Source of the DNA: a bacterium
Lineage (GTDB): Bacteria > Actinomycetota > Acidimicrobiia > Acidimicrobiales > CATQHL01
Direction: 5' to 3'
Assembly: GCA_026708055.1 (NCBI GenBank)
Contig: JAPOVS010000084.1
Coordinates: 1-41,483, forward strand
DNA: 41,483 bases
Both the position numbers and the translations under genes were made by a program. Below are positions 1-41,483 of this stretch, in pieces (the stretch's first letter is position 1; each line of letters opens with the position of its first letter). The notes beneath the pieces were generated by a model. It made no database searches and had not been told where the DNA came from. It was given only the letters and a program-made list of their open reading frames with translations.

Positions 1-4
1 CCGG

Positions 5-499
5 GTGCGAGCAATGATGTCACCGGAGCAGCCGCCGGCCGACGGTGGCGCGACCAGGGCCGGGGAAGGTCTCGGACAGGGCGGCGGGCCGCCCCCGCCG
101 AGGGTTCGCCGGACACGGGTCGTCCCGACCCGCTGGGTGGACGCCAAACCCGGGCGGCTCAAACGAGTCGCTCTCACCAGCTTCAGCCTCGCGATCATAT
201 CGCTGGGGGCGTATCTGAGCATGGCCGCATGGGTATTGCTCGAATCCTCAGGATTGATCGAGTACGAAGATCCCGAAAGCTACAACTCCGGTCAGAGCAC
301 CCGCTTTTTTGACGGCACCCTTCTTGCCCTGCTCGGCCCGAGTGTGATACCCGCCGTTCCCGGCGTTGCTGCCTTGCGTTCAAGGCGACGGGAGAAGACG
401 GTGTATCGTCGGTATGCACTGGCTGGTATAATGCTTCCTCCGCTCGGGTTGGCCACTAATATGGTTGTGGCGGTGGCTATATTATTGAGAAACTGGTGA
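5..499 (+). CDS. Small integral membrane protein of unknown function
   Basis: I do not recognise a family. The 164-residue product has a Pro/Gly/Arg-rich cytoplasmic-looking N-terminus of about 55 residues. Three hydrophobic stretches follow, at roughly residues 57-80, 103-123 and 136-160, so it is likely a three-pass membrane protein. The GTG at 5 is the first start visible, with ATG codons at 14 and 17 as alternatives. The frame is open to the left edge, so the true start could lie outside the window. The next gene, also a membrane protein, follows after 24 bp on the same strand and may be co-transcribed. Base composition is visibly less GC-rich than in the housekeeping genes to the right, which hints at an accessory origin. 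Confidence 0.55.
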   Translation: MRAMMSPEQPPADGGATRAGEGLGQGGGPPPPRVRRTRVVPTRWVDAKPGRLKRVALTSFSLAIISLGAYLSMAAWVLLESSGLIEYEDPESYNSGQSTRFFDGTLLALLGPSVIPAVPGVAALRSRRREKTVYRRYALAGIMLPPLGLATNMVVAVAILLRNW

Positions 500-523
500 C
501 TGCCATGCAAGTCGAAGAGATAT

Positions 524-1087
524 TTGGTTTCGCTCGTTTCCATGCGCTTGCGCGATCCCGGTTTGTCGCAGAACATCCCCGTGAGGCCCAACGATTTGGG
601 CCGATTTAGCCCCAAGGCTGTAGCCAGCTCCGTTCGGCGCTGGGACCGCTGGATAGCTTCCGGAAGTTGGAATGTCGCTCGCGACAGCGATGTTCGGACC
701 CTCGCCCTCGTGGGATATACGGTCGGCGTATTTGTTCTTCCCCTCACCTCGGTCTTCGGTCTGCAACTCTTCGGCCTGAAGACCCACCCGGTTCCGACCG
801 CCTGGGGAGTCGATCCGACGGGGTGGCAGAGCGATGTGTTGAGGTATATCGGCTTTCTCATATACAGTTCGACCATGGCGTTTTGCTTCGCCGCAATCAC
901 GCTGAGTTACCGTAGCGACAAGCTACGCGAGTATCGATGGCTTTCGTTCTGTGGGCTCTTGTTCTTCAACATCTTCACTATCATCTTGGGAGTGTTCGGC
1001 TCCATAGCCCTCTTCGTGCATTGGTCCTCGGGCCGAGACAAGGAAATCACAGTGGAACTCATCGACGACGAGTACGACGAGCCGTGA
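524..1087 (+). CDS. Small integral membrane protein of unknown function
   Basis: No family recognised. The 187-residue product has a polar N-terminal 60 residues and hydrophobic segments at about residues 62-83, 108-128 and 139-165. It ends in an acidic tail (IDDEYDEP). The listed start is a TTG; an in-frame ATG at 542 is equally plausible and would give 181 residues. It lies 24 bp behind another small three-pass membrane protein and shares its lower-GC, more AT-tolerant codon use, so the two probably form a pair. Function cannot be inferred from the sequence. Confidence 0.5.
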   Translation: MVSLVSMRLRDPGLSQNIPVRPNDLGRFSPKAVASSVRRWDRWIASGSWNVARDSDVRTLALVGYTVGVFVLPLTSVFGLQLFGLKTHPVPTAWGVDPTGWQSDVLRYIGFLIYSSTMAFCFAAITLSYRSDKLREYRWLSFCGLLFFNIFTIILGVFGSIALFVHWSSGRDKEITVELIDDEYDEP

Positions 1088-1231
1088 CGAACATACGACA
1101 GGGGTGACGACCTGGGAGCAGGGTGCCTGGTGGCGGTAAGACCTCGCCGGACAGCCGCCCGGGAGGTGCTCTCGTCGTAGGAGTCGCCGAGGCGACGGGT
1201 GTGCCTCCCGAGTGCTCTGAGCGGCGCTGAT

Positions 1232-1237
1232 TACGCT
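1232..1237 (+). promoter_or_regulatory. -10-like hexamer for leaderless murJ transcript
   Basis: TACGCT (TANNNT pattern) ends 7 nt before the GTG start of the MurJ-type gene. This spacing would put the transcription start on or next to the start codon. No Shine-Dalgarno sequence is visible between them. Confidence 0.45.
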
Positions 1238-1244
1238 CCTTGCC

Positions 1245-2960
1245 GTGAGCGGATTCTACCGGTCACCGTTGCAGGGGGACGGCGAGCCGGGATTCGGGGG
1301 TTTCGGCGCGCGCCGCCGCCGCAGCGGTCGCAGCGCCACCCTGGTCGGGGCCGGTGTAGTGCTGTCGCGCCTTTCGGGCGTGGCGCGCGAGGTCGTCCTG
1401 GGGGCGTTCCTGGGCACGCGCGCCTCCGCCGATGCCTTCGGGGCCGCCCTGCGCATCCCCAAGCTGCTCCAGAACCTGCTGGGCGAGGGAGCGTTGTCGG
1501 CAGCGTTCATTCCCGTGTACGCCCAAGTGCTCGGAGAGGGCGACGAGGAGCGGGCCGGACGACTCGCCGGGGCCGTCGCGGGTCTGCTGGCCGTGCTCAC
1601 GGGCGGGCTGGTGCTGCTGGCGATCTTCTTGGCCGAGCCGCTCACCTGGATCGTGGCTCCGGGGTTCTCGGGCACCCGGCACGAACTCACCGTCGTGCTG
1701 ATCCGCATCATGGCCGGCGGGATCGGCCTGATCGTGATGGCGGCTTGGTGCCTCGGCGTGCTGAACGCGCACCGGCGCTTCTTCCTCTCGTATGTGGCGC
1801 CGGTGCTGTGGAACGTGGCCATCGTGGGCGCGGTGGCGGCCGCCGGCATCGCCGGCCTGGCCGAGACCGGGATCGCCGAGGCGGCGGCGTGGGGCGTCCT
1901 GGCGGGCGGTGCTCTGCAGTTCGCCGTCCAGGTCCCCGTCGTGGTGTCCCTGGTGCCGCGCCTGCGCGTCAGCCTGCGGCTGCGCCTGCACGGCGTGCGC
2001 GAGGTGGCGCGGCGGTTCGGACCGGCGGTGGCGGGCCGCGGTGTCGTGACGATCTCGAGCTACGTCGACGTGATCCTGGCGTCGCTGCTGGCCACCGGCG
2101 CCATCGCCTACCTGGACCGCGCCCAGGTGCTGTACCTCATGCCCATCAGCGTGTTCGCCCTCTCGGTGGCCGCTGCCGACCTGCCCGAAATGGCCCGCGA
2201 GCAGGACAGCCGCGAGCGCATGCACGAGCGCCTCGTGGTCGGCGCCGCCAGGGTGCTGCTGTTCCTGGTCTTCGCCCTCGTGGCGTTCGTGATCTTCGGG
2301 CGGTCCATCGTGGGGGCCCTCTACCAGAGGGTGAACTTCACCGCGGATGACACCTACGTCGTTTGGCTGGTCCTGGCGGCGTACAGCCTCGGCATCGTGG
2401 CCGCGGGGCTCTCCCGCCTGCTGCAGAACACCTGCTACGCCGCGGGCGACACCAAGGGCCCCGCCCGGATCGCCGCGGTCCGGCTGGTCTTCGCCGCGCT
2501 GGGGGGCTTGGTGCTCATGATCCAGCTCGACCGGGTGGCGGTGATCGACGGCGAGCTGAGGCGCCTGGGCGATCTGCCGGCCTTCTGGCTCCTCGACAGC
2601 GAGATCCGCCAGGCCGGCGACATTCGCCGGCTCGGGGCGGTCGGCCTGGCGCTGGCCGCGGCGGTCGCCGCCTGGCTGGAGCTGGGGATGCTGCGCCGGC
2701 GGATCCACCGCACGCTGGGGCTGCGCCCGCCCTTCGGTCGGCTGGCGGGACGGCTCCTGCCGGGTGCCGTGGCGGCGGGGGTGGTCGGCTTCCTGCTGAT
2801 GCGGTCCCTGTCCGGGGCCCCGCACCTGCTGACGGCGCCGGTCTGCCTGGTCGCCACCGGGGCGCTGTATCTGCTAGTAGCGAACCTTTGCGGCCAACCG
2901 GCTGCCCGCCACCTGCTGCTCCCGCTGCGCCGCCGCCTCTGGGCCGGCCGGCGCCCCTGA
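1245..2960 (+). CDS. murJ: MurJ/MviN-type lipid II flippase
   Basis: Integral membrane protein of 571 residues in the MOP (MurJ/MviN) family, which moves the peptidoglycan precursor lipid II across the cytoplasmic membrane. After an Arg/Gly-rich cytoplasmic tail of about 30 residues comes the family's conserved first-helix region, with the segment SRLSGVAREVVLGAFLG followed by ADAFGAALRIPKLLQNLLGE and GALSAAFIPVYAQ. About 13-14 hydrophobic segments follow, and length and topology fit the family. GTG at 1245 is chosen because a -10-like TACGCT lies 7 nt upstream. The gene stands apart from a wall-synthesis cluster; the next gene, a MoxR ATPase, starts 45 bp later with its own -10-like element. 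Actinobacterial MurJ homologues sometimes carry a C-terminal kinase-like region, which is absent here. Confidence 0.9.
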   Translation: MSGFYRSPLQGDGEPGFGGFGARRRRSGRSATLVGAGVVLSRLSGVAREVVLGAFLGTRASADAFGAALRIPKLLQNLLGEGALSAAFIPVYAQVLGEGDEERAGRLAGAVAGLLAVLTGGLVLLAIFLAEPLTWIVAPGFSGTRHELTVVLIRIMAGGIGLIVMAAWCLGVLNAHRRFFLSYVAPVLWNVAIVGAVAAAGIAGLAETGIAEAAAWGVLAGGALQFAVQVPVVVSLVPRLRVSLRLRLHGVREVARRFGPAVAGRGVVTISSYVDVILASLLATGAIAYLDRAQVLYLMPISVFALSVAAADLPEMAREQDSRERMHERLVVGAARVLLFLVFALVAFVIFGRSIVGALYQRVNFTADDTYVVWLVLAAYSLGIVAAGLSRLLQNTCYAAGDTKGPARIAAVRLVFAALGGLVLMIQLDRVAVIDGELRRLGDLPAFWLLDSEIRQAGDIRRLGAVGLALAAAVAAWLELGMLRRRIHRTLGLRPPFGRLAGRLLPGAVAAGVVGFLLMRSLSGAPHLLTAPVCLVATGALYLLVANLCGQPAARHLLLPLRRRLWAGRRP

Positions 2961-2991
2961 GGCCCGTTGCCTGGCTCGCGCCGGCGTCCCG

Positions 2992-2997
2992 TAGCCT
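2992..2997 (+). promoter_or_regulatory. -10-like hexamer before MoxR-type ATPase gene
   Basis: TAGCCT ends 8 nt before the ATG at 3006, with no Shine-Dalgarno sequence between. This is the leaderless arrangement seen at several other genes in the window. Confidence 0.4.
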
Positions 2998-3005
2998 GAC
3001 GATCC

Positions 3006-3890
3006 ATGGGTCATCGCTTCGCCGGCGTCGGCGTGGTCCGGGACGGGCTCGACGGCGTGCAGTACCTGGCCGATGAGGGCATCGCCGGTGTCGTCTACCT
3101 GGCGGACCGGCTGGCCAAGCCGGTCCTGGTGGAGGGACCGGCGGGAACGGGAAAGACGCAACTGGCCAAGAGCACCGCGGAGATGTGCGGGGCCCGTCTC
3201 ATCCGCTTGCAGTGCTACGAGGGCATCGACGAGGCCAAGGCGCTCTACGAGTGGAACTACAAGAAGCAACTGCTGCGGATCCAGGCGGAGTCGCAGACCT
3301 GGGACGAGGTGTCCGATGACATCTTCTCCGAGGAGTTCCTACTCACCCGGCCGCTGCTGGAAGCCATCAGGGCCAGCGAGCCCGTGGTGCTGCTGGTGGA
3401 CGAGGTGGACCGCGTGGAGGTCGAGACCGAGGCCCTGCTGCTGGAGATCCTGAGCGACTACCAGGTGTCGATCCCGGAGTTGGGCACCATCGAGGCCACC
3501 CAGATCCCCCTCGTGTTCCTCACCTCCAACAACACCCGCGAACTCTCCGAGGCCTTGAAGCGCCGCTGCCTGTACCTCTACATCGACTATCCCGACCTGG
3601 AGCGGGAGCGGGACATCGTCCTGACCAAGGTGCCCGACATCGGCCAGAGCCTGGCCGACGAGGTGGCACGCATCGTCCGTTCGGTGCGCCAACTGGAGTT
3701 GAAGAAGGCACCGTCGGTGTCCGAGACCCTGGACTGGGCGCGCACGCTGGTGCTCCTCGGCGTCGAGCACGTCGACGCCGAGACGGCTGCCGAGACGGTC
3801 CACACGCTCCTCAAGTATCGCAGCGACATCGAGAAGGCCCTGAAGGAGTTCTCCGCCGGCGACGCCCGGAGTTCCGGCCTGCCGCGCTGA
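3006..3890 (+). CDS. MoxR-type AAA+ ATPase
   Basis: AAA+ ATPase of 294 residues. Walker A is EGPAGTGKT (about residues 43-51, Lys50). Walker B is VVLLVDEVD (127-135), sensor-1 Asn is in LTSNNTRE (about 172-179), and an arginine-finger-like ALKRRC follows. MoxR ATPases act as chaperones that insert metals or cofactors or remodel partner complexes. They are nearly always encoded beside a von Willebrand A (VWA) protein, as here: the CoxE-like VWA gene begins 50 bp downstream. The pair resembles the CoxD/CoxE type, but no molybdenum hydroxylase or other client gene lies in the window, so the substrate is unknown. Confidence 0.85.
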   Translation: MGHRFAGVGVVRDGLDGVQYLADEGIAGVVYLADRLAKPVLVEGPAGTGKTQLAKSTAEMCGARLIRLQCYEGIDEAKALYEWNYKKQLLRIQAESQTWDEVSDDIFSEEFLLTRPLLEAIRASEPVVLLVDEVDRVEVETEALLLEILSDYQVSIPELGTIEATQIPLVFLTSNNTRELSEALKRRCLYLYIDYPDLERERDIVLTKVPDIGQSLADEVARIVRSVRQLELKKAPSVSETLDWARTLVLLGVEHVDAETAAETVHTLLKYRSDIEKALKEFSAGDARSSGLPR

Positions 3891-3940
3891 GCCGCGGCGC
3901 AGGTGCTGACCGTGCGGCGGCCCGCAGCCCGGGGCCGACC

Positions 3941-5407
3941 GTGACGGCGCAGGCGCCCCCGACCGGAGCCGGGACCGCCGAGTCCCCGCTTCTGGCGCTG
4001 CTCGGCGGCTTCATCGCGGAGTTGCGTCGCGCCGGCCTGCCGGTGAGCCTCACCGAGCATCTCGACGCCATGGAGGCGGTGCGCCACGTCCCGCTCGACG
4101 ACCGCGAGGCGTTCAAGTTCGCCCTGGCCGCCACGCTGGTCAAGCACCACGCCCACTGGCGGGCCTTCGAGACCGTCTTCGAGGTCTACTTCTCGTTGCG
4201 CGGCGCCGAGTACGAGCCCGGCGACGGTGCCTGGGCCGACGACGTGGATCCTGCCGAACTGCTGGATCCCCGCCCGGAGGGCCTGCCCGGCGGCGAGCCG
4301 CTGAGCGACGAGGATCTGGCCCGGCTGCTGTTCGCGGCGTTGCTGCGCGGCGATCAGGCGCAGCTGCGGGCGGTGGCCTGGCGGGCCGTGCAGCGCTACG
4401 CCGGCATGGAGCCGGGCCGGCCGGTGGGCGGCACCTACTACCTCTATCGCACGCTGCGCAACCTGGGGTTGGACGACCTGCTGGCGCGGCTCCTGGAGAC
4501 CATCCAGCAGGAGGCCGAACGACCTCTCACGCCGCTGGAGGAGCGTCTCGAGCGCGACGAGTTGGAGTCGCGCATCGATCAACTGCGCAAGGAGGTGGAG
4601 GCCGAGATCCGGCGCCGCCTGGTGGCCGACCGCGGCCCCGAGGCGATGGCCCGGACGCTGCGCAAGCCGCTTCCCGAGGACGTGGAGTTCATGCACGCCA
4701 CGCGGGAGGAGATGGAGGCACTGCGCAAGGCCATCCACCCGCTGACCCGCAAGCTGGCGGCGCGCCTGTCCCGGCGGCGGCGCCACACCCGGCGGGGCGT
4801 GCTGGACTTCCGCAGGACCATCCGGCAGTCGCTGAGCTACGGCGGCGTCCCGGCCGAGCCGCGCTTCCGCTACAAGCGCCCCGCCAAGCCCGAGATCATG
4901 GTCATCGCCGACATCAGCGGCTCGGTGGCGGCGTTCGCCCGCTTCACGCTGCACCTCGTGTACGCCATCAGCAGCCATTTCTCCAAGGTGCGCTCGTTCG
5001 TCTTCATCGACGGGCTGGACGAGGTCACGAACCTCTTCGAGACGAGCGAGGACATCACCGAGGCGGTGCACAGGGTGAACACCTCCGCGGACGTGGTGTG
5101 GGTGGACGGCCACTCCGACTACGGCCACGCCCTAGGGGTGTTCTGGGACCGCTACGGAGCGTCGGTCGGCCCGAAGACCACGGTCATGATCCTGGGCGAC
5201 GCCCGCAGCAACTACCACGCCTCCGGGTCCTGGGTGATGCGCGAGCTGCACCGCAAGGCCCGGCGGGTCTTCTGGTTGAACCCCGAGCCGTGCTCGTACT
5301 GGGACACCGGCGACTCCATCATGAGCGAGTACAGCACTCACTGCGACGGCACTTTCGAGGTGCGCACGCTGCGGCATCTGGAGCGCTTCGTGGAGAAGAC
5401 CTTCTAG
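3941..5407 (+). CDS. CoxE-like von Willebrand factor A domain protein
   Basis: Product of 488 residues. The C-terminal half is a VWA domain with the metal-ion-dependent adhesion site D-x-S-x-S at Asp324-Ile-Ser-Gly-Ser328 (ADISGSVAAF). The later MIDAS-region residues lie in GHSDYGHALG and in LGDARSNYHASG. The N-terminal half is helical and charged (for example DELESRIDQLRKEVEAEI) and resembles the CoxE/DUF58-neighbour architecture. Such proteins partner MoxR ATPases in client maturation. GTG at 3941 is the first good start after the upstream stop. No signal peptide is visible, so it is expected to be cytoplasmic. Strong spacing and family linkage support an operon with the preceding ATPase. 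Confidence 0.82.
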   Translation: MTAQAPPTGAGTAESPLLALLGGFIAELRRAGLPVSLTEHLDAMEAVRHVPLDDREAFKFALAATLVKHHAHWRAFETVFEVYFSLRGAEYEPGDGAWADDVDPAELLDPRPEGLPGGEPLSDEDLARLLFAALLRGDQAQLRAVAWRAVQRYAGMEPGRPVGGTYYLYRTLRNLGLDDLLARLLETIQQEAERPLTPLEERLERDELESRIDQLRKEVEAEIRRRLVADRGPEAMARTLRKPLPEDVEFMHATREEMEALRKAIHPLTRKLAARLSRRRRHTRRGVLDFRRTIRQSLSYGGVPAEPRFRYKRPAKPEIMVIADISGSVAAFARFTLHLVYAISSHFSKVRSFVFIDGLDEVTNLFETSEDITEAVHRVNTSADVVWVDGHSDYGHALGVFWDRYGASVGPKTTVMILGDARSNYHASGSWVMRELHRKARRVFWLNPEPCSYWDTGDSIMSEYSTHCDGTFEVRTLRHLERFVEKTF

Positions 5408-5426
5408 GGCGACCGCGGCGCGCCTC

Positions 5427-5432
5427 TAAAAT
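5427..5432 (+). promoter_or_regulatory. -10-like hexamer before coiled-coil/pdtaR-like genes
   Basis: TAAAAT, the best match to TATAAT among the leaderless candidates, ends 6 nt before the GTG at 5439. It lies just after the stop of the VWA gene and would start a transcript covering the coiled-coil protein and the response regulator. Confidence 0.5.
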
Positions 5433-5438
5433 GTCCGT

Positions 5439-5750
5439 GTGGCCCTCGCTGTCCTGCCCGGCGTCGTGATTCGGCGGCGCATCACCGAGGTGTCGCGCCG
5501 GCTGGCGCGTTGCCGCCAGGAGTTGCTGGTGGCCGAGGAGCAGCTCGTCCACTTCAGCGACTCCGAGGCGGACGCCCATCTCCGGTCGCTGGTGTCGGAG
5601 ACGCCGGTCGCCGACCGCGAGTTGCGCACCGCAGCACGCCACGCCGCGGCGATGACCGGTCACCGTGACCGCCTCCAGGCGGAGATCTCCCAGTTGGAGG
5701 AACGCCTGGACGATCTGCTGGACCGCCTCTCGAGCAGGAGGAACCCGTGA
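5439..5750 (+). CDS. Small coiled-coil protein of unknown function
   Basis: The 103-residue product is largely predicted helix with heptad-like stretches at about residues 13-40 (ITEVSRRLARCRQELLVAEE) and 70-97 (HRDRLQAEISQLEERLDDLL). No enzymatic motif is seen. It is real rather than a shadow because a -10-like TAAAAT sits 6 nt upstream and its stop overlaps the next start (GTGA). That overlap couples it to the ANTAR response regulator, so a role linked to that regulator is possible but is only inferred from position. Confidence 0.65.
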   Translation: MALAVLPGVVIRRRITEVSRRLARCRQELLVAEEQLVHFSDSEADAHLRSLVSETPVADRELRTAARHAAAMTGHRDRLQAEISQLEERLDDLLDRLSSRRNP

Positions 5751-6373
5751 CTGCTGAGCGAACCGTCGGGACGCGCACGCGCGTCCTGATCGCCGAGGAC
5801 GAGGCCATCATCCGCCTGGACCTGAAAGAGACCCTCACCGCCGAGGGCTACGAGGTGGTCGCCGACAGCGGGCGCGGCGACGAGGCGCTGGCGCTGGTGC
5901 GCGAGCTGCGTCCCGATGTGGCCATCCTGGACATCAAGATGCCGGGCAACGACGGCCTCGCGGTGGCCCGAGCGATCAGCGACGAGCGTCTCTGCGCGGT
6001 GCTGGTGCTCACCGCCTTCAGCCAGCGCGAGCTGGTGGCGCAGGCCGCCCAGTCGGGCGTCCTGGCGTACCTCGTCAAGCCCTTCGCGGCCGGCGAGTTG
6101 GTGGCGGCCATCGAGATCGCCCTGGCTCGCTTCGGCGAGGCGCAAGCGCTGAAGGCCGAGGCGACCGACTATGCCGAGCAACTCCAGACCCGCAAGATCG
6201 TCGAGCGAGCCAAGGGCGTGCTCATGGACAACTACGGCTTCCGCGAGGACGACGCCTTCGCCTTCATGCGCAGCACCGCCATGAACCAGCGGCGCCCCAT
6301 GCGCGCCGTGGCCGAGGATCTGCTGGCGGGCACCCTGTCGGTGGCCTCGAAGCCCGCCGACGAGGGGCGGTGA
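5747..6373 (+). CDS. pdtaR: ANTAR-domain response regulator (PdtaR-like)
   Basis: Two-domain regulator of 208 residues. The N-terminal receiver domain has acidic-pocket Glu17/Asp18, phospho-acceptor Asp62 in AILDIKMPG, the conserved Thr in VLVLTAFSQ, and the Lys in YLVKPF. The C-terminal ANTAR domain (about residues 145-200) carries the hallmark KIVERAKGVLMDNYGFRE followed by DDAFAFMRSTAM. ANTAR regulators bind paired RNA hairpins and antiterminate transcription when phosphorylated. In Mycobacterium the orthologue PdtaR is encoded near polA, the same neighbourhood as here. The cognate histidine kinase is not in the window. The start overlaps the upstream gene by four bases. Confidence 0.88.
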   Translation: MTAERTVGTRTRVLIAEDEAIIRLDLKETLTAEGYEVVADSGRGDEALALVRELRPDVAILDIKMPGNDGLAVARAISDERLCAVLVLTAFSQRELVAQAAQSGVLAYLVKPFAAGELVAAIEIALARFGEAQALKAEATDYAEQLQTRKIVERAKGVLMDNYGFREDDAFAFMRSTAMNQRRPMRAVAEDLLAGTLSVASKPADEGR

Positions 6374-6418
6374 GGCGCCGCGGCGTGCTCGCGTCGTCGC
6401 CCGCCGCCGCCTGAACCC

Positions 6419-9145
6419 GTGACCGGCCTGCTGCTCATCGACGGGCATTCCCTGGCCTACCGGGCCTTCCACGCGCTCCCCGAAGACCTCAAGACGGCCT
6501 CCGGACAGGTCACGAACGCCGTGTACGGCTTCACCTCGATGCTGGTGAACCTGCTGCGCGACCACGCACCGCAGCGGGTCGCGGTGGCGTTCGACCTGCC
6601 CGGCCCCACGTTCCGTCACGAGCGCCTCGACAGCTACAAGGCCAACCGGTCGAAGCCGCCGGAGATCTTCCGCGAGCAGCTGGGCCTGCTGCGCGAGGTG
6701 CTGGAGGTGTTGGGGGTGCGCACCGTGGAGGCACCCGGTTTCGAGGCCGACGACATCCTGGCAACCCTCGCCACCGAGGCCGCCGACGAGGGCCTGGACG
6801 TGGCCGTGGTGACGGGGGACCGCGACGCCTTCCAGCTGGTGGCCGACCCCCACGTCACGGTGCTGTACCCCCGCCGGGGCATGTCGGACCACGTGCGCTA
6901 CGACGAGGTGGGCATCGAGGCGCGCACCGGCGTGCGGCCCGCCCGCTACGTGGACTATGCCGCCCTGCGCGGCGACACCTCCGACAACCTCCCGGGCGTG
7001 CACGGCGTGGGGGAGAAGACGGCTGCCCGGCTCGTCAACGCCCACGGCGGCATCGACGGGATCTACGCGCATCTCGACGTGCAAACCCCCAGGCTGCGGG
7101 ACTCGCTGCAGGAGGCGGAGCAGGCCGTTCGCCTCAACTGTGAACTCATGGAACTGCGGCGCGATCTGGACCTTCCCGTCACCGTCGGCGACCTGGCCGT
7201 GACGCCGTCGGCGACCGAGGAGATCCTCCGCCTGTTCGAGTTCCTGGAGTTCGGCTCGCTGCTGGGGCGGCTGGGCGAGGCCCTGGGCCTGGAGTTCGCG
7301 CCCGAGGCGGACGCCGAGGTGCTCGAGGTCGCCGTGGAGCAGCCCGGAGACGTCTCGGGCGCCGTGGCGCGCATCGCCGCCCTGGCGCAGAGCGGTTGGT
7401 TGGCCGTCGCGGGGGCGTGGCGCGGCCGGCGAGGCCGGTCGGAGTTCGAGGGACTGGCCCTCATCGGTGCCGACGACGGTCCAGCCGATCCGTCGTCGCG
7501 GGCCGATGAGGGCGATGCCGCCCGCAGCGCGGTGTGGATTCCGGGAGACCTCCTGGGCGACGGGGCGCTGGGGGAGGTGCTCAGCGGTCTGTTCGGCGAG
7601 GGCGCGCCCGGCTTGGTGGCGCACGACGCCAGAGACCTGATGCGCAGCCTGCTGGCGATCGGCATCGATGTCCGCTCGCTGAGAATGGACACCGCCATCG
7701 CCGCCTACCTGCTGGAGCCCTCGCAGTCCGACTATCCCGTCGGGGACCTGCTGGCGCGCTACGCCGGTTGCGCTCTGGCCGGCGACGGCGCCGAGGAGGA
7801 GACGCAGGGACGGCTGGCATTCCCCGAGACCGGCGAGGCGCTCCGGACCCGCACCGCGCTCGAGGCCCTGGCCGCGGCCCGCCTGGCCGAACCCCTGCGC
7901 GCCGAGCTGCGCGACGGCGGCGCCGAGACGCTGCACGACACGATCGAGGTGCCGCTGGTGCGGGTGCTGGCGCGGATGGAGCACTGCGGCGTGGGCGTCG
8001 ACAGGGCGGGCCTCGAGACGCTCACCCGCGAGCTCGAGGAGGAGGCCACGCGGCTGCGCGCCGCGGTCGTGGCCGACGCCGGCGAGGAGTTCAACGTCAA
8101 CTCCCCCCAGCAACTCGCCAGGGTGCTCTTCGAGCGCCTCGGCCTGCCGCCCCAGAAGCGGACCAAGACCGGCTACTCCACCGACGCCGCCACGCTGGAG
8201 CGCCTGCGCGGCGAGCACGACATCGTGGAGCACCTGCTGGCCTTCCGGGAGGTGGAGAAGCTGCGCTCCACCTACGGGCACGGGTTGGCGGCCGAAGTGG
8301 ACCCGCGCACCGGCCGCATCCACGCCTCCTTCAACCAGACGGTGGCCCGCACCGGCCGGCTCTCCTCCGACGCGCCGAACCTGCACAACATCCCGGTGCG
8401 CACCGAGACCGGCCGCGCCTTCCGCGAGGTGTTCGTGCCCGCCGCGGGCACTCTGCTGCTGATCGCCGACTACAACCAGATCGAGTTGCGCTGCATCGCC
8501 CACCTGGCCGACGACCCGGGGCTCATCGCCGCCTTCGAGGCGGGCGAGGACATCCACACGGCCACCGCGGCGAGAGTCTTCGGGGTCGCGCCCGCTGAGG
8601 TGACCACCGAACTGCGATCCAAGGCGAAGATGGTGTCCTACGGCCTGGCCTACGGCATGGAGTCCTACGGGTTGGCCCAGCGCCTGTCGATCCCCACCGA
8701 GGAGGCTCAGGTCATCCTGGACGCCTACTTCGGCGCCTTCCCGGCGGTGCGCGACTACATGGACACCGCCGTGGCCCGGGCCCGGGAGTTGGGCTACACC
8801 GAGACGCTCTACGGCCGGCGGCGGCCGATCCCCGAACTCCGCTCGGACAACTTCCGGGTGCGCCAGGCCGGCGAGCGCCAGGCCAAGAACGCTGGCATCC
8901 AGGGTCTCGCGGCCGACATATTCAAGGTCGCGCTGGTGCACATCGACGGCGCCCTGGAGCGCGACGGCATGGCCAGCCGGCTCATCCTGCAGGTCCACGA
9001 CGAGGTCATCCTGGAGGTGCCCGACGCCGAGCGCAGTGCCGCCGCCGACCTGGTTCGCCACGAGATGGCCGCCGCCTGCGACCTGCGGGTCCCGCTGGTG
9101 GTGGACCTGGCTTTCGGCACCACCTGGGCTGCGGCCAAGGCCTGA
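6419..9145 (+). CDS. polA: DNA polymerase I
   Basis: Family A DNA polymerase of 908 residues. The N-terminal 5'-nuclease domain (residues 1-290) begins LLLIDGHSLAYRAFHALP and has the metal-binding clusters EAPGFEADD and VTGDRDAFQL. The central domain (about 310-500) lacks the catalytic D-x-E of a 3'-5' proofreading exonuclease: the expected position reads WLAVAGAW. The polymerase domain has motif A DYNQIELR (Asp684), motif B RSKAKMVSYGLAYGM (Lys737, Tyr741, Tyr745) and motif C QVHDEV (Asp861). Tyr741 falls where E. coli has Phe762, the position controlling dideoxynucleotide discrimination. It acts in Okazaki-fragment processing and repair-patch synthesis, and is encoded beside uvrB/uvrA. Start is GTG. 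Confidence 0.96.
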   Translation: MTGLLLIDGHSLAYRAFHALPEDLKTASGQVTNAVYGFTSMLVNLLRDHAPQRVAVAFDLPGPTFRHERLDSYKANRSKPPEIFREQLGLLREVLEVLGVRTVEAPGFEADDILATLATEAADEGLDVAVVTGDRDAFQLVADPHVTVLYPRRGMSDHVRYDEVGIEARTGVRPARYVDYAALRGDTSDNLPGVHGVGEKTAARLVNAHGGIDGIYAHLDVQTPRLRDSLQEAEQAVRLNCELMELRRDLDLPVTVGDLAVTPSATEEILRLFEFLEFGSLLGRLGEALGLEFAPEADAEVLEVAVEQPGDVSGAVARIAALAQSGWLAVAGAWRGRRGRSEFEGLALIGADDGPADPSSRADEGDAARSAVWIPGDLLGDGALGEVLSGLFGEGAPGLVAHDARDLMRSLLAIGIDVRSLRMDTAIAAYLLEPSQSDYPVGDLLARYAGCALAGDGAEEETQGRLAFPETGEALRTRTALEALAAARLAEPLRAELRDGGAETLHDTIEVPLVRVLARMEHCGVGVDRAGLETLTRELEEEATRLRAAVVADAGEEFNVNSPQQLARVLFERLGLPPQKRTKTGYSTDAATLERLRGEHDIVEHLLAFREVEKLRSTYGHGLAAEVDPRTGRIHASFNQTVARTGRLSSDAPNLHNIPVRTETGRAFREVFVPAAGTLLLIADYNQIELRCIAHLADDPGLIAAFEAGEDIHTATAARVFGVAPAEVTTELRSKAKMVSYGLAYGMESYGLAQRLSIPTEEAQVILDAYFGAFPAVRDYMDTAVARARELGYTETLYGRRRPIPELRSDNFRVRQAGERQAKNAGIQGLAADIFKVALVHIDGALERDGMASRLILQVHDEVILEVPDAERSAAADLVRHEMAAACDLRVPLVVDLAFGTTWAAAKA

Positions 9146-9174
9146 GCAGCGCTCCCCGCCGCTCGGGGGACAGA

Positions 9175-9202
9175 TTGCAGTTGGTGGTCGTGCTGTTAGC
9201 CT
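9175..9202 (+). promoter_or_regulatory. Candidate rpsA promoter
   Basis: TTGCAG (9175-9180), a 16-nt spacer and TAGCCT (9197-9202) lie in the 138-bp gap before rpsA. This predicts a leader of about 75 nt. The match is modest. A 5-bp GC stem (CCCCG...CGGGG, about 9154-9168) just upstream could serve as the polA terminator but has no T tract. Confidence 0.3.
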
Positions 9203-9283
9203 TGCTCCTGCTATCCGGGGCCGGTCGGCCCCACCTCGACGGCTCGCGTCGTCCAGCCCTGTCCACCGAACAAGTGAGAATCC

Positions 9284-10684
9284 GTGTCCGACCCCGACCT
9301 TGACCTGTCCGTATCCGACGACTCAACCCCCGAACCAACTCCCGCTGAAGAGACACCCGAGCCGTCAGCTTCTGCAGAGAGCCCCCCAGCGGAGGAACCC
9401 GCCTCCGAGACCGCCGACGAGATGACCGAGGCGTACGAGCCGCGGGAGATAGCGGTCAACGACCTCGACGACGAGGCGTTGGCTGCCGCCTACAGCGCCA
9501 GCGTGGTGACTGTCGAGGAAGGCACGATGGTGGTCGGCCGCGTGGTGCGGATCGACAACGACGAGGTGCTCATCGACATCGGCTTCAAGTCCGAAGGGGT
9601 CATCCCGTCGCGCGAGCTCTCGATCCGCAACGACGCGGATCCCGGCGACGTGGTGGCGATCCACGAGGAGGTGGAGGCCCTCGTCCTGCAGAAGGAGGAC
9701 AAGGAGGGTCGCCTCATCCTGTCCAAGAAGCGCGCCCAGTACGAGCGTGCCTGGGGCAACGTGGAGGAGGTCAAGGCCGCCGGCGGGGTCGTCTCGGGAA
9801 CCGTCATCGAGGTTGTCAAGGGCGGGCTCATCGTGGACATCGGCCTGCGCGGCTTCCTGCCCGCCTCGCTCGTGGACCTGCGGCGGGTGCGTGACCTGCA
9901 GCCCTTCGTGGGCAGCAAGGTGGAGGCCAAGATCATCGAACTCGACAAGAACCGCAACAACGTGGTGCTGTCGCGCCGGGCGTGGCTGGAGGAGACCCAG
10001 AAGGAGCAGCGCGAGGAGTTCCTGGACAACCTGAAGCCGGGCGAGGTCCGGCGGGGTGTCGTCTCCTCGGTCGTGCCGTTCGGGGCCTTCATCGACCTCG
10101 GCGGGATGGACGGCCTGGTGCACGTCTCGGAGCTGTCGTGGCGCCACGTGGACCACCCCAGCTCGGTCGTCTCGGTGGGCGACGAGGTGGACGTGCAGGT
10201 GCTCGAGGTGGATCCCAGTCGCGAGCGCATCAGCCTCTCCCTGAAGGCCACCCAGCAGGATCCCTGGCAGGAGTTCGCCGCCACCCACCGGGTCGGCGAG
10301 CTGGTCTACGGCCGGGTCACCAAGCTGGTGCCCTTCGGCGCCTTCGTGCAGGTGGGCGAGAGCATCGAGGGGCTCACCCACATCTCGGAGATGTCGGCGC
10401 ACCACGTGGAGGTGCCCGAGCAGGTCGTCACGCCCGGCGAGGAGCTCTGGGTGAAGATCATCGACATCGACCTCCAGCGCCGGCGCATCAGCCTGTCCAT
10501 CAAGCAGGCCGCCGAGGGCGGCGTGGTGTCGGCCGAGTTCCAGGAGGCCTTCGGCGAGCATGCCTTCGACGAGGAGGGCAACTACCTGGGCATCGAGGCA
10601 GAGGGCGAGCCGGCCGAGGCCGCCGAGGACTTCGGCGACGAGGCGGAAGCGGCCGAGACCTACGAGGCCGTCGCCCCTGCCTGA
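9284..10684 (+). CDS. rpsA: 30S ribosomal protein S1
   Basis: Protein of 466 residues with four S1 (OB-fold) RNA-binding domains, at about residues 78-148, 165-232, 249-322 and 335-408. The repeated signatures include PFGAFIDLGGMDGLVHVSEL and PFGAFVQVGESIEGLTHISE. S1 helps the 30S subunit bind mRNA. Four domains rather than the six of E. coli is the usual actinobacterial size. An acidic, low-complexity N-terminal extension of about 65 residues (Pro/Glu/Ser-rich) and an acidic Ala/Glu tail of about 45 residues flank the domains. GTG at 9284 is the first start after the polA gap. Position between polA and coaE matches Mycobacterium. Confidence 0.95.
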   Translation: MSDPDLDLSVSDDSTPEPTPAEETPEPSASAESPPAEEPASETADEMTEAYEPREIAVNDLDDEALAAAYSASVVTVEEGTMVVGRVVRIDNDEVLIDIGFKSEGVIPSRELSIRNDADPGDVVAIHEEVEALVLQKEDKEGRLILSKKRAQYERAWGNVEEVKAAGGVVSGTVIEVVKGGLIVDIGLRGFLPASLVDLRRVRDLQPFVGSKVEAKIIELDKNRNNVVLSRRAWLEETQKEQREEFLDNLKPGEVRRGVVSSVVPFGAFIDLGGMDGLVHVSELSWRHVDHPSSVVSVGDEVDVQVLEVDPSRERISLSLKATQQDPWQEFAATHRVGELVYGRVTKLVPFGAFVQVGESIEGLTHISEMSAHHVEVPEQVVTPGEELWVKIIDIDLQRRRISLSIKQAAEGGVVSAEFQEAFGEHAFDEEGNYLGIEAEGEPAEAAEDFGDEAEAAETYEAVAPA

Positions 10685-10705
10685 GGGCGACGCGGCCGGC
10701 GCTCG

Positions 10706-11323
10706 ATGATCGAGGTCGGCCTCACCGGCTGCATCGGCTCCGGCAAGTCCACCGTTGCCGCCGCACTGGTTGAGCGGGGTGCCGTCCTGCTGGACGCCGA
10801 TGCCATCGTGGCCGAACTGCAGCAACCGGGTCGCCCCGTGCTCGAGCAGATGGTGGCGCACTTCGGGCCCTCGATCCTGCGGCCCGACGGGCACTTGGAC
10901 CGCGGCGCCGTTGCCGCTCTCGTCTTCGAGGATCCGCACGAATTGGCGGCGCTGAACGTCATCGTGCATCCGGCGGTGCGCGCCGAGATGGCGGCCCGAC
11001 GCCGGGAACTGGCCGGCAGCGACGCCGTGATCGTGGCAGACATCCCGCTGCTGGCCGAGGCGGGGCCCGAGCGGCGGGAGGGCTTGGCGGGCGTCGTCGT
11101 CGTCGACGTCGAACCCGAGACCGCCGTGCAGCGCCTCGTGGCGGGGCGCGGCCTGACGGCGGACGAGGCGCGGGCACGGCTGGTTCGTCAGGCCACCCGC
11201 GCCGAGCGTCTGGGGTTGGCGGACTTCGTGATCGACAACAACGGCACGCTCGGCCAGCTGGAGGAGCAGGTGCACCGCTGCTGGACGTGGATCGGCTCGC
11301 TGCGGGGCCCTGCCGCCGGGTAG
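10706..11323 (+). CDS. coaE: Dephospho-CoA kinase
   Basis: P-loop kinase of 205 residues that phosphorylates the 3'-OH of dephospho-CoA, the last step of coenzyme A synthesis. The N-terminus reads IEVGLTGCIGSGKST (Walker A). It is followed by the conserved LLDADAIVAEL and by HPAVRAEM and ADIPLLAEAG, all family landmarks. Length is normal for single-domain bacterial CoaE; the mycobacterial C-terminal UPF0157/GrpB-like extension is absent. ATG at 10706 lies 21 bp after rpsA, probably in the same transcript. Confidence 0.95.
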   Translation: MIEVGLTGCIGSGKSTVAAALVERGAVLLDADAIVAELQQPGRPVLEQMVAHFGPSILRPDGHLDRGAVAALVFEDPHELAALNVIVHPAVRAEMAARRRELAGSDAVIVADIPLLAEAGPERREGLAGVVVVDVEPETAVQRLVAGRGLTADEARARLVRQATRAERLGLADFVIDNNGTLGQLEEQVHRCWTWIGSLRGPAAG

Positions 11324-11351
11324 ACGCCTGCTCCGGGACCCGAGCGCTGGC

Positions 11352-11357
11352 TAGGGT
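11352..11357 (+). promoter_or_regulatory. -10-like hexamer for leaderless uvrB transcript
   Basis: TAGGGT ends 6 nt before the uvrB GTG at 11364, with no ribosome-binding site between. I saw no palindromic LexA-type operator in the 40-bp gap. Confidence 0.45.
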
Positions 11358-11363
11358 CGTCTC

Positions 11364-13445
<2,082 letters not shown>

Positions 13446-13509
13446 GCAACAGCGGTTTTCACCAGGTTTTCCACAGCCGGGGACACCTCCGGTGCGGCGC
13501 TCCGGCACC

Positions 13510-13515
13510 TACGCT
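13510..13515 (+). promoter_or_regulatory. -10-like hexamer for leaderless uvrA transcript
   Basis: TACGCT ends 6 nt before the ATG at 13522. This spacing is the main reason to prefer that ATG over the in-frame GTG at 13492. Confidence 0.48.
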
Positions 13516-13521
13516 GGACCC

Positions 13522-16410
13522 ATGAGCGATCGGCTGGTCATACAGGGAGCGCGCGAGCACAACCTGCGCGACATCACCCTGGAACTGCCGCGGGATCGCC
13601 TCATCGTCTTCACGGGCATCTCCGGCTCGGGCAAGTCCTCGCTGGCGTTCGACACGATCTACGCCGAGGGCCAGCGGCGCTACGTGGAGTCGCTCTCGGC
13701 CTACGCCCGGCAGTTCCTGGGCCAGATGGACAAACCCGACGTGGACTTCATCGCCGGGCTCTCGCCGGCCATCTCCATCGACCAGAAGAGTGCCTCCCGG
13801 AACCCGCGCTCCACCGTCGGCACCATCACCGAGGTCTACGACTACCTCCGCCTGCTGTTCGCCCGCGTGGGGGTGCCGCACGACCCCGAGACCGGCGAGC
13901 CGCTGGTCCGCCAGACGCCGCAGCAGATCGTGGACAGGGTGCTGCGCCTTCCCACCGGCACGCGCTTCCAGGTCCTGGCCCCGGTGGTCCGGGGTCGCAA
14001 GGGCACCTACGAGACGCTGCTGGCGGAGTTGGAGGCGGAGGGGTACGTGCGGGCCCGCGTCGACGGCGAGCTGTACGAACTCGCCGACGTGGCCGGCACC
14101 GACGCCGAGGGTCGGCCCCGCCTGGATCTGGCCCGCTACGAGATGCACGACATCGAGGTGGTCGTGGACCGGCTCGTCTGCCGGGAGGGGATCGAGAGGC
14201 GCCTCACCGATTCGGTGGAGGCCGCGCTGCGACTGGCCGACGGCGTGGTGCAGATCGAGGTGGTGTCGCTCGGGGGGGCGTCCCCTGAGCTTGCGCTCGA
14301 CGTGGAGCCGGGCGAGGTCCTGACCTTCTCCCAGCACCTGGCCCGGCCCAGCGACGGCAAGTCCTTCGAGGAACTGGCCCCGCGCAACTTCTCGTTCAAC
14401 TCGCCCTACGGTGCCTGCCCGCACTGCGACGGTCTCGGCACCCGCTTCGAGGTGGACCCCGACCTGGTGGTGCCTGACCCGTCGCTCAGCCTGGCCGAGG
14501 GAGCGCTCGCGCCCTGGAGCAGCGGCCACAGCCAGTACTACGAACGGTTGCTGGAGTCCACGGCGGAGGAACTCGGCGAGGATTTCGGCGCCCCCTGGGA
14601 GACGCTCGCCCCCGCCTCGCAGAAGGTTTTCCTGTACGGCGGGCTGGGCCGGCGGGTGCAGGTGCGCTACCGCAACCGCTACGGTCGCACCCGCAGCTAC
14701 AACGCCCGCTTCGAGGGCGTCATCCCGAATCTCCAGCGCCTGCACTCCGAGACCGGCTCCGACAACCGCCGCCAGCAGATCGAGGGCTACATGCGCGAGG
14801 TGCCCTGCAACCACTGCGGCGGCGCACGCCTGCGTCCCCTGCCGCTGGCGGTCACCATCGACGGGCGCAACATCGACGACGTCTGCACGCTGTCCATCCG
14901 GGACGCCGCCAGGCTGTTCGACGAGATCCGGCTCAGCGAGCGCGACGCTCTCATCGCCGATCAGGTGCTGAAGGAGCTGCGCTCCCGGCTGGGCTTCCTT
15001 CTCGACGTGGGGCTGGACTACCTCACCCTGGCGCGCTCGGCCGGCACGCTGTCGGGGGGCGAGGCGCAGCGCATCCGGCTGGCCTCGCAGATCGGCAGCG
15101 GCCTGGTGGGCGTGCTGTACGTGCTGGACGAGCCCTCCATCGGGCTGCACCAGCGCGACAACGCCCGGCTGCTGGACACGCTGCTGCGGCTGCGCGACCT
15201 ACCCAACACGGTGATCGTCGTCGAGCACGACGAGGAGACCATCCGCACCGCCGACCATGTGGTGGACATCGGGCCGGGCGCCGGCAGCCACGGCGGCGAC
15301 ATCGTGCACAGCGGCCCCGTCGAGGCGCTGCTGCGCAACGAGGAGTCGCTCACCGGGCAGTACCTCAGCGGGGAGCGCGAGATCCCGGTCCCGCTGCTGC
15401 GCCGCCCGCCCGGCGACGACTGGCTGGTCGTGCGCGGGGCGCGCGAGCACAACCTGGACGACCTGGACGTGGAGATCCCCCTGGGCTGCTTCGTGGCGGT
15501 GACCGGGGTGTCGGGCTCGGGCAAGAGCACGCTCGTGAACGACATCCTCTACCGGGCGCTCATGCAGAAGGTGTACCGCTCCCGGATGGTGCCCGGGCGC
15601 CACCGCGGCATCGACGGGGTCTCGGCGCTGGACAAGGTCATCAACATCGACCAGCAGCCCATCGGTCGCACGCCACGCTCCAATCCGGCCACCTACACGG
15701 GCGTGTTCGACCACATCCGCAAGCTGTTCTCGCGCACCAACGAGGCCCGGGTGCGGGGCTACCTGCCGGGGCGGTTCTCCTTCAACGTGTCCGGCGGCCG
15801 CTGCGACGCCTGCTCGGGCGACGGCAACATCCGCATCGAGATGCACTTCCTGCCCGACGTGTACGTGCCGTGCGAGGTCTGCGGGGGCGCCCGCTACAAC
15901 CGCGACACCCTCGACATCGCGTTCAAGGGACGCAACATCGCCGAGGTTCTGGCCATGTCGTGCGAGGAGGCGCTGGAGTTCTTCGCCAACCAGCCGGCCA
16001 TCGCCCGGCACCTGCGCACGCTCGTGGACGTGGGCCTGGGCTACATCCGCCTCGGCCAGCCGGCGCCCACCCTCTCCGGCGGCGAGGCGCAGCGGGTGAA
16101 GCTGGCCAGCGAGCTGGCCAAGCGCTCCACGGGCCACACCATCTACCTGCTGGACGAGCCCACCACCGGCCTGCACTTCGACGACATCCGCAAGCTGCTC
16201 GGGGTGCTCGGCAGGCTGACCGACGCCGGCAACACCATCCTGGTGATCGAGCACAACCTCGACGTCATCAAGACGGCCGACTGGATCATCGACCTCGGCC
16301 CCGAGGGCGGCGACGGCGGCGGCCGCATCGTGGCCGAAGGCCCCCCCGAATTGGTGGCCAAGCACGAAGAGAGCCACACCGGCCGCTTCCTGCGCCGCGT
16401 GCTGGCGTAA
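13522..16410 (+). CDS. uvrA: Excinuclease ABC subunit UvrA
   Basis: Damage-sensing ABC ATPase of the UvrABC system, 962 residues. The first ATPase half has Walker [10 protein letters not shown] (Lys38) and signature [16 protein letters not shown]. The second has Walker [10 protein letters not shown] (Lys668) and signature [16 protein letters not shown]. Zinc-binding cysteines appear as CPHCDGLG and CNHCGGARL in the first half and CDACSGDGN and CEVCGGARY in the second. Both Walker B/DEPSIGLH and DEPTTGLH boxes are intact. An in-frame GTG at 13492 would add ten residues, but the -10-like TACGCT lies between it and this ATG. The gene ends 19 bp from a convergent minus-strand gene. Confidence 0.97.
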
Positions 16411-16429
16411 ATCGTCGGACTGAGGCTGT

Positions 16430-18623
16430 CTATGGGGTGCGGGGTTCGTTGGCGCTCCAGCAGTCGATGGTCCCCTCGGGGCGGATGCCGCAGGTGTGGT
16501 AGGCGCCGGCGCTGACAGCGGTGAACGGCCCGGGAAGGGGGTCGGCGCGGGAGTCGCGCCATTGGTCCCAGATGTACGTGCTCCAGAGGGTGAAGTCGTT
16601 CTCGATGTAGTCGCCGAAGCTGTTGCCGTGGGGGGGCCAGCAGTGGAGGGTTCGGTCGGGGCGGATGCCGCAGGTGTGTCGGGTGCCGGCGTCGATGGCG
16701 GTGAAGGTGCCGCTGGGGGCGGTGTGTGGGCTGTCGGTTTCGTCTCGGATGGTGAGGCCCCAGCAGGCGACGGTACCGGTGGGGCGGAGCGCGCAGGTGC
16801 CGAATCTGCTCGCGGTGATGGTCGTGTAGGCACCGTCGGGGGTCGGTCTGTCGGCGGGTGTTGTCGCCCCAGCAGGCGACGGTGCCGTTGGCGCGTCGCG
16901 CGCAGGTGTGCCTCCCACCGGCGCTGAGCTCGTCGAACGTCCCGGCCGGCGCGGTGGCTTGGCCTTGGTGGTCGTTGCCCCAGCAGGCCACCGAGCCGTC
17001 GAGGCGCAGGCCGCACGCATGGCGGCCTCCCGGCGCGAGATGGCCGAAAGTCCCCGCGGGTACGTGCGAGGTGTCGTAGACCGGCCACCAGCGAGCGTCA
17101 CCCCACAGAAAGTGGTCGGGTTCGCTCGTGAAGTCCAGCAGGAACACTTCGCGCGGCTCGTGAGCCGTGGGATACCAGCAGTCGACGCTGCCGTCGGTGC
17201 GCAGCCCGCAGGTGCGCTCGCGGTCCGACGCGATCTGCGTGAACGTTCCCGACGGCGCAGCAGGGGGGTCGCGTTCGGGTCGCGCATATTCGGCCAGAGT
17301 GTGGATGGCGCCTCCCCAGCACGCGGCGCGGCCGTCGGCTCGCAGTCCGCAGTTGTGTGCTTTGCCGGCGCTGAGAGCCACGAACTCGCCCGCCGGAGGG
17401 GAGGACAGGCCTCCATAGTCGTCGCCCCAGCACTCGACTGCGCCGTTCGGGCGGATGCCGCAGGTGTGCTGCCGGCCGGCGGACACCGCCGAGAACCTCC
17501 CGCCCGGCGGGTCGTCGGGCCACGAGGGCGGATCAGGGTCGAGCATTCCATGGTAATTGTGCCCCCAGACCAACGCTTGACCCCAGCAACTCACCGCGCC
17601 GTCCAGCCGTACACCGCATTTGTATGTGTCCCCCGATGTGATCGTCGTGAAGTGGCCGTCGGGAGCGTCGTCGGATGTGCCGCAGTCGAGTCGGGCGTCG
17701 GGGCGGATTCCGCAGCCTCCGCTGAGGGCGATGAACGGCCCCGCCCGACTGCCGCTGAATTCGCCCCAGCACGTCATTGTTCCGTCGGTGCGGATGGCGC
17801 AGGGGATACCGGATTCCAGGGCGATGAAGGTTCCTTGGGGCGGTGAGGCCCGCCCTCCGCTGTTGCTTCCCCAGCAGTGGATCGTGAGGTCGCCGCGCAG
17901 CCCGCACACGCTCCGGGATCCCACGCTGATTTCCACGAACCTGCCGCGGTCCGCGTCGCCGAGAGGCGCGGTCGGCGCGGGTTCGCCGGCGGCAGTGAGC
18001 ACGACGGGTGTGGCGTAGGCCCAATCGTCTGCGCCGAGGGTGGCGTAGTCCAGCTGCGTTTCGCGTGGGTGGGCTGTGGTTCCGCTGGCGGTGAGGAGCG
18101 CGAGTTCGAGTTTCCCGCCCTCGACGCGGTGGGCCTGGATGCGCACCGTGGAGACGCCCGTCTCGGCGGGGCCGATGGGTGTGCTGGTCCACCAGTCGCC
18201 GATGGTGGCGTTGGGGTAGTCGAAGAGGTGGTCTTGGGGCTGCCAGTTCAGGGCGGTGGCGTTGACCCGCGCGCTGACCTCCACCGCCCCGCCGGCAGCG
18301 AGTCGCGCCCGCGGCTCCAGGTAGACGCGGTCGACCAGAACCCCGCCGCCGTCGCCGTCGGGCACCCGGCCCGGCGGTCGGGCCTGCACCGAGCCCCCGC
18401 CGAGCACAGCCGCCAGCACCGGGTCGTCGGCGACACCGGGCGGCCACTGGCACGCCGAGGCCACCAGCGCGGTGACGGCGGCGTAGGGGGACCGGCGGCT
18501 GCGGCCGCCGCCGGCGGAACGGCCCCGGCGCCGCACCCCGACCGAGCCACCGGGGGCGCCGGCGTTCCCCGTGCCGCCGCCGGGATCGTGCGGACTGCTC
18601 TTCACAGTGGGCCTATGGTCCAT
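16430..18623 (-). CDS. RCC1-like repeat lipoprotein/secreted protein, frameshifted
   Basis: The N-terminal region has an Arg-rich segment and a short hydrophobic stretch ending ALVASAC, which resembles a lipoprotein signal. A domain of about 200 residues of unknown fold follows. Then come 12 repeats with the pattern C-x2-R-x5-C, 11 of them followed by W (for example CGLRTDGSVDCW, CGIRPNGAVECW), each joined by a GxFxxLSAG-type strand. This is the RCC1/beta-propeller repeat, with a Cys pair per blade that could form disulfides outside the cell. Repeats 1-9 read in the frame of the ATG at 18623. Repeats 10-12, ending at a TAG at 16430, read in another frame. The +1 shift lies near 16850-16866 on minus-strand ACACCCGCC. 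It could be a sequencing error or a real lesion. Function unknown; surface binding is plausible. Confidence 0.75.
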
Positions 18624-18966
18624 GCCGCGGCTCCGGTCGCTCGTCGCGAACCCATCGCCGGCCGTGAAGGCGCTGGGACGATGTCACTCGCCTGTGCCGT
18701 AACCGCCGGCTCTGAAGCCTATGGCACCAGCACAACGGCAACCAGCGGCCCACAGGACTTGTCATTGACGTCGAGAACCTCCACATCGCCCAAGACCGAC
18801 CGAAAGGCCCCTATGTCGGGTTGGGCGGCATGGGGGGTTGGTGCCGGCTCCGGGCAAGCTGGATATCCTCGGTGGCCGCGACCAGCAGGACGCGCTCGGG
18901 GCCTCGCAGCGGCGATGGCGCGCGACGGTCCACCTTCTGCGACGTCTGGACGTCTATGTTGCGCGC
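18624..18966. other. Intergenic stretch without a supported gene
   Basis: This gap separates the divergent RCC1-like gene (minus) and the winged-helix/methyltransferase genes (plus). Open frames here lack start signals and protein-like composition. The only element I would mark is the -10-like TATGTT at its right end. Confidence 0.5.
18955..18960 (+). promoter_or_regulatory. -10-like hexamer for leaderless winged-helix/MTase transcript
   Basis: TATGTT ends exactly 6 nt before the ATG at 18967. This selects that ATG rather than the GTG at 18838. Confidence 0.45.
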
Positions 18967-19209
18967 ATGCCGGTGGCTTCTCCCAGGAATCCGGCGCGCC
19001 GGCGCCGACCGGGCGAGGTGCGTGACGCGATCGAGCGCGCTCTCGCGGAGGCCGGCGGTCCGCTTCTTGTGAGGGAGATCTGTGCAGCAGTTGCCGTTCG
19101 ATTGGGGGGCGGGGTCCCGGCCTCGTCGGTCCGTAGCTATCTCAACCTCAACGCCGGCGACGGGAAGCCCTTCGAGCGGGTGCGACGTGGCGTCTGTCGG
19201 GTCGCCTGA
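18967..19209 (+). CDS. Small winged-helix protein (HARE-HTH-like)
   Basis: The 80-residue product has a basic N-terminus (RNPARRRRPGEVRDA). One compact domain follows, whose pattern of hydrophobics and turns (EVRDAIERALAEAGGPLLV, REICAAVAVRLGG, VPASSVRSYLNLN, FERVRRGVCRVA) resembles the HARE-HTH winged helix. That fold is often fused to or encoded with restriction-modification enzymes. The assignment rests on pattern resemblance only. A GTG at 18838 would add 43 low-complexity residues; the -10-like hexamer 6 nt before the ATG favours the short form. The downstream methyltransferase probably starts inside its last codons at 19187, so the two are translationally linked. Confidence 0.6.
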   Translation: MPVASPRNPARRRRPGEVRDAIERALAEAGGPLLVREICAAVAVRLGGGVPASSVRSYLNLNAGDGKPFERVRRGVCRVA

Positions 19210-20137
19210 GACGCTCGAGCGCGTCGGCGCCGCGCCGGTTGGGTCGCCGGCTGTCCGGTGCGGTCGCGCCTTGTTGTTCCGGGCCGACTGTCTGGACTGG
19301 CTGGCGGGGCGCGCCGTCGAGTCGGTGCACGGGGTGGTGACGGACCCGCCGTACGGGCTCGTGGAGTACAGCGCCCTCCAGCAGGAGAAGCTCCGCAACG
19401 GCCGCGGCGGGGTGTGGCGTCTGCCGCCGGCCTTCGACGGCCACCGGCGTTCTCCGGTGCCGCGGTTCACGACCCTCACCGATGCCGACATCGGCGGTCT
19501 GCGGTGCTTCTTCGGGCGCTGGGCCGGGCTGCTGCTGCCGGTGCTGGTGCCGGGAGCGCACGTTCTGGTCGCCTCGAATCCCCTTGTCTCCCATCACGTC
19601 GCGGCGGCTGTTTGCGGAGAGGGCTTCGAGCGCCGCGGCGAGGTCGTGCGCCTCGTGATGACCATGCGCGGCGGCGACCGGCCGAAGAACGCCCACGAGG
19701 AGTTCCCCGGCGTGACGGTGATGCCGCGGTCCCGCTGGGAGCCCTGGTTGCTGTTCCGCAAGCCGGTCCGGGGGCGTGTGCGGGACAATCTCAGCGAATG
19801 GGGCACGGGCGGGCTTCGGCGGATCTCCGAGGAGCAGCCGTTCGCCGACGTGATCGCCTCGGCGCCGACCCGGCCCGCCGAGCGGCGGCTGGCCCCGCAT
19901 CCCAGTCTGAAGCCGCAGGCGTTCCTGCGCCAGGTCGTGCGGGCGATCCTGCCGTTGGGAACGGGTATCGTGCTGGACCCCTTCGCCGGCTCGGGCTCGA
20001 CGCTGGCCGCGGCCGAGCACGTCGGCTACGAGAGCATCGGCATCGAGTTCGACGCCGCGTACGTGGAACTCGCCAGGGGGGCGATCCCCCTGCTGCGCGA
20101 CTACGAGGCGGAACCGCCCACCGCCCGGTCCAGGTAG
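19187..20137 (+). CDS. Site-specific DNA methyltransferase (N6-adenine or N4-cytosine)
   Basis: Amino-methyltransferase of about 316 residues. Catalytic motif IV is TDPPYG (Asp53-Tyr56). The S-adenosylmethionine-binding motif I is DPFAGSGSTLAAA (from Asp264), followed by GYESIGIEFD. Motif IV preceding motif I is the beta-type permuted order; DPPY favours N6-adenine but does not exclude N4-cytosine. The region between (about 80-240) should hold the target-recognition part. GTG at 19187 is preferred because it overlaps the end of the winged-helix gene; the open frame also allows an earlier GTG at 19082. The 3' end overlaps a convergent PD-(D/E)XK gene by 37 bp, which suggests this is the protective half of a type II-like R-M pair. 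Confidence 0.85.
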   Translation: MASVGSPETLERVGAAPVGSPAVRCGRALLFRADCLDWLAGRAVESVHGVVTDPPYGLVEYSALQQEKLRNGRGGVWRLPPAFDGHRRSPVPRFTTLTDADIGGLRCFFGRWAGLLLPVLVPGAHVLVASNPLVSHHVAAAVCGEGFERRGEVVRLVMTMRGGDRPKNAHEEFPGVTVMPRSRWEPWLLFRKPVRGRVRDNLSEWGTGGLRRISEEQPFADVIASAPTRPAERRLAPHPSLKPQAFLRQVVRAILPLGTGIVLDPFAGSGSTLAAAEHVGYESIGIEFDAAYVELARGAIPLLRDYEAEPPTARSR

Positions 20138-20727
20138 ACCCAGCCCCGGCGTAGCTTGCCGACGCCGGCTTGGTGAAGCGTGGCTGTACGAGTCCCCAGT
20201 TCGCCGCGCTCGTTCCGCCGGAAGTCATCAGGTGTGACGTGGGCGAGGTACACCTCGGTGAACTGTAAGGGTTCTCGTTCGACCGCGGGCTCGGTCTCGT
20301 TGTCGATCCGGTAGACGAAGACACAGAACCATTGCTCGCGTGCACCGTGCGTGTCGACGGCTCCGCCCTTCTTCAGCGTTGATTTGACCTCGACGCCCTT
20401 CTCTCCTGACTTCACTGCGTCGTTGGGATAGACGCCCTGCACGACGAGATCGGGGTGCCCGTTGTGGTACCGGTTCTGCACGAGAGTCCGGGCGTGCGTC
20501 GCCAAGCTCGCTGTCAGCATGTCCGAGAGCGTCCCGGACAGATTCGCCTTTCTGAGTGTGTCCTCGAGCCGGCCGAGTCCCTTGCCGGTGAGGTGGACGT
20601 TGACGTCGTGGAAGAAGTCGTAAACGTCCTGCATCGCGGACTCGAAGTCGAGGATGCGCAACTCGTAGGGAAGGGCAACGTACGGGTTGAAGCCCGCGGC
20701 ATTGACCAGTTGGCGTTCGATGACCAT
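20101..20727 (-). CDS. Putative PD-(D/E)XK restriction endonuclease
   Basis: Protein of 208 residues with the nuclease core pattern Asp93 (in GHPDLVVQG) followed by Glu113-Val-Lys115 in KGVEVKSTLKK. This is a PD-x(n)-E-x-K site in the expected beta-strand context, and it is followed by QWFCVFVYRI, a typical next strand. It lies convergent to the DNA methyltransferase with a 37-bp tail-to-tail overlap. That context points to the restriction half of an R-M system rather than a repair nuclease. ATG at 20727 is supported by a -10-like TATCGT 6 nt upstream on the minus strand. I do not recognise a named family or cut site. Confidence 0.68.
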   Translation of the reverse strand: MVIERQLVNAAGFNPYVALPYELRILDFESAMQDVYDFFHDVNVHLTGKGLGRLEDTLRKANLSGTLSDMLTASLATHARTLVQNRYHNGHPDLVVQGVYPNDAVKSGEKGVEVKSTLKKGGAVDTHGAREQWFCVFVYRIDNETEPAVEREPLQFTEVYLAHVTPDDFRRNERGELGTRTATLHQAGVGKLRRGWVYLDRAVGGSAS

Positions 20728-20733
20728 CGGGCA

Positions 20734-20739
20734 ACGATA
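20734..20739 (-). promoter_or_regulatory. -10-like hexamer for leaderless nuclease transcript
   Basis: Read on the minus strand, TATCGT ends 6 nt before the ATG whose first base is 20727. It gives the putative restriction gene its own promoter, separate from that of the methyltransferase. Confidence 0.45.
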
Positions 20740-20933
20740 TGGCCGCAGCGCCTGCCGTCGGAATCGAACGCGTTGTCCGGCCGTTTGCCCGCTGGCCGGC
20801 GGTGTACTTGAATGTTCCCGTTACGGTGCCTCGGGAAACCGCGCGTGCCAGTTCCATAAGCGCGGGCGCCGGCCGGACCGCAACGATCCGGAAGGTGCCT
20901 CACCACGACCCAACCCACAGGGGGAGAGACCAC

Positions 20934-22529
20934 ATGACACGTAGACGCAAGAGCCGTTGGCTCGTGATTCCGCTGCTGGCCGCGCTGGCCGTACTGGCGG
21001 CGTCGTGCGCCGACACGAGTGCGGCTGACGACGCGCTTGCCGAGGCCCAGGCGGCCCGGGCCGACGCGGCAGCGGCACAGTCGGACGCGGCGGCCGCGCA
21101 GGCCGACGCTGCCGCGGCGAACAACAGGGCGGACGCCCTCGAGGCCGAGACAGCGGCCGCCAACGCCGCTGCCGCCGCAGCGCAGGCCGCTGCGGACGCG
21201 GCCAGCGCGGCGGCGGATCTGGCACAGGCCACCGCCGAGGGCAACGTCGAGGCTGTTGCCGCCGCAGAAGCGGCCCTGGCAGCCGCGTCGGCGACGGCCG
21301 AGGAGGCGCAGGCGTTCGCCGCGCAGGCGCAGGAGGAGGCAGCCGCGGCGCAGGCCGAGGCAGCCGCCGCACAGGCTGAGGCCGAAGCGGCGCAGGCCGA
21401 GGCAGCCGCGGCGCAGGCCGAGGCCGAGGCCGCGGGCGAGGAGGCCACTGCCGCCCAGGAGGCGCTCGAATTCGCAACCGACCAGCTCGCAGCCGCGCAG
21501 GCGGCCGCCACCGAGGCCGGTGGCGACCTGCCGTTCACGCATGTCCTCAGGGACGGCAGCGACTTCGTGCTGAACGAGCGCATCGCCCGCAAGATCCGGA
21601 CCGGAGAGCCGGTCAACTACCTGTTCTCCTACCAGTCCTCGGGCATCGCGCTGTTCTCCGACCAGTACGAGGCGGGCTTCCGGGCCACGCAGCAGGACGC
21701 CTACCGGATCTACCCCATGAACTTCACGGTCGTGGCGCCGGTGACGTCTCCCTTCGACATCCAGGAGCAGATCGCCCAGATCGAGGCGCAGGTCGCCGTC
21801 GATCAGGTCGACTGCCTGTCGATCGAGCCGGCTGACTCCAACTCCTTCACGGAGCTCACCAACCGGCTCCTCGCCGACGGCATCCCCGTGTTCACCGTGG
21901 GCCTCACGACGAACGGCAACGAGTTCACGAACTTCACCCAGGTGCCGTACAACGAGGGCCGCCAGGCCGCGGAGCTCTCCGTGGAGTTCATGCGGGAGAA
22001 CGGGTACGAGTGGGACACCTTCATGGTTTCCGGCGGTGACCCGACGCAGTTCTGGGCCCAGGGCCGGATGACGGGGTTCTACGACCGCATCCTGGAACTG
22101 CTCCCCGACGCCGAGTTCCTGACCACTCCCGAGAACGGGATCCAGGTCGGCGGCGGCGGCTACGACCCGGGCATCAGCTACGACGACTACTCGGCGATCC
22201 TGGTCGGCAACCCCGAGCTGGACTTCATCGAGAACGTGGACATCGGCGCCGAGCACGCCAACCGGGCGATCATCGACGGTGGCCGCGAGGGCGAGGTGTT
22301 CACGATCGGCTGGAACGTCAGCTACGGCCAGCTCGACGGCGTCGAGCGGGGCATCCAGGTGGCGGCGCTCGACCAGCGCTGGTCGGAGCAGGCCGGCTTC
22401 GGCGCCATCGCCTGCGCCGAGTTCCTGGCCAACGGCCGGATCCTGCCGAACACCCAGACGCTGCTCCCGATCCAGAAGGAGCAGGTCGAGGCGGCACGCC
22501 GCGACCTGGACCTGATCCTCGGCGGCTAG
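20934..22529 (+). CDS. Sugar-type ABC transporter substrate-binding lipoprotein with long Ala-rich coiled-coil stalk
   Basis: Lipoprotein of 531 residues: basic N-terminus MTRRRKSR, hydrophobic core, and lipobox LAASC with acylated Cys25. Residues about 28-195 are a low-complexity Ala/Glu/Gln helix built from near-repeats such as AAAAQAEAEAAQAEAAA. The ligand-binding domain starts near residue 200 (LPFTHVLRD) and has the periplasmic-binding-protein type 1 pattern (Peripla_BP_4/RbsB class), including VDQVDCLSIEPADSNSF and YNEGRQAAELSVEFM. It should capture a sugar-like ligand outside the membrane for the permease and ATPase encoded downstream; the ligand is unknown. ATG 20934 has a strong GGGGGAGAG ribosome-binding site, so the frame's upstream extension is not used. 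Confidence 0.88.
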   Translation: MTRRRKSRWLVIPLLAALAVLAASCADTSAADDALAEAQAARADAAAAQSDAAAAQADAAAANNRADALEAETAAANAAAAAAQAAADAASAAADLAQATAEGNVEAVAAAEAALAAASATAEEAQAFAAQAQEEAAAAQAEAAAAQAEAEAAQAEAAAAQAEAEAAGEEATAAQEALEFATDQLAAAQAAATEAGGDLPFTHVLRDGSDFVLNERIARKIRTGEPVNYLFSYQSSGIALFSDQYEAGFRATQQDAYRIYPMNFTVVAPVTSPFDIQEQIAQIEAQVAVDQVDCLSIEPADSNSFTELTNRLLADGIPVFTVGLTTNGNEFTNFTQVPYNEGRQAAELSVEFMRENGYEWDTFMVSGGDPTQFWAQGRMTGFYDRILELLPDAEFLTTPENGIQVGGGGYDPGISYDDYSAILVGNPELDFIENVDIGAEHANRAIIDGGREGEVFTIGWNVSYGQLDGVERGIQVAALDQRWSEQAGFGAIACAEFLANGRILPNTQTLLPIQKEQVEAARRDLDLILGG

Positions 22530-22544
22530 CACTCTGACATCCAT

Positions 22545-22581
22545 GTGATGGGAGGAGGGATCGGATCCCTCCTCCCATCAC
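22545..22581 (+). terminator. 16-bp perfect hairpin between binding-protein and permease genes
   Basis: GTGATGGGAGGAGGGA (22545-22560), loop TCGGA, and the exact complement TCCCTCCTCCCATCAC (22566-22581). There is no T tract after it. It may therefore be a partial terminator or an mRNA-stabilising stem that raises binding-protein output over the membrane subunits, a common device in importer operons. Confidence 0.7.
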
Positions 22582-22617
22582 GACGTTCCCGAGGCTGATC
22601 ACCCAGGGGGAAGTCGC

Positions 22618-23754
22618 GTGAGCAACGACACGAACGACGCAGGGAACACGGTGTCCGAGGAGCCTCGCGGCCGGGTTCTCCCGCGGCTCGGGGGGCTGGG
22701 CCTGCAGCGCGTCGGCGGGCTGCTGGCGGCGGTCGTCATCGCGGGGTTCATCTTCGCCGTCTGGTCGGACTGGCTGTTCCTCAAGACGGGGAACCTGGTC
22801 GTGATGATCAGATTGATGGGCGTGCTCGGCATCATCGGCCTCGGTCTGCTGGTCGTTCTCCTGGTCGGTGAGATCGACCTGTCGTTCTCTGCGCTGGCGG
22901 TTCTTTCTGCCGTCGTCATGGGGAAGATGTGGGTCGAACTCGGCTATCACATCGCAATCGGGATCCTGGTTGCATTCGCCGTCGCCATCGGCGTGGGCCT
23001 GTTCAACTCCTTCTTCGTGAACGTGGTCAAGGTTCCGTCGTTCATCGTGACTTTGGGATCCAACACACTCGTTTTCGGGTTCACCCTGCTCATCAGCAGG
23101 AACACGCCGATCCTGGCGCAGAAACTGCCGCCGGACCCGGAGGAATGGCAGGTACGCGGCGGCGATTACGTCGACGCCGCCGAGTACACGTTCTTCCGGG
23201 CGCTGGCCAGCAACTACGCGCTGCCCGGCCGCTTCCCACTCCAGGTGGTCTGGCTGGCGGGCTTCGCGATCGTGTTCGGCATCCTGCTGTCGCGCGGCGT
23301 GTTCGGCTTCAGGATGAAGGCCATCGGCGGCAACGAGCAGGCGGCGGTTCTGGCCAAGCTGCCCGTCCGCCGCTACAAGACGCTGGCCTTCATAATCTGC
23401 GCCGTCATGGCGGCCGTGGGTGGCCTGCTGGACTTCTCCTTCATCTCCCAGGTACAGCCCAACCAGGGTGGCGTCTACCTGTTCCCGGTGTTCACGGCCG
23501 TCATCGTCGGCGGTGCGAGCCTGTCGGGAGGGCGCGGCACCGTCTCGGGCACCCTCCTGGGCGCCCTTCTGCTGGCCGTCATCTCCAACGGCCTGGCCCT
23601 CAACGCAACAGGCGCGTTCGTGCAGCAGATGTGGCTGGGTACGGTCACGATCGGCGCGGTCGTGCTGGATCAGTGGACGCGGAGTCGCCAGCGGAGCGAG
23701 TCGCTGGGCGCCGGACTGCGAGATCTGGGCAGGCGACTCGGTCTCCTGAGGTGA
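22618..23754 (+). CDS. Sugar ABC transporter permease (RbsC/XylH type)
   Basis: Membrane subunit of 378 residues in the BPD_transp_2 family, with about ten hydrophobic segments. The diagnostic signature VGEIDLSFSALAVLSAVVMG lies near residues 82-101. IGGNEQAAVLAKLPVRRYK (about 238-256) is the cytoplasmic loop that docks the ATPase, followed by VGGASLSGGRGTVSGTLLGA near the C-terminus. It forms the sugar channel with the flanking binding protein and ATPase. GTG at 22618 follows AGGGGGAAG. It sits 36 bp past the hairpin and 10 bp before the ATPase gene. Confidence 0.92.
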   Translation: MSNDTNDAGNTVSEEPRGRVLPRLGGLGLQRVGGLLAAVVIAGFIFAVWSDWLFLKTGNLVVMIRLMGVLGIIGLGLLVVLLVGEIDLSFSALAVLSAVVMGKMWVELGYHIAIGILVAFAVAIGVGLFNSFFVNVVKVPSFIVTLGSNTLVFGFTLLISRNTPILAQKLPPDPEEWQVRGGDYVDAAEYTFFRALASNYALPGRFPLQVVWLAGFAIVFGILLSRGVFGFRMKAIGGNEQAAVLAKLPVRRYKTLAFIICAVMAAVGGLLDFSFISQVQPNQGGVYLFPVFTAVIVGGASLSGGRGTVSGTLLGALLLAVISNGLALNATGAFVQQMWLGTVTIGAVVLDQWTRSRQRSESLGAGLRDLGRRLGLLR

Positions 23755-23764
23755 GTAGCAGGCG

Positions 23765-25339
23765 ATGACGGCTGTGGTCTCCGGCGAGAGCATCGTCATC
23801 GAGGGGCTGCACAAGCGCTACGGCGACACCGTCGCGCTCGACGGGCTGGACATCACCGTGCAGCCCGGCGAGATCCTGGGCATCGCGGGGCCCAACGGTT
23901 CGGGCAAGAGCACGATGGTCAAGACGCTGGCGGGCGAGGTGATCGCCGACCGGGGACGCGTCCTGCTGGACGGCGCCGAGCGCGACGCCGCGGATCTGGC
24001 CGCCCAGGTGACGATCGTGCACCAGGAGCCGCAGGTCTTCCTGAACCTGACGGTTGCGGAGAACCTGCTCGTCGGCAGGGAGCACAGGAAGATCCTGAAC
24101 CGGCGCATCGATGCCGCCGAGTCCGAACTGCTGGCGGACATGGGTCTGAGCGCACACACCGACACGCCTCTCGAGCATCTCCCCCTGGCGGCGCAACAGC
24201 GCACCGAGATCGCCCGCGCCCTGGCGCAGGATGCCCGCATCTTCCTGTTCGACGAGCCCAACTCGGCTCTGACAGAGGAGGAGTCCGAGGATCTCTTCCG
24301 CCGTATGCACGACCTGGCCGACTCCGGGCGCCTGGTGATCCTGGTGTCGCACCGGTTGCACGAACTGGTGGTGCATGCCGACCGGGTGGGGATGATCATC
24401 GACGGCCAGTGCCGGGTGATTTTGACCGGCGACGACCTGACAGAGGAACGGGTCGCCCGCGAGCTTGTCGTCGGCGTGTCGCGAGATGCGGTGGATGGCG
24501 GCGAGGTTTTCTCTGAAGGTGCCGCCGCGGCGCGAGCCGACAGCGAGGACGGTCCGGTCGCCCTGCGGCTCTCGGGCTGGACGCACCGCGACGGCGGATT
24601 CTCCGACATCGACATGTCGGTGGGACGCGGCGAGATCGTGGCCATCTCCGGTGTGGAGGGATCCGGGGCCCGCGCACTGGTCCACTCGCTGGCGGGCTTC
24701 GCCCCGGCGACCGGCACGCTGCAAGTCGGCGTGGACAGCACCACCGAGACGAACGGCGACGGCAAGAGCACCAAGGCCGCCACCGAGCAGGTGGGGTTCG
24801 TGGGGGCGAACCGGGCCGAGAACCTCTTCTTCAACCTCTCGGTGGGCGAGAACCTGCTGTCCCGCCTCACCGTCGACATCAGTGACCGGCTGGGGTTGCT
24901 GCATCCCCGGACGATGCGGGACGCGGCCGAGCACCTCGCCGACCAGTTCCAGGTCAAGGCCGGCTCGGTGGACGATCCGATGGGATCGCTCAGCGGCGGC
25001 AACCAGCAGAAGGTGGTCATCGGTGCGGCCACCGCCACCCGCCCGAAGGTCCTGGTCCTGGAGGAACCCACGCGCGGCGTCGACGTGGGCAGCAAGTCCG
25101 AGATCTACCGGCTGCTGCGCCAGTACGCCGATCCGGAAGGTCAGCTGGGGCTCCCGGGGATGGAGGGCCACGGCGAGGCCGTCGTCCTGTACTGCACCGA
25201 GGACGCCGAGATCTTCGAGGTCGCCGACCGGGTCTACGTGATCGCCCAAGGTCGCATCTCCGGCGAGCTGACCCTCTCGGACTACGACGACGTGGAGTCC
25301 TTCGCCGCCGACCGAGTGCGCCTCGAAGCCGGCGGCTAG
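23765..25339 (+). CDS. Sugar ABC transporter ATP-binding protein (RbsA type, two NBDs)
   Basis: Fused double ATPase of 524 residues. NBD1 has Walker A GPNGSGKST (Lys48), signature region LPLAAQQRTEIARAL and Walker B IFLFDEPNSAL. NBD2 (from about residue 255) has the degenerate P-loop SGVEGSGARAL, lacking the Lys as is usual in this family. It keeps signature SLSGGNQQKVVIG and Walker B LVLEEPTRGVDVGSK. This layout is the CUT2 class (RbsA, MglA, XylG). The NBD1 signature reads LPLAAQQ rather than the usual LSVGQQQ, a notable divergence. Third gene of the binding protein-permease-ATPase operon. Confidence 0.92.
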   Translation: MTAVVSGESIVIEGLHKRYGDTVALDGLDITVQPGEILGIAGPNGSGKSTMVKTLAGEVIADRGRVLLDGAERDAADLAAQVTIVHQEPQVFLNLTVAENLLVGREHRKILNRRIDAAESELLADMGLSAHTDTPLEHLPLAAQQRTEIARALAQDARIFLFDEPNSALTEEESEDLFRRMHDLADSGRLVILVSHRLHELVVHADRVGMIIDGQCRVILTGDDLTEERVARELVVGVSRDAVDGGEVFSEGAAAARADSEDGPVALRLSGWTHRDGGFSDIDMSVGRGEIVAISGVEGSGARALVHSLAGFAPATGTLQVGVDSTTETNGDGKSTKAATEQVGFVGANRAENLFFNLSVGENLLSRLTVDISDRLGLLHPRTMRDAAEHLADQFQVKAGSVDDPMGSLSGGNQQKVVIGAATATRPKVLVLEEPTRGVDVGSKSEIYRLLRQYADPEGQLGLPGMEGHGEAVVLYCTEDAEIFEVADRVYVIAQGRISGELTLSDYDDVESFAADRVRLEAGG

Positions 25340-25363
25340 CGGCGCGGCTCCGCAGTGGTTGCG

Positions 25364-25735
25364 TCAGGCGGCGCACCGCGCGTATAGGGTCAGTTCTCTG
25401 GGGACGAGACGCTCGGCGATCGGGTCCACCGTCAGGGCGAGGCCCTCGAGGGTGTAGGCACCCAGCAGGGGCGGGGATCCGTCCTCCCCGAAGACCACCA
25501 AGGTCGTGACGCTTTCGCCGTCGATAGTTGCCCGCGCTTCGCCGATGTCCGCATCGATGAGCCGCCCGTCGGCGAGTTGCAGTCTGCGCTTGAAGAGGGG
25601 CTTGACGCCGAGTTCGCGCAGGAGGGAGGTGGGCAACTGCGTGTAGAAGGCTCCGGTGTCGACAGTCGCCTCGACGTCGGCTGTTCGCTGGTCGTCCATG
25701 TCCGCGATTCGGAGCGGCCAGTTGAAGATTCCCAC
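25364..25735 (-). CDS. Small retropepsin-like aspartic protease family protein
   Basis: Protein of 123 residues with the single catalytic triad Asp26-Thr-Gly (EATVDTGAFYTQLP), a hydrophobic flap-like region, and LLGAYTLEGLALTVDP near the end. This matches the one-lobe clan AA (gag-asp) proteases that must dimerise to form an active site. Bacterial members are mostly uncharacterised, so the substrate is unknown. The start is GTG on the minus strand, with GAGGAG about 6-8 nt upstream. It stands alone, converging on the ABC-importer operon and divergent from uvrC, with an AT-rich patch upstream. Confidence 0.72.
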   Translation of the reverse strand: MGIFNWPLRIADMDDQRTADVEATVDTGAFYTQLPTSLLRELGVKPLFKRRLQLADGRLIDADIGEARATIDGESVTTLVVFGEDGSPPLLGAYTLEGLALTVDPIAERLVPRELTLYARCAA

Positions 25736-25810
25736 CAGGCTCTCCTCGTTTGGTCGGCCTAACCGTGCTCGCCCAGCCTATCCGACGGACCGGGGATGAA
25801 CACCGAGATC

Positions 25811-25860
25811 CAATATTTTATATATTCTTAATAGTTTTATTGATATTTTAGTTTATCTGA
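25811..25860. other. AT-rich island (7 G/C in 50 bases)
   Basis: The 50 bases contain only seven G or C, in a window that is otherwise strongly GC-rich. They hold several TATATT/TAATAG/TTTTAT-like hexamers in both directions. The island sits between the divergent protease and uvrC genes, so it could be a promoter or upstream activating region, an easily melted site, or a fragment of foreign DNA. Confidence 0.6.
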
Positions 25861-25961
25861 TCGGCAGATGGCCTGCGCTGCTACGGGCGTGGAGCCGGCC
25901 TTGTGATCCGCGGCGAATCGCTCCGGTGGGCGGACGATCCGGGTCACCAACTCGCCGCTCG

Positions 25962-25967
25962 TACCAT
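25962..25967 (+). promoter_or_regulatory. -10-like hexamer for leaderless uvrC transcript
   Basis: TACCAT ends 6 nt before the GTG at 25974. This fixes that codon rather than the upstream in-frame start at 25926. Confidence 0.45.
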
Positions 25968-25973
25968 GAGGGC

Positions 25974-27827
25974 GTGCTGGAGCGCCCGCCTGCCGCGACC
26001 ATCCCCGATGTCCCCGGGTCGTACCAGTTCCTCGACGGCGACGGGCGGATCATCTACGTCGGCAAGGCCAAGTCGCTGCGCAGCCGGGTCGGCAGCTACT
26101 TCCAGAGTCCGGCGCAGCTCACGCCGAGAACCGCCCAGCTGATGGCCGTCGCGGCGTCGCTGGAGTGGATCACCGTGGCCAACGAGGTCGAGGCGCTGCT
26201 GCTGGAGTACAGCCTGATCCAGCGTCACCAGCCGCGCTTCAACGTGCGCTACCGGGACGACAAGAGTTACCCGTTCCTGTGCGTGACGCTGGTCGACGAG
26301 TGGCCCCGGGCCATGGTGGTGCGCGGGCGCAAGCGCAAGGGGAACCGCTACTTCGGTCCTTACGGCCACGCCTACGCCATCCGCGAGACCCTGGATCTGC
26401 TGTTGCGCACCTTCCCGATCCGCACCTGCTCGGACAACAAGTTCGCCGATCATCAGCGGCTCGGCCGGCCCTGCCTGCTGTACCACATCGAGCGGTGTGC
26501 CGGACCCTGCGTGGGGGAGATCGACAAGGAGCCCTACGACGACCTGATCGCCGAACTCCTGGACTTCCTGGGCGGCGACACCGACGAGATCACCGCACGT
26601 CTCGAGGCCGACATGGCCGCCGCCGCCGAGGGGTTGGACTTCGAGAAGGCGGCCCGTCTCCGCGATCGTCTGGCCAGTGTCCGCAAGGCCATCGAGCGCC
26701 AGGAGATGGTGGGCTCCCGGGCCGAGGACGCGGACGTGTTCGGCATGGTCTCCGACGAGCTGGAGGCCGCCGTCTCGGTGTTCTTCGTGCGCAAGGGCAG
26801 GGTCATGGGCCAGCGCGGCTTCATCGTGGACCGGGCGGAGGATCTCTCGGGTCCCGAACTGATGGGCAGGGTGCTGGAGCGCATCTACTTCGAGGAGAAC
26901 CCGCTGGGGTATCCGAAGGCGGTGCTCGTCCCGGACTTGCCCGCTGCCGAGGACATGTACGCCGCCTGGCTGGGGAGCCTGCGGGGCTCGAAGGTGCAGA
27001 TCAGGGTGCCGCAGCGGGGCACCAAGCGGCGCCTCGCCGAGACGGCCCGCCAGAACGCCGCCGACTCGCTGCAGCGCCACCGCCTGAAGCGGGCGAGCGA
27101 CCACAACAGCCGCGCCCGGGCGCTGAACGAGCTGCAGCAGTACCTGGGGCTCCCCGAGGCGCCGCTGCGGATCGAGTGCTACGACATGAGCCACCTCGGG
27201 GGGCAGGACTACGTGGGCTCGATGGTGGTCATGGAGGATGCTCTGCCCCGCAAGTCGGAGTACCGCCGGTTCCGCCTCCGCAACGTCACCGGCAACGACG
27301 ATCTGGCGGCCATGGAGGAGGTGCTGGAGCGGCGGCTGCGGAACTACCTCGACAGCCGCCACCTGCCGCCCGCCGAACGGGGCCGCTTCGCCTACCCGCC
27401 GCAGTTGCTGCTGGTGGACGGCGGCCTCGGACAGCTGGGGGTGGCCAAGCGGGTGCTGCTGCGCCTGGGCCTGGCGGGGGAGATCCCGGCGGCGGCGTTG
27501 GCCAAGCAGTTCGAGGAGGTGTTCGTGCCCGACCAGCCCGAGGCGGTGCGCATTCCCCGGCAGTCCGAGGCCCTGTACCTGCTGCAGCGCATCCGCGACG
27601 AGAGCCACCGGTTCGCCCTCGCCTACCACCGCCAGCTGCGCGGCAGGCGCATGACCACGTCGACACTCGACGGCATCGCCGGTCTGGGCCCGGCGCGACG
27701 CAAGCGGCTCGTGGCCGAGCTGGGTGGCGTGCGCGCCGTCCAGGCGAGTTCCCTGGAGGACCTGCAAGCTCTCAGCTGGCTGCCCGACACCGTCGCCGCG
27801 GCGGTCCACGCCAAGTTCCACTCCTGA
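25974..27827 (+). CDS. uvrC: Excinuclease ABC subunit UvrC
   Basis: Dual-incision nuclease of excision repair, 617 residues. The N-terminal GIY-YIG-type domain reads GSYQFLDGDGRIIYVGKAKS, with SLRSRVGSYF next; it makes the 3' cut. A central UVR motif (LDFEKAARLRDRLASV) binds UvrB. The C-terminal RNase H-like nuclease (IECYDMSHLGGQDYVGSMVV, later LLVDGGLGQLGVAKRVL) makes the 5' cut. Tandem helix-hairpin-helix motifs end the protein (STLDGIAGLGPARRKRLVAE). The open frame begins at 25926, but the -10-like TACCAT places the start at GTG 25974. RapZ follows 21 bp later. Confidence 0.96.
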   Translation: MLERPPAATIPDVPGSYQFLDGDGRIIYVGKAKSLRSRVGSYFQSPAQLTPRTAQLMAVAASLEWITVANEVEALLLEYSLIQRHQPRFNVRYRDDKSYPFLCVTLVDEWPRAMVVRGRKRKGNRYFGPYGHAYAIRETLDLLLRTFPIRTCSDNKFADHQRLGRPCLLYHIERCAGPCVGEIDKEPYDDLIAELLDFLGGDTDEITARLEADMAAAAEGLDFEKAARLRDRLASVRKAIERQEMVGSRAEDADVFGMVSDELEAAVSVFFVRKGRVMGQRGFIVDRAEDLSGPELMGRVLERIYFEENPLGYPKAVLVPDLPAAEDMYAAWLGSLRGSKVQIRVPQRGTKRRLAETARQNAADSLQRHRLKRASDHNSRARALNELQQYLGLPEAPLRIECYDMSHLGGQDYVGSMVVMEDALPRKSEYRRFRLRNVTGNDDLAAMEEVLERRLRNYLDSRHLPPAERGRFAYPPQLLLVDGGLGQLGVAKRVLLRLGLAGEIPAAALAKQFEEVFVPDQPEAVRIPRQSEALYLLQRIRDESHRFALAYHRQLRGRRMTTSTLDGIAGLGPARRKRLVAELGGVRAVQASSLEDLQALSWLPDTVAAAVHAKFHS

Positions 27828-27836
27828 ACGGCTCGG

Positions 27837-27842
27837 TAGGCT
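27837..27842 (+). promoter_or_regulatory. -10-like hexamer for leaderless rapZ transcript
   Basis: TAGGCT, just downstream of the uvrC stop, ends 6 nt before the rapZ GTG at 27849. Confidence 0.42.
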
Positions 27843-27848
27843 CGGGGC

Positions 27849-28700
27849 GTGCTGGTCGTCATCACCGGGCTGTCCGGATCGGGGCGATCGGAGGCGGCCA
27901 ACTGCCTCGAGGACCTGGGGTTCTTCGTGATCGACAACCTGCCGCCGTCGTTGATTCCGAAGGTCATCGAGTTGGCGGGCCCGAGCATCGACCGGCTCTG
28001 CCTCACGATGGGCACCGAGCGCTACTCCGAGGAGATCGGGCCGGCCGTGGCGGATCTCCGTGCCGCCGCCAAGGGAGCACCGCACTACAGCGATGTGCGG
28101 CTGTGGTTCCTCGAGGCGCGCACGCAGGTGCTGGTCCAGCGCTACGAGGGCTCGCGGCGCCGGCATCCGTTCGCCGTGCGGGGTTCGGTGGAGGAGGCCG
28201 TCGAGGCCGAGCGAGAGTCGCTCTGCGGGCTGCGGGCCGACGCCGACGTGGTGATCGACACCTCCGACACCAACGTGCACGAACTGCGCGAGCGGATCGT
28301 GCGCCTCATCGGCGACGCCGGTTCCCGCCTCCTGACGACCCGGGTGCTGTCGTTCAGCTTCCGTCACGGGCTGCCGGCGGACGTGGACATGGTCTTCGAC
28401 TGCCGCTTCCTGCCGAACCCGCACTGGGAGACGGAGTTGCGGCCGCTCGACGGGACCGACGCCCGGGTGCGGGAGTACGTGATCGGGAGCGATCTCGGGA
28501 AACGGTTCGCCCGGAGTCTCGAGGAGCTCTACGAGCTGTTGCTGCCGGCATTCGAGGCCGAGGGCAAGACCTACCTGACACTGGCGTTCGGCTGCACCGG
28601 GGGAAGGCATCGCTCGGTGTGTCTGGCCGAGCACGCCGCGAGTGCTCTGCGGGGACTCGGATTCGATCCGCAGGTACAGCACCGCGATCTGCAACGCTGA
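27849..28700 (+). CDS. rapZ: RapZ/YvcJ-family nucleotide-binding protein
   Basis: Protein of 283 residues. The N-terminal P-loop reads VITGLSGSGRSEA, with Arg in place of the usual Walker A Lys, a variant also found in mycobacterial homologues. The conserved LEDLGFFVIDNLPPSLI follows. The C-terminal domain has the family signatures VLSFSFRHGLPADVDMVFD, CRFLPNPHWE and FGCTGGRHRSVCLAEH. In E. coli RapZ is an RNA adaptor for glmZ decay; in Gram-positives YvcJ binds nucleotides and affects competence or growth. Its role in this lineage is unproven. Elsewhere in Actinobacteria it is followed by yvcK and whiA; here gap follows directly. Confidence 0.93.
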   Translation: MLVVITGLSGSGRSEAANCLEDLGFFVIDNLPPSLIPKVIELAGPSIDRLCLTMGTERYSEEIGPAVADLRAAAKGAPHYSDVRLWFLEARTQVLVQRYEGSRRRHPFAVRGSVEEAVEAERESLCGLRADADVVIDTSDTNVHELRERIVRLIGDAGSRLLTTRVLSFSFRHGLPADVDMVFDCRFLPNPHWETELRPLDGTDARVREYVIGSDLGKRFARSLEELYELLLPAFEAEGKTYLTLAFGCTGGRHRSVCLAEHAASALRGLGFDPQVQHRDLQR

Positions 28701-28774
28701 GAGCCGGCGGCGCGCCGGTGCCCCGGAAAGTGCCTCGGTCGGTGCCGGGGACGGAACACGACGGAGGGATCCAC

Positions 28775-29776
<1,002 letters not shown>

Positions 29777-29812
29777 GGAATCCACGGGCAGCGGCGGTCG
29801 GGTGGCCAGGTC

Positions 29813-29839
29813 CTGGATTCCGGCCTTCGCCGGAATGAC
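29813..29839 (-). repeat. Palindromic intergenic repeat, copy 1 (reverse)
   Basis: On the minus strand it reads GTCATTCCGGCGAAGGCC followed by GGAATCCAG. It forms an 8-bp stem ATTCCGGC/GCCGGAAT with loop GAAG. It lies 37 bp after gap and could act as a terminator-like or mRNA-stabilising hairpin. Confidence 0.85.
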
Positions 29840-29963
29840 GTGTCGGGGTGTCGGGAGCATTGCTCAGCAGTCTCCTAGCGGCGGCCGAATGATCTCGATT
29901 CTCCCTGGAAGCGGTTCTCCTCTCGTCACCCCGGCACGCCGCGTGAGCCCGGTACGCCGCGCC

Positions 29964-29990
29964 GTCATCCCGGCGAAGGCCGGGATCCAT
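29964..29990 (+). repeat. Palindromic intergenic repeat, copy 2
   Basis: GTCATCCCGGCGAAGGCC followed by GGGATCCAT. The stem is ATCCCGGC/GCCGGGAT with loop GAAG. The T-A pair of copy 1 is replaced by C-G on both arms. It lies upstream of pgk, inverted relative to copy 1. Confidence 0.85.
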
Positions 29991-30028
29991 CGGACGCACG
30001 AACCGCCCGCAGTTGCACGAAGCGGCCG

Positions 30029-31216
30029 ATGCCCACACCTGCCGGTCCCGGTGTGATGAGGCTGCCGACGATTCCCGACCTCGGCGACCTGGATGGGCGC
30101 AGCGTGTTGCTGCGCGCCGACCTGAACGTGCCGCTGTACGGCGGCGAGGTCGGCGACGACACCCGCATCCGCGAAGTGGTCCCGACGATCCGGACGCTGC
30201 ACGAGGTGGGCGCCCGAGTGACGGTGTGCAGCCATCTGGGCCGCCCCGGGGGTCGGCCCGATCCGGTCTTCGACATGGCGCCGGTCCGCCGTCGTCTCGC
30301 CGAGCTGGCCCCGGGCGCCGAGTTGCTCGAGAACCTCCGGTTCGACCCGGGGGAGGAGGCGGGTGATCCGGCGCTGGCCGAGCGTCTCGTCGCCGGCCAT
30401 GACGTCTTCGTCAACGACGCCTTCGCCGTCTCCCATCGCGCCCACGCCTCGGTGGTGGGATCGCCACGGCGGCTGCCGAGCGCCGCCGGACTGCTGATGC
30501 TGGTCGAGGTGGCGGAGATCCTCAGCCTGCGGACGGCGCCGCGGCGGCCTTTCGTGGTGGTGCTGGGGGGTGCCAAGATTGCCGACAAGCTGGGGGTCGT
30601 GAGGGCCGTGTGCGCCATGGCCGACGCCGTGCTGGTCGGTGGTGCGATGTGTTTCACGTTCCTGGCGGCCTCGGGGAATCGCATCGGTGACTCGCTGTTC
30701 GACCCCGACCACCTCGCGGATTGCCGGGCGCTTCTCGACGGCGGGTCCCCGCTGCACCTGCCGGAGGATCTGGTGGGCCTGGGTCCGGGTGGCCGGCTCG
30801 GCGACACACCCGCAGGCGGTGCGGTGCGGCAATTCGGTGCCGACCTGCCCGACGGCTGGCTGGGCGCCGACATCGGCCCGGGCACCGCAGCCTTCTTCGC
30901 GGACACGATCGCCGAGGCCGGGACGGTCTTCTGGAACGGCCCGCTGGGCGCGTTCGAGGATCCCCGCTTCGCCGCGGGCACCATCACCGTCGCCGAGGCC
31001 CTGGCCGAGACCCGGGCCCGCACGGTCGTGGGCGGCGGCGACAGCGGGGCCGCGCTGGCGTCGCTGGGCTTGACCGGTTCGGTGGGCCATCTCTCCACCG
31101 GCGGCGGGGCCTCGCTAGAACTGCTGGAGCACGGCGACCTGCCGGGGCTGGCCGCGCTCCGCGAATCCGCCGAGCGCCTGTCGTTGCCGACCCACGAGGT
31201 GGAGGAACGTGACTGA
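30029..31216 (+). CDS. pgk: Phosphoglycerate kinase
   Basis: Product of 395 residues that transfers phosphate from 1,3-bisphosphoglycerate to ADP. Substrate-site landmarks are LLRADLNVPLYGGEVGDDTR, CSHLGRPGG and VFVNDAFAVSHRAHAS. Nucleotide-site landmarks are VLGGAKIADKLGV, FWNGPLGAFE and the C-terminal VGGGDSGAALASLG. ATG at 30029 gives a nine-residue extension over the ATG at 30056; neither has a strong ribosome-binding site. It follows gap and would normally be co-transcribed with tpiA, but about 1.8 kb holding an IS110 element now separates them. Confidence 0.94.
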   Translation: MPTPAGPGVMRLPTIPDLGDLDGRSVLLRADLNVPLYGGEVGDDTRIREVVPTIRTLHEVGARVTVCSHLGRPGGRPDPVFDMAPVRRRLAELAPGAELLENLRFDPGEEAGDPALAERLVAGHDVFVNDAFAVSHRAHASVVGSPRRLPSAAGLLMLVEVAEILSLRTAPRRPFVVVLGGAKIADKLGVVRAVCAMADAVLVGGAMCFTFLAASGNRIGDSLFDPDHLADCRALLDGGSPLHLPEDLVGLGPGGRLGDTPAGGAVRQFGADLPDGWLGADIGPGTAAFFADTIAEAGTVFWNGPLGAFEDPRFAAGTITVAEALAETRARTVVGGGDSGAALASLGLTGSVGHLSTGGGASLELLEHGDLPGLAALRESAERLSLPTHEVEERD

Positions 31217-31296
31217 CCGAAGGCCAGCAGCAACGGACCTGCCGTGCTAGCCCCCGGCCCGTGATGTCGGCCCCGGCCCGGATGTCGGCCCCTCCT

Positions 31297-31323
31297 GTCA
31301 TTCCGGCGGAGGCCGGAATCCAG
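31297..31323 (+). repeat. Palindromic intergenic repeat, copy 3 (left of IS110)
   Basis: GTCATTCCGGCGGAGGCC followed by GGAATCCAG. The stem is ATTCCGGC/GCCGGAAT with loop GGAG. It is identical over 27 bp to copy 4 on the far side of the IS110 transposase gene and in the same orientation. Confidence 0.85.
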
Positions 31324-31391
31324 TCACCGCCCGGCTCGATCCGGGGATGCCGTAATCGGGCCTCATCCCGCCGCGTCATGCTGGCCGCGCC

Positions 31392-32721
31392 TCGATGCTC
31401 CTATGTTTGTCAAGGGGTGTTTTGGGTGAGCCAGTGTTGGTAGTTGTTGGCGAGGGCGGCGTTGTGGTGGGTGCCTCGTTCGAGGGCGCTGAGGCGGCTG
31501 GCGGGGCAGCCGATGGCTTCGGCGGCTGCGGTGAGGGTGATGTCGGCTTGGGTGCGCCGGCGGCGGAGGTCGCCGCCGTGGGGGACCGGTGGGGGGTCGG
31601 TGAGGGGCCGGTGGATCTCGCGGGCGATGTGGCGTTTGAGGCAGCGGATGATTTCGCGGGTGGTTTTGCCTTCGGCGCGGCGGCGGGCTGCGTAGGCCTG
31701 GGTGGGGGGGGGTCGCAGCGGAGGCGGACTGTGGCGGTGCGCCAGAGGGCGCTGTTGGCGTGGCGGTTCCCGCCGCGGTTGAGGCGGTGGCGGGTGGTTC
31801 GGCCGCTGCTGGCGGCGATGGGGCTGGCGCCGCAGAGGGCGGCGAAGCTGGCTTCGCTCCGGAGGCGGTGGGGGTTGTCGCCGGCGGCGGTCAGCAGGGC
31901 GGCGGCGGTCTCGGGGCCGACGCCGGTCGCGGCGAGGAGGGCGGGGTTGGCTTGTGCGCACAGGGCGCGGAGTTCGCCGTCGAGGGCGGCGATCTCGGCG
32001 CTGAGGGTTTGGTGTCGCCGGGCGAGGCTGCCCAGCGCGGTCGTGGCCGCGGCGGGGATGGCGTCGGCGCCGCCGGCGGGCGCCGGGGTGGCGCAGGCGT
32101 CGATGAGGGCGCCGCCGCGCAGGCCCCTGAGGTGGTCTTTCAGCTCCTCGGGGGCGGTGGTGAGCAGGCCGTGGAGTTGGTTGGCGGCTTGGGTGCGGGC
32201 TTTGACGGCGCCCCGGCGCGCCACGGTGAGCATGCGGATCGCCTCCACCGGCCCGTCGTGGGTCTTGGGCGCGGCGGTGGCGTGGCCGGCGAGCGCGGCG
32301 CGGGCGGCGGTCTCGGCGTCGACGGTGTCGGACTTGCCCCGCCGCCGGCGCTCTTGGCGGTTCGGGCGGTTCACCTCCACCACCCGGACGCCGGCCGCGG
32401 CGAGGTGGCGCGCCAGGCCGGCGCCGTAGCTGCCGGTGCCCTCCACGCCGACGCAGCGAGGGCGGCCCCACGAAGCCAGCCAGGCGGCCAGCTCGCCGTA
32501 GCCGGCGGCGTCGGCGGGGAACGACGCCGTCCCCAGCAGCGCCCCGGCGGCGTCGACCGCAGCGGCGACGTGGACATCGCGGTGGGTGTCGACCCCGCCG
32601 ACGACCTCGGTGCGTTTCTCGGACATAATGGTGCGGCCCTCCTTCGAGCTCGACGGATCGGGGCGCCACCGGCCGGGACGGCGGACAGGACATTCACGAC
32701 GCTTGGATCGAAGCTCCTATG
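31392..32721 (-). mobile_element. IS110-family insertion sequence between pgk and tpiA
   Basis: The element is defined mainly by its transposase. Possible ends are the direct repeats TCGATGCTCCTATG (31392-31405) and TCGAAGCTCCTATG (32708-32721), 13 of 14 matching. With these ends the transposase stop (31410) lies within 10 bp of one end. IS110 elements need only a short core repeat, so these limits are tentative. Identical palindromic repeats at 31297-31323 and 32855-32881 enclose a larger alternative unit. It splits the glycolytic run and probably reduces pgk-tpiA co-transcription. Confidence 0.55.
31410..32626 (-). pseudogene. IS110-family transposase, frameshifted at a C9 run
   Basis: RuvC-like DEDD recombinase. 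The N-terminus GGVDTHRDVHVAAAVD gives Asp13, VEGTGSYG gives Glu62, and KSDTVDAE gives Asp100 and Asp103. The C-terminal Tnp_20 part has LCGASPIAASSGRTTRH. After VRLRCDPPP the frame loses homology. Family-typical sequence (TQAYAARRRAEGKTTREI, RCLKRHIAREIHRPL, then an XRE-like helix-turn-helix, TLTAAAEAIGCPASRLSALE) continues in the -1 frame to a TGA at 31410. The switch lies at nine consecutive C on the minus strand (G9 at 31704-31712), where ten would restore one frame. This could be a dead copy, slippage-dependent expression or a sequencing error. AAGGAGG lies about 12 nt before the ATG. Confidence 0.85.
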
Positions 32722-32984
32722 AGGTCACGTCCGTCCGACCGGTCGGTGCGCGTCCCCGACCGGCAACGAGCCGACAGATCGAGAACAAGGCACCACAGCC
32801 AGCATTCCGGAGGGTCAGACCCACTGCCCGTCGGGGACACCGAACAGTATGAATGTCATTCCGGCGGAGGCCGGAATCCAGGCACAGCATGCTCCGGTCC
32901 GACAACGCTGGCCGTGAACGACGCCGCTCCGAACGCTGTAGACATCGTTGGCGGGACCCGCCGGTTCGACCAGGAGGTGCAGCC
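32627..32984. other. Non-coding interval between IS110 transposase and tpiA
   Basis: No supported gene. It holds the transposase ribosome-binding site (minus strand), a tentative element end at 32708-32721, the palindrome CCGACCGGTCGG at 32735-32746, and a distant 9-bp inverted repeat GTCCCCGAC/GTCGGGGAC (32752-32760 and 32830-32838). Palindromic repeat copy 4 is at 32855-32881, and AGGAGG lies about 10 nt before the tpiA start. Confidence 0.6.
32855..32881 (+). repeat. Palindromic intergenic repeat, copy 4 (right of IS110)
   Basis: Same 27 bases as copy 3 (stem ATTCCGGC/GCCGGAAT, loop GGAG), same orientation, about 100 bp before tpiA. Confidence 0.85.
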
Positions 32985-33767
32985 GTGACCAGTGCTCGCC
33001 GGCCGCTCATCAGCGGCAACTGGAAGATGCATCTCAACCATTTCGAGGCCATCAGCCTGGTGCAGAAGCTGTCGTACGCCCTGAGCGACGCCGACTACGC
33101 GGCCGTCGACGTGTGCGTGCACCCGCCGTTCACCGACCTGCGCTCGGTGCAGACGGTGCTGGACATCGACGACATCCCCATCCTGCTGGGGGCCCAGCAC
33201 TGCCACGACGAGGACTCCGGCGCGTTCACCGGGGAGGTGTCCCCGGCGATGCTGGCCAGGCTGCAGGTGCGCTACGTGATCGTGGGACACTCCGAGCGGC
33301 GGGCGCTGTTCGGCGAGACCGACGACGGGGTGAACCGCAAGGTGCATGCGGTGCTGCGCCATGGCATGACGCCGATCCTGGCGGTGGGCGAGACGCTCGA
33401 GCAGCGGGAGGCCGGTGCCACCGCCGAGGTGGTGCTGGGTCAGCTCACCGCCGGCATGGGCGGCCTCACGCGCCAGCAGGCGGCCGGTCTCGTGGTGGCC
33501 TACGAGCCGGTCTGGGCCATCGGCACGGGCCGGGTGGCGAGCCCCGGCGACGCCCAGGAGGTCTGCGCTGAGATCCGCCGCCGGATCGGCGAGTCCTTCG
33601 GCGCGGCCGCGGCGGAAGGCGTGCGCATCCAGTACGGCGGTTCGGTGAAGCCGGTCAACGCCGCCGACCTCATGGCCGAGCCCGACATAGACGGCGCCCT
33701 GGTGGGCGGTGCCAGCCTCGACACCGACGACTTCGCCCGCATCGTGCAGTACCGCCTCGCGACCTGA
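32985..33767 (+). CDS. tpiA: Triose-phosphate isomerase
   Basis: TIM-barrel enzyme of 260 residues that interconverts dihydroxyacetone phosphate and glyceraldehyde-3-phosphate. Catalytic Lys is in LISGNWKMHLN, the electrophilic His in VIVGHSERRALFGE, and the catalytic Glu in VVAYEPVWAIGTG. The phosphate-gripping regions are IQYGGSVKPVNA and GALVGGASLD. GTG at 32985 is preceded by AGGAGG; the longer upstream frame runs through a palindromic repeat and is not used. Separated from pgk by the IS110 insertion. Confidence 0.96.
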   Translation: MTSARRPLISGNWKMHLNHFEAISLVQKLSYALSDADYAAVDVCVHPPFTDLRSVQTVLDIDDIPILLGAQHCHDEDSGAFTGEVSPAMLARLQVRYVIVGHSERRALFGETDDGVNRKVHAVLRHGMTPILAVGETLEQREAGATAEVVLGQLTAGMGGLTRQQAAGLVVAYEPVWAIGTGRVASPGDAQEVCAEIRRRIGESFGAAAAEGVRIQYGGSVKPVNAADLMAEPDIDGALVGGASLDTDDFARIVQYRLAT

Positions 33768-33791
33768 CAGCGAGCACTGGCGTGACGCCAC

Positions 33792-33818
33792 GTCATCCCG
33801 GCGAAGGCCGGGATCCAG
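33792..33818 (+). repeat. Palindromic intergenic repeat, copy 5
   Basis: GTCATCCCGGCGAAGGCC followed by GGGATCCAG. The stem is ATCCCGGC/GCCGGGAT with loop GAAG. It lies 24 bp past the tpiA stop. Confidence 0.85.
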
Positions 33819-33875
33819 TCAGCGGCGAACCGTAGGGTCTTGGGCTTGCCGGACCGTACGGCCGTTAGGCGCTGG

Positions 33876-33881
33876 TATCGT
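33876..33881 (+). promoter_or_regulatory. -10-like hexamer for leaderless secG transcript
   Basis: TATCGT ends 7 nt before the secG ATG at 33889. Confidence 0.42.
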
Positions 33882-33888
33882 TCCTGCG

Positions 33889-34119
33889 ATGTTCATCATG
33901 GCGCTCGTCCTGCACGTCGTGACCACGGTCGGCGTCGTGCTGCTGGTGCTGCTGCACAGCGGCCGCGGCGGCGGCCTGTCGGACATGTTCGGCGGCGGCC
34001 TGGGTGCCTCGGCGGCCGGCTCCACGGTCATCGAGAAGAACCTGGACCGCATCACGATCGTGGCGGCGCTGATCTTCGGCTTCGTCACGCTGGCACTCGC
34101 CCTCATGATGGACACCTGA
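33889..34119 (+). CDS. secG: Preprotein translocase subunit SecG
   Basis: Small membrane protein of 76 residues with two hydrophobic helices (about residues 3-22 and 52-73). They are joined by a glycine-rich loop, HSGRGGGLSDMFGGGLGASA, the SecG hallmark. It assists SecYE/SecA-driven protein export. The tpiA-secG order is widespread. The in-frame ORF reaches far upstream, but ATG 33889 fits both family length and the nearby -10-like TATCGT. Confidence 0.92.
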   Translation: MFIMALVLHVVTTVGVVLLVLLHSGRGGGLSDMFGGGLGASAAGSTVIEKNLDRITIVAALIFGFVTLALALMMDT

Positions 34120-34141
34120 GCCGGCGCAGACCGGCATCCCC

Positions 34142-34227
34142 GTCGGAGTGGCGGAATTTGGTAGACGCGCATGGTTGAGGGCCATGTGCCCGCTAAGGGC
34201 GTGGGGGTTCAAGTCCCCCCTCCGACA
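34142..34227 (+). tRNA. tRNA-Leu (anticodon GAG)
   Basis: Class II tRNA of 86 nt. The acceptor stem is GTCGGAG (34142-34148) paired with CTCCGAC (34220-34226), with discriminator A at 34227. The D-arm has GGTAGACGC. The anticodon stem CATGG/CCATG holds loop TTGAGGG with anticodon GAG at 34177-34179, which reads CUC and CUU leucine codons. A long variable arm (TGCCCGC...GGGCG-type stem) and T-loop GGTTCAAGTCC complete it. CCA is not encoded. The accessory, defence-like region starts just downstream, and tRNA-Leu 3' ends are common integration sites. Confidence 0.95.
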
Positions 34228-34986
34228 CCCCAGACCAGCACCCACATGGCCTCTGATCTGCGAATATGGTAAGCCGGTGGGATCTCACCACCACTTTGAC
34301 TATCGCTCACGTCGAGGTAGTTGATGGCGATTTCACCGCTGGCCACGCCCACGGTGCAAGCGACGAATCTAGTGTCCTGAGTTCCAAGTTCATGAGGATA
34401 TGGTGTGGCGTCAACCGTTCGCCTTGGCGCGAAACCGCTGTTGAGAGGCTTGCTGACCTCGCCGGACACCTCAGGCGAACTTCCGGCTCAGGACACTAGG
34501 AGGCGTTCAGGGGAAGTGGCGCCGGCTCACATCTGCCGCTGCTGCCTGAATGGGCTGCCACGATCCATTGCTCCCGGGGTGCTACCGGCGATGACGCTGT
34601 CCTGCTCATCATGTACAGCCCGCCCTGTGCCGCGCGGTATTCCGACATGGCACGCGCCCGGCGCAATAACCTGATTTTCGGACCCGGCCATGTCCACGAG
34701 GTTGCCGTAGCTGTCTAAGTCCGCGCTCTGGCGCGACGGTCACATCCGGCCACACTCGAAACCCCACTACAGCGGACTCGCGGGGCTTCGAGCCGCCACG
34801 GCGGCTTGGGCCATGCGCTCCGCACCCAACACCATGACGTGGAAGACCGCGCCTTGAGGTCCACCACGGTGTTGCCCGCGACAGTTGAGGGCTGCTACAG
34901 TTGCCTCGCTGCCTCGACGGTTGTTGGGAGTGGCGCAAGTACACGGAGGTCCGCGGCAGCGGGCACTACGACAGAAAGGTGATGCG
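34228..34986. other. 759-bp interval without a supported gene
   Basis: This stretch between tRNA-Leu and the AIPR-like gene contains a 133-bp MITE-like element (34368-34500). I find no convincing coding region: a minus-strand open frame here runs into the tRNA gene and the repeat. An AAAGGTGA ribosome-binding site lies just before 34987. Mosaic, degraded DNA of this kind is typical at an island edge. Confidence 0.55.
34368..34500. mobile_element. MITE-like element with 24-bp imperfect terminal inverted repeats
   Basis: The left end TCTAGTGTCCTGAG (34368-34381) continues TTCCAAGTTC. The right end (34477-34500), read in reverse complement, is CCTAGTGTCCTGAG then CCGGAAGTTC, so 19 of 24 positions match, including 13 in a row. 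Each end contains a TA next to GTGTCC, which would fit a TA target duplication as made by IS630/mariner-type transposases. The 133-bp length leaves no room for a transposase. Confidence 0.65.
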
Positions 34987-36219
34987 ATGAATCATCGCTC
35001 CGTTCAGGTTGCCGCGAAGTGGTCGCGGCGCATGATTGACCCCAATTTCCCTGGGGCCGAGACTCACTACATGTTGGTTCCAGCGAGTGAGTTGCCGTCT
35101 GGCTTGCCTTTGGATGCGAATCCGAGGGATCCGAACATCAACCGTCCGGTCTACCGGGCGATCTCCCAGTCTCTTCGCCAAGAGGATGACAGCGTTGATG
35201 GGAGCTTCCACCTCAAGCATCGGGGAATCACGATCGTCGCCTCGACCGTGACGAAGGTGGGCGACCCTCGAGATGACGGGCTCGACGTCTTCGAGCTTCA
35301 CTTCCCCGACGATGGCATCTACGGGATCGTGGACGGGGGGCATTCGTACGAGATCGTGCAAAAGGCCAACGAGGACGATGCGATCCCCGAGAATGAATAT
35401 CTCAAGCTTGAGGTCATCACCGGGCTTCGCACCGAGACTCTCGTGACTGAGATCGCCGGTGGTCGGAACACGAGCATGCAGGTGCAGGCGAAGTCGCTGC
35501 TCGATCTCAACAGGGAGTTCCAGTTCCTGAAGGATGAACTAGCCGCTGAGGGCTGGAGCGAGAACGTTGCCTGGCACGAAGGCGACAGCGGCGACGTGGA
35601 CGTCGTCGACTTGATTGCCATCATCTCTTGCTTCGACATCGAGAGCTACCCGGGCCGCACAAGCCATCCCGTTGACGCGTATCGGCGCAAGAAGTCGATG
35701 CTGGACCGGTTCCAGACCGATCCGGACAGATACCGCCGGCTGACGCCGATCGTCCGCGACGTTCTTCAGTTGCACGACTGGATCTCGTTCGACTCCGAGG
35801 ACCGCTGGCAACAGGTCGGAGGATTCTCGGGATCCGGCGGCAAGTACGGTCGGCTGGAGATGGTCGAGGTCGCCAAGACCGGAAGGCCAGACTTCTCGTT
35901 CACATTCCTCAACGGCGATCGTTCCCGGAAACGCCTCCGGCGCCCCGCCGTGTTCCCCATCCTCGCGAGTTTCCGCCTACTGCTGACACAGGACGCCACC
36001 GGAACGCCACACGGCGCATACAAGCCGGTGAAATGGCGGAGCGGACTTGAGGAAGTAATGGAACTCTGGGCACTCGCAGGAGGCCAACTGCTGCGAACGT
36101 TCTACGAACACTGGGACTCAACAGGGCGCGACCTTCATGCTTCGGGTCGATCTCCGGCGGTCTGGGGGTCGATCTACAAGGAACTGGCGGTGATTGACTT
36201 CGAGCGACGCGGAACGTAG
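34987..36219 (+). CDS. AIPR-like (abortive infection phage resistance) protein
   Basis: Protein of 410 residues. Its first half resembles AIPR/DGQHR-type proteins: HLKHRGITIVAS (the 'N/H-x-GIT-I' strand), YGIVDGGHSYEIV (Val115-His119 core), EYLKLEVITGL, and GRNTSMQVQAKSLLDLN (Arg160-Asn161-Thr162). AIPR genes are known from phage-defence loci, but their biochemistry is poorly defined. The rest (about 200-410) is helical with no motif I can name. ATG 34987 follows AAAGGTGA; an in-frame GTG at 34885 would add 34 unlikely residues. Codon use is less GC-biased than in the housekeeping genes. It probably belongs with the two motor ATPases downstream. Confidence 0.62.
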   Translation: MNHRSVQVAAKWSRRMIDPNFPGAETHYMLVPASELPSGLPLDANPRDPNINRPVYRAISQSLRQEDDSVDGSFHLKHRGITIVASTVTKVGDPRDDGLDVFELHFPDDGIYGIVDGGHSYEIVQKANEDDAIPENEYLKLEVITGLRTETLVTEIAGGRNTSMQVQAKSLLDLNREFQFLKDELAAEGWSENVAWHEGDSGDVDVVDLIAIISCFDIESYPGRTSHPVDAYRRKKSMLDRFQTDPDRYRRLTPIVRDVLQLHDWISFDSEDRWQQVGGFSGSGGKYGRLEMVEVAKTGRPDFSFTFLNGDRSRKRLRRPAVFPILASFRLLLTQDATGTPHGAYKPVKWRSGLEEVMELWALAGGQLLRTFYEHWDSTGRDLHASGRSPAVWGSIYKELAVIDFERRGT

Positions 36220-36480
36220 AGAGACGAGAGCGGGGCACCCCTCTCGGGGGAGCGCGACAGGCTCGGTGTTCCTCCAAGAGGTTGCCCGGTGTCTCGCGCC
36301 GTCAGCACGCTCGGCGTATCTGGTCGATCAACGCCCGAGGCTTGCGAGGTCCAGCATGGCCTTCTCTGTTGCTTGGCGCCTTCTCGCGGCATGGTCGAAC
36401 CCGACGGGCACCGGAGGATTCGGGCCGCGCGCTTTCGGCGGCGACTCCTCTAGTCTCCCCCCACTCGGACGGGGTGAGTG
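36220..36480. other. Gap between AIPR-like and SNF2 genes
   Basis: There is a weak CCCC-TCTC-GGGG hairpin (36238-36249) just after the AIPR-like stop. A possible -10 element TAGTCT (36451-36456) lies 24 bp before the helicase start. No coding region is supported. Confidence 0.4.
36451..36456 (+). promoter_or_regulatory. Candidate -10 element for helicase operon
   Basis: TAGTCT lies 24 bp before the ATG at 36481. A short leader with GGACGGGGTGAG as ribosome-binding site would result, unlike the leaderless housekeeping genes. Confidence 0.35.
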
Positions 36481-39400
36481 ATGTCTCTGCAGCACGACTT
36501 CGAGTACAACCCTGCGCTGTCGGCGGCGGCGACGTTCTTGGCTGAGGCGGATGCGTCTCGGTTCCTTCTGGTGGGCGAGCCGCTGGATGCTGGTGAGGGT
36601 CTTCCAACGGGCTTCGAGGCCGTCGCGGAGTGCCGTCATCGTTCCGAGGGAGATGGGCCTGTCTCGCTGGCGCGGGGGAATTACCGGTTCCGGTTGAGTG
36701 ACGGAAATGGGGTGATGCTCGTCACCGGTGGCGAATCTCCGGCGAGTCCTACTCGTGGGAATTGCACCCCTGATGCTTCAAGTTCTCTGGAGTGTGCCCG
36801 CGATTGGTTCGAGCATCTTTGGGTGGAGGCGGATCCGATCCCGGAACCGGGGTTCGAGGTGCACGCCGATGTGGTGGTTGTCCCGGGTAATCGGGAGACG
36901 GTTGTGCGTTCGCGGCGTTTCAGCGCCGGGTCGTGGCGGTACACGGTGCGGTTGGACGGCCGGATCCGTGAGGTGCTGGAGAGTTCTCTCGCGCCGGTGG
37001 TGGTTGAGGGCGATCCGTTGGAGTGGGTCTCTCGGCCGCCTGGCGGTATGCGGGGCGTTGCCGCGACGTTGACGCGGGAGAAGCTGGCTGAGCATCTCAC
37101 GGACACGGTCTTTTCATTCCGGGCCAGCCGCACTGTCTTTCGGGCCTACCAGTTCCGTCCGGTGATCAAGATGCTCCGGACTGGCCGGCGCCGGCTGCTG
37201 TTGGCCGATGAGGTGGGGTTGGGCAAGACGATCGAGGCGGGACTTGTGTGGACGGAGTTCGACGCTCGCCGAGAGGCCGACAGGGTCTTGGTGGTCTGCC
37301 CGTCGGGGCTTGTGGAGAAGTGGCGCGACGAGATGTCCGAGCGTTTCGGTTTCGAGGTCGATCGTCTTGATGCCGAGGGGCTTGATGAGCTTCTGGAGCG
37401 TGCCGCGTCGGATCGGATTCCGGCGAGGTTCCGGGCTGTGTGCTCTCTTGAGCGGCTGCGGGTCTGGGACGGCTTGGAGCGGATGAACGATCTCGCTCCG
37501 AGGTTCGACTTGATCGTTGTAGATGAGGCGCACGCCTTGCGGAACCTCGGGACGCGCAGCTACGCGTTGGGCAGCCTGCTGAGCGAGTGGGCGGAGGTGC
37601 TCCTGTTCCTTTCCGCGACGCCGTTGAACCTCGGGAACGATGACCTGTTCAACCTCTTGCGGCTGCTGAGCCCGGACGACTTCGATGATCGATACGTCTT
37701 GCGGACGCAACTCGAGCCCAACGCCGTGCTGAACGACATCGCCAGGTCGCTCTTTGATCGCAGCGTGTCGAACCTCCAACGCAGGGAGCGACTGCGCGAG
37801 ATCGGCGACCTGCGGTATGGAGGTGTGGTGGCGGCGCGCTCGGAGTACCGGCGGCTTGAAGCACTCTTCGAGGGCGAGCAACTGGGTCCCGCGCAGATCG
37901 CCGAGGCCAAGGGCCTGTTCGGTGAACTCAACACGCTCTCCACGGTGATCACGCGGACCCGCAAGGCCGAGATCGACGAGGACAAGACGATGCGGGAACC
38001 CAGGATCGAGGAGGTCGAGTTGACCGACGCGGAGCGCCGCCTCTACAAGGCGATCCACGACTGGCAGCTCAAGCGTGCCGCGGCCCGCGACATGCATGTG
38101 TACTTCATCGGCCAGATGGCGCTGCGGCTGGCGGGGTCGTGCCTGCAGGCGACCAAGAGCCACGTCCTGGAGCGGGCCGCCCGAGGGGCGTTCGAACGAC
38201 TCGTCGACGAGGACGGGCTTATCGGCGACTCGTTGCCCTCTTTGGAGGAGGCAGCGGATCAGTTGGGCGCTGATCGTGTTGACGCAGATGCTTGGGAGGA
38301 TCTTCCCCCTGAGGTGTTCGACGCCGCCAGACACTTAGGAACTGTGGACACCAAGTTCGACGAGTTCTTGGGAGCGCTGAACGAGATCGTCGAACAGGGC
38401 AGACAGGTGCTGGTCTTCACGTTTTCACGCCACACGATCGCCTATCTGCATGACCGCCTCGCAGGCCACCACCGGACGGGCCAGTTGCACGGCGGCGTGC
38501 CGCAGCGGGAACGTCGCTCGACGATGGCGCGGTTCCGAGACGGCGAGTTCGACGTGATGCTCGCCACGCGGGTGGCCAGCGAAGGCCTCGACTTCGAGTT
38601 CTGCGGAGCGGTCGTGAACTACGACCTTCCCTGGAACCCCATGGAGGTTGAGCAGCGAATTGGCCGGATCGACCGCTTCGGCCAACAGAATGAGAAGATC
38701 TACGTCCTCAACTTCCACACACCCGGAACCATCGAGACCGACATCATCGAGCGCGTCCACGACCGAATCGGCGTGTTCACAGAGTCGATCGGCGAACTCG
38801 AGCCGATCCTCCGGTCAGAACTCCCGCGTATCCGCCACGCGATGTTCGACTTCGCGCTGTCGCCCGCCGAACACGACAGAAGGCTCGACGAGGCTCTCGC
38901 GGCGTTCGAGCACAAAGCCAGGATCCGCGCCGAGGTCGAGGACGCGGCGGATTCCCTCAATGTGCTCGACAACGCCGAGGTGGACGGATTCGCCGAAGAC
39001 GTGATCCGCAGCGGACGATATGTCGGACAGCCGGAACTCGTCTGGCTCCTGGAGGACTGGGCGGCAACCGCACCCGGGGCGGCCTGTCGCCGGACCGACG
39101 AAGCTGGAAGGCCCCTGTGGCTCCACGTCCGCGGCAACGCTGAACTTGCGGAGAATCTGCTCGGCGTCCAGGCAGGAGGCGAGCGATCGGCGTCGGAGAT
39201 CGCGACGCTGTGCACCCTCCTGCAGAACGAGATGGACATTCCGCTCTGCCTCGACCAGGAGACGGCTCGGCGCCGAGGGGCCGACCTGCTCAACGCCAAC
39301 CACCCGCTCGTGCGCGCCGCGCTGCGCACACCCGCCAGCGGGCAGACCCGGTTCGGCGCGCTCGGGATCGAGACATCTGACATTGAGGCGGGCGACTACC

Positions 39401-39897
39401 TGGTCCTCGTCGCGCTTGCTCGCTGGAACGGCGTCCGCCCCGCAGCCGAACTCTGGACCGCAGCCACCGACCGCGCCGGGCATTCGATCGGCGCCGCACC
39501 CGGCGACGCGCTGCTCGCCGCGCTCGCCGAGGCGGCACTCAACCCCTCAAGCCGACCCGCCAACGGTTGGGGGGAACGTCACGTGCTCGTGTGCCGCAGC
39601 CAACTGGAGAGACGCCACACCGCTGAGGACGAACGGCGCAGAGCCGACAACGAGAGAATGATCTCGGCGCGACGGATCAGCATCGAAGAGTCCTTCGACC
39701 GGAGGGTCGCCGACATCGACAAGCGCATCCAGACCCTTCGAGCCGAGGGGCAACCGGCGACCATCCACCTGTTCGAGAGCCAGCGCCGCACCCAGGACTA
39801 CCGCCGCAGCCAAGCCCTGCAGAGACTCGAAGAGGCGCGGACGGGATCACTTGAACTGGAATACGTCGCGCTCTGTGCACTGGAGGTGTCACCGTGA
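36481..39897 (+). CDS. SNF2-family helicase/ATPase, RapA (HepA)-like
   Basis: Protein of 1138 residues. Motif I is LLADEVGLGKTIEAGLVW (Lys249), motif II is VVDEAHALRN (Asp348-Glu-Ala-His351), and motif III is LFLSATPLNLG. The second RecA lobe has VFTFSRHTIAYLHDRL, motif V LATRVASEGLDFEF, and motif VI EQRIGRIDRFGQ (from Gln725). This is the RapA/HepA type of SNF2 motor, known for RNA-polymerase recycling and also common in defence loci such as DISARM DrmD. Residues 1-220 are unusual: ECARDWFEHLWVEADPI recalls the tail of phospholipase D-like domains, and RFSAGSWRYTVRLDGRIREV is a small beta-rich segment. The C-terminal 300 residues end in a charged coiled coil. Its stop overlaps the next start (GTGA). 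Confidence 0.88.
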   Translation: MSLQHDFEYNPALSAAATFLAEADASRFLLVGEPLDAGEGLPTGFEAVAECRHRSEGDGPVSLARGNYRFRLSDGNGVMLVTGGESPASPTRGNCTPDASSSLECARDWFEHLWVEADPIPEPGFEVHADVVVVPGNRETVVRSRRFSAGSWRYTVRLDGRIREVLESSLAPVVVEGDPLEWVSRPPGGMRGVAATLTREKLAEHLTDTVFSFRASRTVFRAYQFRPVIKMLRTGRRRLLLADEVGLGKTIEAGLVWTEFDARREADRVLVVCPSGLVEKWRDEMSERFGFEVDRLDAEGLDELLERAASDRIPARFRAVCSLERLRVWDGLERMNDLAPRFDLIVVDEAHALRNLGTRSYALGSLLSEWAEVLLFLSATPLNLGNDDLFNLLRLLSPDDFDDRYVLRTQLEPNAVLNDIARSLFDRSVSNLQRRERLREIGDLRYGGVVAARSEYRRLEALFEGEQLGPAQIAEAKGLFGELNTLSTVITRTRKAEIDEDKTMREPRIEEVELTDAERRLYKAIHDWQLKRAAARDMHVYFIGQMALRLAGSCLQATKSHVLERAARGAFERLVDEDGLIGDSLPSLEEAADQLGADRVDADAWEDLPPEVFDAARHLGTVDTKFDEFLGALNEIVEQGRQVLVFTFSRHTIAYLHDRLAGHHRTGQLHGGVPQRERRSTMARFRDGEFDVMLATRVASEGLDFEFCGAVVNYDLPWNPMEVEQRIGRIDRFGQQNEKIYVLNFHTPGTIETDIIERVHDRIGVFTESIGELEPILRSELPRIRHAMFDFALSPAEHDRRLDEALAAFEHKARIRAEVEDAADSLNVLDNAEVDGFAEDVIRSGRYVGQPELVWLLEDWAATAPGAACRRTDEAGRPLWLHVRGNAELAENLLGVQAGGERSASEIATLCTLLQNEMDIPLCLDQETARRRGADLLNANHPLVRAALRTPASGQTRFGALGIETSDIEAGDYLVLVALARWNGVRPAAELWTAATDRAGHSIGAAPGDALLAALAEAALNPSSRPANGWGERHVLVCRSQLERRHTAEDERRRADNERMISARRISIEESFDRRVADIDKRIQTLRAEGQPATIHLFESQRRTQDYRRSQALQRLEEARTGSLELEYVALCALEVSP

Positions 39898-41483
39898 CCT
39901 CCTCACAATGGCGGCAAGACCAAGTCAACTCCGAGCAGGCTGTCAACGAGGAATACCTCCACAAGGCCAAGCGCCAACAAAGATCCTTCCTCGACAGGGC
40001 CCACGGCGTGTCGACACCGAGGAACACCATCTGGTCAGCGTCCACTCCCAGGATCCCAGGGTCGGCTCGGGCCTCAATCGGGCCGCTGACCGGGCGCGTG
40101 GCGCTCGACTACGAGGACCCCGATCTCGGGGCGAGCTTCTACGTCGGTGACTACTACACCGAGTTGGATCAAGCAGTGGTGATCAGTTGGATTGCCAAGT
40201 CGGCCAGGCTGCTCTTCGCGGGACGCGACTCGTCCTGGCACGACCCCGACCCGCGCCGCCGACTCGCCGGGCGAAGGTTCCGACACGACGGCGACGTCAT
40301 CGTCGACTTCCGCGATGACGTCGAACCGAGCGCCGACGCGGCGACTGTGTTCGCGTCACGATCCCGGACTCTCGATGTCGCCCGACCCCCCGCGCGCCGC
40401 GCCCCAGACGGCGATCCGGCGACCACAACCGAGCCGACTCCCCCCATTCATACCCCCGACGTCGACCCTGCAGGCGATCCGCCGAGACCCGAGGAGCCTA
40501 CGATCACGTCTGCAGCACCGCCGAGCCAGCGCCGAACTGAGGACGTGCCCGAACCCCCACACAAACCGATCGAGGCCGAACCGCCAAGGAACGAGCCGCC
40601 GCCTGTGGGAGCGCCCACCGCCCCGACTCCGCCCGCCGCGGATCGCCTGCGGGCTCGTGGCCTCGTGATGGAGGAGATCGCGAAGCCGCGCTCGGATCGC
40701 CTGCACTCAGTCCTGCGAACACTCCAGCCCGACCAACACCGCCTCGTCACCTCGCCCGCGACCGAACACCTCGCCGTGCAAGGCCACCCCGGCACCGGCA
40801 AGACGATCGTCGCCACCCACCGGGCTGCATATCTCACACACCTCGACCACGATCGCGACCCGAGCCAGGCCCACGTTCGACTGACCAGTGTCGGGCTGGT
40901 CGGACCCACCGACGCCTGGGCGTCGTACGTGCGACAGGTGCTCGACGACATCGGCGCCCACGGCGTCGAAGTCATCAGCATGCAAAGGCTCATCCGGGAA
41001 CTCTCCGGCAGGCTCGACCACCCACTGCACCACAAGGACGAGCGCTATTTCCACAGCGACGCCAAGAACGTGGTTCTCGCCAACGAGACAGCTCGCCGCC
41101 TCAAGGCAGACCTCTCCCGTGTGTCTGACAGGAAACGACGGATGCAGATCGTCGCCGAGGGCATCATCGACGCCTGCCGAACGGATCGATCTGTCGCGGA
41201 CCGACTCGACGACGAACAGCACCGAGCGTGGTTGGCAGAGGCCCGGAACTACGTCGGCGCCCGCCGCGACAAGTCGTACCTACTCTTCCTCGCTGGAATC
41301 GGCATGTCTATCGACCTCTGCGGCAACAAGGGGAGATACCAGCATCTGATCGTCGACGAAGTGCAGGACATTCGCCCTGCCGAGTGGTGGATTCTCAGCA
41401 CCCTGCTGAGACGAGGCGGACGGTGGTCACTGTTCGGCGACATGAACCAACGACGCGCCGACCACACATCAGGAACCTGGGAG
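39894..41483 (+). CDS. HelD/UvrD-type superfamily 1 ATPase (partial, runs off window)
   Basis: There are 530 codons open to the right edge. The N-terminus YLHKAKRQQRSFLDRAHGV is a short charged helix. GPLTGRVALDYEDPDLG, SFYVGDYYTELDQAVVISWI and AKSARLLFAGRD match the layout of HelD N-terminal regions (GR-[IL]-DF, Y-[IV]-G, VIDWRAPAARPFY). A Pro-rich linker (about 165-275) follows. The P-loop is QGHPGTGKTIVATHRA (Lys303) and the Walker B/UvrD box is LIVDEVQDIRP (Asp488-Asp492), with SLFGDMNQ just before the edge. HelD proteins pull stalled RNA polymerase off DNA. GTG 39894 has GGAGGTG 5-6 nt upstream and overlaps the helicase stop, so translation is coupled. The remaining helicase motifs are beyond the window. 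Confidence 0.8.
   Translation, partial: MTSSQWRQDQVNSEQAVNEEYLHKAKRQQRSFLDRAHGVSTPRNTIWSASTPRIPGSARASIGPLTGRVALDYEDPDLGASFYVGDYYTELDQAVVISWIAKSARLLFAGRDSSWHDPDPRRRLAGRRFRHDGDVIVDFRDDVEPSADAATVFASRSRTLDVARPPARRAPDGDPATTTEPTPPIHTPDVDPAGDPPRPEEPTITSAAPPSQRRTEDVPEPPHKPIEAEPPRNEPPPVGAPTAPTPPAADRLRARGLVMEEIAKPRSDRLHSVLRTLQPDQHRLVTSPATEHLAVQGHPGTGKTIVATHRAAYLTHLDHDRDPSQAHVRLTSVGLVGPTDAWASYVRQVLDDIGAHGVEVISMQRLIRELSGRLDHPLHHKDERYFHSDAKNVVLANETARRLKADLSRVSDRKRRMQIVAEGIIDACRTDRSVADRLDDEQHRAWLAEARNYVGARRDKSYLLFLAGIGMSIDLCGNKGRYQHLIVDEVQDIRPAEWWILSTLLRRGGRWSLFGDMNQRRADHTSGTWE

Follow-up and report, generated by a model that had tools for sequence, protein, structure and literature searches.

The window, by which we mean the whole stretch of 41,483 nucleotides analysed here, comes from an uncultured actinobacterium and contains on its forward strand a gene for a substrate-binding lipoprotein (the focus protein) and, downstream of it, genes for a permease and an ATPase. 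The features of this region are:

20920..20929 (+): purine-rich sequence GGGGGAGAGA, similar to a ribosome-binding site, read from the sequence
20934..22529 (+): whole gene of the substrate-binding lipoprotein with its predicted hairpin, 531 amino acids and stop, from reading of the ORF
20934..21005 (+): lipoprotein signal peptide, 24 amino acids, by pattern
21018..21233 (+): predicted helix 1 of the hairpin, mature residues 5-76, from AlphaFold2 and heptad statistics
21234..21245 (+): predicted turn A-E-G-N, mature residues 77-80, from AlphaFold2 and conservation
21246..21521 (+): predicted helix 2, mature residues 81-172 (stalk-only model) or 81-170 (full model), from AlphaFold2
21522..22526 (+): ligand-binding domain, from Pfam and structural alignment
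22618..23754 (+): permease, BPD_transp_2, Pfam E 1.6e-29
23765..25339 (+): ATPase with two ABC_tran stretches (RbsA/AraG-like), from Pfam

The ATG at 20934 opens a frame with the N-terminus MTRRRKSRWLVIPLLAALAVLAAS, which is followed by the lipid-accepting Cys25 (codon 21006-21008; lipobox LAAS followed by C, called by pattern only). An Ala-rich tract of ~170 residues lies between Cys25 and a CUT2-type domain. In the first-pass annotation the protein had been described as a binding lipoprotein whose Ala-rich, coiled-coil-forming tract is encoded by repetitive DNA, and these points were borne out. The lipobox is joined by a Peripla_BP_4 domain, the ORF is unbroken through 21015-21518 with a heptad pattern and predicted helices, and TRF reports two arrays with a period of 21 bp, one heptad per unit, at 21051-21118 and 21326-21424, the latter falling inside helix 2. 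The tract is real as an observation.

Pfam places the Peripla_BP_4 match at residues 235-488 (21636-22397) with an E of 4.1e-19 and 69.6 bits against a cut-off of 35.1, and the predicted binding domain aligns to the solved CUT2 sugar-binding fold 4rxt with a VIA-align Z of 28.0 (rmsd 3.2, 287 residues). The permease and double-ABC ATPase genes, downstream on the lipoprotein's strand, make up the usual CUT2 importer set. By domain, fold, operon and lipobox the focus protein is a predicted sugar-binding lipoprotein of the CUT2 (RbsB-like) type, but it differs from other such lipoproteins by the 170-residue stalk between lipid Cys and domain. The usual picture of a substrate-binding lipoprotein is that of a domain held by a short, flexible tether.

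Other genes of the window were noted as well. A DNA methylase of the N6_N4_Mtase type (19082-20137, +) adjoins a convergent ORF of 208 amino acids (20101-20727, -) without Pfam match, and the two are possibly a restriction-modification pair. An RCC1_2 repeat protein of up to 826 amino acids is encoded at 16143-18623 (-), and a small ORF matching Asp_protease_2 (25364-25735, -) follows shortly after the importer operon, on the opposite strand.

For the focus protein 17 related loci were found: five congeneric, one from the sister genus, ten alphaproteobacterial and one from Thermoleophilia. Judging from isolate-name prefixes, the genus is presumably sponge-associated. The congeneric orthologues (L027, L028, L029, L030 and the contig-cut L043, corresponding to the genes L010-L013 and L015) come from five of seven congeners, with the G003 copy cut by its contig. 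In the same search G001 gave no orthologue match and G006 only a weak match to another protein; a contig-cut ORF of G006 starts with a signal peptide and stalk of the focus type. Start codons of the orthologues are likewise preceded by stretches similar to that of the focus gene. All six congeneric and sister-genus (L031) orthologues share the type of signal peptide, lipobox and tract seen in the focus protein, and because these stand upstream of the domain, a true start near residue 195, which had been considered before, is excluded. Variation in tract length between relatives, anticipated from the repeats, is indeed seen: from Cys to the turn Gly, arm 1 measures 78 residues in the focus protein, 85 in L027 and L028, 78 in L029, 71 in L030 and L043 and 55 in L031, and within the genus it changes by heptads. 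The tract is absent from the ten alphaproteobacterial homologues (52-57% identical), which have a signal peptide and a short linker instead, and the Thermoleophilia homologue has a short Ala/Thr-rich linker.

Distribution of the stalk within and outside the genus

When the focus protein was compared with its own genome (G000), other frames matched over residues 1-190, and the five such frames that were read carry this stalk on binding lipoproteins from other families. A stalk confined to the focus gene is thereby ruled out, and the fusion that the first-pass annotation had proposed to look for on other importers turns out to be much more widespread than anticipated. With a stalk alignment of seven rows, 15 matches were obtained in this genome at E<=1e-3; at E<=1e-8 the eight genomes of the genus (G000-G007) gave 15, 5, 25, 12, 24, 17, 5 and 14 (117 in sum) and the sister genus (G008) gave one, which makes nine of nine genomes of the family positive. 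None of 51 relatives' genomes from other families matched. In a sample of the class, where the own genome was the sole member of its family, it alone matched among 395 at this threshold (0/394 others), in a search that scored fewer candidates per genome, recovered 8 of the 15 own stalks and hence tests presence, not number.

A broader stalk model gave six matches in G008 at E<=1e-3, and the impression that the stalk occurs there on the CUT2 protein only was an artefact of the strict threshold. Relatives in G008 of the stalked C34c, C34a, C56 and C36 (74-80% identical to the nearest) have Pro/Thr-rich linkers, and those of the focus, C17, C35 and C87 cluster (62-77% identical) have the stalk. 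At E<=1e-6 the broader model matched five genomes of the class beside the own one. In four of these, inspection by eye identified five lipoproteins whose two-helix Ala stalk is shorter and has another turn; the fifth gave a single match, to a protein that is no lipoprotein. Such shorter stalks, with the turn EGDEASQAAL or GGEEAQAAL, belong to other families of the class (L182, L184, L185, L186 and L188) and are perhaps an independent or distant version. In a phylum sample the broader model matched none of 395 others at this threshold.

To the 78 proteins that were extracted, G000 contributed all of its 15, G002 25, G004 24, the five remaining genomes of the genus 13 together and G008 one; 40 of the 117 genus matches lie outside this set. 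By a script rule, a lipoprotein-type signal stands just before the stalk in 76 of the 78, and the other two are cut at contig ends. Their domains form 22 clusters of at least two members and four singletons, three of the latter truncated. Pfam was run on the 22 cluster representatives and the focus protein (23 clusters), 20 of which exceeded the cut-off of a binding-protein family (OpuAC, SBP_bac_5, SBP_bac_1/8, NMT1, Peripla_BP_4, Peripla_BP_6 or Bmp). The remaining three gave Peripla_BP_1 below its cut-off, no Pfam hit, with the gene lying between two BPD_transp_1 genes, and Peptidase_M16. This peptidase is a lipoprotein of ~1070 amino acids (L089:1183-3951, G004:C54; G002:C64), with the same stalk followed by a Pro/Glu-rich linker. 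Judged from sequence, the stalk is a shared cassette that precedes binding domains of seven Pfam families and, in one case, an M16 peptidase, and nearly all stalked lipoproteins appear to be substrate-binding proteins of ABC importers; more than 20 different nutrient-binding proteins of unrelated families bear it in the genus. Chance likeness from Ala-rich composition is ruled out by the blank class genomes together with heptad-block shuffles, as the scores of stalk pairs within G000 beat the best of 60 shuffles in 87 of 91 pairs.

The cassette is common but not general. By the list of stalk hits, 6 of 14 SBP_bac_5 and 2 of 8 SBP_bac_1 matches of G000 are stalked, and among the eight unlisted SBP_bac_5 genes L137 has a visible stalk. 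Import does not require the cassette, since many such genes stand outside the stalk hits. Pro/Ala-rich linkers of ~65-105 residues occur in several unstalked binding lipoproteins of the genus, and linkers of only 23-26 in others. Across this bacterial family, many unstalked binding lipoproteins have long Pro/Ala/Glu- or Thr-rich linkers in place of the hairpin (L133, L151, L163, L167-L169, L173-L175, L132 and L140).

Heptad register, arm lengths and predicted fold

Counted from the turn Gly, Ala is found in all 23 clusters at +8, +15, +19, +22, +26, +29, +33, +36, +40 and +43, and +12 is Leu in all 23; in arm 1 a seam of 3-4-spaced positions from -6 to -51 is 91-100% Ala. Polar residues show autocorrelation at 7, 14 and 21. 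In these alignments, which like their scores are biased by Ala-rich repeats, both arms carry Ala at heptad core positions in the manner of an Alacoil. The turn A-E-G-N of the focus protein is the centre of the conserved core LAQATAEGNxxAVAAAEAAL, and non-Ala conservation peaks around this tip, LAQATAE-G-N/S-xxAVA.AEAAL (L, Q, T, G, N/S, E and L). The shorter core LA..TA.G[NS] occurs 74 times in the 78 extracted proteins and the exact LAQATAEGN in 47 of them. Beside Ala, the stalks consist mostly of acidic and small polar residues, with a mean charge of about -11 and -13 per arm.

Both arms were measurable in 73 of the 78 proteins, and their lengths correlate with r 0.78, a correlation that, like those below, is not independent of cassette ancestry. 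Over the means of 23 domain clusters r is 0.86-0.87, and within clusters it is 0.69 (18 of 20,000 within-cluster permutations were equally high). With one representative for each of the 23 clusters, arm 1 less 8 leader residues minus arm 2 gives 1.0 +/- 7.4 residues. Arm 1 has exactly 61+7k residues in 33 of 73 proteins, and 13 of 23 distinct non-zero within-cluster differences in its length are multiples of 7; for arm 2, whose end is ill-defined, this holds for only 11 of 56 distinct differences. The length of arm 2 depends on how its end is defined, so that the focus arms are 78/90 by one rule and 78/72 by another. Exceptions occur: L027 and L028 are one heptad longer than the focus protein in arm 1 and not in arm 2, and arms are unequal in G000:C43 (103/78) and G004:C19 (98/44).

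For monomers, and from alignments only 16 and 7 rows deep, AlphaFold2 predicts for the mature focus protein a helix at 5-76, a break at 77-80, a helix at 81-170 and the binding fold (pLDDT 82, pTM 0.60), and the same break for the stalk alone (173 residues; pLDDT 89.9, pTM 0.69). The stalk model aligns to 7nna with a VIA-align Z of 13.8 (rmsd 1.8, 170 of 173 residues), to 6ewy with 13.3 (rmsd 2.5, 172 residues) and to 2ysu with 10.9 (rmsd 2.5, 123 residues), where by the tool's own caution a Z of about 13 can reflect merely a common arrangement of long helices. We take 7nna, 6ewy, 9hmx, 2ysu and 1ujw to be helical hairpins. Foldseek with the stalk gave no E below 0.001 (best 0.14) in lists that say nothing on the absence of other families, and the stalk sequence matched no PDB chain at E<=0.001.

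The hairpin topology was read from secondary structure, pTM and structural matches rather than from coordinates or PAE. The tract is best explained as a predicted antiparallel helical hairpin rather than one long rod, and models and arm lengths point to two closely packed antiparallel arms. An open or domain-swapped rod may also be compatible with the monomer model, and oligomerisation of the stalk is possible. A TPR-like reading of the turn was an impression by eye only and was dropped. Structure prediction, which the first-pass annotation had named as a check, upholds its helical tract; its single long helix carrying the domain tens of nanometres out is not supported, in view of two predicted helices, a break at Gly-Asn and matched arm lengths. 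With two helices on either side of this break, and arms that match on average to about a heptad, the chain would be expected to lead the binding domain back towards the membrane. The focus model has 90-92 residues in helix 2 and 72 in helix 1, so that a hairpin standing upright on the membrane would clash unless tilted or bent.

Several known systems resemble the stalk in part. Alanine-zipper (PF11839, Lpp-like) lipoproteins, which form a parallel trimer, share lipid-anchored Ala heptads in the envelope; the stalk differs by its two arms and turn and by its fusion to many unrelated ligand-binding domains. The focus stalk matches no Pfam family at E<=0.01, and one of ten stalks matches Alanine_zipper at 0.00075. 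Alacoils are antiparallel helix pairs of the ROP and ferritin types, which share with the predicted stalk pair Ala at core positions, whereas in the stalk many heptads of each arm have Ala in both core positions, and the pair has a putative role as tether cassette. The long hairpins of colicin receptor-binding domains (2ysu, 1ujw), the RipA N-terminal domain (6ewy, 9hmx) and 7nna are similar in arrangement, but they differ in function and have no sequence match to the focus stalk at E<=0.001.

Exchange between loci and selection on the stalk

For 11 of 73 stalk DNAs the best match is the stalk of another domain cluster, in seven cases within the same genome; three of the 11 lack a hit to a cluster-mate for comparison. 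The clearest case is a pair of proteins of one congener, G004:C80b and G004:C45, which have domains that are 26% identical and stalk DNAs that are 86% identical over 516 nt. The C80b domain is 95-96% identical to three orthologues and its stalk DNA 75% to that of the best one, and the C45 domain is 87-97% identical to its own orthologues. A further protein, G004:C80c, has a short stalk, yet its domain is 94-96% identical to those of long-stalked orthologues.

Stalk dN/dS is 0.08-0.16 among five full congeneric sequences (aligned stalk), a sign of selection on the protein sequence; against the sister genus it is 0.16-0.29, and in general it is not lower than that of the domain. Purifying selection on the stalk may concern helicity only. 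Third positions agree to 61% in the stalk and 86% in the domain (76 orthologue pairs with domain identity >=80%), and the stalk is at least 10 points lower in 70 of the 76. A codon artefact was rejected as the cause of this higher synonymous divergence, because the effect is kept when conserved Ala codons alone are compared: third positions agree to 54% in the stalk and 76% in the domain, with the stalk lower in 68 of 72 pairs, against chance expectations of 35% and 46%, and misaligned repeats could add to the effect. Our reading of these sequence comparisons is that cassettes are exchanged and heptads turned over under selection for the protein pattern.

Possible function and rival explanations

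Comparison of sequences allowed us to show a cassette on unrelated domains with a heptad register, correlated arms, exchange and purifying selection. We consider it probable that the tract is an exchangeable Ala-heptad (Alacoil-like) hairpin cassette which, in many extracytoplasmic lipoproteins of one Acidimicrobiia genus, links the lipid Cys to the folded domain. In such a hairpin, helix 1 would lead from the lipid anchor to the conserved G-N/S tip and helix 2 would run back from it; the binding domain would be suspended from helix 2, with an additional Pro-rich tether in several paralogues, and would be brought back towards the membrane, as would suit transport. The hairpin is probably a common near-membrane positioning or association element. 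Because the tip and Ala seam persist irrespective of the domain, it might tentatively be proposed that different binding proteins come together through their hairpins, or that these bind one shared partner in the envelope, so that the receptors lie in a common layer close to the membrane and not on long rods. We are more doubtful of a docking module by which receptors for unrelated nutrients co-assemble, through four-helix contacts or a tip partner, into mixed near-membrane arrays whose membership is rewired by cassette swaps.

The hairpin could also be a bulky spacer or retention device that fills the space near the membrane and holds the wall off or prevents shedding, with no specific partner. 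This explanation, which is somewhat unlikely in our view, would account for a strongly negatively charged sequence dominated by Ala, with acidic and small polar residues besides, for stalk lengths that differ between strains and for the stalk on a peptidase. However, it is the non-Ala tip residues that are best conserved across unrelated domains, beyond the needs of bulk, although they may be a folding nucleus only. We favour the positioning or association element, with the passive spacer as a close second and the long rod as less likely.

Such an extended rod would consist of near-collinear helices in a parallel, Lpp-like Ala-zipper dimer or trimer, with the domain ~25 nm out, reaching into the wall or across it. 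Parallel Ala zippers would likewise be compatible with heptads that have Ala in the two core positions, and the weak match of one in ten stalks to Alanine_zipper agrees with this, as do the long Pro/Ala-rich linkers of unstalked lipoproteins, which look as if distance mattered (others being much shorter). We nevertheless regard the rod as unlikely, since the helix is broken by a conserved Gly-[Asn/Ser] followed by helix-start-like residues, the stalk-only pTM was judged high for an extended 173-residue helix, near-equal and correlated arms would have no obvious reason and the receptor would be moved away from its permease. That slippage and gene conversion have simply spread a neutral, self-reinforcing repeat in secreted proteins is highly improbable: the 21-bp arrays, the rapid synonymous divergence and the exchange would be expected from such drift, but the low dN/dS among congeners, the invariant Ala seam with its conserved turn and the position directly after the lipid Cys in nearly all extracted proteins argue against it.

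Here one genus bears the same predicted helical hairpin on many receptors of several unrelated families and on a peptidase, and moves it between genes. This offers a testable system for the effect of receptor position and clustering at the membrane on uptake, and a natural set of Ala-only coiled coils in stepped lengths; it also illustrates how the evolution of tethers can be uncoupled from that of the ligand domains. Among the titles listed in our literature searches none concerned such a hairpin cassette, and the text of PMC12263773 contains neither 'lipoprotein' nor 'coiled'. Another arrangement of receptor domains was noted in a lipoprotein-like ORF of up to ~785-790 amino acids (G000:C27:104172-106130, minus strand, L002/L003; G004:C52, L021:1408-3762, minus strand), in which a Pro-rich linker is followed by two nearly identical tandem Peripla_BP_4 domains, a duplicated CUT2-like receptor in one chain.
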